Origin: Fulvivirga sp. M361
Lineage (GTDB): Bacteria; Bacteroidota; Bacteroidia; Cytophagales; Cyclobacteriaceae
Length of the DNA: 64,000 nucleotides
Direction of reading: 5' to 3'
Assembly: GCF_007097395.1 (NCBI RefSeq)
Contig: NZ_VKDC01000005.1
Span: 401,813 to 465,812, forward strand
In this document: positions 1-64,000 of the stretch, one piece after another
How the letters are laid out: each line of letters opens with the position of its first letter
Numbering within the stretch: the stretch's first letter is position 1
Translations under genes and position numbers: made by a program
Notes under the pieces: model-generated
Database searches by the model: none
What the model was told of the DNA's origin: nothing
What the model saw: only the letters and a program-made list of their open reading frames with translations

Positions 1-120
1 GCTTTTAAAATGTACAGAAAAATTGTTGATTGGAAATGAGTAAAATACAAAAGCCGACTGAGCTCATCTGAAAACACAAAATGTCATTGACTCATCATTT
101 CATTCAAACAGGTTAAAACC

Positions 121-534
121 ATGCACAAAGAGGCATTCCTAAGGGAGTTTATGACTGAAATCTGGAATAATAAACGCCTGGATAAAATTGCACAATACGT
201 CCATAAAGAATACACCATTCACCTGGATACTTCCGACCCCTGGGAAGGAAAAACATTATCGCATGAAGAATTCAAAGAGCGATTACATTATTCGTTCAAC
301 TCATTTCCGGATATGTACTTTGATATAACCTCAGCTATAACTGAAGAAGAGCATGTAGCGATAACATGGGTTCTGACAGGCACAAACCATGGTAATATCG
401 GAGAATTCCCGGCTACCAGGAAACCTATTCACACCAAAGGGTTCACCATCTACCACTTTAAAGATGATCTGATCAGCGGGCATACTCAGGTATTTGACAG
501 ATCATTGGTAATGAAACAGCTAGGATTTTCATGA
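121..534 (+). CDS. SnoaL-like ester cyclase family protein
   Basis: A 137-residue protein with the compact alpha+beta fold of the SnoaL/NTF2-like superfamily. The N-terminal helix (residues 1-25) is followed by the family pattern of a short helix, the stretch DPWEGKTLSHEEFKE, and strands around ITWVLTGTNHG and FTIYHFKDDLISGHTQVFD. Members are small cytoplasmic proteins; some are polyketide cyclases, many have no known substrate. No polyketide or aromatic degradation genes lie nearby, so the substrate is unknown. Start is the ATG after an AT-rich leader. No signal peptide. Fold assignment is fairly secure, function is not. Confidence 0.75.
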   Translation: MHKEAFLREFMTEIWNNKRLDKIAQYVHKEYTIHLDTSDPWEGKTLSHEEFKERLHYSFNSFPDMYFDITSAITEEEHVAITWVLTGTNHGNIGEFPATRKPIHTKGFTIYHFKDDLISGHTQVFDRSLVMKQLGFS

Positions 535-646
535 AATTAAAAAAATGGTTTACCCTGCTCAATTATAGTAAACATTTCATAAAATTAGAGCAATCATTTT
601 TTTTAAACTGTCCGTTCCCTCTTGGCCATGCTAGAAAAAAAGCTAA

Positions 647-1299
647 CGCACAGAAATAAAGGGTATCCTTCCTATCCGCAGTGCTGACATGCAGACTGAG
701 CGCTCCATTGGTAGGAATTTTGATGTGAATTACAAAACCTTCTTAAGCAACGAATGGACCCTATCTATCAACTCTTTTTTTACACCAGACTAAGTGATGC
801 GTTGGTACTCAGAGAAAATGACTTTAATCCATTTTTTTATGAGAATGCCGACGGGCCTGTGGAAAGCAAAGGAATAGAAACAAACATCAAACCGGGTTAC
901 AAGAATTTTAAGCTATTTGCCAATTACGCCTTAATAGATACCCGGCTAATGTATGACAATTTGAATGAGCAAAAATCATTGACCTCAAAATATACTATCG
1001 GGTCAGTACTGATGTATGAAGTGGAAGACAAATGGCGTATTGGTTATGAAGCTTATTACACCGGAAGGCAGTTTAGAAGTAACCGAACGACTACTGAAGA
1101 TTATTGGATCATGGGTTTCATGATCATGCGAAAACTAGATAAATTAAGTCTTTATATGAATTTTGAAAATTTTACGGATACCCGCCAGCACCGTATGGAA
1201 GCCTTTGAAGTAGATACTCATTTCAAACCGGACTTCCCGGAACTTTGGGCTCCTACAGATGGCAGGGTCATCAACGCGAGTTTGATTTTTGAATTATAA
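647..1299 (+). pseudogene. TonB-dependent receptor remnant, frameshifted, C-terminal barrel only
   Basis: Two reading frames together encode the last ~215 residues of a TonB-dependent outer-membrane receptor. The first frame (from about 647) reads KGILPIRSADMQ, then GRNFDVNYKTFLSNEWTLS; the second (from 782) continues YTRLSDALVL to a barrel end NASLIFEL. They join only if one T is added to the run of seven T at 775-781. A stop codon at 644-646 closes the frame upstream, so plug, TonB box and signal peptide are missing. The stop is 3 bases before the CDF transporter gene, which suggests a former metal-linked receptor-exporter pair. The ATG at 754 would give only the tail and is not a credible gene. 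A sequencing error could explain the frameshift but not the missing N-terminus. Confidence 0.8.
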
Positions 1300-1302
1300 T
1301 AT

Positions 1303-2187
1303 ATGGGACACCAACACGACCACCCCCATCAGGCAGAAGGCAACATAAGAGTTGCCTTCTTTCTCAATCTTGGTTTCACCATCATCGAGATCATCGGCGG
1401 ACTGTATACCAATAGCCTTGCCATCCTCTCAGATGCACTGCATGACCTGGGGGACAGCCTGAGTCTGGGCTTATCATGGTACTTCCAAAAACTGTCAAAA
1501 GAAGGAAGAACAAAAACCTTTTCATACGGCTACAAGCGTTTCTCCTTACTTGGGGCCATCATCAATTCTATTGTGTTGATCGTTGGCTCCATTATTATCC
1601 TGACCCATGCTGTTCCCCAGCTTTTCCACCCGGAAGAAACCAATGTGAAAGGAATGTTATACCTGGCCATCCTGGGTATTATAGTTAATGGAGCGGCTAT
1701 TTTAAAACTCCGTAAAGGGGACTCCATCAATGAAAAAGTGGTATCACTCCACTTACTGGAAGATGTTTTTGGCTGGGTGGCCGTTTTGATAGGAAGTATT
1801 ATCATGATGTATGTAAATGCTCCCTTTATTGATCCGCTACTTTCTATCTTAATATCGCTTTTTGTGTTGTATAATGTTTACAAAAACTTAAAACAAAGCT
1901 TTCTTATTATCTTACAGGGCATACCCGATAACATAAACATTAATGGTATCCATACAAGACTGAAGGAAATCCGAGAGATAACGACCGTTCATGATTGTCA
2001 TGTATGGTCGATGGATGGAAAGTACAATATCTTAACCATCCACCTTGTACTGGACAAGGACTATACATTATCCGAACAAGCGGAACTCAAAAAGAAGGTA
2101 TGGAACGTATTAAAAAGTGAATCCATTGATCATATCACTTTGGAATTTGAAAGTCAGGATGAGCGTTGCGAATGGAAGGATTGTTAA
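1303..2187 (+). CDS. Cation diffusion facilitator family transporter (CzcD/ZitB-like)
   Basis: A 294-residue inner-membrane antiporter that exports divalent cations, usually Zn(II), Cd(II) or Co(II), in exchange for protons. Visible features: a short His-rich N-terminus (HQHDHPHQ), six predicted membrane segments, the binding-site motif SDALHDLGDS in segment 2 and LHLLEDVFGW in segment 5 (the HxxxD/DxxxD type site), and a cytoplasmic domain from about residue 205 with a VHDCHVWSMD motif. It begins 3 bases after the TonB-receptor remnant, so it probably shared its transcript. The metal cannot be told from the sequence; the His/Asp site favours zinc. Confidence 0.92.
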   Translation: MGHQHDHPHQAEGNIRVAFFLNLGFTIIEIIGGLYTNSLAILSDALHDLGDSLSLGLSWYFQKLSKEGRTKTFSYGYKRFSLLGAIINSIVLIVGSIIILTHAVPQLFHPEETNVKGMLYLAILGIIVNGAAILKLRKGDSINEKVVSLHLLEDVFGWVAVLIGSIIMMYVNAPFIDPLLSILISLFVLYNVYKNLKQSFLIILQGIPDNININGIHTRLKEIREITTVHDCHVWSMDGKYNILTIHLVLDKDYTLSEQAELKKKVWNVLKSESIDHITLEFESQDERCEWKDC

Positions 2188-2236
2188 ATTAATATTGTAA
2201 GGCAGTGTTTTCTCAATGAACTTAAACCATCCTTTT

Positions 2237-3193
2237 TTAATCATGCAATTTTCTTTTTCTAAGGTAATCCAAAAGTAAACGAGGACGATCCGTTTGGATC
2301 ATATTCACTTTTCTTTTCTCATACCATCCGTATATACCCTCAGGGTCTTCAACGGCCCGGTCATCTTCATAGCCCGCATTCAGGCTTTCCCAAAGCGAAT
2401 TAACCCACACGCGTGACCCCTGCTGACGGATCTTGGGAAATTGATTTAGGACATCTGAACTTTCATCCTCAAATATCAACTCATACGCCACGGGTTTAAG
2501 CTCTTCCTGATAATCCCGGATAGTTTTCACGGCATCCGGATGATTCAGGTCCACGATCGGCATAAAAAACACTTGCCCCAGGTACTCTCCGAACTCCTGC
2601 TTAACTTTTTCCACAGGAACTTTGCCCTTCATAATAACATGGTCTATCGTACCGGTCCTTTCCAATACGTCATAAGCCTTATCAAAATAACTATAGCACT
2701 TATCTAAATTGATCATGATCTTACCTTTGGCTTCCAACATGGCTTCTTCCAATGTAGGTACTTTATGATGGGTAGGATGATTTACACCATTGCGCAAGTA
2801 AAGGGTTTTAATACTGTCTAATGTCCACTCTGATAAAAGCCCGGCACCTGTAGTAGTTCTGTCAATGGTATCGTCGTGCATCAATACTAAAACAGAATCT
2901 TTAGTCATTCGTATGTCTATTTCAACCATCTCTATTCCCATCTCAATACAATTTGTAATGGCCGGGATCGAGTTTTCTGGAGCATGTCGCCAATCGCCTC
3001 GATGTGCTATGACCATGACCTGATCACTATTGGCATCCATTAAAGCGGCCCGTATGTCAGACAGGCTTTTTGCATACACCCTGGTACTGGTGGGTTCTAA
3101 AGCATTGTCAGCCTTATTATTTGCCCCGGTACCACACCCGAAGTGAATACAAATAAGAAGTAAAAGGGGACTGAATTTAAATCGGTTCTTCAT
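2237..3193 (-). CDS. Glycerophosphodiester phosphodiesterase family lipoprotein
   Basis: A 318-residue GDPD-family enzyme expected to cleave glycerophosphodiesters to glycerol-3-phosphate and an alcohol. A signal peptide ends in a lipobox with Cys20, so the protein is probably lipid-anchored at the outer membrane or periplasm. The catalytic pattern is complete: HRGDWRHAPENS (residues 64-75), EIDIRMTKDS with the metal-binding Glu91 and Asp93, and the second His in MHDDTIDRTTTG (about 107). It lies downstream of susD in the same direction with a 115-base gap, so it is probably the hydrolase of the adjacent SusC/SusD uptake locus. Substrate headgroup unknown. Confidence 0.9.
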   Translation of the reverse strand: MKNRFKFSPLLLLICIHFGCGTGANNKADNALEPTSTRVYAKSLSDIRAALMDANSDQVMVIAHRGDWRHAPENSIPAITNCIEMGIEMVEIDIRMTKDSVLVLMHDDTIDRTTTGAGLLSEWTLDSIKTLYLRNGVNHPTHHKVPTLEEAMLEAKGKIMINLDKCYSYFDKAYDVLERTGTIDHVIMKGKVPVEKVKQEFGEYLGQVFFMPIVDLNHPDAVKTIRDYQEELKPVAYELIFEDESSDVLNQFPKIRQQGSRVWVNSLWESLNAGYEDDRAVEDPEGIYGWYEKRKVNMIQTDRPRLLLDYLRKRKLHD

Positions 3194-3213
3194 GATGTAT
3201 TAGTAGAAAAGCA

Positions 3214-3294
3214 GCTTCAAAAGCACTTGGTTGAATAGTCACTGGGTTAGAGAGCAGAATATCATACAACCCATCACAATAAGACTTTTGAAGC
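3214..3294. repeat. Perfect 10-bp inverted repeat between susD and the GDPD gene
   Basis: GCTTCAAAAG at 3214-3223 is matched by CTTTTGAAGC at 3285-3294 with 61 bases between. It lies in the gap downstream of susD. The long loop makes it a weak terminator; it could be an attenuator or chance. Confidence 0.4.
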
Positions 3295-3308
3295 CACTTG
3301 ATACAGTT

Positions 3309-4679
3309 TTAATTATAGCCAGGATTTTGCGGAAACCTCGTTTCATCCTGAAAAGCGTCAATTTCGCTTTGAGGCAACGGGTATAACAGTTGAAACGGTT
3401 GGAATGTCACCCCTACTTCCGCTAAAGCTTCGGCTGCATTTCCGGCACGTTTCAGATCAAACCATCGATGTCCTTCCAATGCAAATTCCAGTCTTCTTTC
3501 TTCGAAAATGGCATCACGAAAAGTATCCTGGTCAGGAAGGTCAGCGGCATTTAAATCTGCAAGTCCGGCACGGGACCGAACACTATTTAATAGATCAAAT
3601 GCTTCGCCATCGGCATCATATGCCTCTTCGTTTAAAGCTTCTGCAAGAAGTAGCACTGCATCCGATTTTCTGATCACCGGGTAATCCAGGCCATAACTAC
3701 CTCCACCGAAAGGTGCCTCCTGGAACTTCAATGGGATCATATCTCCGCCCAGGTCATTATTTGACTCTATCAACGGGCCTCTTACCACATCGCCGGCATC
3801 GACGTACGCCTGTCTCAGATTATTCGACACCAAAGGTGTTTCATTCGTGTTGTACCAGGCACCATGACTTTCATCCGAAAGATCAGAACGGAAGCGTACC
3901 ACAAAAATCATTTCCGCATTCAACTCATTGTTGGCATCCCAAACTTCACTCAAAGGCAAAAGTGAGGTCATATCAATGTTTTGAAGTAGTGGAATAGCAG
4001 CAGCATACTTCCCTTGAGTAATCAGCGTCTTGGCCAATACTATAGTAGCAGCTTCTTTTGTTCCACGGCCTGACGAGTTTCGTGACGGGAGGTTCGTTAT
4101 GGCAAAATTCAGGTCCTCTTCAATTTTTGTATAAACCTCACCAACATTGTTGCGCTTTGCGGTTTCCCTTACCTGCTCCGGTTGGGATTCTTCTAGTATA
4201 AGCGGGACCTCTCCCCAAAGTCTTACCAGGTTAAAATAGGTCAGTGCACGGAGAAAATGAGCTTCAGCTCTAAATAAACTTTTTTGGCCCGCTTCCATTT
4301 CTATCTCTTCTATTCTATTTAAAACCGTATTGGCACGTGACACCGTGCGATACATGGCCTCCCACGCTCCTTCCAGCGCTCCATTACTCGCTGACTCTCT
4401 GAACTTGTTGATGTTAGCATCCTGCCCTGCATTCCGTGCTGTATTCCCATCATCGATATTATCCGATCGATACTCCAGCAAAACCCTCCAGGTATTCCCA
4501 TAATATGCGCCACTTTGAAGTTCTCCATAAATACCGTTCACTGCCACCTCTATGTCTGCTGCAGTCTTAAAAAAATTAGAACTTGCAGCATCAGATACAG
4601 GATTGAGTTCTAAAAAATCGTCGCCACAGGAAGGCGTAAGAAAAGCCACGATTGATAAGAGAAATATAATCTTTTTCAT
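3309..4679 (-). CDS. SusD/RagB-family outer-membrane nutrient-binding lipoprotein
   Basis: A 456-residue SusD-like protein: a surface lipoprotein that forms a lid on the SusC barrel and captures substrate. The signal peptide ends in a lipobox with Cys18. N-terminal SusD motif: FLELNPVSDAASSNFFKTAADIEVAVNGIYGEL. TPR-like helices follow (AEAHFLRALTYFNLVRLWGEVPL), and the C-terminal RagB/SusD signature includes VRSRAGL, ERRLEFALEGHRWFDLKR and FPQNPGYN at the end. It starts 19 bases downstream of susC, a certain operon. The neighbouring GDPD suggests a glycerophosphodiester-type substrate, which is inference only. Confidence 0.95.
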   Translation of the reverse strand: MKKIIFLLSIVAFLTPSCGDDFLELNPVSDAASSNFFKTAADIEVAVNGIYGELQSGAYYGNTWRVLLEYRSDNIDDGNTARNAGQDANINKFRESASNGALEGAWEAMYRTVSRANTVLNRIEEIEMEAGQKSLFRAEAHFLRALTYFNLVRLWGEVPLILEESQPEQVRETAKRNNVGEVYTKIEEDLNFAITNLPSRNSSGRGTKEAATIVLAKTLITQGKYAAAIPLLQNIDMTSLLPLSEVWDANNELNAEMIFVVRFRSDLSDESHGAWYNTNETPLVSNNLRQAYVDAGDVVRGPLIESNNDLGGDMIPLKFQEAPFGGGSYGLDYPVIRKSDAVLLLAEALNEEAYDADGEAFDLLNSVRSRAGLADLNAADLPDQDTFRDAIFEERRLEFALEGHRWFDLKRAGNAAEALAEVGVTFQPFQLLYPLPQSEIDAFQDETRFPQNPGYN

Positions 4680-4698
4680 CTGTCTTAAGTTTTGAATT

Positions 4699-7600
4699 TT
4701 ATTTAAAAGAAAGATTGACCCCTAATGAGAATGTCCTTGCCAATGGATAGTTACCATAGTCCTGTCCACCTGTCAGAGCACTGTCCGGGGTACTGCTTAC
4801 TTCAGGGTTGTAATACCTGTAATCTGTAAAAGTGAATGGGTTTTGTACTGAAAAATACACCCTTGCATTTTCAATAACGCTTCTTAGTACACTTTTCGGT
4901 AACGTATACCCAAAAACCAAATTTCTCACCCTTACATAAGAACCGTCTTCCACATGCCAGGAAGAAGGTCTACCCAAAGAACCTTTAGATTGTCGGTTCG
5001 CACGAGGTATAATGCCATTCCCCGGTTCAGATTCAGACCTATACCGGTCAACAACATCCACCACATTATTGAAATTGCCTTCCACATTATAATTGTATCG
5101 GTTGATAAGCGCATTCACCTCAAAACCCTGAACAGCTTGCAAAGCAAACCTGAAGTCGAAATTCTTGTACCTGAGGGTGGAATTTAACCCAATGGTATAA
5201 TCAGGGAAAGGGCTCCCCAGTATGATCCTGTCACCATCATCTGTGATCTCTCCGTCGTTATTGATGTCTGTATTCTTTATATCCCCGGGCCGGGAGCCGG
5301 CAAATATCGGGGTGCCGTCATCAATATCTGCCTGTGTCAATACGCCTATGACCTGAAGCGCATAATAAGACCCTATTTCTTCTCCTACCCTGGTAATGAA
5401 CGGATAACCTGCCCCTCCTGAGACAGAGGTAATAATATCATTATTGTCCGGACCCAGGGCAATTACTTCATTTTGATTGGTAGCAAAATTGAAGGAAGCG
5501 TCGATTTCTACCGGGCCAATTTTAGTACCGGTAGATACAGTAGCTTCAAAACCCCTGTTCCTTACTTTACCAATGTTGGTCAAAGCGGAATTAAATCCGG
5601 ACGCACCCGGTACCGGCACATTCAATAACAGATCGGTAGTATTGCTGTTATAATAATCCAGTTCGAAATAAAGCTGATCTTCAAAGAGACCGAAATCCAG
5701 GCCAATATCCAGTGTTTTGGTCTTTTCCCATTTTAGATCCGAATTACCGGAGGTTGAAGCCGCAAGACCACTAACAACGTTACCATCATCGTCAACATAG
5801 TTATCCTCAGAAATGAGACTTATGCTGGCATAATTCGGAATTTGAAAGTTACCCGTTACGCCAAAGCTTGCACGTAATTTCAGGTCACTGACTGTTCCTG
5901 AGTTAAAAAATCCTTCATTCGAAATTCTCCATCCTCCTGACACTGAAGGAAAATATCCCCATCGATTATTTTTGCCAAACCTGGAGGAACCATCTGCTCT
6001 TATGGCCGCAGAAAGCAAGTATTTACCCTTGTAATTGTATTGTACCCTGGCAAGGTAGGAAAGTAACGACCACTCTTCCAACGTTCCACCCGCATCTACG
6101 ATCTGACCTGAATTGGTAGTAGTGGACAGATCATTGGGGAAATTGGTAGCGTAAGCTTCCAGTGTTCTTTGTTCCTCCTTTTGAGAACTAAAACCCGCTA
6201 TGGCAGCAAAACTGTGCTTACCAAAATCTTTGGCATAGCTTAAGGTATGTTCGATCACCCAATTCTGATACTGGTCATCCCTTGAATACGCATCCGGTAC
6301 AGAGCGTTCTCCCGGGCGGCTACGATCTTCCAGGTAAGAAGGCCGGTAATAGTCCCGGGTAAACCGGTTAACATCAAACCCTGCCGAAATACGATAGTTG
6401 AGCTCATCGATGATACCAATCTCTGCATATACGTTGCCAAGTAACCTGGAATGATTCGTTTCATTTTTGATCCCTTCTGCAAGGGCAACCGGGTTTAGAA
6501 ACTGGGTGTCGCCCACCGCTCCGATTGCCGAGCCGTTCCTGTCCCAGTTGTAAGACCCGTCAGGGTTAAAAACCGGAAAATTCGGAGAGTTCGCAAGGGC
6601 CAACGCCACAATTCCCTCGGTCCAGTGCGGGCCTTTGTTAATGCGGTTAGCTCGCTCCTGGGAGGGGTTCAGGTTAAATCCTAAGGTCACCCGGTCTGAA
6701 ACTTCACTGCGTAAATTAAGCCTGCCTGAAAACTGGCGATAATCAGAATTGAGCACCACACCTTCCTGGTCAAGAAAGTTCAGTGAACCATAATAAGAAG
6801 TTTTGCCGCTTCCTCCACTCACTGATAAGTTATGACTCTGTATCCGTGCCGCCCGGAAGATCTCATCCTGCCAGTCTGTATCTGTCAATCCCTGCTGCCC
6901 GTCAAGATAAGGCATTATAAAATCAGGTAGCAGTCCGGAACTTGGCGAGCCATTCGCGGTACGTGTAGCATTATCGTCGTTGACACTCCCGGTAGGAACT
7001 GCATCCAGATAGGTATTATTATGACCGTCTCTGGCTAATTCCGCAAACTGGTAAGCGTCCAGCAAATCAATGGTCTTAGATACCTGCTGGATTCCAACGT
7101 AGGTGTTATAGCGGACCCTTGGCTCACCGGAAGAGCCCTTTCTTGTAGTGATCAGCACAACACCATTAGAGCCCCTGGACCCATATATTGCCGCCGCTGA
7201 AGCATCTTTGAGTATTTCGATGGATTCAATGTCATTGACATTAACAGAGCTCAGGGCATTGACCGTTTCTACTCCATAGCCTGATCTTCCATTAGGCCTT
7301 CTGATGGAACCTCCGGCACCTTGCATGTCTGTATTCATAGGGACACCATCCACCACATAAAGCGGATCATTACCAGCGGTAATAGAGCTGGTTCCGCGAA
7401 TACGTATTCTCATACCTACGCCAGGTTCTCCTGAAGGCTCTACTACCTGTACTCCGGCTATTTTTCCAACAATAGCCTGATCAAAGCCCACCACAGGTTG
7501 GTCTTTTAATTCTTTTGGTGAAATGGATGCAATGGAAGTGGTCAGGTCTGCCTTGTCCTGCACTCCATATCCTATGACCACCACTTCTGAGAGCGCCGAT

Positions 7601-8229
7601 AGGTCCGGGGCCAAGGTAATATCAAAGGTAGTTTGGTCCCCTATCCCAATTTCTCTGGACTGAAATCCAATGTAGGAAACGATCAGCGTTTTAGCATCCT
7701 CGGGAATGGAAATACTAAAGCGCCCATTGACATCTGCAATAGCTCCCAATTGAGTTCCTTTTATCTGGACTGTGGCCCCGGCGAGCGATTCCCCGGTCTG
7801 TGCATCCGTCACCTGACCTGTAATCAGGCGATCTTCTATGATATCTATTTTGTTTCTATCGCTGAAGCTTCTGTCATCTTTAAGTACAAGGATCTGATCA
7901 TTGATCCGTTTGAATCTTAGCCGAGCTTTTTCAGCCACATGGAGCAGAATGTCCTTTACGCTAATGTCATTTTCATTAAAAGTGAGTCGAACATCTGACT
8001 TCAATACCTTTCGGTCATAACCGAATCTAAAAGGGGTGTTATTTTCGAGTTCAGAGAATACTTGCTTGAGTCTGGCATCTTTGACTTCAAAACTAAGTTT
8101 GACATCAGCCAGAGTTTGGCTGTTAGATTCATTGGCAAGCAAAAATTGTATTGCTATTACCTGAACCAGAAATACGTGAAATGCCTTCCTTGATGCAAAC
8201 ATCAATAGGTTTAGTAATGATGAATTCAT
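4699..8229 (-). CDS. SusC/RagA-family TonB-linked receptor with N-terminal STN signalling domain
   Basis: A 1176-residue TonB-dependent outer-membrane transporter. Order: signal sequence (to about residue 38, ending near NSQ), STN domain (about 40-120, with FRFGYDRKVL and KDILLHVAEKARLRF), carboxypeptidase-like beta-sandwich (about 134-215, GQVTDAQTGESLAGATVQIKG), SusC signature VVVIGYGVQDKADLTTSIASIS, plug with VDGVPM and ILKDASAAAIYGSRGSNGVVLITT, then the 22-strand barrel ending TFSLGVNLSFK. The STN domain is the part that contacts a FecR anti-sigma factor, and fecR and the sigma gene lie immediately upstream. It should both import the substrate and signal its presence. Confidence 0.97.
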   Translation of the reverse strand: MNSSLLNLLMFASRKAFHVFLVQVIAIQFLLANESNSQTLADVKLSFEVKDARLKQVFSELENNTPFRFGYDRKVLKSDVRLTFNENDISVKDILLHVAEKARLRFKRINDQILVLKDDRSFSDRNKIDIIEDRLITGQVTDAQTGESLAGATVQIKGTQLGAIADVNGRFSISIPEDAKTLIVSYIGFQSREIGIGDQTTFDITLAPDLSALSEVVVIGYGVQDKADLTTSIASISPKELKDQPVVGFDQAIVGKIAGVQVVEPSGEPGVGMRIRIRGTSSITAGNDPLYVVDGVPMNTDMQGAGGSIRRPNGRSGYGVETVNALSSVNVNDIESIEILKDASAAAIYGSRGSNGVVLITTRKGSSGEPRVRYNTYVGIQQVSKTIDLLDAYQFAELARDGHNNTYLDAVPTGSVNDDNATRTANGSPSSGLLPDFIMPYLDGQQGLTDTDWQDEIFRAARIQSHNLSVSGGSGKTSYYGSLNFLDQEGVVLNSDYRQFSGRLNLRSEVSDRVTLGFNLNPSQERANRINKGPHWTEGIVALALANSPNFPVFNPDGSYNWDRNGSAIGAVGDTQFLNPVALAEGIKNETNHSRLLGNVYAEIGIIDELNYRISAGFDVNRFTRDYYRPSYLEDRSRPGERSVPDAYSRDDQYQNWVIEHTLSYAKDFGKHSFAAIAGFSSQKEEQRTLEAYATNFPNDLSTTTNSGQIVDAGGTLEEWSLLSYLARVQYNYKGKYLLSAAIRADGSSRFGKNNRWGYFPSVSGGWRISNEGFFNSGTVSDLKLRASFGVTGNFQIPNYASISLISEDNYVDDDGNVVSGLAASTSGNSDLKWEKTKTLDIGLDFGLFEDQLYFELDYYNSNTTDLLLNVPVPGASGFNSALTNIGKVRNRGFEATVSTGTKIGPVEIDASFNFATNQNEVIALGPDNNDIITSVSGGAGYPFITRVGEEIGSYYALQVIGVLTQADIDDGTPIFAGSRPGDIKNTDINNDGEITDDGDRIILGSPFPDYTIGLNSTLRYKNFDFRFALQAVQGFEVNALINRYNYNVEGNFNNVVDVVDRYRSESEPGNGIIPRANRQSKGSLGRPSSWHVEDGSYVRVRNLVFGYTLPKSVLRSVIENARVYFSVQNPFTFTDYRYYNPEVSSTPDSALTGGQDYGNYPLARTFSLGVNLSFK

Positions 8230-8291
8230 ATTTTTGTTTCGTTATAGTATGTAAGTCCGGAGTGCGATCCGGAATGATATTATGAGTTTAC

Positions 8292-8325
8292 AAACCCGGA
8301 TTTCTGTTAGCGCAGGACCGGGTTT
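8292..8325 (-). terminator. Stem-loop between fecR and susC
   Basis: AAACCCGG at 8292-8299 pairs with CCGGGTTT at 8318-8325 (8 perfect base pairs, 18-base loop). It lies in the 157-base gap after fecR and before susC. On the minus strand the downstream T-tract is short, so it may be a partial terminator or attenuator that separates regulator from transporter transcription. Confidence 0.5.
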
Positions 8326-8386
8326 TACTGTTCTTACCTGGTAAGTTCAGTATTCAGATAGGGCCGTATTACATAGGCATGTTCCA

Positions 8387-9352
8387 TTAATGTATACATC
8401 CGGTACCCATGATCTTAACATGGCCACCTTTATTAAATTGATAGTTTATTCCGGCAAGGACCTTAAGTTGGTCCAAAACCTCTTCGAGACTCGGGTCATC
8501 AAAACTGAGTCTCAGGTCGCATTGATCATTTTGCTCACGATCAAAGTGAATTTCAACTCCATACCACCTTTCCAGCTCAGCGGCTATGTCATATAGTGAA
8601 CTTCCATTAAATTGTAGTACGCCATCTTTCCAGGCAGTATAAACAGCAATATCCACATCACCGTAGGTGAGTATCTTCTCGTTTATTTTGTAGTTGACTT
8701 GTTGTCCGCGACTGATCTCAAATTTTTGATCCGATGAAGAAACTTCCACTCTTCCGCTTGCCACTGTGACCTCCACTTCCTTTTCATCAGGATAGGCATT
8801 GATATTAAAAGAAGTACCCAGTACAGTAGTATTAATATCCCCTGTAGCTATAATGAATTTTTTATCCGGATTTCGGGTCACCTCAAAAAACGCTTCCCCT
8901 ATAAGTGTTACTCGCCGGTCATCTGAAAATACTTCAGGATAAGTCAACCGGGTACCGGAGTTGAGATAAACTCTGGACCCGTCCGGTAACTTCACCGTAA
9001 GTTTTTGACCCGGTTCGGTTGTTTTAGTGATCATTATTACTTCGGTAGTCACTGTAGTAAGATCAGAGAAGTAGACTCCTAGCCCAATGCCGGCTGCCAG
9101 TACAATGGAAGCCGCCACTCGCCAGACCCGTGACCTGTTTGATCTTTCTTCTTTGATCTTGCGGTCAACCCTCCGTTCAATCTGATGGAATGCCTGGTCA
9201 TGGATAACCGGCTTTTTGTCAACTCCAATTTCCTCCCATGCATCATCTTCCTGAAAATCATTAAAGTAACGAAGTAAGATCGCTTCTTCTTCCTGCGAAC
9301 AGTTTCCCTGCTCATATTTCTCTAGAAGTTCTTTAAGAGGTATGTTAACCAT
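8387..9352 (-). CDS. FecR-family anti-sigma factor
   Basis: A 321-residue single-pass inner-membrane protein that holds an ECF sigma factor inactive until the TonB receptor signals. The cytoplasmic N-terminus (1-82) contains the Bacteroidota FecR start LKELLEKYEQGNCSQEEEAILLRYF. One membrane segment lies near residues 83-100 (VWRVAASIVLAAGIGLGVYF). The periplasmic FecR domain carries KLPDGSRVYLNSGTRLTYP and VTLIGEAFFEVTRNPDKKFII. The C-terminal DUF4974-type domain (VEIHFDREQ to LAGINYQF) is the STN-contact region. It begins 71 bases after the sigma gene and precedes susC. Confidence 0.95.
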   Translation of the reverse strand: MVNIPLKELLEKYEQGNCSQEEEAILLRYFNDFQEDDAWEEIGVDKKPVIHDQAFHQIERRVDRKIKEERSNRSRVWRVAASIVLAAGIGLGVYFSDLTTVTTEVIMITKTTEPGQKLTVKLPDGSRVYLNSGTRLTYPEVFSDDRRVTLIGEAFFEVTRNPDKKFIIATGDINTTVLGTSFNINAYPDEKEVEVTVASGRVEVSSSDQKFEISRGQQVNYKINEKILTYGDVDIAVYTAWKDGVLQFNGSSLYDIAAELERWYGVEIHFDREQNDQCDLRLSFDDPSLEEVLDQLKVLAGINYQFNKGGHVKIMGTGCIH

Positions 9353-9423
9353 TCTATCCTATTTGTACCTAAGTACCACAGGAGGTATGGACTACTGGAA
9401 AAATTTTGTGAATTAACGATTTA

Positions 9424-10032
9424 TTAACCTGGATAATGATTCATTAACAGCCATCCACAGCCCATAAGATTCAGTGAAATCATCCCTGAAGGAGTTAAAG
9501 AGGATTTCAAATGTTTAAGGGTGGTGTGTAAATACCATTCTACCGTACGCGGTGAAAGGTTAAGTCTATTCGCGATCTCTTTATTGGTAAGGTTATCAAT
9601 GCGACTTAACTCAAAAACTACCTTATACTTCGCAGGAAGCTGGCCTAAGCTATTTTCAATGGTGCGTTGCAATTCATTCAGGTCAAGTTGCTCTTCCACA
9701 TTATTGTTGCCGATCAACTCCTGATATCTTGATTCATGTATATCCAATAATCTGATGTTACGAAGCTGCTTGAGTGCCTGAAACCTGGCTGCTTTAAATA
9801 AGAAGCCTGCCAAATTCTCAATTTCCAACTGTTCTATCCGGTTCCAAAGATCAAAGAACACTTCCTGAATGACATCTTGTGCCGCATCTTCATCTTTGAG
9901 CAGCTTGTAGGCCGCCTGAAACAGGTTATCCCAGTAGCGATCATAGATGATCTTAAAGGCTAATCTATTGCCTTTTTTCATCCTTGCAATTAACGCCGGA
10001 TCAGATAGTTCTTCGTTATTGTTAACAATCAT
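9424..10032 (-). CDS. ECF RNA polymerase sigma factor, FecI-like Bacteroidetes type
   Basis: A 202-residue sigma-70 factor of the extracytoplasmic-function class. Region 2 spans about residues 20-90 (AFKIIYDRYWDNLFQAAYKLLKDEDAAQDVIQEVFFDLWN), region 4 about 125-180 (LPAKYKVVFELSRIDNLTNKEIANRLNLSPRTVEWYLHTTLK, a helix-turn-helix). It is the first gene of the sigma-fecR-susC-susD-GDPD row and would activate susC/susD once FecR releases it. I found no clear target promoter by eye. Confidence 0.95.
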   Translation of the reverse strand: MIVNNNEELSDPALIARMKKGNRLAFKIIYDRYWDNLFQAAYKLLKDEDAAQDVIQEVFFDLWNRIEQLEIENLAGFLFKAARFQALKQLRNIRLLDIHESRYQELIGNNNVEEQLDLNELQRTIENSLGQLPAKYKVVFELSRIDNLTNKEIANRLNLSPRTVEWYLHTTLKHLKSSLTPSGMISLNLMGCGWLLMNHYPG

Positions 10033-10463
10033 CTAAGCAAACAATTATAAACAAAATACAGGAATTAAAAATAAATAGAAGGATGACGGGTGTTAAGAGA
10101 ACATTAAAAAATAACGGCTACTGACCTAAGGCGCTAAAGAGCATGGCGCATAGAGGAAAGACTGGATGCCAGGTTCTTCGCACTCGATGCGGACTGAAGT
10201 ATAAACTGTCCATTCAATTGTCCATAGTAAATCTTACCTCAAATGTCGGACATTACTTTACTTTCAAGTTGGACCAAATTGATCTCAGTCATGTAAAAAC
10301 GGATTTTCTTAAGTTGTCTACAGTATTTTTTGCGAAGAGATGATACGTACATCTCTAAAAGGCCGGAGTTTATCCTTGATGAACAGCATGCATTTAAGTT
10401 CAAGGGAAACCTGTTCAAAAACCGGTCAACTTTTTTAAAGAATTATTCAACCCTTCAAAATTC
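10033..10463. promoter_or_regulatory. Divergent intergenic region with TGTCCATT direct repeats and a palindrome
   Basis: This 431-base gap separates the sigma gene from the DUF285 gene and shows no credible CDS. It holds TGTCCAT at 10207 and 10219 (12-base spacing, both on the plus strand) and a perfect palindrome AATGTC-G-GACATT at 10242-10254. A similar 12-base-spaced TGTCCATT array lies before the secreted-protein gene at 30997. A regulator-binding role is inference. Confidence 0.4.
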
Positions 10464-11501
10464 ATGAAACAGATAATGCTTTTTATTTTTTTGGTTCTTT
10501 CAGGGTATGGGCTTTGTGCTAAAGAAACGTTACAAAGCGCCTTTATCACCCGTTGGAAAACGAATAACCCCGGTAGTTCAGGTAACAACCAGGTCACTAT
10601 ACCCAGTTCAGGTACCGGCTATCATTATACAGTGCATTGGGTTAAGGTAAATGATCCTTCTATTTCAGGGAAAGGGGCAGGCCCGTATACCGGTGACGTT
10701 ACACTCACTTTTCCAATAGCAGGTATCTACCGGGTAAGTATCTCCGGTGATTTTCCCCGCATCTTTTTTAACGACATCATGGATAAAGAAAAGATCCTTG
10801 CCGTTGAACAATGGGGAACCAACCCCTGGCAATCTATGCACCGGGCATTTCAGGGGTGCAGTAACCTTGCGGTAATGGCCGAGGATGTTCCCAACCTGCA
10901 AAATGTGACGGATATGAGTTATATGTTCAGCAAAGCCACTTCATTTGATCAGCCTATCGGGCTTTGGGATGTAAGTAATGTCACAAATATGAGTCATATG
11001 TTCTTTCAAGCCTATGCGTTTAATCAGTCCATTGAGGATTGGGATGTCGGTAAGGTTAAGGACATGAGTGTGATGTTCTTTGGCGCCTCTTCTTTTAACC
11101 AGTTTATCGGGAGTTGGGATGTAGGCAACGTAACCGATATGAGCGCTATGTTCTCTGTCGCTACTGCGTTTAACCAGGATATCGGGAATTGGGATATAAG
11201 TAGCACCATCAAGATGAGTAGACTGTTTAGAGGGGCAAGGAAATTCAACCAGTCACTTGGCAAATGGAATGTGAGTAAGGTGATCGATATGGGTTTTATG
11301 TTAAATGGTTCAGGCCTTTCCGTTGCTAACAATGATGCTACTTTAATGGGATGGGCAGCCCTTCCCTCGTTACAACATAACGTAAACCTGCAAGCATCCG
11401 GACTTCAGTATTGCAATGGCAAAACCGCCAGGAACACCCTGATGAATACCCATAACTGGAACATAAAAGATGAAGGGGCCAATTGCACTCTTATGCATTA
11501 A
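10464..11501 (+). CDS. Secreted DUF285 (BspA-like) repeat protein
   Basis: A 345-residue exported protein with a signal peptide (MKQIMLFIFLVLSGYGLCA) and a run of about six 25-residue repeats of the DUF285 type, each near the form NVTDMSYMF.ATSFNQPIGxWDVS (residues ~150-290). These repeats build a leucine-rich-repeat-like solenoid seen in surface proteins of many Bacteroidota. No T9SS signal, LPXTG or lipobox is visible; the C-terminus has two Cys (YCNGKTA and NCTLMH). Single gene, promoter region upstream with TGTCCATT repeats. Likely surface or extracellular; ligand unknown. Confidence 0.85.
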   Translation: MKQIMLFIFLVLSGYGLCAKETLQSAFITRWKTNNPGSSGNNQVTIPSSGTGYHYTVHWVKVNDPSISGKGAGPYTGDVTLTFPIAGIYRVSISGDFPRIFFNDIMDKEKILAVEQWGTNPWQSMHRAFQGCSNLAVMAEDVPNLQNVTDMSYMFSKATSFDQPIGLWDVSNVTNMSHMFFQAYAFNQSIEDWDVGKVKDMSVMFFGASSFNQFIGSWDVGNVTDMSAMFSVATAFNQDIGNWDISSTIKMSRLFRGARKFNQSLGKWNVSKVIDMGFMLNGSGLSVANNDATLMGWAALPSLQHNVNLQASGLQYCNGKTARNTLMNTHNWNIKDEGANCTLMH

Positions 11502-12061
11502 CAGTTGAAAATAAAGCAACACTGTTTACAGGTCAAATAAACTGAGCATGGACCAAGCCCAGTATGCCCGTCGAAATTATAATGGCAGACTGAGTTAAGC
11601 GGGAATGAACTTTCCGGTCAGAGAACTTAGCATTTGGGTATTTCCGGCGGTCTTCCCTTCTATGCTATGTTGGATATGTTAAACCACTCTGGTTTTCTGC
11701 CATCAATTATGATATCACACATACAGGGTGAGTTTACACTAAAAAAATAGTCTTTCTTTAACATCCCTTAAAGAATAGCTCGTTTGACTTATATGACAGT
11801 AAAAGGGGCTTTCCTGAAAATCGAAAAAACCCTTTTTAATTTGATATTCCTCGCCATTACTGATATATCTGACAACTTCTTTTGCTCTATACAATCTCAA
11901 ATGCTTAATAGAAAACTGAAAGAAGCTTATTTTGATACGGGTTCGCTAAATTGTTTTAGATATGTCGTAGTAAGAATGCTTTTCTATCTCCCTTTCAGGA
12001 TTACCTCGGATGTGTTTTCAAAATTTAATCCTGGTAAGCAAGGCAGTGAATTGTATGAACA
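11502..12061. other. Gene-free gap
   Basis: 560 bases between the DUF285 gene and the 3' end of the histidine kinase. A frame at 11784-12137 lacks any recognisable domain and runs into the kinase gene on the other strand, so it is not called. No strong hairpin, repeat or promoter stands out. Confidence 0.5.
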
Positions 12062-14248
12062 TCATTTGGGCCAGGTAAATTTGAAGGAAGAGCCCTTCCC
12101 CAGGTCAGAGGTCAGGGTAATTTTACCTCCGTTTTGACTTACTAATTTTTTTACAATGGAAAGCCCAATACCCGAACTGTCAATACCTTTTTTATTATGT
12201 GATTTTTTGAATAATTCAAAAATGGAAGACTGGGCATTTTTAGGTATCCCGGGGCCATTATCCGAAACGGTAAATTCATGAAAATTGACCTGAGAAGAAT
12301 AATTCACCTCAACCTGCCCATTATTTTTATCCTTGTGGTTGTATTTTACTGCATTGCTGATCAGGTTCGATAAGACTTGCTCTAACTGGGTTTTATTGCA
12401 AAGAAGATCGGGTATGTTTGGCATTACCTTTATTTCAACACCATTTTCATTATTGATATGGTCAATGATGGATTCAAGTAAAGTATTTACGTTTACCCTT
12501 TCTATTGCCACCCTCTGTTTTCCGGCTTTGGAATAGGCTAAAATACCATTAATTAATTCGTTCATTTTGACAGCCCTTTCCCTCATTAATCCAAAGTATT
12601 TTTTCAGGTCTCCCTCCAGGTTTGGGTAGTCATTTTCTATCATCGAGACTAAATTGGCAATTCCGCGTAACGGTGTTTTTAAATCATGGGAAGTAACGCT
12701 CGCAAAATGTCTCAACTCCTGATTCATCTCTTCCAATTCTCCCTTTTGCTCTTGAATAATCTTTTTCTGTCCATTGATAAATTTGAGTCGGTTGTAGACA
12801 AACCCAATAAACAATATAACCAGTATCAAACTGGATGTCAGGAATATGGTCTGCTGTTTTTGTTTTTCAGCTCTCAATAGAAGACGTTCTTTCTCAGCTT
12901 CACTGGCAGCTAACTGAGCTTCTTTCATCCTTTCCCGTTGCAGATCACGTATGCTATCGGCCAGTGCCTCTTTTTCATATTTATACTTATATTTCTGATG
13001 TATGGTAGCAGTGATGGTCTCCTCATTAAATACGCTATCTCGCATTTGAATATAAAGCTGATAGTATTTAAAGGCTTCCTGCCATTGGTTTTCTTTTCTG
13101 GCAACGTTGGTAAGTGTCTCTGCAGCATCTCGAATGTAAATAGGGTAATCCAGTTCTTTCGCCAGTACAAGGCTTTGCATAGCGTATATGCGTGCATCTT
13201 TCAGATCGCCCTGTAATAGCATTATATCCGCCATGCTATTGAGAGAATGAGAGATCCCTAGCTTATCATCAGACCCTTTTCTTATTTCCAAACCCTCAGC
13301 GTAATACTTCAGAGCTTTCTCTAATTCTCCAAGGCTTTTATAAATAGCGCCAATATTGCCTTTTGAAATAGCGATACCAGTCTTATCCCCCAGTTTGTCT
13401 TCAATAACCAGGCACTTTTGATAATATTCCAATGCCTTATCCCACTCACCGAGGTCTTTAAAAATAAGTCCTATGTTATTCAGACATGTCGCTATACCAT
13501 ATTCATCATTCAGCTCTGTCCGGATGGTAAGGCTCCTGTTATAACTCTCAAAAGCTTTACCTGTTTCTCCTTGTTTATAGTTGATATAACCAATGCCATT
13601 CAGAGCTGTGGCTATACCCCGTTGGTTTTGGATCTCCTCTTCTATCTTTAAACTGTTGTAATAATATTCCAGCGCTTTTTCTATCAATCCCTGATTAAGA
13701 AATATATAGCCGGTATTTATAAAAGTACCTGCCATGCCAGGTTTATCCTGTATCTCCTGCTGGATCTTAAGTGTCTTATCATAATATGCCAGAGCCTGAT
13801 CACTTTCTCCTTTAGAATTGTACAAATAACCTATATTGTTTAAGGCACCTGCATATGCTTTTTTGAAATGATGTAAGGTAGCGCTATCGCTTTCCTGCCC
13901 TAGTTTTCCAGCTATAAAATCATGGACCCATTGATTGTATTTTGGCCAAACGTTATCGTCCCAACTTTCTTCTACAATAACACTTATGGCATTGATACGG
14001 GTGGTATCAGAACGAGACCCGTGATAAATGTTCAAAACGGAGTCAATCAAAAGCCGGTCTTTTTGGGAAACATTTTGCAGATCAAGGCTGTCAATCAGAT
14101 AATACTTCACAGGCGCATAGTTCTGCCCATAACCGTCCATTTCAGTGAACAGCGAAATGACAATAAATATAATGCACAACCTCAACATCCCGGGGCAATT
14201 ACATTCAAAGCGTACTGTAAAGCTCATTAAACTGAGAAAGCATTTCAT
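12062..14248 (-). CDS. TPR-containing membrane sensor histidine kinase
   Basis: A 728-residue kinase. A signal or membrane segment is at residues 21-40, so translation may really begin at Met21 (14188). About seven tetratricopeptide repeats of ~40 residues (each with a LNNIGxIYxxxGExxKALEYYxxxL pattern) fill residues ~95-390 in the periplasm. A coiled coil and one membrane helix (IFLTSSLILVILFIGFVYN, ~475-495) lead to the HisKA domain with the phospho-acceptor in HDLKTPLRGI and the HATPase domain with N box NLISNAVKYNH, DNGPGIP (G1) and GIGLSIVKKL (G2). No receiver or response-regulator gene is adjacent, so the partner is elsewhere. The TPR region presumably senses a protein or peptide. Confidence 0.93.
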   Translation of the reverse strand: MKCFLSLMSFTVRFECNCPGMLRLCIIFIVISLFTEMDGYGQNYAPVKYYLIDSLDLQNVSQKDRLLIDSVLNIYHGSRSDTTRINAISVIVEESWDDNVWPKYNQWVHDFIAGKLGQESDSATLHHFKKAYAGALNNIGYLYNSKGESDQALAYYDKTLKIQQEIQDKPGMAGTFINTGYIFLNQGLIEKALEYYYNSLKIEEEIQNQRGIATALNGIGYINYKQGETGKAFESYNRSLTIRTELNDEYGIATCLNNIGLIFKDLGEWDKALEYYQKCLVIEDKLGDKTGIAISKGNIGAIYKSLGELEKALKYYAEGLEIRKGSDDKLGISHSLNSMADIMLLQGDLKDARIYAMQSLVLAKELDYPIYIRDAAETLTNVARKENQWQEAFKYYQLYIQMRDSVFNEETITATIHQKYKYKYEKEALADSIRDLQRERMKEAQLAASEAEKERLLLRAEKQKQQTIFLTSSLILVILFIGFVYNRLKFINGQKKIIQEQKGELEEMNQELRHFASVTSHDLKTPLRGIANLVSMIENDYPNLEGDLKKYFGLMRERAVKMNELINGILAYSKAGKQRVAIERVNVNTLLESIIDHINNENGVEIKVMPNIPDLLCNKTQLEQVLSNLISNAVKYNHKDKNNGQVEVNYSSQVNFHEFTVSDNGPGIPKNAQSSIFELFKKSHNKKGIDSSGIGLSIVKKLVSQNGGKITLTSDLGKGSSFKFTWPK

Positions 14249-14607
14249 TAAAAATATAACAAAACATTGATAATTAGACGATTACATTTCAATCAGGTAA
14301 TATAGTGCAGCGCCTTTAAGTAACCTGAGTATAGCAGATAAAAGAACAAAATGGGAATTACCAGTTTATACTGAACTTTGATGGTATTATAATTTTTCTC
14401 AACACTCGAGGTTTCTGTAAAGTAATTTTTATACGGGCCTCTGCGATCATCTCAGCATTTTCAACCACAACCTACGTATTTTGTTTTGCAAAAGTATCTA
14501 AGTAATAATCAATATTTATGTATTTATTAAAAGCACATATCAAATTTTTACATGCAAGGTTTAAATTCGTTTTAATATAAAGTTTACTATTTTATCACTC
14601 CTGACCT
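14249..14607. other. AT-rich gene-free gap
   Basis: 359 bases between the AraC gene stop and the kinase start, both on the minus strand. Very AT-rich, as expected for a promoter region of the kinase, but I see no specific element I can defend. Confidence 0.4.
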
Positions 14608-15618
14608 TCAGTTTTTTAACCCTTTTACATAATTCATAGGAGAAAGACCTTTCCATTTTTTAAATGCTCTGACAAAAGCACTTGATTCCGAATACCCTAA
14701 CAAGTAAGCTATTTCATCCATCAGAAGCCCATCTTCCACTAAGTGCCTCAAAGCTATTGTCATTTTTATTTCGGTCTGTACATCAGAAAATTTCAACTTT
14801 CTGTCCCTCAACCTACGTTGTAGCGTGCGTACTGTTATACTCATGGCCATGGCCACCTCTTTTTGCTTGGGAAATTGAGTTCCATCAATATTTACTAAGA
14901 TCGCTTTTTTCATCTCCGTTAATAGCTCGTCTGCCTCTCCGGGTTTTCGGAGTTCATCTTCCGCTTTCCTTTTCAACTTCTTAAGCAAACCATAGTCAGA
15001 GGTGGATATTGGCTTTTTTAACAGGTCTCTGCTAAATTGTATCTCTCCGAATGGATGATCGTATTCCAGAGAACAATTAAATATCCGATAGTATTCATGG
15101 ACCATTTTCGGACGTTTAAAAGGGACTTTTACTTTATGTGGATAATACCTGAAACCGGTTAAGAACTGAAGTGACTTCATCGTGCTCACTAAAGCGGCAT
15201 CCAGGTTATGTCTCCTGACCTGGGCAGACCTGATCTCCCAATCCGGATTATTCCTGAATATTACAGAAAAATAGCCTTGTGCATCTTCATATAATTGACA
15301 ATCCATAGAATCGCTGATCAATCTGCTATAAGCAACTGCATTTGAAAATGCCTCCTCTATAGTCAGGCTTTTCTGCATAATCTCATCAACGGGCTGAGTA
15401 GCCTTTAATAAAAAGTATTCACCAAGATGCAACCCAAAACTATCATCTTTAGTAGCTTCAACAGCCAGTTTTACAAATTCCACTACCACATCATATCCCA
15501 CTGTTTCATCAGGATTTGATCTCAATTTATCCACCATCGATTTAAACAACTCCTGATCTGCCCCCAGCCGCACCGAAAAATCCACAATATCGTCCAGGAA
15601 GAACCGGTTAAAATACAT
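14608..15618 (-). CDS. AraC-family regulator with arabinose-binding-like N-terminus
   Basis: A transcription factor of 336 residues from the chosen ATG at 15618; the frame can be extended to a TTG at 15702, but that would overlap the divergent gene and add a tail the family lacks. Residues ~10-190 match the N-terminal domain found with OruR/VirF-type regulators (VGYDVVVEFVKLAVEATKDDSFGLHLGEYF, then SRLISDSMDCQL). The C-terminal AraC helix-turn-helix pair covers ~240-336 (KEVAMAMSITVRTLQRRLRDRKLKF and DEIAYLLGYSESSAFVRAFKKWKGLSP). Likely regulates the divergent membrane-protein gene at 15693 or itself; ligand unknown. Confidence 0.9.
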   Translation of the reverse strand: MYFNRFFLDDIVDFSVRLGADQELFKSMVDKLRSNPDETVGYDVVVEFVKLAVEATKDDSFGLHLGEYFLLKATQPVDEIMQKSLTIEEAFSNAVAYSRLISDSMDCQLYEDAQGYFSVIFRNNPDWEIRSAQVRRHNLDAALVSTMKSLQFLTGFRYYPHKVKVPFKRPKMVHEYYRIFNCSLEYDHPFGEIQFSRDLLKKPISTSDYGLLKKLKRKAEDELRKPGEADELLTEMKKAILVNIDGTQFPKQKEVAMAMSITVRTLQRRLRDRKLKFSDVQTEIKMTIALRHLVEDGLLMDEIAYLLGYSESSAFVRAFKKWKGLSPMNYVKGLKN

Positions 15619-15692
15619 ACTCACTTTTTGTCGTAAAATGTCAATTCCATCAATCAATCTAGTGCTATTTTTGTAAAAAACAAGTTTCAGGT

Positions 15693-16097
15693 ATGAAAAC
15701 AAAATACTTCATTATCTCCACTGCTACGGCATTTTTGATCAGTAATGTACTTACCACTCTTTGGTATATGATGATGGATGGCCCCAACTATGTTCCTTTT
15801 CGGAGAGAGGAAATAAACTACGGAATGCTTATGCTCAATCACCTGCTGTATGCCGGGTTAATGGTATATTTCTATCCCTTCTTCTATGCTAAAAAGCCCT
15901 CACTATTTGAGGCTTTTACCTTTGGAGCATTGATTTCAGCCTTGATGTTCATTCCTCAGGCACTGGTCATCAGAAGTATCTGGACCGTTGACATTAACAT
16001 GATATTTGTCCTGAATACCATTGCCCATTTGATCATTGGTGGGTTGATGGCCATAATGATCTATTTCATCTTACGAAAAAGGTTGATGAATGCTTAA
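15693..16097 (+). CDS. Small four-helix membrane protein of unknown function
   Basis: 134 residues with four predicted membrane helices (about 5-25, 45-62, 75-93 and 103-125). I do not recognise the family. It is transcribed divergently from the AraC gene with a 74-base shared promoter region, so the AraC protein may control it. A short basic tail (LRKRLMNA) lies after helix 4, suggesting a cytoplasmic C-terminus. Confidence 0.7.
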   Translation: MKTKYFIISTATAFLISNVLTTLWYMMMDGPNYVPFRREEINYGMLMLNHLLYAGLMVYFYPFFYAKKPSLFEAFTFGALISALMFIPQALVIRSIWTVDINMIFVLNTIAHLIIGGLMAIMIYFILRKRLMNA

Positions 16098-16185
16098 TAT
16101 GAAAAGCGCTTCATGCAGGTATGTGATCGAATCATCGGACGTCACCATTTTCCGGATCAATACGTACAGGACCTCCACCGCAAGG

Positions 16186-17394
16186 CTAAAAATACTTCGT
16201 CAATGAAAACTGCAAAAAGCTATCCTGACGTAACACATAGGTAAACTCGGACGGATCAACATTTTCAAAAAACCGCGCCTCAACCGCACCGCTGAATGAA
16301 CTACCAATCCTTCTTTCAGCCTCTATAAAGTATAGCTGCGTTGTTCTTTCAACGTCAAAAATACCGCCTAACAGCAACTGGGTATCTTGTGTATCATTGA
16401 AGGCAAGCCGGACTCCGGTAAAAACGTCGCTTTGTAATCCGCTTAATGCAATATTATCACGGTCATCATAAAGGTATTCGGCCAGTAAACCGATATCTAT
16501 TCCAGTGTTTTTAACATTACCAAAAGTGTATTCTATTCCTGCGGCCAGCGCCAGGATATCCTGAAACTCATTTTGCCGGTAGATAGCTTCTACTTTCCAT
16601 AATGCAGCACCGGTAGTCAGTTGAGCATCCAGTCCGGCTTGTTGGATCGTTCCATAAAGCGCATTAAAAGTACTTAAGTCATTGATCACGGGTTCTCGTC
16701 CTACCCCATTAAAATAAGATAAACCAAAATCCAGGACACCTACATAATGGGACCATCGAAATGCTAAAGAAGGCCGCCATTCCTCCGCATTACTTTCAAA
16801 GGAAAAGTCACGACTGTCAATCACTAGTCCATCTTCTGAGCCTGGCCTTAATCTCCCCTCCCTCCCCGGGAAAACCCTTTTTCGAAAGTAGGGCATGACA
16901 AATACGTCAAACGTACCAATTTTGGTGAACTGAGAGAAATGGACCATAAACTCCCCCAGCTTTTGCTCTCCATCAAAGCTTTCCACTGCATCGGTCTGAT
17001 TGATGATATCAACGAGATGGACTGATTCTGTCTTTCCCCAAAACACCTTTTTTACCCCCACTGACACTTCCGTAGCCCCTTTCACGCGTTGCCAGTACAA
17101 TTCCCGAACATCAAAATGTGTTCTGCGATTGTCGTGCTGGTCCCATCGAAAAAACCCGACTGCCTTAAAGCTCTGCTCGCCTCCTGACCATTCAAGATAA
17201 TATTCAGGCTGGATGGATGCCGACAGGTAGTTGTTTTTTTGTCCCGAATAAATGCCATCATTAAAAAAAGTGCGATTGCTGATCTCAAGTTCAAGGCCGA
17301 AATCACGATAGACCTTATCCGCCTTTTGCTGTGCCAAAGAAGAGGACATAATGATCGATAAGCACCAGATCATAGGTATCCGTAACTGTTGCAT
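16186..17394 (-). CDS. Outer-membrane beta-barrel protein of an MMPL export module (DUF1302-like)
   Basis: 402 residues with a signal peptide ending near SLAQQ and regular alternating beta strands typical of a barrel (for example YYLEWSGGEQSFKAVGFFRWD, VSVGVKKVFWGK), ending in a phenylalanine (QFSLTKYF) as outer-membrane barrels do. It follows the LolA-like gene by 72 bases and the MMPL permease gene before it. In proteobacteria, MMPL permeases often sit beside DUF1302 barrels and DUF1329 proteins; this trio looks like the same arrangement, which is inference. Probable role: outer-membrane exit or insertion point for the exported lipid-like substrate. Confidence 0.75.
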   Translation of the reverse strand: MQQLRIPMIWCLSIIMSSSLAQQKADKVYRDFGLELEISNRTFFNDGIYSGQKNNYLSASIQPEYYLEWSGGEQSFKAVGFFRWDQHDNRRTHFDVRELYWQRVKGATEVSVGVKKVFWGKTESVHLVDIINQTDAVESFDGEQKLGEFMVHFSQFTKIGTFDVFVMPYFRKRVFPGREGRLRPGSEDGLVIDSRDFSFESNAEEWRPSLAFRWSHYVGVLDFGLSYFNGVGREPVINDLSTFNALYGTIQQAGLDAQLTTGAALWKVEAIYRQNEFQDILALAAGIEYTFGNVKNTGIDIGLLAEYLYDDRDNIALSGLQSDVFTGVRLAFNDTQDTQLLLGGIFDVERTTQLYFIEAERRIGSSFSGAVEARFFENVDPSEFTYVLRQDSFLQFSLTKYF

Positions 17395-17466
17395 AATTGG
17401 TAAAATGAGGTAGGTAGTAAAATAGTGCTGGCAGACGAATCCACCAGCACAAACAAAGTATGATGA

Positions 17467-18255
17467 TTACCTGGACGCCCGAATTAACGAGTTTTGGTTA
17501 AAGTCATCTTCGGATAACCCGGTCTTAAAGGTGTAGTTGTTAAAAAAGAGTTCCGTTTCTTTTCCAGTCTGATGGTTGACCATAAAAAACTTATCAGCAC
17601 GCCAGTGTTTATCCAGATATTGCTTATAACCGGAATAGGTCAATGTTTTTAACTTTTCCCCTTTCCTGTCAAAGAACTCCACTTTCTCAAGTCTATACCC
17701 CTTATCTTTATTATAATGAGCTATCCGCTTTTTATACCCTGACTTTGGATCTACCGGGTATTGCTCTACTATATCAACTTTATCGCCATTAAGGCTTATT
17801 TCCTGCAAATACTTGTATTTATACTTCTCTACTTCATCCGATGACAGGTCTTCGTAAGCAAATTCACTTCCCATGAACGGGCCGGACTTGTTGCTTGACG
17901 AAATTCTTTTCACCCTCTTAATGGAAGGCAGGTACAGCCACTGGTCATCTGAACCTATTTTATGCGTATACGTCAATGTAGCGGTTCCTTTTACATCTTT
18001 AGGACTATTAAAAACAACCATTGATTTATCTCCGTCTTCTGTCAGTTCATACGTCTTGTTTTGCAGGAAACGTTCGCTTTCCTGCCCCTGCCTGTTTCTC
18101 AGTATCATTTTCAAATCTACTACTGATGAAACGAAACCCTCATCGGCTTTAGTGGCTTTGACCGCTACGTTAAGGCCTTTTTCTTCCGGTGTTTGTGCAG
18201 CACCAAATGTTACTACTGCACTGAGTAATACAAATGTTATTGTAAGTACTTTCAT
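17467..18255 (-). CDS. LolA-like outer-membrane lipoprotein-sorting family protein
   Basis: 262 residues with a cleavable signal peptide (VTFGAAQ). The body matches the LolA-like family (PF17131 type): FLQNKTYELTEDGDKSMVVFNSPKDVKGTATLTY, then LPSIKRVKRISSSNKSGPFMGSEFAYEDLS. This fold is an open half-barrel that carries a lipid chain through the periplasm. It lies 31 bases after the MMPL permease gene and just before the barrel gene, consistent with a periplasmic shuttle between the two membranes. This is not the housekeeping LolA. Confidence 0.85.
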   Translation of the reverse strand: MKVLTITFVLLSAVVTFGAAQTPEEKGLNVAVKATKADEGFVSSVVDLKMILRNRQGQESERFLQNKTYELTEDGDKSMVVFNSPKDVKGTATLTYTHKIGSDDQWLYLPSIKRVKRISSSNKSGPFMGSEFAYEDLSSDEVEKYKYKYLQEISLNGDKVDIVEQYPVDPKSGYKKRIAHYNKDKGYRLEKVEFFDRKGEKLKTLTYSGYKQYLDKHWRADKFFMVNHQTGKETELFFNNYTFKTGLSEDDFNQNSLIRASR

Positions 18256-18286
18256 TTTAAAATCTTTTCTGTTGAATTAATGTAAA

Positions 18287-20632
18287 TTAAGTAGTGGCTA
18301 CTTTTTTCTTTCCTATAAGCAGCAGCATGGCCGGCAGCAGCAAAAAATCAATGGCCAAAGCGCATACAATAATGATGGAGGTGACCATCGCCATTCCGGA
18401 GTTCATGCCGAAGCTGGATTGCGCCAATATCACGAAACCTGCCACCAATACAATGGTAGTGACCACCAGGGCCCTTCCCACTGTGTTAAAAGCATAGCGT
18501 ACTGCTTCTTCAGGTGTATATCCATGATCCCTGATCGCACGCAGGTATTTGGAAAGGAAATGGATAGTATCATCTACAATGATCCCCAGGGTCATACCAA
18601 AAACAATGGATATCCCCAGGTTGATCTGCCCTCCGGACAGTGCCCAGATACCAAACCCGGCAAAAGCAGGTGTAACATTAGGCAATATGCTGATCATGCC
18701 GAACTTAATACTTTTTAAGGCTCCAATGAGTATCAGGGAGATCAGCGCGAGGGCTATAGCTGTCCCCGTGATCAAACTAAGTACCTGTGTCCTTGACAGG
18801 TAAGCAAACATCATGGTAGGGCTAATCCCATTCGTATGCATGTATTCCGGTGTATTCTCCACCAACCAGGTTTCAGCCCGTTTAGCAAAACGGATCATAC
18901 TGGTAGTAGGCATATTCACCATGGTAGCGGTAAGCCGGGACTCAGATTTATCCACGTTGATCTGGTTATTCAAGTCCAGTCCGAAAGGCAGAGATAGCTC
19001 ATACAATAACAAATACTGCGCTGCCTCTTCTCTGTTTTCCGGAATTTTATAAAACGCGGGATCATCACCATGCATGGACCGGTTTACCCTCCGGGCCACT
19101 TCAGAGTAAGCATTGACATGTACGATCTCCGGCTGTTCTTCCAACCAGCGCTCAAACTTTTCCAGGTTTTTGAGGTAATCAGGATTATTGATCCCCCCTG
19201 ACTCACCGGAACCTATTGAAAATTCAGCATTATAGATACCGGTCAGGTTTTCATTGATAAAATCGGTGTCTTTCCTGAAACTGATCCGGTCGTCGAAATA
19301 CTTGACAAATTCATCATTCAGTTCTATGTTGACTGCAAAATAGCTTAATAAGCTTATCATTAATACAGAGCCCACTAAAACAGGTTTCTTCTGTCCGATC
19401 ACAAAATTAGCTAACACGTCATAGAATCGCCCTGATTTGCTTTTTTCCTGATCTTTGACTTTCACACGCACCGGCAATACCGCCATAACTGCTGGAAGCA
19501 GCGTGACCGACAGTATGAAAGCCATGGTCATACCCACAGCAGTAATATTCCCTAAATCCCTGAAGGGGGGCACTTCTGCGGTATTCATAGAAAGGAAGCC
19601 AATCACGGTAGTCAGACTAGTAATAAAAACAGGCATGAAATTGACTCTTAAACTTTCTACAATGGCTTCCCGCTTACTCATTCCTGTTCGCATTCCGTGC
19701 ATCATTGTGATCAAAATATGAATACTGTCTGCAACCGCCAGCGTCATAATAATGATCGGGGCCGCACCGGATGGGGGCGTCAGCTTAATGCCCATATAAC
19801 CTGCAAAACCCATTCCCGCTACGATTGAAAACACAATGACCAGCAGTGAGACAAAAGTGCCTGAAAGGGTCCGGGTGGAAATAAAGATGGTGATCAGGAT
19901 CACCAGGAACATGAGCGGTATCAATGTGGAGGAATCCTTCTCAGATGCCTCAAAAAAAGCACCATTCAACATCACGATACCGGATAAATGTACCTTTAGT
20001 GCAGGATTAGCCTTTTGAAAATCTTCACTCATCTGGCGAACAAAGCTGATGACCTCCGGATTTTCCGTGATCGATTCGCCTGGTAACTTCACCGTAATAT
20101 TTACAGCTGCCACCGTACCTTTTTCATTTAACAACCTGTGCACCAGCAATGGCTCACGTTTGGCAATGGCTTCGATCTTCTGTATTTCAGATGCTGTTTT
20201 ACCGTTTGCACCTTCCACAAGGTCTTCAACGAAAAGGTCATCACCTTCAGCATACGTGTGTTGAAAGTTTGTGATCGCATCCACACGTGACGAATAAGGT
20301 ACCTGCCATGAGTTCTCAGTCAATTGCTCTATCGCTTCAAGGGTCTTTGCATTGAATACCTCGTTATCCGCAGGTTCTATTACAAGCAACACATTGTCAT
20401 CCTGCGTATATTTTTTTTGCAACGCTTCATAGGCCATCAGTTGTGGGTTGTCCTTTTTAAAAAAGACACGATAGTCAGAATCAAAACCCAGGTTTGCGGC
20501 CCCCGCCGCCAGACCCATTACCGACACAACGGCCAGGAGTATGACCATCCAACGATAACGGATCATTTTTTCACCCCACACAGTTCCAAACTGTTGGGAT
20601 CTTTCTTTTGCTTTTTTTAGAATTGAGGACAT
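18287..20632 (-). CDS. MMPL/RND-superfamily exporter
   Basis: 781 residues from the ATG at 20632; a TTG nine bases upstream is the less likely start. Two halves, each with one membrane helix, a large periplasmic loop and a five-helix bundle, 12 helices in all. Helix 4 regions carry MTLAVADSIHILITMMHGMRTGMSKREAI and GMTLGIIVDDTIHFLSKYLRA, the conserved Asp-containing motifs of proton-driven MMPL exporters. It lacks a neighbouring membrane-fusion protein or TolC, so it is not an HAE1/HME drug pump. With the LolA-like and barrel genes it forms a likely trans-envelope lipid or hydrophobe export system, under the divergent MarR regulator. Confidence 0.92.
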   Translation of the reverse strand: MSSILKKAKERSQQFGTVWGEKMIRYRWMVILLAVVSVMGLAAGAANLGFDSDYRVFFKKDNPQLMAYEALQKKYTQDDNVLLVIEPADNEVFNAKTLEAIEQLTENSWQVPYSSRVDAITNFQHTYAEGDDLFVEDLVEGANGKTASEIQKIEAIAKREPLLVHRLLNEKGTVAAVNITVKLPGESITENPEVISFVRQMSEDFQKANPALKVHLSGIVMLNGAFFEASEKDSSTLIPLMFLVILITIFISTRTLSGTFVSLLVIVFSIVAGMGFAGYMGIKLTPPSGAAPIIIMTLAVADSIHILITMMHGMRTGMSKREAIVESLRVNFMPVFITSLTTVIGFLSMNTAEVPPFRDLGNITAVGMTMAFILSVTLLPAVMAVLPVRVKVKDQEKSKSGRFYDVLANFVIGQKKPVLVGSVLMISLLSYFAVNIELNDEFVKYFDDRISFRKDTDFINENLTGIYNAEFSIGSGESGGINNPDYLKNLEKFERWLEEQPEIVHVNAYSEVARRVNRSMHGDDPAFYKIPENREEAAQYLLLYELSLPFGLDLNNQINVDKSESRLTATMVNMPTTSMIRFAKRAETWLVENTPEYMHTNGISPTMMFAYLSRTQVLSLITGTAIALALISLILIGALKSIKFGMISILPNVTPAFAGFGIWALSGGQINLGISIVFGMTLGIIVDDTIHFLSKYLRAIRDHGYTPEEAVRYAFNTVGRALVVTTIVLVAGFVILAQSSFGMNSGMAMVTSIIIVCALAIDFLLLPAMLLLIGKKKVATT

Positions 20633-20694
20633 GGGATACAAATGAAATTTTTCTAATTAGATTAGTTCTAAAACCATAAATTACATTAAACGTA

Positions 20695-20713
20695 TATTTC
20701 GTAATTCGAAATA
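20695..20713. promoter_or_regulatory. Inverted repeat 1, probable MarR operator
   Basis: TATTTCG, five bases, CGAAATA: a perfect 7-bp inverted repeat. It lies 63 bases upstream of the MMPL start and shares the core ATTTCG-N5-CGAAAT with the copy at 20755. The 17-18-base size fits MarR dimer sites. Confidence 0.65.
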
Positions 20714-20754
20714 ATATCACTGTCAACGTCTTCTATTTACTTTGGTTTCAAAAA

Positions 20755-20771
20755 ATTTCGATTTTCGAAAT
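20755..20771. promoter_or_regulatory. Inverted repeat 2, probable MarR operator
   Basis: ATTTCG, five bases, CGAAAT: the same arms and same spacer length as the repeat at 20695, centre to centre about 59 bases. A degenerate third half site (CGAAA) follows at about 20782. Lies between the divergent MarR and MMPL genes. Confidence 0.65.
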
Positions 20772-20869
20772 ATATTTCTGCCGAAACAAAAAAAACACTG
20801 CTTTTGTTGGATAAAGAAATAATGGGTCTAAATGGTGAAAACCATTAACTTTGAAAGGAGAGTTAGAAT

Positions 20870-21322
20870 ATGGTGAGTACAAATGAAATAAATGCTTTCT
20901 TCGAGAGCTTTGAGAGGTTAATGCTTAAACTTCAAGAAGTTGATAACTGGTGTGTGGATCTAACACAAGATATTAGTAAGCAGGGTCTGTCACTGGTAGG
21001 TTTTGTAGGAGAGAAAGAAACAGTGATTATGAGAGACATTGCCGAATTTCTGGCCGTACCTTTCAGCACTGCCACCGGCATTGTAGATAAGCTTGTAGAA
21101 ATCAATTATTTAGAACGATTCAACTCAGCGGAGGACCGGCGTATTGTACTGGTAAAACTCGGCGATAAAGGCCATGAGTTAAATAAGCTTTTTATTACCA
21201 AAAAATGCGAATTAGGTGAACTGGTGCTCTGCCAGCTAAATAAAGAGGAACGCAAAAGTTTTATACAGCTTATGGATAAGGTAAAACTCGGCTTAATGAA
21301 CGGCCATTCAACAGTTGACTAA
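20870..21322 (+). CDS. MarR-family transcriptional regulator
   Basis: 150 residues with the MarR winged helix: MRDIAEFLAVPFSTATGIVDKLVEINYLERFNSAEDRRIVLVKLGDKGHEL (about residues 60-108), flanked by dimerisation helices. The start has a good ribosome site (GAAAGGAG, 9 bases upstream), unusual for this genome. Divergent from the MMPL-LolA-barrel operon with two matching inverted repeats between, so it probably represses that operon and itself until a hydrophobic or phenolic ligand binds. Confidence 0.92.
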   Translation: MVSTNEINAFFESFERLMLKLQEVDNWCVDLTQDISKQGLSLVGFVGEKETVIMRDIAEFLAVPFSTATGIVDKLVEINYLERFNSAEDRRIVLVKLGDKGHELNKLFITKKCELGELVLCQLNKEERKSFIQLMDKVKLGLMNGHSTVD

Positions 21323-21376
21323 ATACCTTACAGCATATAGTGCAAAGAGCTTGGAGCATAGCTGTGTCATGGGAAC

Positions 21377-21403
21377 GTGCTGAGTGATAGCTTTTCCCAG
21401 CAC
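21377..21403. terminator. Hairpin between convergent marR and gnd
   Basis: GTGCTG at 21377-21382 pairs with CAGCAC at 21398-21403 around a 15-base loop, in the 103-base convergent gap. No long T-tract follows, so this is a modest bidirectional terminator candidate. Confidence 0.4.
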
Positions 21404-21425
21404 TTCATTCCTATCTCAGGACATT

Positions 21426-22832
21426 CTACCAATCTGTGTGAAATATACCCTCCTGGTCGATACGCTCATAGGTATGCGAACCAAAATGATCCCGTTGTGC
21501 CTGGATCAGGTTTAGCGGTAACCTTCCCGAAGTGAATGCATCGAAATATGTCAGGGAATTTGACAGGCCAGGTAACGGAATCCCACTTTTTACCCCGTGA
21601 GACACCAATGCTCTGACAGAAGGCAGTGCTGCCTGGACTTTGGTAACAAAGGAAGTAGCCATTAAGATATTCTTCAAACCAGGCGCTTCACTGAACGTAG
21701 TGGAAATATCGTCGAGCAAAGCAGCCCTGATAATACATCCTGCCCGCCATATTTTAGCAACTTCTGACAAATTCAACTCATATCCATAACTTTCTGAGGC
21801 TTCTGCCAATTGATGGAGCCCCTGGGCATAGGTCACAATAAAGCTAAAATAAAGGGCCTCTTCCGCTTGCTTAAGTAATTCCGATTTATCCCTAACTACA
21901 GGCTCTGGCCTGGAATAAATTTCATCGGCCTTTAAACGTATATCTTTTAAAGCTGAGATCTCTCTCATACTAACAGCAATATCAATGGAAGGCACAGGAA
22001 TACCCAGGTCCATGGCATTTTGGGAAGTCCATTTGCCGGTGCCTTTCTGCCGGGCTTTATCCAGTATGTTATCCACCAGCCTGCCTTCAGCAATATTATC
22101 GTCTTTCATAAAGATCTCTGCTGTGATCTCAATCAGAAATGATTGCAACCGGCCTTTGTTCCATTGGTCAAAAGTTGCACTAAGTTCATCATTACTCAGG
22201 TCACATGTTTTTTTCAGCACATCATAGATCTCCGAAGTCAACTGCATCAGGCCATATTCAATACCGTTATGTACCATCTTCACATAATTACCAGCGGATT
22301 TAGGTCCCAGATAAGTGACGCACGGTTCGCCTTTGAATTTAGCTGAAGCTGCTTCGAAAATAGGTCTGATATACTCATAGGCTTCTTTATTACCACCGGG
22401 CATAATACTGGGGCCTTTCCTTGCTCCTTCGGCTCCGCCTGAAACACCTGCACCAAAAAAGTTGATCCCCTTTTCTTTTAAGTAGGCTTCTCTCCTATCC
22501 GTATTGGTAAAAAAGGAATTACCCCCATCAATGATGATGTCTCCCTGATCTAAATGTGGCAGCAAACTTTCAATGGCCTTATCCACAAGGTCACCTGCCG
22601 GCACCAGGAGCATGATCTTTCTGGGCGATGAAAGTGATGTGACGAAAGTTCCTACTTCGGTGGTGGCAGTCACTTTCTGGGAATCACCACCCGCCTCTAT
22701 CAAAGATCTCACCTTCTCTTCGTCCAGGTCCAGCCCACAAACGGTAAAGTCATTATCAGCAACGTTTAATATAAAATTATGTCCCATTACACCGAGACCG
22801 ACCAAACCGAAATCATACATAAGTTTTGACAT
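21426..22832 (-). CDS. gnd: 6-phosphogluconate dehydrogenase, decarboxylating
   Basis: 468 residues, the usual length. Converts 6-phosphogluconate to ribulose-5-phosphate with CO2 and NADPH (or NADH). N-terminal Rossmann motif GLGVMGHNFILNVADNDF; substrate-binding GAGVSGGAEGARKGPSIMPGG (about 130-150); catalytic region KMVHNGIEYGLMQ with the active Lys; C-terminal helical domain with the signature ending IQAQRDHFGSHTYERID and the substrate-binding His and Arg. Divergent from zwf-pgl with a 128-base shared promoter region, so the whole oxidative pentose phosphate branch is clustered. Confidence 0.97.
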   Translation of the reverse strand: MSKLMYDFGLVGLGVMGHNFILNVADNDFTVCGLDLDEEKVRSLIEAGGDSQKVTATTEVGTFVTSLSSPRKIMLLVPAGDLVDKAIESLLPHLDQGDIIIDGGNSFFTNTDRREAYLKEKGINFFGAGVSGGAEGARKGPSIMPGGNKEAYEYIRPIFEAASAKFKGEPCVTYLGPKSAGNYVKMVHNGIEYGLMQLTSEIYDVLKKTCDLSNDELSATFDQWNKGRLQSFLIEITAEIFMKDDNIAEGRLVDNILDKARQKGTGKWTSQNAMDLGIPVPSIDIAVSMREISALKDIRLKADEIYSRPEPVVRDKSELLKQAEEALYFSFIVTYAQGLHQLAEASESYGYELNLSEVAKIWRAGCIIRAALLDDISTTFSEAPGLKNILMATSFVTKVQAALPSVRALVSHGVKSGIPLPGLSNSLTYFDAFTSGRLPLNLIQAQRDHFGSHTYERIDQEGIFHTDW

Positions 22833-22960
22833 TTAATGAATACCTTTATTCTGAAGATGACAATGTTATAAGGTTAAAATAGAAAAGTTAAACCTGTTGA
22901 TCATTGTTGCGGATAAAAATACATTTACATTTCTAATAATAGCCAACTAATTGAACACAA

Positions 22961-24475
22961 ATGAAAAAAACAGACCATCAAATGTTGATCATCTTCGGCG
23001 CCTCGGGCGATTTGACTGCCCGCAAGCTATTACCAGCACTTTATGATCTGTTTAAATTGGGTGATCTTCCGGACAATTATGTGATCTTAGGCACCAGCAG
23101 AAGCTCACTCTCAGATGAACAGTTCCGAAAAAAGGTATTGACAGAAAGTGGATACATTGATCTTGACAAGGAAGATCCGGAACAGGTAGCGGCTTTTGCG
23201 AAAAAAATATTTTATCAGTCTATTGAGGGATACGAATCCAATTACTCCATGCTTGCTGAACGGATCAGCCAGTTGAACGAAGAACACCAAACTGCACACA
23301 ATTACATCTTTTACCTATCTACGCCACCTGGTGTATACAAGAGCATCGCTGAAAACCTGTGTGGTGCAGGGTTAAGCCAGGAAGAACAGGGATGGAGCCG
23401 GTTAATCGTAGAAAAACCTTTCGGATATAGCCTGGAAACGGCCAAACAACTGAACAGTCAACTGCTGCAATATTTCCAGGAGTCACAGATCTATCGCATA
23501 GACCATTACCTGGGAAAGGAAACCGTACAAAACCTGCTGGTGACCCGATTCTCAAACAGCATCTTCGAACCATTATGGAACCGCAATTACATCAGACATA
23601 TTGAGGTCACCAATGCAGAAAGTATAGGCGTAGAAAAAAGAGGTGGCTATTATGACAAATCCGGGGCTTTAAGAGATATGTTCCAAAACCATTTGTTACA
23701 GGTAGTATCATTGGTAGCTATGGAACCACCCCTGGAAGCTACAGCAGAAGAGATCAGAAATGAAAAAGTAAAAGCCCTGAAATCCATTCGTATAATGACG
23801 GACGAAGCTACCTTGCATGAAAACACGATAAGAGGACAATATGTAAGCACTGAAATAGGTGGTGAAAAAATTAAAGGATACCGGGAAGAGGAAGGAGTAG
23901 ACCCAGAATCACTGACGGAAACCTACGCTGCTATCAAATTTTATATGGACAACTGGCGTTGGAAAGGGGTCCCTTTTTATGTGCGAACGGCAAAGCGAAT
24001 GCCCACCAAGGTAACGGAAGTCGTCGTTCACTTCAAATCCACACCTCACCGCCTTTTTGCAGGCTCAAACACGGACAACAAACTCATTATCCGCATCCAC
24101 CCGGATGAAGGGGTACTCTTGAAATTTGGAGTAAAAGTACCCGGACAGGGCTTTTTAGTAGAAGAAGCTAACCTTGATTTTTACTACTCGCAGCTCAAAG
24201 GCAGCCGGGTAATGGAAGCCTATGAGCGACTGTTACTGGATGCCATGCAGGGTGATGCAACACTCTACGCACGTGGTGACGAAGTGGAAGCTGCATGGCA
24301 ATTTGTAGATCCTATCCTTCAATACTGGAAAAACGGAAAAGATGTGCGTATGTATGGATATGCCGCCGGAGTATGGGGACCGGAAAATTCAAATGCACTG
24401 ATAGAAGGTAATTATGTATGGCGTAATCCCGGGCCTAATTTGGCAGACCATCCGGGTTACTGCGTATTGTGCTAA
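22961..24475 (+). CDS. zwf: Glucose-6-phosphate 1-dehydrogenase
   Basis: 504 residues, standard length. Oxidises glucose-6-phosphate to 6-phosphogluconolactone, making NADPH. Nucleotide site FGASGDLTARKLLPALYDL near residue 12; active-site signature RIDHYLGKETVQNLL (catalytic His in HYLGKE); substrate contacts in the stretch VRTAKRMPTKVTEV. First gene of a two-gene operon: pgl begins three bases after its stop. Start ATG follows an AT-rich leader with no Shine-Dalgarno. Confidence 0.98.
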   Translation: MKKTDHQMLIIFGASGDLTARKLLPALYDLFKLGDLPDNYVILGTSRSSLSDEQFRKKVLTESGYIDLDKEDPEQVAAFAKKIFYQSIEGYESNYSMLAERISQLNEEHQTAHNYIFYLSTPPGVYKSIAENLCGAGLSQEEQGWSRLIVEKPFGYSLETAKQLNSQLLQYFQESQIYRIDHYLGKETVQNLLVTRFSNSIFEPLWNRNYIRHIEVTNAESIGVEKRGGYYDKSGALRDMFQNHLLQVVSLVAMEPPLEATAEEIRNEKVKALKSIRIMTDEATLHENTIRGQYVSTEIGGEKIKGYREEEGVDPESLTETYAAIKFYMDNWRWKGVPFYVRTAKRMPTKVTEVVVHFKSTPHRLFAGSNTDNKLIIRIHPDEGVLLKFGVKVPGQGFLVEEANLDFYYSQLKGSRVMEAYERLLLDAMQGDATLYARGDEVEAAWQFVDPILQYWKNGKDVRMYGYAAGVWGPENSNALIEGNYVWRNPGPNLADHPGYCVLC

Positions 24476-24478
24476 CCT

Positions 24479-25186
24479 ATGGAAAAGAGGATTTACGATA
24501 ACAAACAGCAGGTAGCCGAAAAGTTCTCAGAATACCTGGAAAATAGTATTCAGTCTAAAGAACACGTTTATATAGCACTTTCAGGAGGGAGTACACCTAA
24601 AATAGTCTTTGACCATTTGGCACAGCATTACCAAAACCTGGATTGGTCACGGGTGCATCTGTTTTGGGGTGATGAGCGATGCGTACCACCGGAACATGAG
24701 GAAAGTAATTATAAAATGACCTATGATCATTTGATCTCCAGGATAAGCATCCCTGCCGGAAATATCCATAGAATAAAAGGTGAAAACACTCCGTCAGACG
24801 AAGCCACATCCTATGGTCGGCTAATCAGCGAAATACTTCCTTCAAAAGAAGGCATACCACAATTCGACCTGATCATACTTGGTATGGGTGGAGATGGCCA
24901 CACCGCCTCCATTTTCCCGCATCAAATAAGCCTGTGGCATTCTAACGAAGTATGTGAAGTAGCAGACCATCCGGACACAGGGCAGCAACGCATTACTTTA
25001 ACCGGTAAAGTGATTAATAATGCCGAAGCTGTAGCTTTTTTAGTCACAGGAGCGGATAAGCAGGAAAAAGTGTCTGAAATATTCAGAGAGGACGAAAATA
25101 GCAAACAATATCCGGCTGCACTTGTAGCACCAACTTCGGAGAACCTGGTCTGGTTTCTGGACGCAGCGGCATCAAACGCAGAGTAA
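24479..25186 (+). CDS. pgl: 6-phosphogluconolactonase
   Basis: 235 residues of the NagB-like family. Hydrolyses 6-phosphogluconolactone to 6-phosphogluconate, the step between zwf and gnd. Signatures: ALSGGSTPKIVFDHLA (phosphate-binding loop), FWGDERCVPPEHEESNY and ILGMGGDGHTASIFPH. Translationally coupled to zwf by a three-base gap. The acidic C-terminus (LDAAASNAE) is unremarkable. Confidence 0.97.
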   Translation: MEKRIYDNKQQVAEKFSEYLENSIQSKEHVYIALSGGSTPKIVFDHLAQHYQNLDWSRVHLFWGDERCVPPEHEESNYKMTYDHLISRISIPAGNIHRIKGENTPSDEATSYGRLISEILPSKEGIPQFDLIILGMGGDGHTASIFPHQISLWHSNEVCEVADHPDTGQQRITLTGKVINNAEAVAFLVTGADKQEKVSEIFREDENSKQYPAALVAPTSENLVWFLDAAASNAE

Positions 25187-25300
25187 CCTGAACAGACTTG
25201 TCGATGTAAAAAGACGGGTAATAGTATTATATTGATATCAACGTATTTCTTAGCGTTTCAGCCTTAAGGGTTAATAAAACCGAATCGTATATCGTCTGGT

Positions 25301-25331
25301 TGTCACGTTTTACTATAGCCATTTGTCTTAC
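25301..25331 (+). promoter_or_regulatory. ECF41-type promoter of the sigma gene (autoregulation)
   Basis: TGTCACG at 25301, sixteen bases, then TGTC at 25324 followed by TTAC. The published ECF41 consensus is TGTCACA-N16-CGTC, a near match at identical spacing. The same element with 20 or more matching positions is found at 26197 before the partner gene. The expected transcript would begin near 25338, which excludes the TTG at 25323 as a start. Confidence 0.8.
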
Positions 25332-25355
25332 AGGATGAATCATAAAAATGAGACC

Positions 25356-26195
25356 ATGGATGAATACCAAAAGTTATTATTCCCCTATGCTTATAATATC
25401 CTGGGGTCAGTGGAAGATGCCAAAGATGCTATCCAGGAAGTACTATTAAAGTACACCGCGAAAAACATAGTTGCTGAGAATACCATAAATTACCTGGTCA
25501 AAGGAGTGATCAATCAGTCGATCAATGCAAAAAAGAAACAAACGAGGGAGAGGTCAGACAGTACATGGCTACCAGAACCCGTCGCCACCGAAACCTCTGA
25601 CCTGGCGCTGGAGCTCCGGGAAATGGTGTCGTATTCCCTACTGTTCCTGCTGGAACGCCTAAACCCAAAAGAACGGGCCGTGTTTATTCTCAAAGAAGCT
25701 TTTTCCTATACACACGAAGAAATAGCAGACGTACTCAATGTTACCACTGAAAATTCAAGGAAACTATTAAGCAGAGCACATCAAAAAGTACAACTTAATA
25801 AACCGCAAAACACGCCTATTACACAAAAGCATTTCCAGCAGATTGGCCACATCACTTCAGCTATCAGGGAAAAAGATCTACCCACCATTCATCAGCTACT
25901 CTCAAAAGACATCACATTCCATGCTGATGGTGGTGATAAAGTCAAGGTAGTGAAACAATACAGCCATGGCATACATGACATAGCCGATCTACTGGTATTT
26001 GTGTATCATAAATTTCAAAAGGGTTTCTTAATGAAGTCTGCTGTCATCAATCACCAACCTGCGCAACTTTTTTTTCATAAAGACAGACTAGTGGTATGCC
26101 AGGTATTTGAATTCAAAGCTGACAGCAACAAGATCAGTCGTATCAGTGTAATTGTAGACCCGGAAAAGCTAAAAAATGTAAAAATTGCCGGTTAG
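25356..26195 (+). CDS. ECF41-like sigma factor with SnoaL-type C-terminal extension
   Basis: 279 residues from the ATG at 25356; upstream frames start inside the promoter. Region 2: YQKLLFPYAYNILGSVEDAKDAIQEVLLKY. Region 4: LNPKERAVFILKEAFSYTHEEIADVLNVTTENSRKLLSRAHQKV. Residues ~165-279 form an NTF2/SnoaL-like domain that in this group acts as a built-in regulator; the usual DGGGK motif appears as ADGGDK. No anti-sigma gene is present, as expected for ECF41. The adjacent gene encodes a carboxymuconolactone decarboxylase family protein, the classic ECF41 target type, and both genes carry the matching promoter. Confidence 0.93.
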   Translation: MDEYQKLLFPYAYNILGSVEDAKDAIQEVLLKYTAKNIVAENTINYLVKGVINQSINAKKKQTRERSDSTWLPEPVATETSDLALELREMVSYSLLFLLERLNPKERAVFILKEAFSYTHEEIADVLNVTTENSRKLLSRAHQKVQLNKPQNTPITQKHFQQIGHITSAIREKDLPTIHQLLSKDITFHADGGDKVKVVKQYSHGIHDIADLLVFVYHKFQKGFLMKSAVINHQPAQLFFHKDRLVVCQVFEFKADSNKISRISVIVDPEKLKNVKIAG

Positions 26196-26196
26196 T

Positions 26197-26227
26197 GGTC
26201 ACGTTTTTCCATGCGTAAATGTCTTAC
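26197..26227 (+). promoter_or_regulatory. ECF41-type promoter of the carboxymuconolactone decarboxylase gene
   Basis: GGTCACG at 26197, sixteen bases, TGTC at 26220, then TTAC. Identical in spacing to the element at 25301 and sharing GTCACGTTTT and TGTCTTAC. It begins one base after the sigma gene stop, so the target gene has its own promoter. It covers the ATG at 26211, which is therefore not the start. Confidence 0.8.
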
Positions 26228-26240
26228 TAAAAAAAACATA

Positions 26241-26714
26241 ATGACAAACACAATGAAAGAACGAATTTCCTTTCAGGAATTACCCCAGGAGCTTTTCGAA
26301 GGAATGAACAAGAGTGAAATGTACCTGAAATCATCAGGGTTTGATTTGAAACTACTGGAATTGGTAAAGTACCGCGTATCACAGATCAACGGCTGTGCTT
26401 TCTGCCTTGACGTGCACCACAAAGAAGCCATTCATATGGGAGAAACAGAATTGCGCTTGCATTCCCTTGCTGCATGGCGGGATTGTCCATTTTATGATGA
26501 ATCTGAAAAGGCCGCTTTCGCTTTTGCTGAAACTCTGACCAATGCAAATAAGGAAGAAGTCAGCAACGAGGTATATGATAATCTGTTAAAGCACTATACG
26601 AAAGAGGAGATCGCCATACTCACATTGGGTATCACACAGATCAATGGTTGGAACAGGATCAATAAGACTTTCCATACCGTACCCGGTCTGTATGAGGTGG
26701 GACAGTACGGTTGA
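26241..26714 (+). CDS. Carboxymuconolactone decarboxylase (AhpD-like) family protein
   Basis: 157 residues from the ATG at 26241; Met at 26253 is also possible and would give a leader like that of the sigma gene. Family core CAFCLDVHHKEAI (about residues 47-59): the CxxC and following His make a peroxidatic or disulfide-reducing site as in AhpD. Then ETELRLHSLAAWRDCPFYDESEKAAFAFAETLT, and ITQINGWNRINKTFH near the end. Likely an alkylhydroperoxidase-like redox protein that responds to the ECF41 sigma, function in vivo unknown. Confidence 0.9.
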   Translation: MTNTMKERISFQELPQELFEGMNKSEMYLKSSGFDLKLLELVKYRVSQINGCAFCLDVHHKEAIHMGETELRLHSLAAWRDCPFYDESEKAAFAFAETLTNANKEEVSNEVYDNLLKHYTKEEIAILTLGITQINGWNRINKTFHTVPGLYEVGQYG

Positions 26715-26719
26715 TCTTT

Positions 26720-26762
26720 GCCTGACCCTTCCAATCAACAAAGTAAGTTGGAAGGGTCAGGC
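26720..26762 (+). terminator. Strong terminator hairpin, 15-bp perfect stem
   Basis: GCCTGACCCTTCCAA at 26720-26734 pairs exactly with TTGGAAGGGTCAGGC at 26748-26762 around a 13-base loop, five bases after the CMD gene stop. No T-tract follows, as in many Bacteroidota hairpins. It ends the ECF41 transcription unit. Confidence 0.75.
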
Positions 26763-26930
26763 TTCAACCAAATTGTGTCTTTAAAGTCAATTGCTGAAAT
26801 CAGCCTCTGACTTACTGATGGTCAAACTCTAAATTTTTACTTGTAGTTTTCAACCGGAACTCATATAAGTTGTATTTTTAAATAGGAACTCTCGGGCTTC
26901 TCATAATTCATTATCTATCAAACATACTCC

Positions 26931-27512
26931 ATGCAAGAGAATTACCTGCAAAGTATCATTCAACAATTCGAATACTATAAAATGCTAGGTCATAAAACCT
27001 TTGACCAATTAAGCGAAGAAGAATTATTTTGGCAATTCAATGCTGAAAGTAACTCCATCGCCATCATGGTACAGCATTTATGGGGGAATATGCTGTCGCG
27101 ATGGACTGATTTTTTAACTTCAGATGGAGAAAAAGAATGGCGTCGGCGTGATATGGAATTTGAAGCGGTCATTCAAAATAAGAAAGAAGTGCTCACTAAA
27201 TGGGAGGAGGGTTGGACATGCCTTTTTGCAGCTTTGCAGTCCATTAATGCGGAAAATTTAAATTCAGAAGTATACATCCGTAATCAAGGCCATACAGTAG
27301 TAGAGGCCATTAATCGTCAATTGGCCCATTATTCATATCACATAGGTCAAATAGTGTATATAGGAAGAATGATAAAAGGAAATGAATGGAAAAGCCTTTC
27401 TATACCTAAAGGCGATTCTAAACAGTTCAATAAGGAAAAATTCTCCCAACCTAAAAGAAAAGAGCACTTCACAAAAGGTCTTTTAGATGGAAAAAATGAA
27501 AAGAATCCATAA
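26931..27512 (+). CDS. DUF1572 (DinB-like) family protein
   Basis: 193 residues forming a four-helix bundle of the DinB/DUF1572 type. Probable metal ligands: His in MVQHLWGN (about 49) and the pair in LAHYSYHIGQIVYIGRM (about 142 and 146). Members are cytoplasmic, often thiol-transfer or stress-linked; the reaction is unknown. The basic C-terminal tail (SQPKRKEHFTKG) is specific to this copy. Lies between the ECF41 and ECF42 systems, without an ECF-type motif upstream that I can see. Confidence 0.85.
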   Translation: MQENYLQSIIQQFEYYKMLGHKTFDQLSEEELFWQFNAESNSIAIMVQHLWGNMLSRWTDFLTSDGEKEWRRRDMEFEAVIQNKKEVLTKWEEGWTCLFAALQSINAENLNSEVYIRNQGHTVVEAINRQLAHYSYHIGQIVYIGRMIKGNEWKSLSIPKGDSKQFNKEKFSQPKRKEHFTKGLLDGKNEKNP

Positions 27513-27566
27513 ACAACCCATTCGCTTGCTTTGGGATAAGATCAAAGGATATTCTAACTTGTACCC

Positions 27567-28037
27567 ATGCAAATAACATTGGAAGACTATTATTTCTCTC
27601 CCGTCTTAAAATGGACGCTATTAGCATCGTCCATTGCCATAACAGCGTATGTGATGGTCAAAACGGAACAGCAGTTATTTGGAGCCTTCGTACTACTTCC
27701 CGGGATAATAGCTATCTCCACCAAATATGAACTTACCATTAATACCAATAAACGTGTAATAAAAGACGCTTTTAAATTTTTGTGGATCACTACTACCGCT
27801 GAAATTCATGTTTACCGAACGTTGAATAACATCATGACGGAAAGGGAAAGGAATGTCTATACCACCAACAGCAGAGGAAGATCAGGTCATGCCGATTTCT
27901 ATGAATATGTAGCCTATTTGAATTATAATGACGACCAATCCGTGGAAATTCTTAGAAAGATTGACCACGACATTTTTTCAGCTAAACTGGAAAGTATCGT
28001 ATCAGCACTTAACATTACAGTGCTAAGAAAAGAATAG
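27567..28037 (+). CDS. Membrane protein of unknown function
   Basis: 156 residues with two adjacent membrane helices (about 15-33 and 35-52), followed by a soluble, mostly beta domain (TKYELTINTNKRVIKDAFKFLWI to the C-terminus) that resembles bacterial PH-like domains. I do not recognise the family. Gap of 29 bases to the ECF42 sigma gene downstream, so cotranscription is possible. No catalytic motif visible. Confidence 0.65.
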   Translation: MQITLEDYYFSPVLKWTLLASSIAITAYVMVKTEQQLFGAFVLLPGIIAISTKYELTINTNKRVIKDAFKFLWITTTAEIHVYRTLNNIMTERERNVYTTNSRGRSGHADFYEYVAYLNYNDDQSVEILRKIDHDIFSAKLESIVSALNITVLRKE

Positions 28038-28066
28038 TGTAAACCATTGTTTAAAATTCAACTTCA

Positions 28067-29335
28067 ATGTCAGCCAGAAAAGAACTGGACGTTTTGATCA
28101 GTCACCAGTTTCGTCATGACTATGGAAAACTGGTGTCAGTCCTCACAGGTATTTTCGGAGCCGCTAACCTTTCATTAGCTGAAGATATTGTTCAGGATAC
28201 CTTTCTTGAAGCCATGAAAAACTGGAGTGACAAAGGTGTACCGGACAACCCATCCGGCTGGCTCTACAGGGTAGCAAAAAACAAAACGATCAATGTATTA
28301 AAGCGTGAAACACGTTTGCAGGATATATCAGAGGAGCAATTAATTGAACCCACCGAAGAGCACGATCTGGATATTTTGTTTGACGAAAAAGCCATAAGGG
28401 ATGAGCAACTCAAAATGATGTTTGTTTGCTGTCATCCCAGTCTTTCAGTTGAAGCCCAAACCTCACTGATTTTGAAAACACTTTGTGGATTCAGTATTGA
28501 TGAGATCGCACGTGCTTTTTTGTCAAAATCCGAAACAATCACAAAACGTCTCATGAGATCAAGAAAAGTGATACGGGAGGTAGGGGTTAACTTTCAATTA
28601 CCCGAAAGGAAAGAACTGGAAAACAGACTGGATGCGGTACTGAAGAGTATTTATTTACTATACAATGAAGGGTATAGCGCTTCCAGAGGAAAATCACTGA
28701 TCAAAAAAGAGTTATGCGAAGAGGCAATCCGATTGGTGGATTTCTTGTGCTCTAATGACATAACAAATACATCCAAAACACATGCATTACTGTCATTGAT
28801 GTATTTTCACTTTTCCCGTTTTGATGCTCGTATGAATAGTAATGAGCAAATCATACCTCTTGAGCAGCAAGACCGTCGATTATGGAATGCTGAACACATC
28901 GCACTAGGTTTCTATCACTTGAGCAAAGTTACGGAGGATAAAAACCTAAGTACTTTCCATATTGAAGCCACCATAGCGGCATGCCATGCTTCTGCAGAAG
29001 ATCACAGTACAACAGACTGGGAACGCATAGTAGACCTTTATACTTATCTGTATGAAATATCTCCGTCTCCTATCGTTTTACTAAACAAAACAGTGGCAGT
29101 ATCTTACGCCCATTCCGTACAACAGGCGCTGGACCTTATTGACAATCCGCAGCTAACCGAACAGCTAAATACTTATTATTTATATCATGCTACAAAAGCT
29201 GACTTTTTCATCCGGGAAAATAACCATGAAAAAGCCATATCTGCACTGGAAAAGGCCATGGATCTCACCAAAATACCCTCTGAAAAATCGTTGATCAAAG
29301 GCCGATTGAATTTTTGTTTGGAACAAATCCAATAA
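28067..29335 (+). CDS. ECF42-like sigma factor with TPR-type C-terminal extension
   Basis: 422 residues, more than twice an ordinary ECF factor. Region 2 (about 10-80): FGAANLSLAEDIVQDTFLEAMKNW and WLYRVAKNKTINVLKRE. Region 4 (about 115-170): SVEAQTSLILKTLCGFSIDEIARAFLSKSETITKRLMRSRKVI. The long tail with YLLYNEGYSASRGKSLIKKELCEEAIRL, LSLMYFHFSRFDAR and several helical pairs is the ECF42 TPR extension that is needed for activity. No anti-sigma gene. Two YCII/DGPF genes follow, the conserved partners of ECF42, the first with a matching promoter at 29349. Confidence 0.93.
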   Translation: MSARKELDVLISHQFRHDYGKLVSVLTGIFGAANLSLAEDIVQDTFLEAMKNWSDKGVPDNPSGWLYRVAKNKTINVLKRETRLQDISEEQLIEPTEEHDLDILFDEKAIRDEQLKMMFVCCHPSLSVEAQTSLILKTLCGFSIDEIARAFLSKSETITKRLMRSRKVIREVGVNFQLPERKELENRLDAVLKSIYLLYNEGYSASRGKSLIKKELCEEAIRLVDFLCSNDITNTSKTHALLSLMYFHFSRFDARMNSNEQIIPLEQQDRRLWNAEHIALGFYHLSKVTEDKNLSTFHIEATIAACHASAEDHSTTDWERIVDLYTYLYEISPSPIVLLNKTVAVSYAHSVQQALDLIDNPQLTEQLNTYYLYHATKADFFIRENNHEKAISALEKAMDLTKIPSEKSLIKGRLNFCLEQIQ

Positions 29336-29348
29336 TTTCCGCCAATCG

Positions 29349-29375
29349 TGTCCATGCTTTTTAATTCGATTTGTC
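29349..29375 (+). promoter_or_regulatory. ECF42-type promoter before the YCII genes
   Basis: TGTCCAT at 29349, sixteen bases, TGTC at 29372. Known ECF42 targets have a TGTC-containing -35 and a CGTC/TGTC-like -10 at this spacing. A transcript would begin near 29382, giving a leader of about 27 bases to the ATG at 29409. I see no equivalent before the sigma gene itself. Confidence 0.6.
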
Positions 29376-29408
29376 TGTAAAGCAGGTAAACCATTAAAAA
29401 GTAAAACT

Positions 29409-30311
29409 ATGATCAAAAACAAAGCACCCAGTTTCATTTTAGGTCTTTTTATGACCTGCTCTGCCCAATTATCGGTGGAGGCCGCTTCGACGCAAAAAGA
29501 AAATGAATTAAAACCAAGGAACAAAATCCAAAAAATGACCAAATTGAATTATGATTTTAAAATAAACGCTTCTGCTGATGCAGTATGGAAAATTGTGGGG
29601 GACTTGGCAGCCTGTGACCAATGGGTACCGGGAGTTACTTCTACCGTACTGGAAGGCAACAACAGAACCTGCACGACCGTAGATGGTACGGAGATCAAAG
29701 AAGTAATCACCCTTCTTTATGAAGAAAAACGTCTTTTCAGTTATAAACAGTTACAGGTTCCTTTGCCTATTACAGCTTCTGAAGGAACATTCCAGGTGAT
29801 TGAAGATGGCCATCAAAGTCGTATAATTTGGAATGTGAAGTTTAGTCTGTTGGCCCCATCAACAAGTAAAAAGTTAGTGCCAATGATAGATGGGTATTAC
29901 AAGCAGACCCTGGAACACCTCAAACGTAGTATTGAAAATAATAACTCAGTAGCAATGAAAGAATATGTAGCCTTAATAAAAGCAGAGGGTAACCCGATCA
30001 CCAGGTTACCCCAGGAAGATCAAATGAAACACATCCAAAAAGTAGGTGGATTCATAGAAAAAATGATGAAAGAAGGCAAAATGAAGGCAGCAGAACCCTT
30101 GGAGATGGAGGGGGCCGTTATTCATGGGAAAAATGGAAGCTTTACAGATGGTCCATTCGTGGAAACGAAAGAAACCATAGCCGGATACTACATCATCACG
30201 GCCCATGACCTTAGGGAAGCCATCGACATAGTAAAAGCGGATCCACGGTTTGAGGATGCTACCTGGGAAATGGAAATTCGCCCTGTCATGAAGGTTGAAG
30301 GAATAAACTGA
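29409..30311 (+). CDS. SRPBCC domain fused to a YCII/DGPF domain, with N-terminal signal-like segment
   Basis: 300 residues. Residues 1-27 look like a signal peptide (hydrophobic FILGLFMTCSA, then VEAAS); Met43 is an alternative start that would remove it, but the ECF42 promoter position favours 29409. SRPBCC/START-like domain about 45-180 (LNYDFKINASADAVWKIVGDLAACDQWVPGV). YCII domain about 185-295 with the hallmark DGPFVETKETIAGYYII. ECF42 targets are usually plain cytoplasmic DGPF proteins; the fusion and possible export are unusual. Function of DGPF proteins is unknown. Confidence 0.85.
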   Translation: MIKNKAPSFILGLFMTCSAQLSVEAASTQKENELKPRNKIQKMTKLNYDFKINASADAVWKIVGDLAACDQWVPGVTSTVLEGNNRTCTTVDGTEIKEVITLLYEEKRLFSYKQLQVPLPITASEGTFQVIEDGHQSRIIWNVKFSLLAPSTSKKLVPMIDGYYKQTLEHLKRSIENNNSVAMKEYVALIKAEGNPITRLPQEDQMKHIQKVGGFIEKMMKEGKMKAAEPLEMEGAVIHGKNGSFTDGPFVETKETIAGYYIITAHDLREAIDIVKADPRFEDATWEMEIRPVMKVEGIN

Positions 30312-30318
30312 TCTATCA

Positions 30319-30675
30319 GTGAAAGAATTTATCACACTGGCTTACCCGGATGGAACGCATCTGGGTAAGCTTTCTACAAAAGAAAAACAGCAACATATTG
30401 ATGATGTAATGGCCTACCTGGAAGATCTTGACCGCCAGGGAAAGATCAAATCGGCTGAACCGCTGGCAGATATTGGTAGGCAGATCATTGGAAAAAAAGG
30501 TGAGATCACTGACGGCCCTTTTGTTGAAACCAAGGAAACGGTAGCAGGCTTTTTCCACATACTGGCAAAAGATATGGAAAAAGCTATTTCCATAGCTAAA
30601 GCAAACCCTATGTTTAACCTGGAAGAAGGTGGCAGATTAGAAGTACGTCCAATGGGCATTATCAATAAAATTTAG
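30319..30675 (+). CDS. YCII/DGPF family protein
   Basis: 118 residues, starting at GTG seven bases after the previous stop; no upstream ATG exists in frame. The sequence reads KEFITLAYPDG at the start and DGPFVETKETVAGFFHILAKDMEKAISIAKANP in the core, clearly homologous to the C-terminal half of the preceding protein. The ferredoxin-like fold of the family is dimeric. Second partner in the ECF42 operon; enzymatic role unknown. Confidence 0.9.
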   Translation: MKEFITLAYPDGTHLGKLSTKEKQQHIDDVMAYLEDLDRQGKIKSAEPLADIGRQIIGKKGEITDGPFVETKETVAGFFHILAKDMEKAISIAKANPMFNLEEGGRLEVRPMGIINKI

Positions 30676-30996
30676 AAAACAACACCGATTGTATACTTTC
30701 GCTGAAGCTTTTGTATAGAAGCAGGCAATCTTCTTTTCGGGTAGTATAAATCAGCGTGGTTCTGGTCCCATCGATTTGAATTTATTTTATACAGACAAAT
30801 ACTGCTCACCGAACTTTATCCAAATCTTTTCAGCGTAAATACCCACCCCCCATATGCTGGCAGTCAGCTTTTTATTGACATGTCCATTAATATGTCCATT
30901 GTTTTGTCCATGTCCAAGAATAGACTTCAAGACAATAAAAAGGTTTCATTGTGATCAAACAAAAACATTAAATGTTACAATTTAATCCCTTGCCCA
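30676..30996. promoter_or_regulatory. Intergenic region with four TGTCCA repeats
   Basis: This 321-base gap has no CDS. TGTCCA occurs at 30881, 30893, 30905 and 30911, the first three at exact 12-base steps (TGTCCATT, four bases, TGTCCATT). It lies about 115 bases before the T9SS cargo gene and resembles the pair at 10207 and 10219. The spacing does not give TGTC-N16-TGTC, so it is not an ECF42 promoter. Confidence 0.5.
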
Positions 30997-32898
30997 ATGA
31001 AATACTTAGATAAAACAAGGCACAAAACACCAGCCATAATTTTATTATTATTCTCTTTTATTCTCACCAGTCATATGCTTCTCGGGCAAACTCAACACTT
31101 GTTGAATCAAGGTGCTATAAGCGTTAAGAAGGCAGAATATAAACCAGATGAAGGCGTCATTTATTTTGAAATGAACGTCTATGGGGAAATAATCAAAACT
31201 GTCAAAAGCAGAACTTCTCACTACATTGTTTCCGCAGGAAGTCACACCCTAGGAGCTAATCGTACACAGCTCATTATTATCGATAATGACACAGGTAATG
31301 AGATCCCTATTATGTACATAGAACTAGGCAGACAAAACGAATATCAAAGCGGTCAGTACACTGCTGAAGCCTGGCGTGGTTTCAATATTAATATGGTGCC
31401 TAAGGATACCTATGATTTTTCAGCATTCAGTAACTTTAAAACATCTAATGACCCTACTCCTGCTTATCCGGTCTCTGAACCCGCCAGACGCAACATGTTC
31501 ATCTCTTTTATCTGGCATGTTCCTCAAGATTTCCTGGGAAAAACATTCGATTTTGGTGTAGGAGGGCTTGCTACCTGGATCAAAGCACGTAACACAACAC
31601 AAAAAGGAACCTATACACTTAGAAACTTTAAAAGCCGGGATCTTAATTCCAATACACATTTGCCTGAAATAGCCCAAATACAAAATTTATCTGCAAGATA
31701 TCATTGCAATCAGGTTGAGTTGGAATGGGAACGCACAAACCCTTCCAGCACCTACAACGACGGTAATATTTTTTACGAGATTTTCGAAGAAGGTCAGCTG
31801 GTTCAAACCATTCATGACGATAACTTAAGAAAAGTTAATCTCGATGCGCAAGAAGACAAAAAGACGTATGCAGTAAAAATGATACTTCCCCTGATACATA
31901 ATCAATTCATTTCCCAGAAAACTTCCAAATCAAAAGAAATATCGGACGCTACCCCCGTAACAGATGCGGTAATGGAAGTAATTGAGGAAAAATGCGCCGA
32001 AACACATAAACTAACGTTACGTATCTCATGGGATGGTACTGAGGGTGCTGCCGGCTACGAGGTCGTACGGATGGGGCACAGCAGTACAGATGTAGGACTG
32101 GCCACATCTTTTACAGATAGAAGAGGGATAGTCTATGGTGAATACTATTCCTATCGCATCTATTCCTATGATTCCGCGTGCGCTTCCAGATCAAAGTATG
32201 ATTATGTCTACACCGTCACCCCAAGAACTCCGGGTGAACCTCCTCCTGCAGTTACACCTGACCACTTAACTGGTCAACTGGTAGCTGGTACAGGGGTTGA
32301 ATTGAAGTTCAACGCAACTGGTCATAACGATAATGACATCGTTGCATACACCATTTACCGGGTCTCAGATTCAGGGGAATCAACATCATACCTGGTCAAT
32401 AAGCGAGATCTCGCATATGAAAGTACTGAACCAACGTCCACCAGGTATATATTTGTGGATACAAACTTTGAACAGTGTCATTATTATACATACACGGTTA
32501 CCCAGGTAACGGGATGTGGAGATGAGTCTGCCCCACAGGAAACCGGAATTAGAGTAAGTACATACGAGCAAAGAGGAGGTCGTTATCAAACCAACGAGCC
32601 GTGTTATGAACCGGAAGCAGTAAGAAACACGGCTGTCTTATCTCAAGCCATTTTATCTCCAAATCCTACTGTATCGTCTACTACCATATATCTGGAAGCT
32701 ACCAGGCCCGGTAAGGTTGAGTTAATGGTCACCAATTCTCTTTATCCTATCTCTTCCCAAAGGCAAACATATTCAGTGGAAGCAGGTATCAACGAACTGG
32801 TTATTTCAACAACCCACCTCAGAGCGGGAGTTTACCACGCCATTCTCAGTAATGAATCAGGTGAGACAAGATCTTTCCAGTTTATAGTAGAGGATTAG
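30997..32898 (+). CDS. Secreted protein with fibronectin-III-like domains and T9SS sorting signal
   Basis: 633 residues. Signal peptide to about residue 33 (LLLFSFILTSHMLLGQTQ). N-terminal beta domain (35-215), then three fibronectin-type-III-like units (about 225-330, 335-420, 425-525) with NLSARYHCNQVELEW and YRIYSYDSACASRSKYDYVYTV. The last ~85 residues match the type A C-terminal secretion signal of the type IX system: ILSPNPTVSSTTIYLEA, then LRAGVYHAILSNESGETRSFQFIVED. Expected to be exported and surface-attached or released; no catalytic domain is visible, so an adhesin or structural role is likely. Confidence 0.88.
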   Translation: MKYLDKTRHKTPAIILLLFSFILTSHMLLGQTQHLLNQGAISVKKAEYKPDEGVIYFEMNVYGEIIKTVKSRTSHYIVSAGSHTLGANRTQLIIIDNDTGNEIPIMYIELGRQNEYQSGQYTAEAWRGFNINMVPKDTYDFSAFSNFKTSNDPTPAYPVSEPARRNMFISFIWHVPQDFLGKTFDFGVGGLATWIKARNTTQKGTYTLRNFKSRDLNSNTHLPEIAQIQNLSARYHCNQVELEWERTNPSSTYNDGNIFYEIFEEGQLVQTIHDDNLRKVNLDAQEDKKTYAVKMILPLIHNQFISQKTSKSKEISDATPVTDAVMEVIEEKCAETHKLTLRISWDGTEGAAGYEVVRMGHSSTDVGLATSFTDRRGIVYGEYYSYRIYSYDSACASRSKYDYVYTVTPRTPGEPPPAVTPDHLTGQLVAGTGVELKFNATGHNDNDIVAYTIYRVSDSGESTSYLVNKRDLAYESTEPTSTRYIFVDTNFEQCHYYTYTVTQVTGCGDESAPQETGIRVSTYEQRGGRYQTNEPCYEPEAVRNTAVLSQAILSPNPTVSSTTIYLEATRPGKVELMVTNSLYPISSQRQTYSVEAGINELVISTTHLRAGVYHAILSNESGETRSFQFIVED

Positions 32899-33322
32899 CA
32901 AGGCAGTAGGTCATTGACATGCTTTATTTACTGGATTAGCGAATTCTTATACCGGTTAATCTGGAAATGCATGACCAGATATGAATGAAAAGCTCATATT
33001 GAAGTTCGTATGGGCCTTTCTTCATGTCTATGCCCAGGCTGTTATAAAAAAGTCTTCTCCATAAACCAACCTTGCCAGACTTCAAGGCCTGCCTTAAACA
33101 ACCCATAGCCTGCACCGCACTCAGCTCTTATAACTATTTACATAACAGGATGAAAGTCAGTGAAAAGCCAGATTGGATACTGAAGCGCTAAGGGGTTTCC
33201 CAATTAAATACACTCAGGAATTCCAGACCGTTACTCTATCTTCATCAACACTCAACCTATGAAACATGGTTTTACCAACAAGAACGATTCCCTAAACAGC
33301 ACAAATAAAAGAATCGAGACAA
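32899..33322. other. Gene-free gap
   Basis: 424 bases after the T9SS cargo gene. No frame, clear hairpin or repeat that I can defend. The region before 33323 is AT-rich, as for a promoter. Confidence 0.4.
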
Positions 33323-33847
33323 ATGAAAACTATTGAGATATATAACAGTAACAAAAAAGCCATACTACTTTTCTCTATTTACACTGCATTCTTAATGCTA
33401 AGCATCTTTTTTATTATCCATCCGGAAGTATTTATCAACCCGGTATTCAATAGTACGGTATTGGTGATCGGCATAGGAATAATCAGTGTACCAATTTTTA
33501 GTTATGTCGTTTTTGTAACGACCAGACATATGATAAAAAAAGAAGTAGCCCTGATCATAAGCTCAAAAGGACTGCATCTCAATCCAAAAAAATGGAATGA
33601 TGTTATCATTGATTGGGAATCCATACTTGGTTTTAGAGATACCATGATCGCTGACCGAAAAGTTCTGATTGTTGCGGTTACAAACCCGGAATATTGGTTG
33701 TTACGGGAAGTCAGTACTCTTCGAAAAAGGATCTTACAGTTTAATCTCACTAATTTCGGTTCCCCTTTTAATATTTGTGCAGAGTCACTCGACATTAAAA
33801 AAGATGATCTAAAGAAGTTCCTTAATGATAGCCTCTTATTTTATTAG
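33323..33847 (+). CDS. Two-helix membrane protein, STM3941-like
   Basis: 174 residues with two membrane helices (about 13-34 and 42-65) followed by a basic PH-like beta domain (ALIISSKGLHLNPKKWNDVIIDWESILGFRD). The layout and the YNSNKKAILL start recall the STM3941 family, a group without known function; this is a tentative match. Monocistronic between two long gaps. Confidence 0.6.
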   Translation: MKTIEIYNSNKKAILLFSIYTAFLMLSIFFIIHPEVFINPVFNSTVLVIGIGIISVPIFSYVVFVTTRHMIKKEVALIISSKGLHLNPKKWNDVIIDWESILGFRDTMIADRKVLIVAVTNPEYWLLREVSTLRKRILQFNLTNFGSPFNICAESLDIKKDDLKKFLNDSLLFY

Positions 33848-34121
33848 AGTTCAACAGGTACTAATCCATTCACAAAGTAAACCAGTTCATAATAGACCCC
33901 TATCCCTACCTTTTTTTGTCATTAAACTTCATGTGCATGTAGTTTGAAAACCAGATTGGATTAAGTTCAAATGGGTCATAAACGCACACATAAAATGAAT
34001 GAAAAGGGGAAGATTGTATTTTTGAGAGTTATTAAGGTCTGCAAGAGCTTAAAATACATTATCAATTATTGGCGTATCAATTAAATTAATTGTCTCAGTT
34101 TGATAATTACAGATTATGGTG

Positions 34122-35339
34122 TTATAATTCATCACGGCATATCTTTTTCAGTGCCCTTTGCGCTTGTATTATGCCACCTTGTACTGCCATCCTCAAATCT
34201 GCACAGGCTTTTTCATTATCTGCCAGCTTATGAAACACCAAGCCTCTATGATACAAAGCCATACCATAAGCAGGGCTAAGTCTAAGCGCTGCCTCATAGT
34301 CTTCCAGGGCCTCTTCGTATAGTTCAAGTTGATAGAGTGTATTTCCACGATTTAAATAAACCTTTTCAAAATCCGGTGCCAGGTCAATCGCCTGAGAATA
34401 ACTTTTTACGGCTTCTTGCCATAACTTTAGTTTGGCTAAAGCAATACCTTTATTAAGCCAGGTCTCAACGTCACTATTATTCAGGAACAAAGCACTGTCC
34501 AGATCTGCAAGTGCACCTTTAAAATTCCCCTCCTTAATACGACGATATCCCCTTTGACGATATGGATAAGGTGATTTTGGATTGGCTTCGATGGCCAGAG
34601 TGAAATAGTCTTCTGCTTCTTTACTTTCGCCCTTCTGTTGCATCAAAACAGCCAGGTTATATTTGGCCAACCCATGCTCGTTGTCTAATGACAAGACTTT
34701 AAGGTAGTCCTTTTCAGCTAATGCAAGTTCTCCTTTTTCCTGGTAAGTCAGCCCCCGGTTCAGGTAGTGGTCCACCTTTCCAGGTGCATAAGTCACCGCA
34801 GAATCAAAGTAAGTAAGTGCCTGATCATATTTACCCAGTTCCTTGTCAATAAGGCCCAGGTAGTTGTAAATATAGGCTGGGTTAGTTCCCTGGACCGTGT
34901 GTACACCAGTCACACCATTACCGTAACGAGGTTGGGCAAAAAATATCGTATTGGTCTCACCACCTGGCAGTGATCTCAAATAAACAAGGTCCTCGCGGGC
35001 AGCAGTGTATTTTTTCAATTGGTACTGTAACAAAGCACGGGCATATAACCCTTCATGATGGTTAGGTTCAAGCTCTAAAAGGATGGTGTAATCTGTTAAT
35101 GCACGCTCATAGGCTTTCAAACCAACCTTCGCAGCGGCACGCCTGAAATATCCATCTGCCAGGTCAGGCTGATGAAAAAGTACTTCATCAAACTTTTCCA
35201 GCGCCATGGCATAGTCCATTTGATCCAATGCCTCCACACCAGCTTGATATGCATCAGTAGCAGACCGGCCAACCTGCGCTTGTAAAGCGGGGGTGATGCT
35301 CAAGTACAACAACCAAAAGATTATTCTTTTACGACCCAT
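34122..35339 (-). CDS. Secreted or periplasmic TPR-repeat protein
   Basis: 405 residues from the ATG at 35339. The longer frame to a TTG at 35378 would put extra residues before a good signal peptide (KRIIFWLLYLSITPALQAQ). About nine tetratricopeptide units follow, for example YAMALEKFDEVLFHQPDLADGYFRRAAAK and AVKSYSQAIDLAPDFEKVYLNRGNTLYQL. A final Cys-containing unit reads DNEKACADLRMAVQGG. A scaffold for protein contacts; partner unknown. Next to the barrel gene upstream, 111 bases apart and same strand, so possibly cotranscribed. Confidence 0.85.
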   Translation of the reverse strand: MGRKRIIFWLLYLSITPALQAQVGRSATDAYQAGVEALDQMDYAMALEKFDEVLFHQPDLADGYFRRAAAKVGLKAYERALTDYTILLELEPNHHEGLYARALLQYQLKKYTAAREDLVYLRSLPGGETNTIFFAQPRYGNGVTGVHTVQGTNPAYIYNYLGLIDKELGKYDQALTYFDSAVTYAPGKVDHYLNRGLTYQEKGELALAEKDYLKVLSLDNEHGLAKYNLAVLMQQKGESKEAEDYFTLAIEANPKSPYPYRQRGYRRIKEGNFKGALADLDSALFLNNSDVETWLNKGIALAKLKLWQEAVKSYSQAIDLAPDFEKVYLNRGNTLYQLELYEEALEDYEAALRLSPAYGMALYHRGLVFHKLADNEKACADLRMAVQGGIIQAQRALKKICRDEL

Positions 35340-35450
35340 TCTGCGGTATATCCAGGCAACGGTTCCTCCTAATATCAATTATTTACTCCCCATTGAAGTT
35401 AACCATATTCAGTTTCATACGCAATCACGTCGATTTTCAAGAAATTTTGA

Positions 35451-38105
35451 TCACTCACTCTTCACATTACGTCCCAGATTATATCGGAACGATACCATGA
35501 AATACCTGCTTAGTGTATTAAAACGTCGTTCTTCCAGGTAATTGATGGCACTGGACCTGCTTACACCCTGATTTTCATTGAGTAAGTCAAAAGCTGATAA
35601 TTGTAATTCGCCTTTGCTGCTCAGTACCGACCTGGCAAATGTAGCAGTCCAAACAGGAATACGTGTTGTTCCATCAAAAGCTGCTCCGGAATATTCGTTG
35701 AGGGTAAAAGAGGAATTTACACGCCATTTACTGGTTATATTCCACCCAAGACGAGCAGCATAGTTAAAGCTGCTGAATTGCTGATCCAAATCAGTATTTT
35801 CCGAGTAGGTAGTATTACTATTGTTATACTTCAGGTTAACTGCCCAGTCGTATATCTTTTTATTCTTGTTTTCCAGTATTAGTCCAAGCGTATAGTTCAA
35901 ACGATTCGTAGTATTCTCCACTTCATTCACAAACAATATACCACGACCATAGGAAATACTGGAATTGGCCCCAATTTTAGCATTTACCCTCTTTATGGGA
36001 TACTCAAATGCGAAATTATTGCCAGCATTCACCTGGTCATCTACATTCACAGGTGTAGTGGTCTGCCGAAGTAATGAATCCACGTTGGTAAGTTGTGAAA
36101 TACCATTTCTGGCATAAGAAATATTCGTATAATTAAAAAATAAAATACCTTTATCAGGGTCATGTGATCGATACGAAAAACGTAAGTTATGATTGTAGCC
36201 GGCTTCCAGGTCAGGATTACCGCTACGCAGTAAAAACGGGTCACTGTTATCTGTTATTGGATTTAACTGTTCCAGCGTAGGGATCTGGACCGAAGTGGTA
36301 TAGGCCAGAGTAATGTTCTTGGAACCTGAAAGCTGGAGGTTCCACCGTGCCTCAGGAAGCAGGTTTAGAAAACTGTTGTTAATACCAGTTTGCTGGTCTT
36401 CAATAGTTCCTTTCTGGGTGGCATACTGTACATTCATGCCTGCCTGAATAAATCCATTTTTCAACTTCCGGTTGTAGGACAGGCCAGTAAGATTCGCCAG
36501 AAAATCACGGTCATAGGCGGTACTAAGTTCTTCATTACGCAAAAACCCGCCATCCGATTGCAGATCAAAGAAATCACGTGATACTTCATCCTGATCGCTT
36601 CTAATGGAATAGGTTAAGCTAATAAACTGGTTTTTTTTAAAGTTATAAAGATAGGAGAGAGAACCTGTTAAATTGAGTGTTTCATTCAATTGTACCTGCT
36701 CCTGGTTGATGAATTCAGTGGTATCCACTTCCCGGAAAAAACTATTTTCGGAGATAAGGCTCAGATCACTTTCATTGTCATTATAGTTGGCACGTAAAGA
36801 ACCCGTCAGAATATTTTTCCCTTCCTTTCCAAGTTTTTTGAAATAAAAAAGTTGCCCGGAACCTGCCCAGGTATCGTTTTCTCCGGCGTTAGAATTTAAG
36901 TTCCTGCTAATTAGCTCATCAAATGTATCAATAGAAGAGCCACTGGTCTGATTATCCGTAGTATTGGCCGACCTGTTAATATTCAGCATTACTCCAAAAT
37001 GGCGATTATCTTTAGGCTTCTGATTCAGGAAAACACTCAGGTTATGACCATCTTGTTTTTGCTCATTATCTTGTTCTTCTAAACGGTCGAACAAGTTGCC
37101 TTCCAGGAAATTTTGCCTCTCCGAATTACTCAGCACCTCATTTCTTCGACGATTGTAGTTATACGCGCTATTTAGCTCAAACCCTTTGATGGCATCGGTA
37201 TTTATATTAACACCCATTGTACCTGCAGTAGTGATACCATTAGCAGAAATGGATCGATTGGAAGGGTTATCAATATCCAATCCATTTACATTATCGGCCG
37301 AACCTATCACTGATATTCGTGAACGTTCATTTAATACATTGAAGTTACCTTTTGACCGGAAGCGATCATCCGTACCATAACCCGTTGAGATATTACCAAA
37401 AAACCGACTGACGTCAGGTTTTAATACCAGATTAAGTGTCATCTCACGATCTCCATTCTCCACACCTGTAAACCGGGATTGTTCAGATTTTCGGTCAATC
37501 ATTTGTATCCGATCTATAATATCAGAGTTTAGGTTTTCAATGGCCGTTTTAGGGTCATTCATGAAAAATGTTTTTCCATCTATCATCACATTTTTCACTT
37601 CTTTCCCATTCACAAAAAGTCGTCCTTCTTCGTCTAGCTGGATACCTGGCATTTTACGCAATAATCCTACCAGTGATTCATTCGGATTATTTTTATATGC
37701 ATCGGCGTCATACTCAACGGTATCTTCTTTGACCGTTACAGGGATACGCTCACCTGTTACCTCAAGTTCTTTAAGTAGTATCTCTTTCTCCTTTATTTTG
37801 AGTGTTCCCAGGTCCAATTCTTTTTGCTCTCCACTCAATTCCACCGCCATATTTAGTTCGTCAAAACCGATGAACGAGATTTGTAATGTGTACATTCCAT
37901 ACTTCAGGTCTTGAAATTGAAAGAGGCCCTCCATATTAGTTATCGTAGTACGATCAGCCAGTGAATCCGGACTTAAGAGTTTAACATGGGCCCCGGGTAA
38001 AGTCTCATTGCTCTGATCCGTTACTACTCCTTTGACGGAACCATCCTGTGCTAAGCAATTCAAAGCTGCCGATACAAACATTAAAGTAATTATGAGCGAT
38101 TTCAT
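35451..38105 (-). CDS. TonB-family outer-membrane barrel (OMP_b-brl_3 type)
   Basis: 884 residues from Met at 38105, where the signal peptide begins (KSLIITLMFVSAALNCLAQ); an ATG at 38132 is possible. A carboxypeptidase-regulatory-like domain covers about 22-105 (GVVTDQSNETLPGAHVKLLSP). The plug carries MPGIQLDEEGRLFVNGKEVKNVMIDGKTFF, and the barrel from about 215 matches the OMP_b-brl_3 family, ending YFMVSFRYNLGRN. The plug is shorter than in SusC and no SusD partner is present. Probable role: TonB-driven uptake or export of an unknown ligand. Confidence 0.9.
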   Translation of the reverse strand: MKSLIITLMFVSAALNCLAQDGSVKGVVTDQSNETLPGAHVKLLSPDSLADRTTITNMEGLFQFQDLKYGMYTLQISFIGFDELNMAVELSGEQKELDLGTLKIKEKEILLKELEVTGERIPVTVKEDTVEYDADAYKNNPNESLVGLLRKMPGIQLDEEGRLFVNGKEVKNVMIDGKTFFMNDPKTAIENLNSDIIDRIQMIDRKSEQSRFTGVENGDREMTLNLVLKPDVSRFFGNISTGYGTDDRFRSKGNFNVLNERSRISVIGSADNVNGLDIDNPSNRSISANGITTAGTMGVNINTDAIKGFELNSAYNYNRRRNEVLSNSERQNFLEGNLFDRLEEQDNEQKQDGHNLSVFLNQKPKDNRHFGVMLNINRSANTTDNQTSGSSIDTFDELISRNLNSNAGENDTWAGSGQLFYFKKLGKEGKNILTGSLRANYNDNESDLSLISENSFFREVDTTEFINQEQVQLNETLNLTGSLSYLYNFKKNQFISLTYSIRSDQDEVSRDFFDLQSDGGFLRNEELSTAYDRDFLANLTGLSYNRKLKNGFIQAGMNVQYATQKGTIEDQQTGINNSFLNLLPEARWNLQLSGSKNITLAYTTSVQIPTLEQLNPITDNSDPFLLRSGNPDLEAGYNHNLRFSYRSHDPDKGILFFNYTNISYARNGISQLTNVDSLLRQTTTPVNVDDQVNAGNNFAFEYPIKRVNAKIGANSSISYGRGILFVNEVENTTNRLNYTLGLILENKNKKIYDWAVNLKYNNSNTTYSENTDLDQQFSSFNYAARLGWNITSKWRVNSSFTLNEYSGAAFDGTTRIPVWTATFARSVLSSKGELQLSAFDLLNENQGVSRSSAINYLEERRFNTLSRYFMVSFRYNLGRNVKSE

Positions 38106-38677
38106 GTTCGGAAAATTCGTTAATGAAACCATTCATTTCTGATGGGCAAAAATGTAAGAACAACATTCAGATTACAGGGCGCTACATTCACCTGTCTTTT
38201 AGTGAGGGCCAAGACCAGCTTCTGGCCTTCGGGCCTAACAGACAATAACCAACATGTCCTTTTACAATAGGAGACTCTTATCATGGGGGTATAAGGGTTT
38301 ACTTCTAAACTACAACAGGGCAGCAATGAAACATCAATCGAGATGGCAGGGCTCCAACTCTTCCCATTGCTTTCGTTATAGATAACAAAGTTACCATTTA
38401 TTCGGAAACTACTAGCTCCGGGATCATCTGCATCTGAAATCAGGTGAAAAGTTTATCAAACGCATACCTATAACCAAAGTTATTATCGTGTAGACCAATT
38501 ATGAACGCGGAGACTACGACCTGCCGTGTATGACAAAATATTCATCCTAACGTAGGTGGAATATTAAATGTCAATACACCTTACGGTAATACAAATAGAA
38601 AGGTAATATCTGCTGAATTAAGAACTTGTTTTTTAACAGCATAAAGCAAATCAAACCAAAAGGTGTATAGGCATTGA
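38106..38677. other. Gene-free gap with a GC-rich hairpin island
   Basis: 572 bases before the ankyrin gene. About 38160-38340 is much richer in G+C than its surroundings and contains GGCC-TTCG-GGCC near 38223-38234, a hairpin with the stable UUCG loop. Its frames read like a spurious peptide (SVRPEGQKLVLALTKRQV) in the minus direction, so I do not call a gene. It may be a copy of a dispersed repeat. Confidence 0.4.
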
Positions 38678-39151
38678 CTAACGCTTACTTACCTTTAATG
38701 CCTCTTCCACAGATGTATTTCCCTGCATCCGTGCATGATCTAAAGGGCTTAACCCTCTGGAATCTTTGATTGTAGCATCTGCTCCACGTTCCATGAGTAC
38801 ATGGACCATTTGGGGTTTGCCAAAGGTAGCCGCGAAAGTAAGCGCTGTAGCACCGGTATAATTCTGTTCATTGATATTGGCGCCTGAAGCGAGTAACTTC
38901 ATAACTAAAGCAGGGTATTCTTTAAACACCGCTCCCATGAGCGCTGTATTTCCAGAGCCGTCTTTACCATCAATTTCTACATTGTTTTCAATCAAATAAT
39001 TTACTATTTCTATCTGGTCGTTATACACGGCTAAGATCAAAGGAGTATATCCCCTGGGGTCTGCCTGGTTGATAGCACCCGGATCTTTTTGATAAAACAT
39101 TTTAACACTTTCTAAATCACCTTCCCTTGTAGCGTTAAATATATCAGCCAT
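38678..39151 (-). CDS. Ankyrin-repeat protein
   Basis: 157 residues made of about four ankyrin repeats (GDLESVKMFYQKDPGAINQADPRGYTPLILAVYNDQIEIVNYLIENNV, then DGSGNTALMGAVFKEYPALVMKLLASGANI, GATALTFAATFGKPQMVHVLMERGAD and SRGLSPLDHARMQGN). No signal peptide, so cytoplasmic. Last gene of a hemA-hemH-ank row; it overlaps the 3' end of hemH by 8 bases. In Pseudomonas aeruginosa an ankyrin protein (AnkB) next to catalase katB supports catalase activity; the catalase gene 2.5 kb upstream here makes a similar role plausible but unproven. Confidence 0.93.
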   Translation of the reverse strand: MADIFNATREGDLESVKMFYQKDPGAINQADPRGYTPLILAVYNDQIEIVNYLIENNVEIDGKDGSGNTALMGAVFKEYPALVMKLLASGANINEQNYTGATALTFAATFGKPQMVHVLMERGADATIKDSRGLSPLDHARMQGNTSVEEALKVSKR

Positions 39152-40241
39152 AATTTACTAGTTTGTTGGTTTCATTAAAAGGAACAACTTCAGGATCATT
39201 GTGTTTGTGTTTTGTCATAGTCCGGCTAAGCATATCGTGTACAGCTGACACCCAACTATCGTCACTGTTAAGGCATGCTGTCACGTTAAATGCGGTACCA
39301 CCTTCGGATAAGAAAAGTTCCTTATACTCTTCCCCTATTTCCAGTGTAGTTTCAAGACAGTCTGCTACAAAAGAAGGTGACACTACCAGAAGTTTTTTTA
39401 CTCCCTGCACTGTCAAATGCTTTATAGTGTCATCTGTATAAGGTTTTATCCAGGGGTCTTTTCCTAAGCGGCTTTGGAAAGAAGTGGAAAAATCCATCAT
39501 AGAAAGGCCAAGCTTTGTAGCCAGCAGTTCTGAGGTTTTAAAGCAAGCTGACCGATAACAATATGGTTTATTAAGGGCCTTATTTTCACACCCGCAATTG
39601 GGCCAATCACATTTCCCGGCATCATCATTTATTATATTTTTCAAATGCCTCTCAGGGATACCATGATAACTGAATAACACATGGTCTGGCGCATACTTTT
39701 CATGATCGGGTTTGATCTTATCCACAAGAGCATCGATATACTTCGAATTATCATGGTATGAATTCACAAATTCAATGGATGGAATTACCTCCCACTCTGA
39801 AACGATCTCCATTATCTTTTCAGCAACAGACCCTGTTGTAGCAGAAGCATATTGAGGAAATAATGGAAATACTATGATCTTATCAACATTCTTTTCCTTC
39901 AGGTTTCCGAGCGCCCGTTCAATGGATGGGTTTTGGTATCGCATCGCCAGCTCAATTTCTACCGGAGCATTATTGAACTTTTTTATTAGTCTTGATACAA
40001 GCCTTTTGCCATGTACTAATAGTGGCGAACCATCTTTAAGCCATAGCTTTTGATATTCACGCGCCACCTTTGGAGCACGAAACGGCACAATAATACCTTT
40101 TACTAAAAGAACACGCTTCAAATAGGGCACGTCTATGACACGCTTATCCATCAGGAATTCTTTCAGGTATCTTGCTACATCTTTAGTAGCAAAAGAGTCA
40201 GGGGTACCCAGGTTAACGATTATAATTCCAGTCTTTTTCAT
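39144..40241 (-). CDS. hemH: Ferrochelatase
   Basis: 365 residues. Inserts Fe(II) into protoporphyrin IX, the last step of heme b synthesis. Starts GIIIVNLGTPDSFATKDVARYLKEFLMDKRVID. The active-site region VLFSYHGIPERHL contains the catalytic His; a CDWPNCGCENKALNKPYCYRSACF stretch has the Cys residues often seen in Fe-S-containing ferrochelatases. The second signature ends VVSPSFVADCLETTLEIGEEY. Its start lies 29 bases inside hemA, so translation is coupled. Start ATG is supported by the family N-terminus. Confidence 0.97.
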   Translation of the reverse strand: MKKTGIIIVNLGTPDSFATKDVARYLKEFLMDKRVIDVPYLKRVLLVKGIIVPFRAPKVAREYQKLWLKDGSPLLVHGKRLVSRLIKKFNNAPVEIELAMRYQNPSIERALGNLKEKNVDKIIVFPLFPQYASATTGSVAEKIMEIVSEWEVIPSIEFVNSYHDNSKYIDALVDKIKPDHEKYAPDHVLFSYHGIPERHLKNIINDDAGKCDWPNCGCENKALNKPYCYRSACFKTSELLATKLGLSMMDFSTSFQSRLGKDPWIKPYTDDTIKHLTVQGVKKLLVVSPSFVADCLETTLEIGEEYKELFLSEGGTAFNVTACLNSDDSWVSAVHDMLSRTMTKHKHNDPEVVPFNETNKLVNYG

Positions 40242-41499
40242 AATTCAATAATTTTGTATCAGGAAAACCCTGTTGAAATTCAGATAAAAAATTATTCACC
40301 GATGGTCTGATAGTGGTACCAGGTATAAATAAATATCTGTGCACAGCTTTTCTAACCATTTGGTTTATCCAGTGATTTACCTCCTTTTGATCAGGGTCCA
40401 GTTCAGGAATGGAGTCAATGGTTTGGTCAACTAACCGAATGACCCGCTTTTTATAGTGTCGAAGAAAAGCTCGTACTCCCGCACTTTTCACCCACTGCTC
40501 AAAAAGTTGTAATTCACTATATATAGCTTTATTTATCAGGGCTATAACTCCGGAATGTATGTATTCACTTTGTTCTATTCCTTCAGTGATTTCATCAATG
40601 TTATAAAGGGACAGACCAGGCTTTTCTCTGAGACCGTCATCTACGTTAGCCGGTAAAGCAAGATCCGTAATAACCACAGATTCAGTTAACGTTTGGCAAT
40701 CTTTGTTGATAAGGCCTTTTCTATTGCTGACCGCTGTAATAATAGCATCAAAACCACTATACTCAGCTGCCTCTACCTTTTCCCATTCATATATTTTCAT
40801 ACCGTAGTATTTAGCCAGTTTCACTGCTTTTGAGCTGGTTCTGTTAGCAATGTATACCTCATGAAATGGAAATTTCACAAGATATTTCAATACATCGGAC
40901 GCAATTTCACCAGCGCCTATCACAAGCAGTTTTTTGTCCCGGACAGACAACCTTCCCATGTTTTTCTGAATTAATTTTAAAGCCCGGTATGCGGTAGATC
41001 TGGATCCGTGACGAAAAGAAGAAGTATTAGATATTTTTTTGTGGCTCCTGAACACAGCTTGAAATGCTCGCTCCAGCACTGAGCCCTGCAAACCATGATC
41101 TAACGCAAGACGATATGCTTGCTTTATCTGTGAAAGGATCTGACCATCTCCTACTACGGCTGATTTCAAGCCATTAGCTACATAAAGTAAGTGGTGTGTT
41201 GCATCTAAAGAATTATCAAAACATTTAAATTTTTCTTTTTCCTTCAACCAGACTGCTCCGGGATTCAATTCCTGAACAAAAAAGCAGGCAACATCAGAAG
41301 CCAGCGTGGTATCTGATTCAAAATAGATCTCAGTACGATTACAGGTAGATAGAAGTACTAACCCTTTAACATCACGAAAACTACCTTTTATAGCCGTTGT
41401 GAGGTAATCTTTGGCCGATGTATTCAGGTAATAGTATTCACGTGAGGTCAATGATGCTGATTCATGTGATATACTTATCGCTCTTAACATTTTTTTCAT
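40213..41499 (-). CDS. hemA: Glutamyl-tRNA reductase
   Basis: 428 residues. Reduces glutamyl-tRNA to glutamate-1-semialdehyde with NADPH, the first committed step of heme synthesis by the C5 route. Key features: LLSTCNRTEIYFES with the catalytic Cys, VGDGQILSQIKQAY, and the Rossmann motif VIGAGEIASDVLKYL. The dimerisation domain is at the C-terminus. ATG at 41499 or at 41490. First and last heme genes (hemA, hemH) sit together here without hemB-F, so this may be a stress-induced second set or a split pathway. The hemH start overlaps its 3' end. Confidence 0.96.
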   Translation of the reverse strand: MKKMLRAISISHESASLTSREYYYLNTSAKDYLTTAIKGSFRDVKGLVLLSTCNRTEIYFESDTTLASDVACFFVQELNPGAVWLKEKEKFKCFDNSLDATHHLLYVANGLKSAVVGDGQILSQIKQAYRLALDHGLQGSVLERAFQAVFRSHKKISNTSSFRHGSRSTAYRALKLIQKNMGRLSVRDKKLLVIGAGEIASDVLKYLVKFPFHEVYIANRTSSKAVKLAKYYGMKIYEWEKVEAAEYSGFDAIITAVSNRKGLINKDCQTLTESVVITDLALPANVDDGLREKPGLSLYNIDEITEGIEQSEYIHSGVIALINKAIYSELQLFEQWVKSAGVRAFLRHYKKRVIRLVDQTIDSIPELDPDQKEVNHWINQMVRKAVHRYLFIPGTTIRPSVNNFLSEFQQGFPDTKLLNYEKDWNYNR

Positions 41500-41620
41500 T
41501 TTTGACGGTAGTAGTTAGTTCATCAAAATGAGATGAAGTACATTGTTCGTTGGCAATTAAAACTTGTTACAGTATCACATGCGACTACGAACATCGAATG
41601 GTAATACTGATTTGATATTA

Positions 41621-41668
41621 GAAAAAAGTAAGTGCCGTAGCAGAAATGACCTCTTCGGAATACAGCAC
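41621..41668 (-). terminator. Candidate terminator between catalase and hemA
   Basis: On the minus strand GTGCTGTA (41661-41668) pairs with TACGGCAC (41632-41639) with one G-T wobble and a 21-base loop, followed by TTACTTTTTTC. It lies 20 bases after the catalase stop. The long loop makes it leaky, so read-through into hemA is possible. Confidence 0.5.
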
Positions 41669-41687
41669 CTGCATAAATAACTATTCG

Positions 41688-43157
41688 CTAGGCCACAACC
41701 TCTTCACTATCCTCATTGAGTGCCTTACGTGCCGCTCTGACCCCTACAGCGTAGGCAGGGTCTGCCCCGTCAAAATGCACCAACTGCCTCTCAACGATTT
41801 CCTCAGAAACGCCCTGCATGGCTTCTGCAATATTGAAGAACAGCCTCTTTTTCTGATCTTCATTAAACAACCTGAACAGGTCACCCGCCTGCTGATAATT
41901 ACCTACTTCGTCGTTGTCTTCATAGCGACGAATATCTCCGTCGACCTCCATTGGCGGTTCTGCTACGGATGGATCTTCTTCAGGTCCGTTGAACGAGTTT
42001 GGCTCATAATAAGCGTCAGGGTTGCTATTGCCATTTTCAAAAAATCGCATGGAACCGTCTTTATGATAATGATTTACTTCAGACTTGGGAGTATTAGCAG
42101 GTAAAGCTTCATAATGCGTTCCCAATCTGTATCGGTGGGCATCGGCATAGGAAAATATCCGCGCCTGTAGCATTTTATCCGGTGAAAAACCAATCCCTGG
42201 CACTACGTTGGAAGGTGAATAAGCGGCGTTTTCAATGTATTGAAAATAATTTTCCGGGTTCTCATTCAGTTCCATTACACCTACCTCTATGAGTGGGTAG
42301 TCATTATGTGGCCAAACCTTAGTTACATCAAAAGGGTTATAAGGTGTTTTTTCAGCATCTTTTTCCGGCATTACCTGTACGTATAGCTTCCATGTTGGAA
42401 AGTTTCCATCTTCAATGGCGCCATAAAGCTCTTCCTGATATTTTTCACGACTTTGACCTATAACATGGGCTGTCTCTTCATTAGTATAAAAAGCATGTCC
42501 CTGTTGTGTTTTAAAGTGAAATTTCACCCAAAAACGCTCGTTATCGTTATTCCAAAAAGAGAACGTATGTGATCCATACCCATTCATATGCATAGGAGTT
42601 TTAGGAATACCGCGATCAGACATTAAGATAGTCACCTGATGCAATGCTTCCGGCGTTTGTGACCAAAAGTCCCACATCGCTTCAGGAGAACGAAGATTGG
42701 TTTTTGGATGACGTTTTTGTGTTCTGATGAAATCAGGAAATTTGTAACCATCCCGGATAAAGAAAACAGGGGTATTATTTCCTACCATATCCCAGTTGCC
42801 TTCTTCTGTGTAAAACTTAACGGAAAACCCACGAACATCACGTTCTGTGTCAGCAGCCCCTAATTCGCCAGCAACTGTCGAAAATCTGGTGATTAAAGGA
42901 GTTTGTTTGCCCACTTCAGAGAATAATTTGGCTCTTGTATATTTAGTGATGTCATGAGTGACCGTGAAAGTCCCCTTCGCTCCCCATCCTTTGGCGTGCA
43001 CAACACGCTCCGGGATACGTTCCCTGTTTTGATGGGCCAGTTTTTCTATTAATTGGTAATCTTGCAGTAATACCGGGCCTTTTTTTCCGGCGGTCAATGA
43101 TTTTTGATTGTTGGAAATGGGCGCTCCGGCAGAAGTAGTTAGTCTTTTACGTGTCAT
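41688..43157 (-). CDS. katA: Monofunctional heme catalase
   Basis: 489 residues from ATG at 43157; a TTG ten codons upstream gives a tail the family lacks. Small-subunit clade 3 catalase: splits H2O2 to water and oxygen. Start [18 protein letters not shown] is typical. Catalytic His in [12 protein letters not shown], Asn in [13 protein letters not shown], proximal heme Tyr in [22 protein letters not shown]-binding region present; no flavodoxin-like C-terminal extension. Divergent from oxyR and followed by hemA. No signal peptide, so cytoplasmic. Gene symbol chosen by family, not by strain-specific knowledge. Confidence 0.97.
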
Positions 43158-43248
43158 GATAGATTTATTACGTTTGGTCTTGGACAAAGCTGGATTTTAT
43201 ACATATATTTATCAAATCAATAATTTCAATAAAATATTTAAATTATAA

Positions 43249-44181
43249 ATGACCTTACAGCAATTACAGTATATCGTAGCACTGGACACACACAGACACT
43301 TCGTACGCGCTTCGGAAAGCTGTTTTGTAGCGCAGCCTACGTTAACATTACAGGTAAAAAAGCTGGAGGATGAAATAGGGCTTACCATTTTCGACCGTTC
43401 TGTCCAACCTCTCAAGCCTACTCCTATGGGTGAAAAATTCATATTAAATGCCCGACAGATCCTAATGGATGTCAGTATGTTAAAAGAAATGGTCAACAAA
43501 GACCGTAATCAGTTGGAGGGCACCTATCGTATAGGTGTTATTCCTACAATGGCACCCTATTTATTACCCCTTTTCCTTGAAGATTTCACCAAAGAACATC
43601 CCAACATTAACCTTCAGATCAAAGAGATACAGAGTGAACAAATTATTTTAGACATCTTAAATGATGATTTGGACATTGGTATAATGGCCACTCCTTTGAA
43701 CGAACCGAAGATCCGCGAAATTTCAGTCTTTTATGAACCGTTCTTAATTTACGCCAATCCAAACCACCCTATACTATCGCTGGAAGAAGTAAAAGCTGAA
43801 ACTATAAACGAACCTGGTCTTTGGTTACTTGACAAAGGACATTGTTTTAGAAACCAGATATTGAACTTGTGCAATAAAACAGCAGATCTCTCCGCCCTGG
43901 AAAGAGTTTCATTTGAAAGTGGTTCTATAGAAACACTAAAGAAGATGATCTTAAATGTATCAGGATATACGTTAGTACCGGAACTGGCCATAGATCCGAA
44001 GGTAGACCCTGAAAATATCCGCCGGTTCAGTGCTCCCGAACCGGTACGTGAAGTGAGTTTAGTAGTACATCATAGTTTCACAAAAGAATTATTATTATCC
44101 AATCTCAGGAAATCGATCCAAAGAGGTATCCCTCAGAAGTTTAAAAAAACCAATCGGTTCATTACCATAGAATGGAGGTAA
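43249..44181 (+). CDS. oxyR: LysR-type hydrogen-peroxide regulator OxyR
   Basis: 310 residues. N-terminal helix-turn-helix (QLQYIVALDTHRHFVRASESCFVAQPTLTLQVKKLEDEIGLTIFDRS) and a periplasmic-binding-like effector domain with the redox pair in DKGHCFRNQILNLC: two Cys nine residues apart, as Cys199 and Cys208 of E. coli OxyR. Oxidation by peroxide forms their disulfide and activates catalase. Divergent from katA with a 91-base AT-rich gap in which the operator is expected; I found no convincing match to the ATAG-type consensus by eye. Confidence 0.95.
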   Translation: MTLQQLQYIVALDTHRHFVRASESCFVAQPTLTLQVKKLEDEIGLTIFDRSVQPLKPTPMGEKFILNARQILMDVSMLKEMVNKDRNQLEGTYRIGVIPTMAPYLLPLFLEDFTKEHPNINLQIKEIQSEQIILDILNDDLDIGIMATPLNEPKIREISVFYEPFLIYANPNHPILSLEEVKAETINEPGLWLLDKGHCFRNQILNLCNKTADLSALERVSFESGSIETLKKMILNVSGYTLVPELAIDPKVDPENIRRFSAPEPVREVSLVVHHSFTKELLLSNLRKSIQRGIPQKFKKTNRFITIEWR

Positions 44182-44202
44182 CCGAATTTTTGAAAGTATC
44201 AC

Positions 44203-44631
44203 ATGCGCCGTCACCCTAGTCTAATACCACTCTCACGCTTCCACAGGAGCATTCTGTTTGTTGCCTTAATGGTGAAAAAAAATGCTCCTGCAATACAGGG
44301 ATATCCTACATTACTGGAAGACAAAACAGCTTACGCATTCGATTTTTACAACGAGAAATTAAAAAAACACTTCGAGGTGGAACAACAAATACTTTTTCCT
44401 CAAATAGCAGGTAAAGACCAGGCACTTGATGAACTCATTCGTGAAATGGTGCAGGAACGCGTTCACCTGGATAATCTCTTTATGAAGCTACAAAGCCGGA
44501 ACGTTAGTGAAAAACAGCTGAATCATCTTGGAAACACGTTGGAAAAACATATTAGAAAAGAAGAAAGGATCTTCTTTCAAAAGATCCAGCAGGTATTCAC
44601 CTCTGAAGAATTAGACCAGCTTAAGTTGTAG
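44203..44631 (+). CDS. Hemerythrin-like (HHE) domain protein
   Basis: 142 residues forming a four-helix bundle with a non-heme di-iron site. Ligand candidates: His4 (RRHPSL) and His14 (SRFHRSI), His and Glu in KKHFEVEQQILFP, His in QERVHLDNLF and His in LEKHIRKEERIFF. Begins 21 bases after oxyR, same strand, so it may be cotranscribed. Likely a cytoplasmic oxygen, NO or iron-handling protein in the peroxide response. Confidence 0.85.
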   Translation: MRRHPSLIPLSRFHRSILFVALMVKKNAPAIQGYPTLLEDKTAYAFDFYNEKLKKHFEVEQQILFPQIAGKDQALDELIREMVQERVHLDNLFMKLQSRNVSEKQLNHLGNTLEKHIRKEERIFFQKIQQVFTSEELDQLKL

Positions 44632-44662
44632 TTAAGGTTTGACGACATTATTGATAACAGGT

Positions 44663-45586
44663 CTACTTTACTGCAAAATGCACCTCTGTAACTAATTCAT
44701 GTTCTGACACTTCCCTGGGGTCGTTTACATAGGTTTCAAACGGGTCTATTTTTTTGTTGGCCTTAAAAGCTTTAGCCCTTTCCATGTTATACAATGTTGA
44801 CCATGCATTACCTAAATGAAGATAAGGTCCTGTATGGGTTAAAGTATATACCTCAGTTTGAGGTATCTCACCTGTGATCATACCTTCAGGCAGATCATCT
44901 CTTATTTCAGTAACCGGTATGCCCGAGGTATAGACCACTTTCTTGCCTACCATATCCCATTTATGGTAAATGGAAAAAGGACTACCCGCCACAAGTTCTT
45001 TTTTATCTTCTATATAAGCCCCTATTTTACCCAGGTCTTTCTCCATTTGAGGGCCTATTTCATCCATAGTACATGTAGTTTTTATAGCAATATACTTACA
45101 ACCAGGATAGGCCTCTTTGCCTTTAAAAGTGAGTTTGGAATGCACTTCTCCGTCTTCTACATAATCTTTTAATAGTTGGAGCCCTCTGTCATAGTCCATA
45201 CTTACAAAAGCCACCATCATTTTCTTCATCCAAAACATAAAGAATGGAAGACTGCTGTCCATGGACCATTTAACTCTTGTATCATCCCCCTCTGGCATAA
45301 GTTCAAATCTCACTTTAGCAGTTGACTTCCAAGGCTTGAGAAATTCCAGATCAAAATCGATGGACGTACCGGAGACTTCATTGGTTATTTTCATATTACC
45401 TGACCCTACCCTGTCTCCTTCCCACTCATAATACTTAGTATCATCGGACACAGTAACCCGGGTTTCAGGTTCCATGATCAACCAGGGCGACCACATCTTC
45501 CAATGATTAAAGTCATTCAATTTTGTATATACCTGATCAGGTTTGGCCTTGATCAGTATTGACCGGTCAATGTTCATTTTAGGCAT
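44663..45586 (-). CDS. SRPBCC domain fused to GyrI-like effector-binding domain
   Basis: 307 residues. The N-terminal SRPBCC/START-like domain (about 1-145) starts IDRSILIKAKPDQVYTKLNDFNHWKMWSPW; the C-terminal half (about 155-307) matches the GyrI-like small-molecule-binding fold with YKTTCTMDEIG-type and VYTLTHTGPYLHLGNAWSTLY motifs. No DNA-binding domain. Probably a cytoplasmic ligand-binding protein, substrate unknown. Divergent from the AraC gene at 45697, 110 bases apart, so that AraC protein may control it. Confidence 0.85.
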   Translation of the reverse strand: MPKMNIDRSILIKAKPDQVYTKLNDFNHWKMWSPWLIMEPETRVTVSDDTKYYEWEGDRVGSGNMKITNEVSGTSIDFDLEFLKPWKSTAKVRFELMPEGDDTRVKWSMDSSLPFFMFWMKKMMVAFVSMDYDRGLQLLKDYVEDGEVHSKLTFKGKEAYPGCKYIAIKTTCTMDEIGPQMEKDLGKIGAYIEDKKELVAGSPFSIYHKWDMVGKKVVYTSGIPVTEIRDDLPEGMITGEIPQTEVYTLTHTGPYLHLGNAWSTLYNMERAKAFKANKKIDPFETYVNDPREVSEHELVTEVHFAVK

Positions 45587-45696
45587 AGCACAGATAATTT
45601 AAGCAGTGTTAGAAATAAGAAACAGACTTCATGTTCTCTAATAATCAATAGTAATTTATCTTTAATGAAAGTGAGTTCCAAAAATCGCAGGTAAAA

Positions 45697-46470
45697 ATGT
45701 TTCAATCAGCACGTTATATACCCCATATCACGTTACGCCCCTTTATCCGGTATTATCAGGCTAATGCTATTGCAGCACAGTATGTCTCTACTGTTCTACC
45801 GGATTTTTCTGTAGTGATGGGGTTTCAATATGGCGGTAAACTTTGGCTGGCTGATAAAGGTGAAAAGCGTCTGGAACGATTATGCCTGACTGGAATGAGT
45901 GGGACCTACCGTACATTTCAAAATAGTGCTGACTTTGGCATTATACTGGTATATTTCACCCCCGTAGGCGCTTCAGCCTTTTTTAATATCCCCTTACATG
46001 AAGTATTTCAGACCAGCATTGCGTTAGATACCTTTTACCTGCCTTCTGAAATCCAGGCTACCGAAGAACGGTTAATAACAGCCAACTCGAATAAGGAACG
46101 GATCACTTTGATAGATTCATTTTTTCTGAACAGGCTCAAGTCAGACAAAGTCGATAACCTTATGTCAGAGGCCGCTCTATGGATCCAAAAGCGAAATGGA
46201 AATGTGAAGATCACTGATTTAGCATTTGAACTATGTATGAGTCAAAGCAGACTGGAAAAACGTTTCAGAAGTGCAGTTGGGTGTTCTCCCAAAAAATATG
46301 CTACTATTTCTCGCATGAGGTGTATTACTGAAAGGTTAACTCCCTGTACCGATCTGCAAACATTGACGTTTGATCATGGGTATTACGATCAGGCTCATTT
46401 CAACAGAGATTTCAAACATTTTACCGGACAATCTCCAAAACACTATATCTCTACAGTTAAAAAAGATTAA
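45697..46470 (+). CDS. AraC-family transcriptional regulator
   Basis: 257 residues. The N-terminal beta-rich sensor domain of the DUF6597 type (ARYIPHITLRPFIRYYQAN, VLPDFSVVMGFQYGG, FTPVGASAFFNIPLHEV) is followed by the AraC helix-turn-helix pair from about 150 (VKITDLAFELCMSQSRLEKRFRSAVGCSPKKYATISRM, YYDQAHFNRDFKHFTGQSPKHY). The second half is complete. Divergent from the SRPBCC-GyrI gene and 118 bases before the VOC gene; candidate regulator of both. Confidence 0.92.
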   Translation: MFQSARYIPHITLRPFIRYYQANAIAAQYVSTVLPDFSVVMGFQYGGKLWLADKGEKRLERLCLTGMSGTYRTFQNSADFGIILVYFTPVGASAFFNIPLHEVFQTSIALDTFYLPSEIQATEERLITANSNKERITLIDSFFLNRLKSDKVDNLMSEAALWIQKRNGNVKITDLAFELCMSQSRLEKRFRSAVGCSPKKYATISRMRCITERLTPCTDLQTLTFDHGYYDQAHFNRDFKHFTGQSPKHYISTVKKD

Positions 46471-46588
46471 CCTGAAATGTCTAACGGTTCCAACCTCAGG
46501 CAATCAGGCAAAACGCCGATTTTTTACAATGATGCCCGCTATTCATTGGCTATTTTAGTTTCAAAGAATAAATACGAATTAAATACAA

Positions 46589-46972
46589 ATGAAAGTTAAC
46601 CGTTTTATTACTAATGTTTGTTCCGATCATCTACAACGCAGTGCAGACTTCTACTGCGAATTGTTTGGTTTGGATAAGAGTTTTGAAAGTGACTGGTTTA
46701 TGTTATTGCAGTCAGACCACCTGGAGCTTGGAATAGTAAAAAGAAGTCATGACATAGTGCCTGAAAAGTATAAACATAAGGCTTCCGGCTTCTACCTGAC
46801 CTTTGTGGTAAATAATGTTGAAACAGTACATCAGAAACTTATAAAAACGAGATATCCAATAGTGGACCCGCCACAGGACACCTTTTACGGTCAACGGAGA
46901 ATGTTGATAACTGACCCGGACGGAACATTGATAGATATCTCTTCGCCTGTTGAAGGGTTTCAGTTCGAATAA
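46589..46972 (+). CDS. VOC (glyoxalase/bleomycin-resistance-like) family protein
   Basis: 127 residues with two beta-alpha-beta-beta-beta units of the vicinal-oxygen-chelate fold: NRFITNVCSDHLQRSADFYCELFGL at the start and PPQDTFYGQRRMLITDPDGTLIDIS at the end. A lone single-domain VOC protein may bind a drug or carry out a metal-dependent reaction; the usual His/Glu metal ligands are only partly evident. Probably in one functional group with the preceding AraC gene. Confidence 0.88.
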   Translation: MKVNRFITNVCSDHLQRSADFYCELFGLDKSFESDWFMLLQSDHLELGIVKRSHDIVPEKYKHKASGFYLTFVVNNVETVHQKLIKTRYPIVDPPQDTFYGQRRMLITDPDGTLIDISSPVEGFQFE

Positions 46973-46994
46973 TACTGTTTACCAATGCAAGTTG

Positions 46995-47849
46995 TTACTG
47001 GTCAATGACCGCTGATTCACAAACAAAAGTAGGTATTATCCCAAGGCTATTGATCCTCATTTCCGTGTTCTTGGTGAGCGTATTACCCGTAAGCACTAAT
47101 GCTGTATCCAGTCCAAATTTGTTCCCCCCCAGGATGTCCATAACCAATGTATCTCCTACCATAAGTATTTTGTCTTTATCGGTAGTCCCACCCCTTTTCG
47201 CTGCATGTTCATAGGCAAAAATGAATATCTGGGCATCAGGCTTACCGAATTTGATAAACTTTTTGCCTACTATGTCCTCCACCATATGGGCCAGCGCACC
47301 TATGGCAATAGCAACTTCTTTCCTGGATTCAGGATAAGAGTAGTCTGTGTTACATACTATGGCCGGGATATTTTGCTGACGTAAGAGGTTGATACACCTG
47401 TTCAGGTCCTCTCTCCAGTCAAAACCTTCATCGTCAAGAAAAACCAGAGCCTGAATATCCGAAGCATTTTCCAGGTCCACATTAGCGATAGACACCGTTT
47501 TAAGCCCAAGTGTTTCTATGTAATGTGCAGATTGCCGGGTTCCCAGATAAGCTACGGTACCTGACTTTACTTTTAACTTCAGATACTCACGTGCCAACAT
47601 TCCGGACGAAATGATCTTTTCTTCCGTTATGTCATATATCCCAAGATCTTCATAAGATGCCGCCAGTTCAGCAGGGCTTCTGGAAGCATCGTTCGTCAAA
47701 ACATAAAAGTCAATTCCATGCTGGTTTAGGTATTGAAATGTATTTCCTATTCCCGGGATCAGGCCTTTGTGGTTTTTTAATACACCGAAGGCATCAAAAA
47801 AAATAGTTTCATACTTTCTCGCCACCATCTTAAAGTCAGTTAATTCCAT
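46995..47849 (-). CDS. HAD-superfamily IIA hydrolase-like protein
   Basis: 284 residues. HAD motif I reads FFDAFGVLKNHKG (Asp at about 18): the nucleophile Asp is present, but the residue at +2 is Phe, where phosphatases have the acid Asp. Motif II is in VLTNDAS; the type IIA cap lies between (SRSPAELAASYEDLGI to NTDYSYPES); motif IV is in ILMVGDTLVMDILGGNKFGLDTALVLTG. Motif III Lys is in KFIKFGKPDAQIF. The DxWG/DxFG form occurs in a IIA subfamily of unknown function. Third gene of a cassette with a kinase-like and a ligase-like gene, three bases after the kinase stop. Confidence 0.85.
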   Translation of the reverse strand: MELTDFKMVARKYETIFFDAFGVLKNHKGLIPGIGNTFQYLNQHGIDFYVLTNDASRSPAELAASYEDLGIYDITEEKIISSGMLAREYLKLKVKSGTVAYLGTRQSAHYIETLGLKTVSIANVDLENASDIQALVFLDDEGFDWREDLNRCINLLRQQNIPAIVCNTDYSYPESRKEVAIAIGALAHMVEDIVGKKFIKFGKPDAQIFIFAYEHAAKRGGTTDKDKILMVGDTLVMDILGGNKFGLDTALVLTGNTLTKNTEMRINSLGIIPTFVCESAVIDQ

Positions 47850-47852
47850 AGT

Positions 47853-48899
47853 TTACAGGTCAAGGGTCTTCAGTAGTTTATCTTCATTGAAAGCGGCATC
47901 CAGTTGAGGGAAGTAAAGTTCGTGAGCCTCTTGTTGTAATCGACCGGCATATACCTCATGGAAAAAATAGCGTCCATCTTTGATCACATAATTCAAGATG
48001 AAAAAACGGTAAGCCTCCTTGATCAAAAGGACTTCCTGCCGGGTAAGAGGGTATATGCTATGATAACTTTTCAAAAATAACGCAAACCGCTCCTCCATTA
48101 ACGGATCCAGTAAATAGCTGAAAACAGTGCGGTCTCCTATTGAAGAGCATACGCGGCTGAAAAAGTAAAAATCCATCACTCGTGTGCTCATCCTAAACCA
48201 GTCGTAATCCCACCTGCTAAAAAAAGTATAGTCTTTGGTCACTGAAAAATTACCAATATTCCAATCCACAAATACAGGAATAGACTCCAGATGAGCGATA
48301 CCGATTTTATCACAGTTTTCATAAAACAGGTCGCACTGCCTTCTGATATCATCCACATGTCCCCGGTGCTCAAACTGACCATTTTCTGTTTCCAGTATTT
48401 CCAACAGGAGATTCACATCATTCCCAGTCTGTTTGTACTCAAGAGGCAAAGTATTTTTTACCGTACGGCATGCTTTATGGAATTTAGCCAGTTCCTTTCC
48501 CAGCACAGTAATGTGATCTTTTGTTTGTTTTCGTTCAGGCCTTAGATCAATCTGAATTGGATTATAAAAAACTACCCACGCATCCAAAATACTATCCGTG
48601 TAACGATACGTGAAAAGCTCTCCGTACTTGGTCAATGATTTGGCCAGAAAGTTTTCAAATGGTTTTGGAAGGTTATTGGCCAGGGCATTGATAATCGTGT
48701 GGTCACTCTTAAAATGATCAAATTTACCAAAATAAGACAGCTTAGCGATAATGACACCTTCGTCTTCAAAACGGATCATGTAAACATGGTTAGTAGACAC
48801 CTTAGCACTGATGTCTTCTATGGATTTTATCTTCCTGGAGCTATCGTACTCCTCCCAGGCCAGCTGCACGATCTGCGAAAAATCAATGAGTTTATGCAT
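47853..48899 (-). CDS. APH-like small-molecule kinase (phosphotransferase family)
   Basis: 348 residues of the aminoglycoside/choline-kinase fold. N-lobe: NHVYMIRFEDEGVIIAKL with the probable ATP Lys and a glycine-poor loop. C-lobe catalytic loop: PVFVDWNIGNFSV, where the Asp and Asn of the HxDxxxxN pattern remain but the His is Phe/Val. Metal-binding Asp: SRWDYDWFRMSTRVMDFYFF. No antibiotic-resistance family is recognised. Nine bases downstream of the glutamine-synthetase-like gene and three before the HAD gene, so it acts in the same unknown pathway. Substrate unknown. Confidence 0.8.
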   Translation of the reverse strand: MHKLIDFSQIVQLAWEEYDSSRKIKSIEDISAKVSTNHVYMIRFEDEGVIIAKLSYFGKFDHFKSDHTIINALANNLPKPFENFLAKSLTKYGELFTYRYTDSILDAWVVFYNPIQIDLRPERKQTKDHITVLGKELAKFHKACRTVKNTLPLEYKQTGNDVNLLLEILETENGQFEHRGHVDDIRRQCDLFYENCDKIGIAHLESIPVFVDWNIGNFSVTKDYTFFSRWDYDWFRMSTRVMDFYFFSRVCSSIGDRTVFSYLLDPLMEERFALFLKSYHSIYPLTRQEVLLIKEAYRFFILNYVIKDGRYFFHEVYAGRLQQEAHELYFPQLDAAFNEDKLLKTLDL

Positions 48900-48908
48900 T
48901 ACAAAAAA

Positions 48909-50252
48909 TTAAATGATCTCAAAATAGCGTTTTAATTCCCAGTCCGTCACCTGTTTTTGAAATTGTCGACACTCCCATTCTCTGGTCATTACGAAATGAG
49001 CTACAAATTCAGCACCGAAGAGCTCTTCAGCAATCGCAGATTTTTTCATCTTTGCCGTGGCTGTGGTCAGGTCAGCAGGTAAGCGAATGCTTTCTGTATC
49101 TTTATATGCATTCCCCTGAGTAGCAGGTTGATCAAGTTTTAACTTTTTGGTGACGCCGTACAAACCGGAAGCAAGCGCTGCCGCTACTGCCAGATAAGGA
49201 TTAATATCAGCGCCCGGCACCCTGGTTTCCAAGCGCATAGCACCTTCACTGGCATTAATCACTCTAAGCGCTGTGGTACGATTTTCAATACCCCAGGTAG
49301 TATTAACAGGTGCCCAGGCTCCTTCTACAAGGCGTTTATAACTGTTTATAGTAGGTGCATACATAGGAAGTATCTCCGGCAGGCAAACCAGTTGACCGGC
49401 AATGTAACTCTCCATGACAGAAGAAATAGCACCAGGCTTATCTTTATCAAAAAACACATTACTTCCATTTTGCCAAAGGCTTTGATGAATATGACCACTA
49501 CATCCAGGTAACTGATTATTCCATCGCGCCATAAAACTGGCTAACAGCCCGTTTTTCAATGCAATCTCTTTGACACCCGTTTTAAAAAGCACTGCCCTAT
49601 CGGCGGCCTCCAGAACATCCGTGTGTTGAATACATGCTTCATATACACCGGGGCCCGTTTCTGTATGAATGCCTTCCAGCGGCACTCCAAAAGATGATAA
49701 TCCGGAAAAGAGTGCATTGAAGTAATCACTGTTTTGTGATTGTCGTAATATGCTATAACCAAACATACCTGGCGTGACAGGATCAAGATGATGAAAAGCC
49801 TTATCTACCAGGTTTTGAGGTGATTCTGAAAAATTAAACCATTCAAACTCCGTAGCCATTTTTACCTGGTAATCTGCCTTATCTACCTGTTGCTGCACTT
49901 TTTTCAATAATGACCTCGGACATGCCGGGTGGTCTGACACGCTAAAATCAGCCAGAAAAAATGGGATAGATCCTTCCCATGGTATTTTTCTAAATGTATT
50001 CGCATCAACAGTAGCCCGTGCATCCGGAAAACCCGTATTCCAGCCGGTAACACTGAATTTATCGTACAGTTCATCCTGTACATCCCATCCAAAGATTACA
50101 TCGCAGAAGCCCATATCCTTTTCCAGAATATCCAGGAGCTTTTGTTTATGAATAATTTTACCTCGAAGTACACCGTCAATGTCGGTCACTGCCAGCTTCA
50201 CTCTACTCTCCAAAGAATTCTTAAGCTCGTCTAGAATATCAGGTTTTTGCAT
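48909..50252 (-). CDS. Glutamine-synthetase-family amide ligase (glutamate-amine ligase-like)
   Basis: 447 residues. N-terminal beta-grasp region VTDIDGVLRGKIIHKQKLL and VIFGWDVQDELYDK; catalytic core with metal Glu residues in MATEFEWFNF and TETGPGVYEACIQHTD, the ammonia/ATP region GCSGHIHQSLW, the APTINSYKRLVEGAWAPVNTTWGIENRTTALR stretch and ETRVPGADINPYLAVAAALASGL. No adenylylation Tyr-type C-terminal loop as in GlnA, and the substrate-binding residues differ, as in PuuA-like ligases that join glutamate to an amine. First gene of the cassette with the kinase and HAD genes. The amine or acid joined is unknown. Confidence 0.88.
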   Translation of the reverse strand: MQKPDILDELKNSLESRVKLAVTDIDGVLRGKIIHKQKLLDILEKDMGFCDVIFGWDVQDELYDKFSVTGWNTGFPDARATVDANTFRKIPWEGSIPFFLADFSVSDHPACPRSLLKKVQQQVDKADYQVKMATEFEWFNFSESPQNLVDKAFHHLDPVTPGMFGYSILRQSQNSDYFNALFSGLSSFGVPLEGIHTETGPGVYEACIQHTDVLEAADRAVLFKTGVKEIALKNGLLASFMARWNNQLPGCSGHIHQSLWQNGSNVFFDKDKPGAISSVMESYIAGQLVCLPEILPMYAPTINSYKRLVEGAWAPVNTTWGIENRTTALRVINASEGAMRLETRVPGADINPYLAVAAALASGLYGVTKKLKLDQPATQGNAYKDTESIRLPADLTTATAKMKKSAIAEELFGAEFVAHFVMTREWECRQFQKQVTDWELKRYFEII

Positions 50253-50498
50253 GATGTTAGCGTTAAAAGGCGCAATATACTAAGTACTGCTTTTATCTGT
50301 ATAGCATACAATAATACAGAGTGAATGTACCCTTGCTTTTTCCTCTTAAAAGGTTGATAATTACGAAGCCAGTGCTGCTAAAATCCACTTTATTTCATGC
50401 TAAAAAAAGAAGTAAACCGCACATAAGCCGATTTATTTTCCCATACCGGTATATCTTTCTTGTGATTTTTCGGTTTAAGTAATTGTAGGAAAGAATAT

Positions 50499-50990
50499 AT
50501 GGAAAGACCCACATTTATAGCTATAAAAAGCGGAGAAGAGTTCAATCAATGGTATTGGTCAAAAGCTGAAATGGAAGATATCTGCAAACAATCAGGGTTG
50601 CCTTATTCAGGTAGTAAATTCGAGTTGAGAGATCGCATCATGCACGCACTTGATCATAATGGTGAGGTATTACCACGTGAGCGCTCAAAAAAGACAACCT
50701 CTAACTTTGATTGGTCAAAAACGGCCTTATCTATCTATACCATTATCACCGACAATGTATCTTTCGGGCCTAATTTTAGAAATTTCATGAAATCAAAGAT
50801 CGGTAAAAAATTTACCTGTCATAGTGACTTTATGGAGTGGATAAAAAACAATAGTGGCAAGACACTGGGCGATGCGATAGCCAAATGGGCAGAACTGGAA
50901 GAACGTAAAAAAGACCCTGCCTTCAAAAGATCCATTGCAGCGCACAATATGTCCGGGATTTCCTGTCTCAAAATACCGGAAAGCAGTTAA
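50499..50990 (+). CDS. SAP-domain protein with DUF6434-type domain
   Basis: 163 residues. Residues ~15-55 are a SAP-like helix pair (WYWSKAEMEDICKQSGLPYSGSKFELRDRIMHAL), a possible DNA-binding fold; residues ~70-150 match DUF6434 (FDWSKTALSIYTIITDNVSFGPNFRNFMKSKIGKKFTCHSDFMEWIKNN). Cytoplasmic, basic, function unknown. The ATG at 50499 follows an AT-rich leader. Monocistronic. Confidence 0.8.
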   Translation: MERPTFIAIKSGEEFNQWYWSKAEMEDICKQSGLPYSGSKFELRDRIMHALDHNGEVLPRERSKKTTSNFDWSKTALSIYTIITDNVSFGPNFRNFMKSKIGKKFTCHSDFMEWIKNNSGKTLGDAIAKWAELEERKKDPAFKRSIAAHNMSGISCLKIPESS

Positions 50991-51342
50991 ACGACGCTTT
51001 GGCATGTTGGAAAGCTAAAAAAAGGTTACCAATGACTTCAGGAGCAGTGGTTTACGACAAAACTGATTTAGATTTAATTTTAATAAAATAGGTTGGAACA
51101 GCTTCTGACAATTCTACATCAAGGCGCCCAGAGACCCATTCCCATAACATATCTCCCATAGTCCTTTTAAAGTAAGAGTTATTTTTTACCCTGGGACATC
51201 TTTACAAATCCGATCTCTGTCCCAACTCAACCCGCAACCTATTTCGATCTTTCTTCGAAAGGTTTTTTTAAAGCACACTTGTTAAATATGAAGGGTAAAA
51301 TCATTTGAATCAAGTGACTACGATAGCTTATTTTTGTTTAAT
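50991..51342 (+). other. Gap with a putative TAnnTTTG promoter
   Basis: 352 bases before the SpoIIAA-like gene. A TTTG at 51304-51307 and TATTTTTG at 51329-51336 (TAnnTTTG form, 21-base spacer) fit the Bacteroidota sigma-A consensus loosely; the usual spacer is nearer 19. The start codon is 7 bases downstream. Nothing else stands out. Confidence 0.4.
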
Positions 51343-51738
51343 ATGGAAGACGCATTCAAATTTGAGAAGAGGGAAGGCTATCTTTATGTCGAAGCTGAAG
51401 GAGTTAGAAAAGACCTTACTTCAATTGTGGAAGGCACCAAAAAAATACAGGACAGCATAGTCAAATATGGAACCCCTTATGTTTTGGCTGATTACAGGAA
51501 AGTGAGATTTAATGTACCGCTAACGGAAGCCTATAACATCATTAAAATTTACGAGAGTAAAATACCCGAATTTTCAACCATTATTATGGCCGGTGTTATT
51601 AATCCCGGCAGTCGGGAAATCGCACAATTTTGGCAATCCATATGCGATAAAAGAGGTTATACATTCAAGGTGTTTCACGATATAAAACCGGCTGAAACAT
51701 GGATTTCAGGAGTTATTCAAGGCAAACTCACGCCGTGA
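51343..51738 (+). CDS. SpoIIAA/STAS-like cytoplasmic protein
   Basis: 131 residues from the ATG at 51343; the TTG nine bases upstream falls in the promoter-like element. Order: a beta hairpin (FKFEKREGYLYVEAEG), a helix, then VLADYRKVRFNVPLTEAYNIIKIYE, as in SpoIIAA-like domains. An Asp is present where STAS proteins have a phosphorylated Ser, so any switch role is doubtful. No partner kinase or anti-sigma gene nearby. Function unknown. Confidence 0.65.
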   Translation: MEDAFKFEKREGYLYVEAEGVRKDLTSIVEGTKKIQDSIVKYGTPYVLADYRKVRFNVPLTEAYNIIKIYESKIPEFSTIIMAGVINPGSREIAQFWQSICDKRGYTFKVFHDIKPAETWISGVIQGKLTP

Positions 51739-51762
51739 AGAAACATACGACTCAGAGTATGT

Positions 51763-51803
51763 AAAGAGGTTAAATGGCATGTCATCTAACCTCTTTTCTT
51801 TTG
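51763..51803 (+). terminator. Terminator hairpin with T-tract
   Basis: AAAGAGGTTA at 51763-51772 pairs perfectly with TAACCTCTTT at 51787-51796 over a 14-base loop and is followed by TCTTTTG. It lies in the 73-base gap between the convergent SpoIIAA-like and lipoprotein genes and probably ends both. Confidence 0.75.
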
Positions 51804-51811
51804 TTATCTAC

Positions 51812-52297
51812 TTATTCGGTCAATCTGACCTCCACCTCTATGGGGATAATAACCTGATCATTATCTAATACCAGCTCAAAGATAAAACCGAGTATATCTT
51901 CTTCATCCATTGACACACTTGCTCTTTTTGTTTTGAACTCAGCCAGGGTAGTTTCAAACGTTATCCTGTTGCTATTACCGGATATGGCCGCATCCAGGAA
52001 GTTAGGCTCATCATTTAATGATGCAATATTAATTGAAGTAGTACCTGCAGCTACTTTCCTAAGTTCACGGATGGTACGTCCACTATTTTCCGGTATTTCC
52101 ATAATGAACTGTATATCACCTGTTCCAGTCAGTGACACCTCTATAAATGGATTCCCACCGAAAGTAGTAGCATTTGTATAAGTGACGGGGATCTCAGGGA
52201 AATTTGGTCTTAAAAAGGTGCCAAAATCGTCATCTTCGCACGCTGCAAGCATAGTTACAAGCAGTAAGGTAATTGCTATTTTTGCTATTTTCTTCAT
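51812..52297 (-). CDS. Small SusCD-linked lipoprotein of unknown function
   Basis: 161 residues. Lipobox with Cys20 in TMLAACEDDDFG. The remainder is beta-rich (FGGNPFIEVSLTGTGDIQFIMEIPENSGRTIRELRK). I do not recognise the family. It ends the susC-susD-lipoprotein transcription unit (25 bases after susD) and is placed like the extra surface glycan- or peptide-binding lipoproteins of other PULs, so a substrate-binding role is likely but unproven. Confidence 0.7.
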   Translation of the reverse strand: MKKIAKIAITLLLVTMLAACEDDDFGTFLRPNFPEIPVTYTNATTFGGNPFIEVSLTGTGDIQFIMEIPENSGRTIRELRKVAAGTTSINIASLNDEPNFLDAAISGNSNRITFETTLAEFKTKRASVSMDEEDILGFIFELVLDNDQVIIPIEVEVRLTE

Positions 52298-52321
52298 GTT
52301 GAATTCTGTTAATGTTTAAAA

Positions 52322-53791
52322 CTAATCCACGTCCCACCAAACCTTCACGTTTGATTGGATCACTCCGGGACCCTTTGGATTGGCTGCAATCTCTTCATTG
52401 GAATAAACCACTCTCACAGGCCTGGTGCCATCTACGCCCTGGGCATTTAAAGATTCTGGTAATTCAGGATATCCCGTTCGCCTCCAGTCATTGTAAGCTT
52501 CCAAACCATTACCCGTCCAGGCAATCCACTTTTGAGTAATGATCTGTTTTAAAGCTTCTTCAGGATCAGCGTTTAGCAATGCTACATCAGGATTAGCCGC
52601 CAGGTAGGTGTCTATAGCCGCGGTTTCAAAACCAGCAAGCTCCATAGAGGCTCGTATCCCCTGATCATAATAAAACTGAGCACGTCCTGCACCCGCATCA
52701 CTAAAACCAGTTAACGTCAACGCAGCTTCAGCAAAGATGAAAGCCCGTTGAAAATTGGTCAATAATCTCACCGGACCTTCACCTTGTTCACCGACAACAT
52801 AACTGTCATACCTCGAAAAATCTTCGGCATCTGGAAGTGTTCCATTAAACCCGTTTTGGATCGTTACATAACTGCCTGAAGGGTTCGTGAAAAAAACATC
52901 CAGTCTTGGATCATTTCTTGCATTGAGCTCATTTAATATAGTCTCACTCATGATCATGTTATCTTGAAAGATACTTACACGCGTATACGTATAGATCGGG
53001 CTCTGACTACCTACCGATGATCCGAACTTAACGTTCAGATCCTGATCATTAGAAATAATAAAGTTGTTCCCTGTAAATACTTCATTGATTACCTGGGTGG
53101 CAATGCCCGGTTCTACCGCACTTATTTGCATTGCCAACTTGAGCATTAGCGTATTACCAGCTCTTTTCCATTCATCCAATTCACCTCCGTATGCAATATC
53201 TTCCGTGCCTGGTTTAGACGTACTGGTTTTATCCAGGTCAGCTAAACCTTCCCTGATCAGATCAAACAAACTTTGAATACCCAATGATTCATTTCCAAGA
53301 TATATATCACGTTGCGTATCATACCTGGGCTGTGGCACTTCAGGGTCCAATGATTCTGAGTAAGGTATATCGCCCCACAGATCCGTGGCTAATGCCGTGG
53401 TATAGGCCATCATTATTTTAGCTATACCAATATATGCGTTGGAGCCAACTGCCTCCGCAGATTTTATTAACTCTTTACCATTAATAAGCGCTCCTCCGTA
53501 GATCTCTCCTTCCCATTGATTGTTAAAATCTGAACCATCTACATTATAAATGTCATAAGCACCTGGGCCGCCGCCGGCACCAGCCATATAATTCATTATT
53601 GTCGAACCAAACCTATTCAGTTCATTAGCGTTGGCAAAAGCGGCACCTGTTAAAACGGAAGGCAAAATAACTTCAGGTGGAACAGAAAGCGGATTATTAG
53701 GTGTATCATTTACATCAAAGAAATCGTCGCAGGAAGAAGATACAAGCAACAGGTATAGCAGGATGTAAATCGTTGATTTATATATTTTCAT
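52322..53791 (-). CDS. SusD/RagB-family lipoprotein (SusD-like 2 type)
   Basis: 489 residues with a lipobox near Cys21 (LLLVSSSCDDFFDVNDTPNNPLSVPPEVILPSVL). Mid-region TPR-like helices include AYIGIAKIMMAYTTALATDLWGDIPYSESLDPEV; C-terminal RagB/SusD signature with ITQKWIAWTGNGLEAYNDWRRTGYPELP. Surface partner of the following SusC receptor, 25 bases apart. The SusD-like 2 type often works on peptides or small non-glycan ligands; the substrate here is open. Confidence 0.95.
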   Translation of the reverse strand: MKIYKSTIYILLYLLLVSSSCDDFFDVNDTPNNPLSVPPEVILPSVLTGAAFANANELNRFGSTIMNYMAGAGGGPGAYDIYNVDGSDFNNQWEGEIYGGALINGKELIKSAEAVGSNAYIGIAKIMMAYTTALATDLWGDIPYSESLDPEVPQPRYDTQRDIYLGNESLGIQSLFDLIREGLADLDKTSTSKPGTEDIAYGGELDEWKRAGNTLMLKLAMQISAVEPGIATQVINEVFTGNNFIISNDQDLNVKFGSSVGSQSPIYTYTRVSIFQDNMIMSETILNELNARNDPRLDVFFTNPSGSYVTIQNGFNGTLPDAEDFSRYDSYVVGEQGEGPVRLLTNFQRAFIFAEAALTLTGFSDAGAGRAQFYYDQGIRASMELAGFETAAIDTYLAANPDVALLNADPEEALKQIITQKWIAWTGNGLEAYNDWRRTGYPELPESLNAQGVDGTRPVRVVYSNEEIAANPKGPGVIQSNVKVWWDVD

Positions 53792-53816
53792 TTCAGTAAA
53801 ATTTTAGTTTGAGATA

Positions 53817-56800
53817 TTAAAGAGTGAATCTCAGGTTAAAACTGTAATTGCGTGGGTTGGATGGTGGGCCGTTCAACCGTACTCCCTGGATATTACCGGC
53901 ACCCTGCGAATTCCCTTCAGGATCGCCCGGATAGTTTGGGGCAAAGAACCAAAGGTTCCTGCCACTGAACCCCACGGACACTGAGCCAAAAGGGGTGTTG
54001 GTCAAGAGTGATTTTGGTAACCTGTAAGATAAAGCGACTTCTCTTAAGCGATAAACCGAACCATCAAATACTGCCCCTTCATTACCCAATCCTCCTAAAG
54101 CACGATAGTAGCTCTGTGCACTTAATTGAATATTATTAGGCCGGAACGTACCATCGGCATTTTCTATTACACCTGGTAAAATGTAGGCCTCTTCCCGATT
54201 TTCTCCTTGAAGTTCAAGCGACCCGCCGGACCTGAGATCTGACATTTCAAATGAATAAATGTCACCTCCTTTTCTAAGATCAAAAAGTACTGAAAGCTCT
54301 ACCCCTTTATAGCTAAAAGTATTGGTGATACCTCCTAGCCAATCCGGTTGCACATCGGCTACTACCTGGCCTGATTCAGTAGGCTGAAAAGTACCCGTAT
54401 TGGGGTTGATCAGTAGTTCTCCGTTGGCATTTCTTGGAAACTTACCTCCTATAACAACTCCATAAGGCTCGCCTACCGCTATTGACGGAGCGATGCCTAT
54501 AAAACCGTTGCCTACGATCCTTGAATTATCCACTCCATCCACCACTTCGGTCACCTCATTTCTAATGCGGGTCCAGTTGAATGATAAATCCCAGTTAAAA
54601 TCTCCCGCATCCACAACCGACGCATTCAAAAGAAGCTCTATGCCTTGATTGGTCATACGTCCTACGTTATCTGTTCTCGTGCTAAACCCAGAGGATGGAG
54701 CAACTGTAACATTAAGTATCTGGCCTTCACTCTCCGTAAAAAAGTACGCTGCATCCAGGCTGATCCTGTTATTGAAAAGACCAAAATTCAATCCTCCCTC
54801 CCAGGAATTTGTAAATTCTGGCCTAAGACCTGAATTACCCACTCTACTACTCACTTGAAAACCGGGTATATCCACACCACCTACATTAATGGGGAATGTA
54901 ATATCAGCTACATTGTTGCCATAAAAAGACGATACAAATACAGAGTTTAGCAAATAAGGATCAGCATCCAGCCCTACACGAGCAAAACTACCCCTTACCT
55001 TGACATAAGAAATCACATCAGAACGTAGGTCTAATGCATCGGTAGGTACAAAGCTAACACTTACCCCAGGATAGAAGAAAGTAGATTCATCTTCGGGAAG
55101 CGTTGAAGAACGATCGAGTCTACCTTGAAGCTCCAGGAACAACCATTCTTTATAATCGAAGTTTACCTGAGTATAGTAGCCTATCAGTCTTCTTTTTTGA
55201 ATCTCCGACTCACTGCTGGTAAAGATTGAAGCATTACTGATATTTTCAAAGAAAGGTATTGTGAGTGATTCTCCAACAAGACGAGTATCCTGGAAATCCC
55301 GTTGGTTCACATTCATTGCAACCATGGCTGAGGCACTCAACCCGTCCATCAAAAAGTCGGATTTAAAAGCCCTTAAAAAGAAATCAAGGTTTAATTCCGA
55401 TCTAAATAAAGTAGTCTCTTCCACTCTCCCTGCTGGGTTTCTTGAAGAACCAATTTGATCCACTCTATTCCGTCGATCTGTATAGGTGTCGGCTGTGACC
55501 CTTACTTTGGCGCTCAACCAGTCTTTAATATCGTATTCCATATTAAAATTCCCGAAAAACCGATCTACATTGGACTCTGTGGTCTCATTAAACAGGCTCC
55601 ATAAAGGATGGTTTTGAGTAGTAGAATAGTAAATGCTTTCGCCCAGCTCATTTTGAAAAGGCCTGCCAATAAGGTCGAAACTTCGAGGTATCCTTGTGAT
55701 CTGACCAAAAGCACTTCCTCCATTACCTGTAACAGAACCTAATTGCGCACTCCTCACATAATTAACCTTACCTCCTACTTTCAAACCGTTATTCAATACC
55801 GTATTCCCTCCGATGCCGACAGTCGTTCTGGTAAATTCAGTATTTGGTATTGTACCTTCCTGATCTGTATGAGCCAGGCTTAATATGTAGTTACTTTCAT
55901 TATTGCCAGAAGCAATATTCACTGAGTTTTGTACAATTCGACCGGTTTCATAAAAATCATTGATGTTATCCGGGAACGCCTGGAAAGGAACGGTTTCCCC
56001 TTGAGTATTGACGACCGTTTCAAAACCGGGTGTACCAAACCGCGGTCCCCAGGAATTGGTAGTTGTAGGCACATAAACATTGTTAAGCCCCTGACCATAG
56101 CTGTTCTGTAAATCCGGCAGCCCGGTTACTTCCTGATAGGTTAATGAAGAGTTTACAGTAACCTCAGTCTTATTATCCATACCCGTTCCGGATTTTGTGG
56201 TAATAATCAATGCTCCGGCTGCTGCTCGCGAACCATATAATACGGATGCCGCGGGGCCTTTCAAGACATTAATCGACTCGATGGTCTCCGGATCAATATC
56301 GCCCAAACGATTAGATGCTTGCGCTGAAAATAATGTATTCGCAGTATTGTCTGTAGCATTCGACATAATAATGCCATCTACAACTATCAAGGGTTGATTG
56401 CTGCCACTAAAAGAGGTAATTCCACGTATATTAATGTTGGTAGACGCTCCCGGCGCTCCACTTGAAGAAGTGATATTTACACCTGATACTTTCCCCTGCA
56501 GTGCATTCAAAACATTAGGTTCAGACCGCTGAGCAATCACATCACTTTTTATGTTTTGTGTGGCATACCCCAACGAACGTACATCACGCTCAAATCCCTG
56601 GGCGGTAACCACCACCTCATTCAGTTGCCTCACATCTGCAGTCATTCTCACATCAATGACTGATTTAGAGCCGATTTCCACTTCCTCAGTGGCAAGTCCA
56701 ATAAATGAAAATACCAATGTACCTCCTGCTGCAGGTGTCGATAAAGTGTAATTTCCATCTAAATCCGTAACTGTTCCAATGGTACTCCCTTTTAGCACCA

Positions 56801-56924
56801 CATTAACACCAGGCAAAGCTTGCCCATCTTCAACAGCGGCCACTTTACCACTAACTGTCCTTTCCTGAGCGTAGGTCACATGAAGTCCTCCCAATATGCT
56901 GAGGACCAGTAAAATTTTTCTCAT
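53817..56924 (-). CDS. SusC/RagA-family TonB-linked receptor
   Basis: 1035 residues. Signal peptide to about residue 19, a carboxypeptidase-like domain (GKVAAVEDGQALPGVNVVLKG, about 24-105), the SusC signature EVVVTAQGFERDVRSLGYATQ, plug with VDGIIM and NVLKGPAASVLYGSRAAAGALIITT, and the long barrel. There is no STN domain, so this receptor does not signal through a FecR. The promoter at 56979 and the two LuxR genes upstream suggest control by those regulators. Confidence 0.97.
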   Translation of the reverse strand: MRKILLVLSILGGLHVTYAQERTVSGKVAAVEDGQALPGVNVVLKGSTIGTVTDLDGNYTLSTPAAGGTLVFSFIGLATEEVEIGSKSVIDVRMTADVRQLNEVVVTAQGFERDVRSLGYATQNIKSDVIAQRSEPNVLNALQGKVSGVNITSSSGAPGASTNINIRGITSFSGSNQPLIVVDGIIMSNATDNTANTLFSAQASNRLGDIDPETIESINVLKGPAASVLYGSRAAAGALIITTKSGTGMDNKTEVTVNSSLTYQEVTGLPDLQNSYGQGLNNVYVPTTTNSWGPRFGTPGFETVVNTQGETVPFQAFPDNINDFYETGRIVQNSVNIASGNNESNYILSLAHTDQEGTIPNTEFTRTTVGIGGNTVLNNGLKVGGKVNYVRSAQLGSVTGNGGSAFGQITRIPRSFDLIGRPFQNELGESIYYSTTQNHPLWSLFNETTESNVDRFFGNFNMEYDIKDWLSAKVRVTADTYTDRRNRVDQIGSSRNPAGRVEETTLFRSELNLDFFLRAFKSDFLMDGLSASAMVAMNVNQRDFQDTRLVGESLTIPFFENISNASIFTSSESEIQKRRLIGYYTQVNFDYKEWLFLELQGRLDRSSTLPEDESTFFYPGVSVSFVPTDALDLRSDVISYVKVRGSFARVGLDADPYLLNSVFVSSFYGNNVADITFPINVGGVDIPGFQVSSRVGNSGLRPEFTNSWEGGLNFGLFNNRISLDAAYFFTESEGQILNVTVAPSSGFSTRTDNVGRMTNQGIELLLNASVVDAGDFNWDLSFNWTRIRNEVTEVVDGVDNSRIVGNGFIGIAPSIAVGEPYGVVIGGKFPRNANGELLINPNTGTFQPTESGQVVADVQPDWLGGITNTFSYKGVELSVLFDLRKGGDIYSFEMSDLRSGGSLELQGENREEAYILPGVIENADGTFRPNNIQLSAQSYYRALGGLGNEGAVFDGSVYRLREVALSYRLPKSLLTNTPFGSVSVGFSGRNLWFFAPNYPGDPEGNSQGAGNIQGVRLNGPPSNPRNYSFNLRFTL

Positions 56925-56978
56925 AAGTTTTGTTTTAGGTTAGAATCTAAATTCTGATTCGATCAAAATCAGTGATTT

Positions 56979-57008
56979 CAAACCTAGCCGTAAATGGGGT
57001 GATAGAAA
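56979..57008 (-). promoter_or_regulatory. Promoter of susC with duplicated -33/-7 elements
   Basis: On the minus strand TTTC (57005-57008), 18 bases, TAGGTTTG (56979-56986), matching TAnnTTTG. Expected start site near 56972, giving a 48-base leader. The surrounding 14-base stretch AATGGCTGATTTCT and the TAGGTTTG are also found near 57969-57972 and 57943-57950. Confidence 0.65.
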
Positions 57009-57179
57009 TCAGCCATTAATGTGGATTGTGAACCTGCTGATTTTTTAAGAAAAAAACTGATAATCAGCCTATTAACAATAAAAAAATTTCTTTCAGATAG
57101 ATCAATAGCTCATTTTGGGGGATAAAATTATCAAAAATACCCCTCGAAATTTCACACTGATTTGCTACCTTCGGCTTCA

Positions 57180-57800
57180 TTAAATCAGCTTCTTAGCCCG
57201 GGCTTTGTCAATAGCATCAAACTTATTGTCCGCATTGAGTTTATCATAAACATGCTCCAAATGCGTTTTAACTGTGGCTGTACTGATAGTAAGTTTGTCT
57301 GCGATTTGCTTATAAGATCTACTCAAACTTAGCTCTTCCAGTACTTCACGCTCCCTGTTGGTAAGGTCTGATTGCAACTCTTTTCGGAAATAGCTAAACA
57401 GATGATGTATACAGGCCTGATCTAATGCCTTTTCACCATTCACTACAACCGAGATATGATCCAGAAGCCCCTTGAAGTTCTTTCTATCTGACAAGAAGCC
57501 ATCCACTCCAACAGACATTGACTTCAAAACACCAAGAGTACCTGAATCGATCACCAGTATCTTCTTTGATGGAAAAGCTATTTTTAGCTTGATCAATTCA
57601 GTTACTTCAATGGTGTGTAAATCGAAAATCAGAACATCAATTCTCTCTAACGCTCTGCTTTTGAAAGAAAGGTCTGATACATTTTCGAAGTGCTCTACTA
57701 ACAAAAACTTACTGGAAGCATCCAACACTCTGGCATAATCACGAAGAATAAAAATGTCCTTAGACATAAGGGCGGTTTGAATATAAAAAGGAGGTCTCAT
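57180..57800 (-). CDS. LuxR-family regulator with degenerate receiver (copy 1)
   Basis: 206 residues. Receiver-like domain about 1-125: the phospho-acceptor position is kept in IDVLIFDLHTIEV, but the conserved Lys near GFLSDRKNF is Asp/Arg and the Thr/Ser after LVID is changed. C-terminal LuxR/GerE helix-turn-helix (LTNREREVLEELSLSRSYKQIADKLTISTATVKTHLEHVY). Lies upstream of susC, same strand. Near-identical plan and strong similarity to the copy at 58148, arising from tandem duplication. Probably controls susC-susD without classical phosphorylation. Confidence 0.93.
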   Translation of the reverse strand: MRPPFYIQTALMSKDIFILRDYARVLDASSKFLLVEHFENVSDLSFKSRALERIDVLIFDLHTIEVTELIKLKIAFPSKKILVIDSGTLGVLKSMSVGVDGFLSDRKNFKGLLDHISVVVNGEKALDQACIHHLFSYFRKELQSDLTNREREVLEELSLSRSYKQIADKLTISTATVKTHLEHVYDKLNADNKFDAIDKARAKKLI

Positions 57801-57942
57801 TGGTATTTTTAAATTAAAAAAACCTTAAAAACCTATTGACCAAGTATCCCTTTATAGCAAATTGGGGGATAGAGACAATTGATATCTAAGTTTTGTTTAA
57901 GGTTAAAATCAAAGTTTTGGCTTCAATCGAAACCAGTTATTT

Positions 57943-57972
57943 CAAACCTAACGGTAAATGAAATCTCAGAAA
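57943..57972 (-). promoter_or_regulatory. Second copy of the TAGGTTTG promoter, upstream of LuxR copy 1
   Basis: TTTC (57969-57972), 18 bases, TAGGTTTG (57943-57950), with the same flanks as the susC promoter. Expected start near 57936 and a leader of about 136 bases to the ATG at 57800. Confidence 0.6.
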
Positions 57973-58147
57973 TCAGCCATTAATGGGGATTATGCCACTT
58001 TCAAGGAGAGTATGAACATCTTATTTATCAATTACTTAATCGAAATGATGGGGCTTATCATAATTAATACCCTATTTTGGGGGATTAAAAAAACACATAT
58101 GCCCCCTCATAATTTCACGTAGCCAGCGTAGCCATAGCCAGCTTTTA

Positions 58148-58765
58148 CTAAATTAACTTCTTAATCCGTGCCTTGTCAATAGCATCAAATTTGTTATCAG
58201 CATCAAGCTTATCATAAACATGTTCCAAATGGGTTTTGACTGTAGCTGTGCTAATGGCAAGTTTATCAGCTATTTGTTTGTAAGACCTGTTTAAACTTAA
58301 CTCTTCTAATACTTCACGTTCTCTGACGGTAAGGTCTGATTGCAATTCTTTTTTGAAGTAGTTAAACAAATATTGTATGCTTATCTGGTCCAGCGTTTTG
58401 TTTCCATTCATCAATGTAGAAATTTGATTCAGGAGTTCTCTAAAATCTCTTCTATCCGATAAGAAGCCGTCTATTCCTACCGCCATTGCCTTCAAAACAT
58501 CAGTGGAACCTGAATTGATCACCAATACTCTTTTTAAGGGAAAAGCTGTTTTTAACTTGATCAATTCAGAGACTTCAATAGTACCTAGATCAAAAATCAA
58601 AACATCAATTCTTTCCAATATCCGCCTTTTAGCAGAAAGGTTTGATACACTTTCAAAATGCTCTACCAACAAAAACTTACTGGAGACATCCAGTACCCTG
58701 GTATAGTCATCGAGAAGAAGAATATCTTTAGATATAAGAGCTACTTGAGTGTAAAAAAAGGTCAT
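58148..58765 (-). CDS. LuxR-family regulator with degenerate receiver (copy 2)
   Basis: 205 residues from the ATG at 58765, which aligns with the start of copy 1; the longer frame begins with TTG at 58813. Receiver-like domain with IDVLIFDLGTIEV and GFLSDRRDF, again lacking the conserved Lys. LuxR helix-turn-helix: LTVREREVLEELSLNRSYKQIADKLAISTATVKTHLEHVY. About 80% of residues match copy 1 by eye. Divergent from the M20 hydrolase gene. Likely regulates the downstream SusC/SusD locus and possibly the M20 gene. Confidence 0.92.
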   Translation of the reverse strand: MTFFYTQVALISKDILLLDDYTRVLDVSSKFLLVEHFESVSNLSAKRRILERIDVLIFDLGTIEVSELIKLKTAFPLKRVLVINSGSTDVLKAMAVGIDGFLSDRRDFRELLNQISTLMNGNKTLDQISIQYLFNYFKKELQSDLTVREREVLEELSLNRSYKQIADKLAISTATVKTHLEHVYDKLDADNKFDAIDKARIKKLI

Positions 58766-59148
58766 AATCGGGGGGTTTTTGTTAGAAATTCTTAAAAAAA
58801 ACAAGGTGTGCAATCACCTGTTTAGCTAATTCAAAGGCGAGAAAAAGTGATATCGTTTCCTGGTTAGGAAACCTTACTTTTATTAAAAAAGTATGAATTC
58901 TACCTCAGGCCGAGCTGAAACGGTATAGCTTCAATGAATAACAGCCTAACCCTTAACCACCATATAAGAGAATAAGCTCAACCTCTAAATGACTAAACAA
59001 TAACAAACTATCTCCGTGTAAATGTGTCTGATTCAAAAAAATTTGCATGGAGAAATACATCGTCCATAGCCAGATATTAAATAAACGGTAAAAGCGGAGT
59101 CTGATTTTTTGACTAATTTTTGTCTGTTAAACATCAGAACTGAATATT
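58766..59148. promoter_or_regulatory. Divergent intergenic region with hairpin-forming repeats
   Basis: 383 bases without a gene. GTTTCCT at 58855-58861, four bases, AGGAAAC at 58866-58872 forms a perfect 7-bp stem; AGGTG at 58804 and CACCT at 58815 form a smaller one. No third copy of the TAGGTTTG promoter was found. Confidence 0.45.
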
Positions 59149-60600
59149 ATGAACCTAAAACGATTACTTCCGCTATCCTTATTCATTATCGCCAGTGTAT
59201 CTGCCTATGCGCAAAAAAAACCGAAGATCTCGGCAAATAAGAAAGCCGTGCTTGCTTCTATCCGTAGTCAGGAAGATCAAATGGTAAAAATGAGTGATGA
59301 AATATGGGCGCTGGCAGAAACTGCTTTTGAAGAAAAAGGATCGGCTAAAGTGCTGATGGACTACTCCGAATTAAAAGGTATGAAAGTAGAAAAAGGGGTA
59401 GCAGAAATACCCACAGCATTTGTGGCAAGTTTTGGCAGTGGAAAACCTGTTATAGGAATATTGGGAGAGTTCGACGCACTTCCGGGTATTTCGCAAAAGG
59501 CACAACCTACAAAAGAAGCCCTTAAAGCTGGTGCTGCGGGTCATGGATGTGGCCATAACCTTTTTGGCGTAGGAAGTTTGGCTGCCGCAATAGCCATAAA
59601 AGAGCAGATCCAGGCTGGAAAATTAAAAGGAACGGTTAAATTCTATGGAACACCTGCAGAAGAAAAGTTTTTTGGAAAGCTTTTTATGGCACGGGAAGGC
59701 CTCTTTAGCGACCTGGATGTATGCCTGGACTGGCATCCAAGTGCTAAAACAGAAGCCAACGTTCAAAGCTCATTGGCACTTGTCGACTTTATTGTTGAGT
59801 TTTCCGGCCAGGCAGCACATGCTTCTGCTGACCCCTGGAATGGCAGAAGCGCTGTAGATGCACTTGAATTATACACTACAGGAATTAATTATTTAAGAGA
59901 ACATATCAAACCAACCGTGAGAATACATTATCATATCCAACATGGTGGTGACGTAGTAAATGTAGTTCCGGACTATTCCAAAATTTGGGTAAGGGTCAGG
60001 GACACCAAACGTGAGGGTATGACCGAAGTGTGGAAACGTGTTGAAAAAATGGCTGAGGGCGCAGCAATCATGGCAAATGTTGACTACAAGATCTCTTTAG
60101 TATCTGGTTTACACGAGGTACTGGTAAACAGAACCGGTGGTGTAGCATTACAGAAGAACCTGGAATACCTTGGAGACCTGACTTATACGGAAGAAGAGAT
60201 TGCCTTCGCTCACGCTATACAAGAGGCCACCAGCAAACCAAAGGATGGTATAGACGGGAAAATACGCCCATTGGAAACAACAAAAGAACACCCGGGTGGT
60301 GGTTCTACTGATGTGGGAGATGTAAGCTGGCTGGTACCGGAAATACGCTTAGGAGTAACCACAGCACCCATTAATACTCCATGGCACTCCTGGGCAGTAG
60401 TAGCCTGCGGAGGAATGTCAATCGGCCACAAGGGTATGATCTATGCAGCTAAAGCACTGGCAATGACAATGGTGGACCTATATGATGACCCAAGTTTAGT
60501 AAATGAAGTCAAAGCAGAGTTTCTGGAAAAGAAAGGAGACTACCTTTATAAAGCTATTTTACCGGCAGGTCCGGCACCTATTCCTACCGGAACCCATTAA
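59149..60600 (+). CDS. Secreted M20-family amidohydrolase (AbgB/IAA-hydrolase-like)
   Basis: 483 residues with a signal peptide ending SAYAQ. The metal-dependent core carries GEFDALPG, AAGHGCGHNLFGVGSLAAA, the catalytic GTPAEEKFFGK (Glu pair) and LDWHPSAK, with a lid domain from about 205 (LVDFIVEFSGQAAHASADPWNGRSAVDAL) and HPGGGSTDVGDVSW plus TPWHSW near the end. Such enzymes remove acyl groups from amino acids or p-aminobenzoyl-glutamate-like amides. Likely periplasmic. Divergent from LuxR copy 2 and thus perhaps part of the SusCD-linked catabolic set. Substrate unknown. Confidence 0.92.
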   Translation: MNLKRLLPLSLFIIASVSAYAQKKPKISANKKAVLASIRSQEDQMVKMSDEIWALAETAFEEKGSAKVLMDYSELKGMKVEKGVAEIPTAFVASFGSGKPVIGILGEFDALPGISQKAQPTKEALKAGAAGHGCGHNLFGVGSLAAAIAIKEQIQAGKLKGTVKFYGTPAEEKFFGKLFMAREGLFSDLDVCLDWHPSAKTEANVQSSLALVDFIVEFSGQAAHASADPWNGRSAVDALELYTTGINYLREHIKPTVRIHYHIQHGGDVVNVVPDYSKIWVRVRDTKREGMTEVWKRVEKMAEGAAIMANVDYKISLVSGLHEVLVNRTGGVALQKNLEYLGDLTYTEEEIAFAHAIQEATSKPKDGIDGKIRPLETTKEHPGGGSTDVGDVSWLVPEIRLGVTTAPINTPWHSWAVVACGGMSIGHKGMIYAAKALAMTMVDLYDDPSLVNEVKAEFLEKKGDYLYKAILPAGPAPIPTGTH

Positions 60601-60636
60601 ATACCTGCTAAAACCCGACTAACATGATTGCTCACA

Positions 60637-60948
60637 CTAATTGCGATCCCAGGGTCTGGTGTTCTTGGCTTTGGGGCCTTTTGGTTTATCCATGCTATCA
60701 GAAGCTGACCTTAAGAGAACCATATTTTCGGAATCAGTAGCATAAGATTGTCGATTTTTAGCTTTCGGCCCTTTAGGCTTAACTACTTTCGCACTGGTAT
60801 GAAAATGATAACCGGAACTTTTATCACGCCATGGCTCATAGTTTTTAGCCTTTGGTCCCTTAAGTTTAATCCTTTCCTGGGCACTGGAAAACTGAGGAAA
60901 AGACATAATGAAAATTAGAATTGCGAAAGAAAAGGCATATTTTGACAT
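60637..60948 (-). CDS. Small secreted protein with three KGPKAKN repeats
   Basis: 103 residues from the ATG at 60948; a longer frame to 60996 puts extra residues before a good signal peptide (KYAFSFAILIFIMSFPQFSSAQ, cleavage near residue 24). The mature part contains KGPKAKN three times, at residues 30-36, 59-65 and 90-96 (29 and 31 residues apart), and two of the repeats continue to a PW motif (YEPWRDK and TRPWDRN). Very basic, about 80 residues mature. No Cys, no lipobox, no T9SS tail. I do not recognise a family. It is convergent with the M20 gene 36 bases away and divergent from the phzF gene. Possible roles, all inference: peptide precursor, nucleic-acid- or surface-binding peptide, or signal. 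Confidence 0.8.
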   Translation of the reverse strand: MSKYAFSFAILIFIMSFPQFSSAQERIKLKGPKAKNYEPWRDKSSGYHFHTSAKVVKPKGPKAKNRQSYATDSENMVLLRSASDSMDKPKGPKAKNTRPWDRN

Positions 60949-61085
60949 AAGAATGTAGGTTTGGTTTGCATAATAATAACAGAATACCCGGCACAAACGT
61001 TTGTGCTAAAAAGCTGTTTTTTGTCAGTTTTTTTCCTGCTTAATATGTTTTACCATCCATCCATGACCTATAATTATGTACTTCT

Positions 61086-61880
61086 ATGAGTAAACACAAA
61101 TCACCTTTTTCACTTATTAAAGTATTTTGCTCTGACGAACTTGGCTTCCTCGGAAATAATGCTGCCGTAGTCTCATTGACAAATGAAATCAGTAAGGAAG
61201 AAATGCAGCAGATAGCCTACCAGTTGAACCAACCAGCCACCACATTTTTGTGGCCCGCTACGGATGGATATCATGTAAAATGGTATGCTCCGGACGCTGA
61301 AATCGAACTGTGTGGCCATGGTTCATTAGCAGCCATAGCTTATTTGACAAAGGCAAAGGAAGGGAACGATGTAATACTTCATTATTCGTCGGGAACGATT
61401 ATTGGAAAGAGAAACCCTGACAATACATGTTCTATCGATTTTAAACCTATTACAATCCATGGACGGTCTTCCCCGGAACAAGCTTTGATCAAAGGACTGG
61501 GAGCAAATATCACCGATTACTATGCAACTGATAATAAAAACATTGTACTACTAAAAGATGAAATAGCTGTACAATCACTCCAACCGGATTTTAACCGCCT
61601 AAAAGAATGCGCTGCCTTCGGCTTTATTGTCACCGCAAAGGGAGATAGATCAGACTTTGTAAGTCGCACGTTAGTACCACATGTTCAGCAACTTGAAGAC
61701 CCTGCTACAGGCTCCTCGCATGTGTTACTAACCTCTTTTTGGTCCAAAAGGCTCAATAAAACAAAAATGACGGGCTACCAGCTAAGTAAGCAGGGAGGCG
61801 CGTTTTTATGTGAGCTAATCGAAAATAATATACGCCTTACAGGAAAATATGCCTGCCTGGCAAACGGACACCTAAAATAG
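61086..61880 (+). CDS. PhzF-family isomerase/epimerase-like protein
   Basis: 264 residues of the PhzF/DapF-like fold, two mirrored halves. The catalytic Glu is in DAEIELCGHGSLAAIAYL (about residue 77), and the second-half signature DPATGSSHVLLTSFW is present. Most members outside phenazine producers have no known substrate, and no phenazine genes are in the window. Divergent from the KGPKAKN gene with a 137-base gap. Cytoplasmic, no signal peptide. Confidence 0.92.
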   Translation: MSKHKSPFSLIKVFCSDELGFLGNNAAVVSLTNEISKEEMQQIAYQLNQPATTFLWPATDGYHVKWYAPDAEIELCGHGSLAAIAYLTKAKEGNDVILHYSSGTIIGKRNPDNTCSIDFKPITIHGRSSPEQALIKGLGANITDYYATDNKNIVLLKDEIAVQSLQPDFNRLKECAAFGFIVTAKGDRSDFVSRTLVPHVQQLEDPATGSSHVLLTSFWSKRLNKTKMTGYQLSKQGGAFLCELIENNIRLTGKYACLANGHLK

Positions 61881-61908
61881 ACAGATCTGATTTACAAATG
61901 CCTGTTTC

Positions 61909-62889
61909 CTATGCCCATACTTCCAACAATTCCACCGACGAATCAGGCTGCAGGCTAACACTATCAACAGATGCCGGTATAAGGTAGACTTGCCCCTGTT
62001 CTATTTCCTCCTCAAAACTCTGGCACTTCAGTGTAGCCTTGCCATTCAGGCAAATATAAATGACAAAAGAATCGAGCTTAGAATAGTCGCGGGTATGCAG
62101 CTCATCCAATATCATTTTATTAGTGGTGAAGTACTTTGATTTAACCAATGTGGCACTTTCATTTCTACTCCTTTTGTACTCAGTGCGATAAGAGTCATAC
62201 GTTTTGAAATCAATGGCATCCACCGCCAGATCATTGTGTAATTCACGAAGATTTCCATCTTTATCGGGACGGTCAAAATCATATATCCGGTACGTTACAT
62301 CAGAAGTTTGCTGTATTTCGGCCAGCAATATCCCTTTGCCAATGGTATGCACCCTACCGGCCGGGATAAAAAACACGTCACCAGTTGTCACCGGTTCTTT
62401 GTTCAGTATCTCCATGACTTTGTTATCCTTAACATATTGCTGGTAACGCTTACTATCCATGGGTTGATTAAAACCTGTTATCAATGTAGCGCCAGGATCT
62501 GCCTGCATGATGTACCACATTTCTGTTTTACCCAGGCTATTGTGCCTCTCTCCTGCAAGATCGTCGTTAGGGTGTACCTGCACAGAAAGGTCTTCATTGG
62601 CATCAAGAAACTTAATTAACAATGGAAACTCTCCGTGGAAAGCATTATACAATCTCTTTCCTAACAGGTCAGGCCCATGCTGAGTGACGATTTGGTCCAG
62701 AGGTTGACCTTTGAGCGCTCCATTAGCTATTATGGAAACATTTCCTTTAACCGCCGATAGCTCCCACGTTTCTCCACAATTATCCAATGGATGATAATCT
62801 TTGTTAAGAATAGATCTTACTTTTTGACCACCCCAAATTTTTTCTTTAAAAATCGTTTCAAACCTTAATGGATATACTTCACTCATCAT
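61909..62889 (-). CDS. manA: Mannose-6-phosphate isomerase, class I (short Bacillus-type)
   Basis: 326 residues. Interconverts mannose-6-phosphate and fructose-6-phosphate; needs Zn(II). Cupin signatures: GETWELSA, LSVQVHPNDDLAG (zinc ligands Gln/His), KTEMWYIM (Glu ligand), VFFIPAGRVHTIGKGILLAEIQQTSDVTYRIYDFDRP (His ligand and Arg). This is the short form found in Firmicutes and Bacteroidota. The start could be at 62889 or 62886. Supplies GDP-mannose precursors or catabolises mannose. Convergent with phzF. Confidence 0.95.
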   Translation of the reverse strand: MMSEVYPLRFETIFKEKIWGGQKVRSILNKDYHPLDNCGETWELSAVKGNVSIIANGALKGQPLDQIVTQHGPDLLGKRLYNAFHGEFPLLIKFLDANEDLSVQVHPNDDLAGERHNSLGKTEMWYIMQADPGATLITGFNQPMDSKRYQQYVKDNKVMEILNKEPVTTGDVFFIPAGRVHTIGKGILLAEIQQTSDVTYRIYDFDRPDKDGNLRELHNDLAVDAIDFKTYDSYRTEYKRSRNESATLVKSKYFTTNKMILDELHTRDYSKLDSFVIYICLNGKATLKCQSFEEEIEQGQVYLIPASVDSVSLQPDSSVELLEVWA

Positions 62890-63082
62890 TTACTTTCTTA
62901 ATAGTCATTTCACAAATAAACCCCGATTACTCCAGGTATGTTCAAGTCATTTTTTTCGAGCTAAAAGTGACTATTTTTTTATCCTTATACAACAGATCGA
63001 TCCAACATCTGCAGTCTATTTTGGCATTTAACCATACTTTACGTTACTTAACACAACCCTTACTACCGGATAATGTCATTGT

Positions 63083-63895
63083 ATGTATCCTATTCTGTTC
63101 AAGCTACCCGTACCCGACTTCCTGGAAAGTATCTTTGGAACGTATTTCACGGTTTACTCCTATGGTTTTTTCATTGTATTGGGGGCCATTGCCGGGGTAA
63201 CCTATACGAGCTATCAAGCCGAAAGAAAATTCGCACTTCCATTTGACAAAATTAACTCTCTATTCCTGCTACTATTACTAGCTGCATTCGTTGGCGGTAA
63301 AGTATTCTTATACCTTGAAAACCCCTCACGTTATGCCAATAATTTTAAGGGGTTGCTTACAGGCAAGGGATTTGTATTCTACGGATCTCTATTATTTTGC
63401 ATTCCTGCAATGCTGGTTTTCTTTAAAAGGAACAAACTACCTGTATATGAAATGCTGGATATTATGGCTGTCACCACCTGCATTGTTCATATATTCGGGC
63501 GTTTGGGGTGCTTTATGGCCGGCTGCTGTTACGGTATTGAATGGCATGGGCCAATCGCCGTCACCTTTTCAGACCCGGTTTGTCTTGCCCGTCCATTGGA
63601 TCAGCCCCTACATCCCACGCAATTGTACGGCGCCAGCATGATCATCTCTATACTATTGGTTTTGTTGTTGGTTAAAAACTATCAAAAGTTTCATGGCCAG
63701 TTATTTCTGACCTACCTTTTGATGTATGCAACGGGCAGATCTATCATTGAAGTATTCCGTGGAGACGTCAGCCGAGGTTTTATCATAGAAGATTACCTGT
63801 CTCATTCACAGTTCATTTCCTTGATAGTATTCTCAGTAACAGCATATTATTATTTCCGATTATATAAGAAATCACGTAGAATACGTACGGAATAA
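63083..63895 (+). CDS. Prolipoprotein diacylglyceryl transferase-like membrane protein
   Basis: 270 residues with seven membrane segments. Lgt family signature in altered form: GRLGCFMAGCCYGIEW at about residues 142-157, where canonical Lgt has GRIGNFINGE. A similar Cys-rich form occurs in many Bacteroidota Lgt-like proteins. HPTQLYGASMII corresponds to the Lgt HPSQLYE region, and RSIIEVFRGD to the C-terminal motif. It may be the true Lgt or a paralogue with another acceptor; the housekeeping gene is not visible here. The following dnaJ gene starts 24 bases after its stop. Confidence 0.8.
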   Translation: MYPILFKLPVPDFLESIFGTYFTVYSYGFFIVLGAIAGVTYTSYQAERKFALPFDKINSLFLLLLLAAFVGGKVFLYLENPSRYANNFKGLLTGKGFVFYGSLLFCIPAMLVFFKRNKLPVYEMLDIMAVTTCIVHIFGRLGCFMAGCCYGIEWHGPIAVTFSDPVCLARPLDQPLHPTQLYGASMIISILLVLLLVKNYQKFHGQLFLTYLLMYATGRSIIEVFRGDVSRGFIIEDYLSHSQFISLIVFSVTAYYYFRLYKKSRRIRTE

Positions 63896-63919
63896 ACCTC
63901 AATTTTCGTAAATTAAACA

Positions 63920-64000
63920 GTGCTCGATTACTACGACATATTAGGGGTAGAGCGTTCCGCCACAATATCAGAGATTAAAAAAGCGTATAAACTATTGGCG
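63920..64000 (+). CDS. DnaJ-domain protein, 5' end only
   Basis: Begins at GTG 63920 and is cut by the window end. The 27 residues MLDYYDILGVERSATISEIK, then KAYKLLA, are a clear J-domain helix I/II (YYDILGV and KKAYKLLA). The start is chosen because the frame opens there. Length, C-terminal domains and identity as DnaJ or a CbpA/DnaJ-like protein cannot be seen. Confidence 0.85.
   Translation, partial: MLDYYDILGVERSATISEIKKAYKLLA

Follow-up and report, generated by a model that had tools for sequence, protein, structure and literature searches.

The window, that is, the whole 64,000-nucleotide stretch of Fulvivirga sp. M361 DNA under study, contains a small gene, located between an M20 amidohydrolase gene and a phzF gene, which encodes a protein with three copies of the heptapeptide KGPKAKN (Table 1). 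A first-pass annotation, made from the DNA letters, had described this product as a signal peptide followed by some 80 basic residues in which KGPKAKN is repeated three times at steps of 29-31 residues, with two copies leading into PW. This description is accurate: the copies start at residues 30, 59 and 90 (steps of 29 and 31); PW follows the first and the third copy, not the second; and the mature part after the assumed cut comprises 79 residues, of which 20 are K/R and 8 are D/E. The signal peptide itself was judged by eye and with a simple hydrophobicity test. The two neighbours had also been correctly named, as a secreted M20 hydrolase and a PhzF protein.

Table 1. Features of the window around the three-motif gene (positions refer to the window).
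Feature	Position	Strand	Remarks
Gene of the 103-amino-acid, three-motif protein	60637..60948	minus	ATG start; real open reading frame
Probable signal peptide, ending in ...SSAQ, then KGPKAKN three times	within 60637..60948	minus	By eye
Motif copy 1, KGPKAKN then YEPW	60841..60861	minus	Derived from residue 30
Motif copy 2, KGPKAKN then RQSY	60754..60774	minus	Derived from residue 59
Motif copy 3, KGPKAKN then TRPW	60661..60681	minus	Derived from residue 90
Perfect 16-bp palindrome GCACAAACGTTTGTGC, candidate operator	60991..61006		Between the three-motif gene and phzF
M20 amidohydrolase	59149-60600	other than that of the three-motif gene	PF01546 and TIGR01891 above cut-off; start like a signal peptide by eye
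PhzF	61086-61880	other than that of the three-motif gene	PF02567 and TIGR00654 above cut-off
Two tandem LuxR-type genes	57180-57800 and 58148-58765	minus	75% identical to each other

Since any 4-mer appeared three times in just 10 of 20,000 shuffles of the protein, the presence of an exact 7-mer in three copies is far beyond chance. At the DNA level, the codons of the three copies differ synonymously and, hence, the repeats are not a recent DNA duplication. No second copy of the gene was found in the window genome by DNA, protein and profile searches. A genome-wide enrichment of the GPxAKN DNA pattern was rejected: it has 5 matches in this genome (3 of them inside the gene itself) versus 8 for the reversed control. 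The mature protein is probably disordered; a structure model based on a two-row alignment was uninformative due to its low confidence (mean pLDDT 54, pTM 0.14).

Homologues are present in related genomes, as the first-pass annotation had proposed to check. Their consensus comprises (i) a signal peptide; and (ii) three copies of L-x-G-P-x-A/Y-K-N-x-K-P-W, approximately 30 residues apart. The window protein conforms to it, with an N-terminal hydrophobic stretch and three GPx[AY]KN about 30 residues apart, and such a stretch was detected with the simple hydrophobicity test in 69 of 70 family members, in agreement with the signal peptide proposed initially. A search with the single protein gave matches in 15 of 98 genomes (own genome counted). 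A profile built from 19 members was then matched in 118 of 390 genomes of the taxonomic family (3 weak), 22 of 291 of the order (2 weak), 8 of 395 of the class (2 weak) and 8 of 395 of the phylum (1 weak), these four sets being overlapping and each of them containing the own genome, which is counted. Weak matches (E 0.002-0.01) correspond to G047, G213, G402, G555, G893, G962 and G1227. Outside the taxonomic family, strong matches were found in four more families: f9 and f19 of the same order, and f26 and f27 of the same class.

The initial remark that the protein fits no nameable family also stands, as no Pfam-A or NCBIfam family reached its curated cut-off for the window protein. When 70 members were scanned at E 0.01, three Pfam and four NCBIfam families appeared, each for one or two members and with a best E of 0.0011. 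The three-motif protein had no relative in viral contigs, no match in plasmids and, among solved structures, three matches at E 0.89-0.98 only; in the open-licence literature of PubMed Central (preprints excluded), no description of the motif, the palindrome discussed below or related phrases was found. The three-motif proteins form a family for which no Pfam or NCBIfam model was found and which is apparently undescribed. A tandem pair of family genes was observed in each of the loci L069, L086 and L111.

Regarding the motif, 86 distinct sequences with at least two strict motifs were collected, of which 74 have three strict motifs, 11 have two and one has four; under a looser pattern, three motifs are present in 6 of those 11. 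The quartiles of the motif spacings are 28-29 and 30-32 residues (ranges: 25-32 and 28-72). In ten close pairs of genes (nine between genomes plus one tandem pair), dN/dS amounted to 0.02 for the GPxxKN core, to 0.13 for the remaining mature part, i.e. the spacers, and to 0.23 for the signal peptide; these values are rough, as synonymous sites approach saturation. Purifying selection thus acts far more strongly on the motif core than on the spacers. The earlier proposal of the motif as the functional unit is supported in that the motif is what is conserved: homologues keep three motifs at a spacing of about 30 residues, while their spacers are variable. Two of the outcomes named beforehand as refuting it, an absence of homologues and a lack of conservation of the motif positions, were therefore not observed.

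These data bear on two other explanations. A spurious or non-functional open reading frame, for which no evidence was found, has a practically negligible probability in view of the purifying selection and of the existence of members in five taxonomic families. A cationic, Trp-containing antimicrobial or surface-coating peptide would agree with the net positive charge of the mature part and with the KPW motifs, but the selection on the exact GPxAKN core is stronger than charge alone would require, and this reading is highly improbable.

The genomic context was studied in 70 loci, window included, which were hand-picked from the profile and protein hits for diversity (the counts do not stem from random sampling, and related genomes enter them repeatedly) and whose genes were called with an ATG-only ORF picker that can miss or misplace short genes. 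They can be divided into: (i) 31 loci in which a histidine kinase gene and a LuxR-type response regulator gene lie upstream of the three-motif gene, all on one strand (context A); (ii) 2 loci in which only the regulator was recognised; (iii) 13 loci with a BBP2 porin gene upstream (context B); and (iv) 24 other loci, the window among them. Loci L123 and L143 ("nofam" in the clustering) carry peptides with weaker motifs and were read in the later count. Context A is spread over 17 genera of five families and, in 29 of its 31 loci, no gene was called between the regulator and the three-motif gene. Its kinases have HAMP, HisKA_3 and HATPase domains (4 of 4 scanned: L053, L079, L124 and L066), and its regulators have Response_reg and GerE domains (3 of 3 scanned). 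A dCache_1 domain appeared below cut-off in the L079 kinase (E 0.047) and in a related kinase of L209 (E 0.00015). The kinase pair was not called upstream of the three-motif gene in 37 of the 70 loci (the 13 of context B and the 24 others), which favours a role beyond that of a ligand of the kinase.

A repeated motif in a probably secreted protein beside a sensor kinase might suggest a multi-copy precursor, from which a protease would free short motif peptides for signalling between cells, perhaps with the adjacent kinase as their sensor; cutting would be possible in such Lys-rich surroundings. Yeast alpha-factor type precursors likewise carry one short motif in several copies behind a signal peptide. 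But copy number and spacing are not known to be so fixed in multi-copy peptide precursors, whereas in the three-motif family both are nearly so and the motif is placed inside longer spacers. Furthermore, neither the 16 largest neighbour clusters nor the few neighbours scanned with Pfam, most neighbours being unannotated, contained a recognisable peptide-modifying enzyme, protease or exporter, and the kinase pair was not called in those 37 upstream regions. In consequence, the precursor reading appears rather unlikely. Among the three roles initially suggested for the motif (processed peptide, binding motif or modified core), the second one fits best, because the number of copies hardly departs from three and no modifying enzyme was recognised in this limited test.

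Upstream of the three-motif genes of context A, a palindrome close to ATCCGTATAWATACGGAT is present in 24 of 31 regulator-peptide gaps. These gaps were defined by a regulator immediately upstream so that, compared with the 31 context-A loci, L060 and L083 are left out and L114 and L142 are included. With up to three mismatches, ATCCGTAWWWWTACGGAT matched 24 of the 31 gaps versus 0.5% of 1550 shuffles, a contrast that is descriptive since the consensus derives from the very gaps that were matched and the genomes are related. The palindrome is missing from 7 of the 31 context-A gaps; as to the remaining upstream regions, none of 12 in context B and 5 of 30 in the other loci contain it. It is unlikely to be a terminator: by eye, no T-run was seen in the downstream bases read for the 31 gaps.

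At genome scale, TCCGTATWWATACGGA has 15 sites in 13 of 196 genomes, while its reversed control has one (G058). Judging by coordinates, 10 of these 15 sites are at a three-motif locus and 5 are not at a locus of the family; one of the latter precedes the gene of a different small repeat protein (G144, see below), and for four (one in G053, two in G125 and the second one in G119) no repeat protein was recognised downstream. A search for CCGTATNNATACGG in eight chosen genomes revealed 6 sites, distributed over 5 of them, with 3 at the three-motif locus and 3 elsewhere (control: one site, in G258); among these eight, the window genome (G000) and the context-A genomes G006 and G258 contain no exact match. 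In L062, a second palindrome site (L062:12619) lies about 5.5 kb from the first one and 73 bases from a gene of the same cluster as L053:8289, which is a sodium/hydrogen exchanger by Pfam.

In context B, the upstream neighbours of the three-motif gene are an AmtB-BBP2 gene pair, whose identities were confirmed by Pfam in L057 (PF00909 and PF07642). According to the BLAST clusters, 17 of the 70 loci contain an AmtB-type gene: the 13 of context B plus, in other layouts, two of context A and two others. The three-motif protein belongs to neither of these two protein families. Moreover, a terminator-like hairpin followed by T was found between the porin gene and the three-motif gene in 8 of 13 context-B gaps versus 4 of 260 shuffles and, therefore, both genes need not share a transcript. 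The association with AmtB is no more than suggestive of a link between the three-motif protein and nitrogen.

The window copy is not in context A, as it is flanked by the phzF and M20 genes on the opposite strand. No relative of the window M20 gene was found in the 69 other loci, and a PhzF-type gene is near the three-motif gene in 3 of the 70 (window, L051 and L066); the widely recurring neighbours are the kinase-regulator pair or the AmtB/porin pair. The tandem LuxR-type genes of the window (57180-58765) were rejected as module regulators on account of their identity to these of only about 30%, and no module-type kinase was called beside them. The best match of the window genome to the regulator profile (222.6 bits) scores below the three module genomes found, described below, and is followed by an unrelated gene. 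With respect to palindromes, the context-A type is not among the best three inverted repeats in the 160 bases upstream of the window gene. The palindrome that lies there, GCACAAACGTTTGTGC, has its sole exact match in the window genome at this site, and it may resemble LacI-type operators; CAAACGT or its reverse complement occurs at -54 to -68 of 7 of 71 family genes, six from this genus and one from another. Three genomes of the same genus (G004, G006 and G007) each carry a context-A copy plus another copy, which makes descent of the window copy from a paralogue possible.

The position downstream of the regulator is also occupied by other repeat proteins. A profile of the regulator was searched in 80 genomes, all of which, except the own one, were selected because the three-motif family had not been found in them. 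It matched in 73, and 30 loci were examined. In three of them (G074, G057 and G063, the three best-scoring genomes), the regulator of a related kinase-regulator pair, with Response_reg and GerE domains, is followed by a small protein in which short SKP- or NYKH-type repeats and a signal peptide were recognised by eye. The pattern CCGTA....TACGG was found downstream of the regulator in none of the 30 loci, these three included. The G144 protein mentioned above has 124 amino acids, is secreted by eye and contains three SKGV repeats, with the palindrome upstream. When searched in 98 genomes, it matched in four, two of them weakly (G066 and G094); its SKG-type relatives are (i) in G029, a protein with 60% identity and the palindrome upstream; and (ii) in G057, a protein with 31% identity, downstream of the kinase-regulator pair. 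Within 14 kb around the palindrome and the SKG-type gene, no kinase pair was found in G144 and G029, which belong to the same genus. In both genomes, a PF00909 ammonium transporter gene lies about 5 kb from the SKG-type gene and, in G029, it is followed by a BBP2 porin gene. Separately, a 67-aa ORF with a KGG-containing leader, resembling a RiPP precursor, was observed in L190 some 223 bases downstream of the regulator.

The explanation that best accommodates these observations, to which we assign a probability of about 50%, is that of a secreted, probably disordered, three-motif binding protein which, in many relatives, would be the output of the neighbouring two-component system. According to this proposal, the 103-aa protein would be exported by the Sec pathway, and its three LKGPxAKNxKPW copies would act as linear binding motifs for an envelope-located or extracellular partner. 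In many relatives, the sensor kinase would activate the LuxR-type regulator which, in turn, would act at the palindrome just upstream of the three-motif gene. The window copy, with its different upstream palindrome, would be outside this arrangement due to either loss of the context or descent from a paralogue. While the three motifs, the selection on them, the gene order and the palindrome are read directly from the genomes, we infer export, disorder, binding, the contact between regulator and palindrome, the direction of the regulation and the existence of a partner.

Among the closest known systems are CpxP and Spy, small periplasmic targets of envelope two-component systems. From its sequence context, the three-motif protein would resemble them in being small, exported, encoded next to a two-component system and probably controlled by it; nevertheless, the members scanned lack a CpxP/Spy match in Pfam or NCBIfam, and the family has a repeated linear motif and a LuxR-type regulator. 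CpxP binds the sensor domain of its kinase in the periplasm and tunes it. By analogy, the three-motif protein could be a feedback partner that binds and tunes the periplasmic sensor domain of the adjacent kinase, as might be expected from its location next to kinase and regulator in 31 of 70 loci and from the other repeat proteins found in the same slot in three other genomes. But that pair is missing as a neighbour in 37 loci, window included, and in the few kinases inspected by eye the sensor part looks conserved while the peptides differ, so feedback is an unlikely role.

Returning to the proposed binding protein, its interest lies in its membership of a conserved, apparently undescribed family that, in many relatives, comes with a sensor, a regulator and a candidate operator. 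The family is a likely output of a hitherto unstudied signalling system, and its function is directly testable since the switch and the output are side by side. A broader and distinctly speculative reading of the same gene neighbourhoods is that Bacteroidota might possess a class of two-component systems with interchangeable secreted repeat proteins as outputs (GPxAKN-KPW, SKG/SKP and NYKH). As AmtB is a trimer, the three motifs might make this type a trivalent ligand of a trimeric envelope protein, for instance AmtB or the BBP2 porin that recur beside it. If the output slot does take different repeat proteins, this would represent a general signalling design in the phylum.

Finally, in the family members of L076, L077 and L078 (lower gene coordinates 6571, 6810 and 6697, respectively), the C-terminus consists of a short hydrophobic stretch, IAPVLILLILGL-like, that might serve as a membrane anchor.
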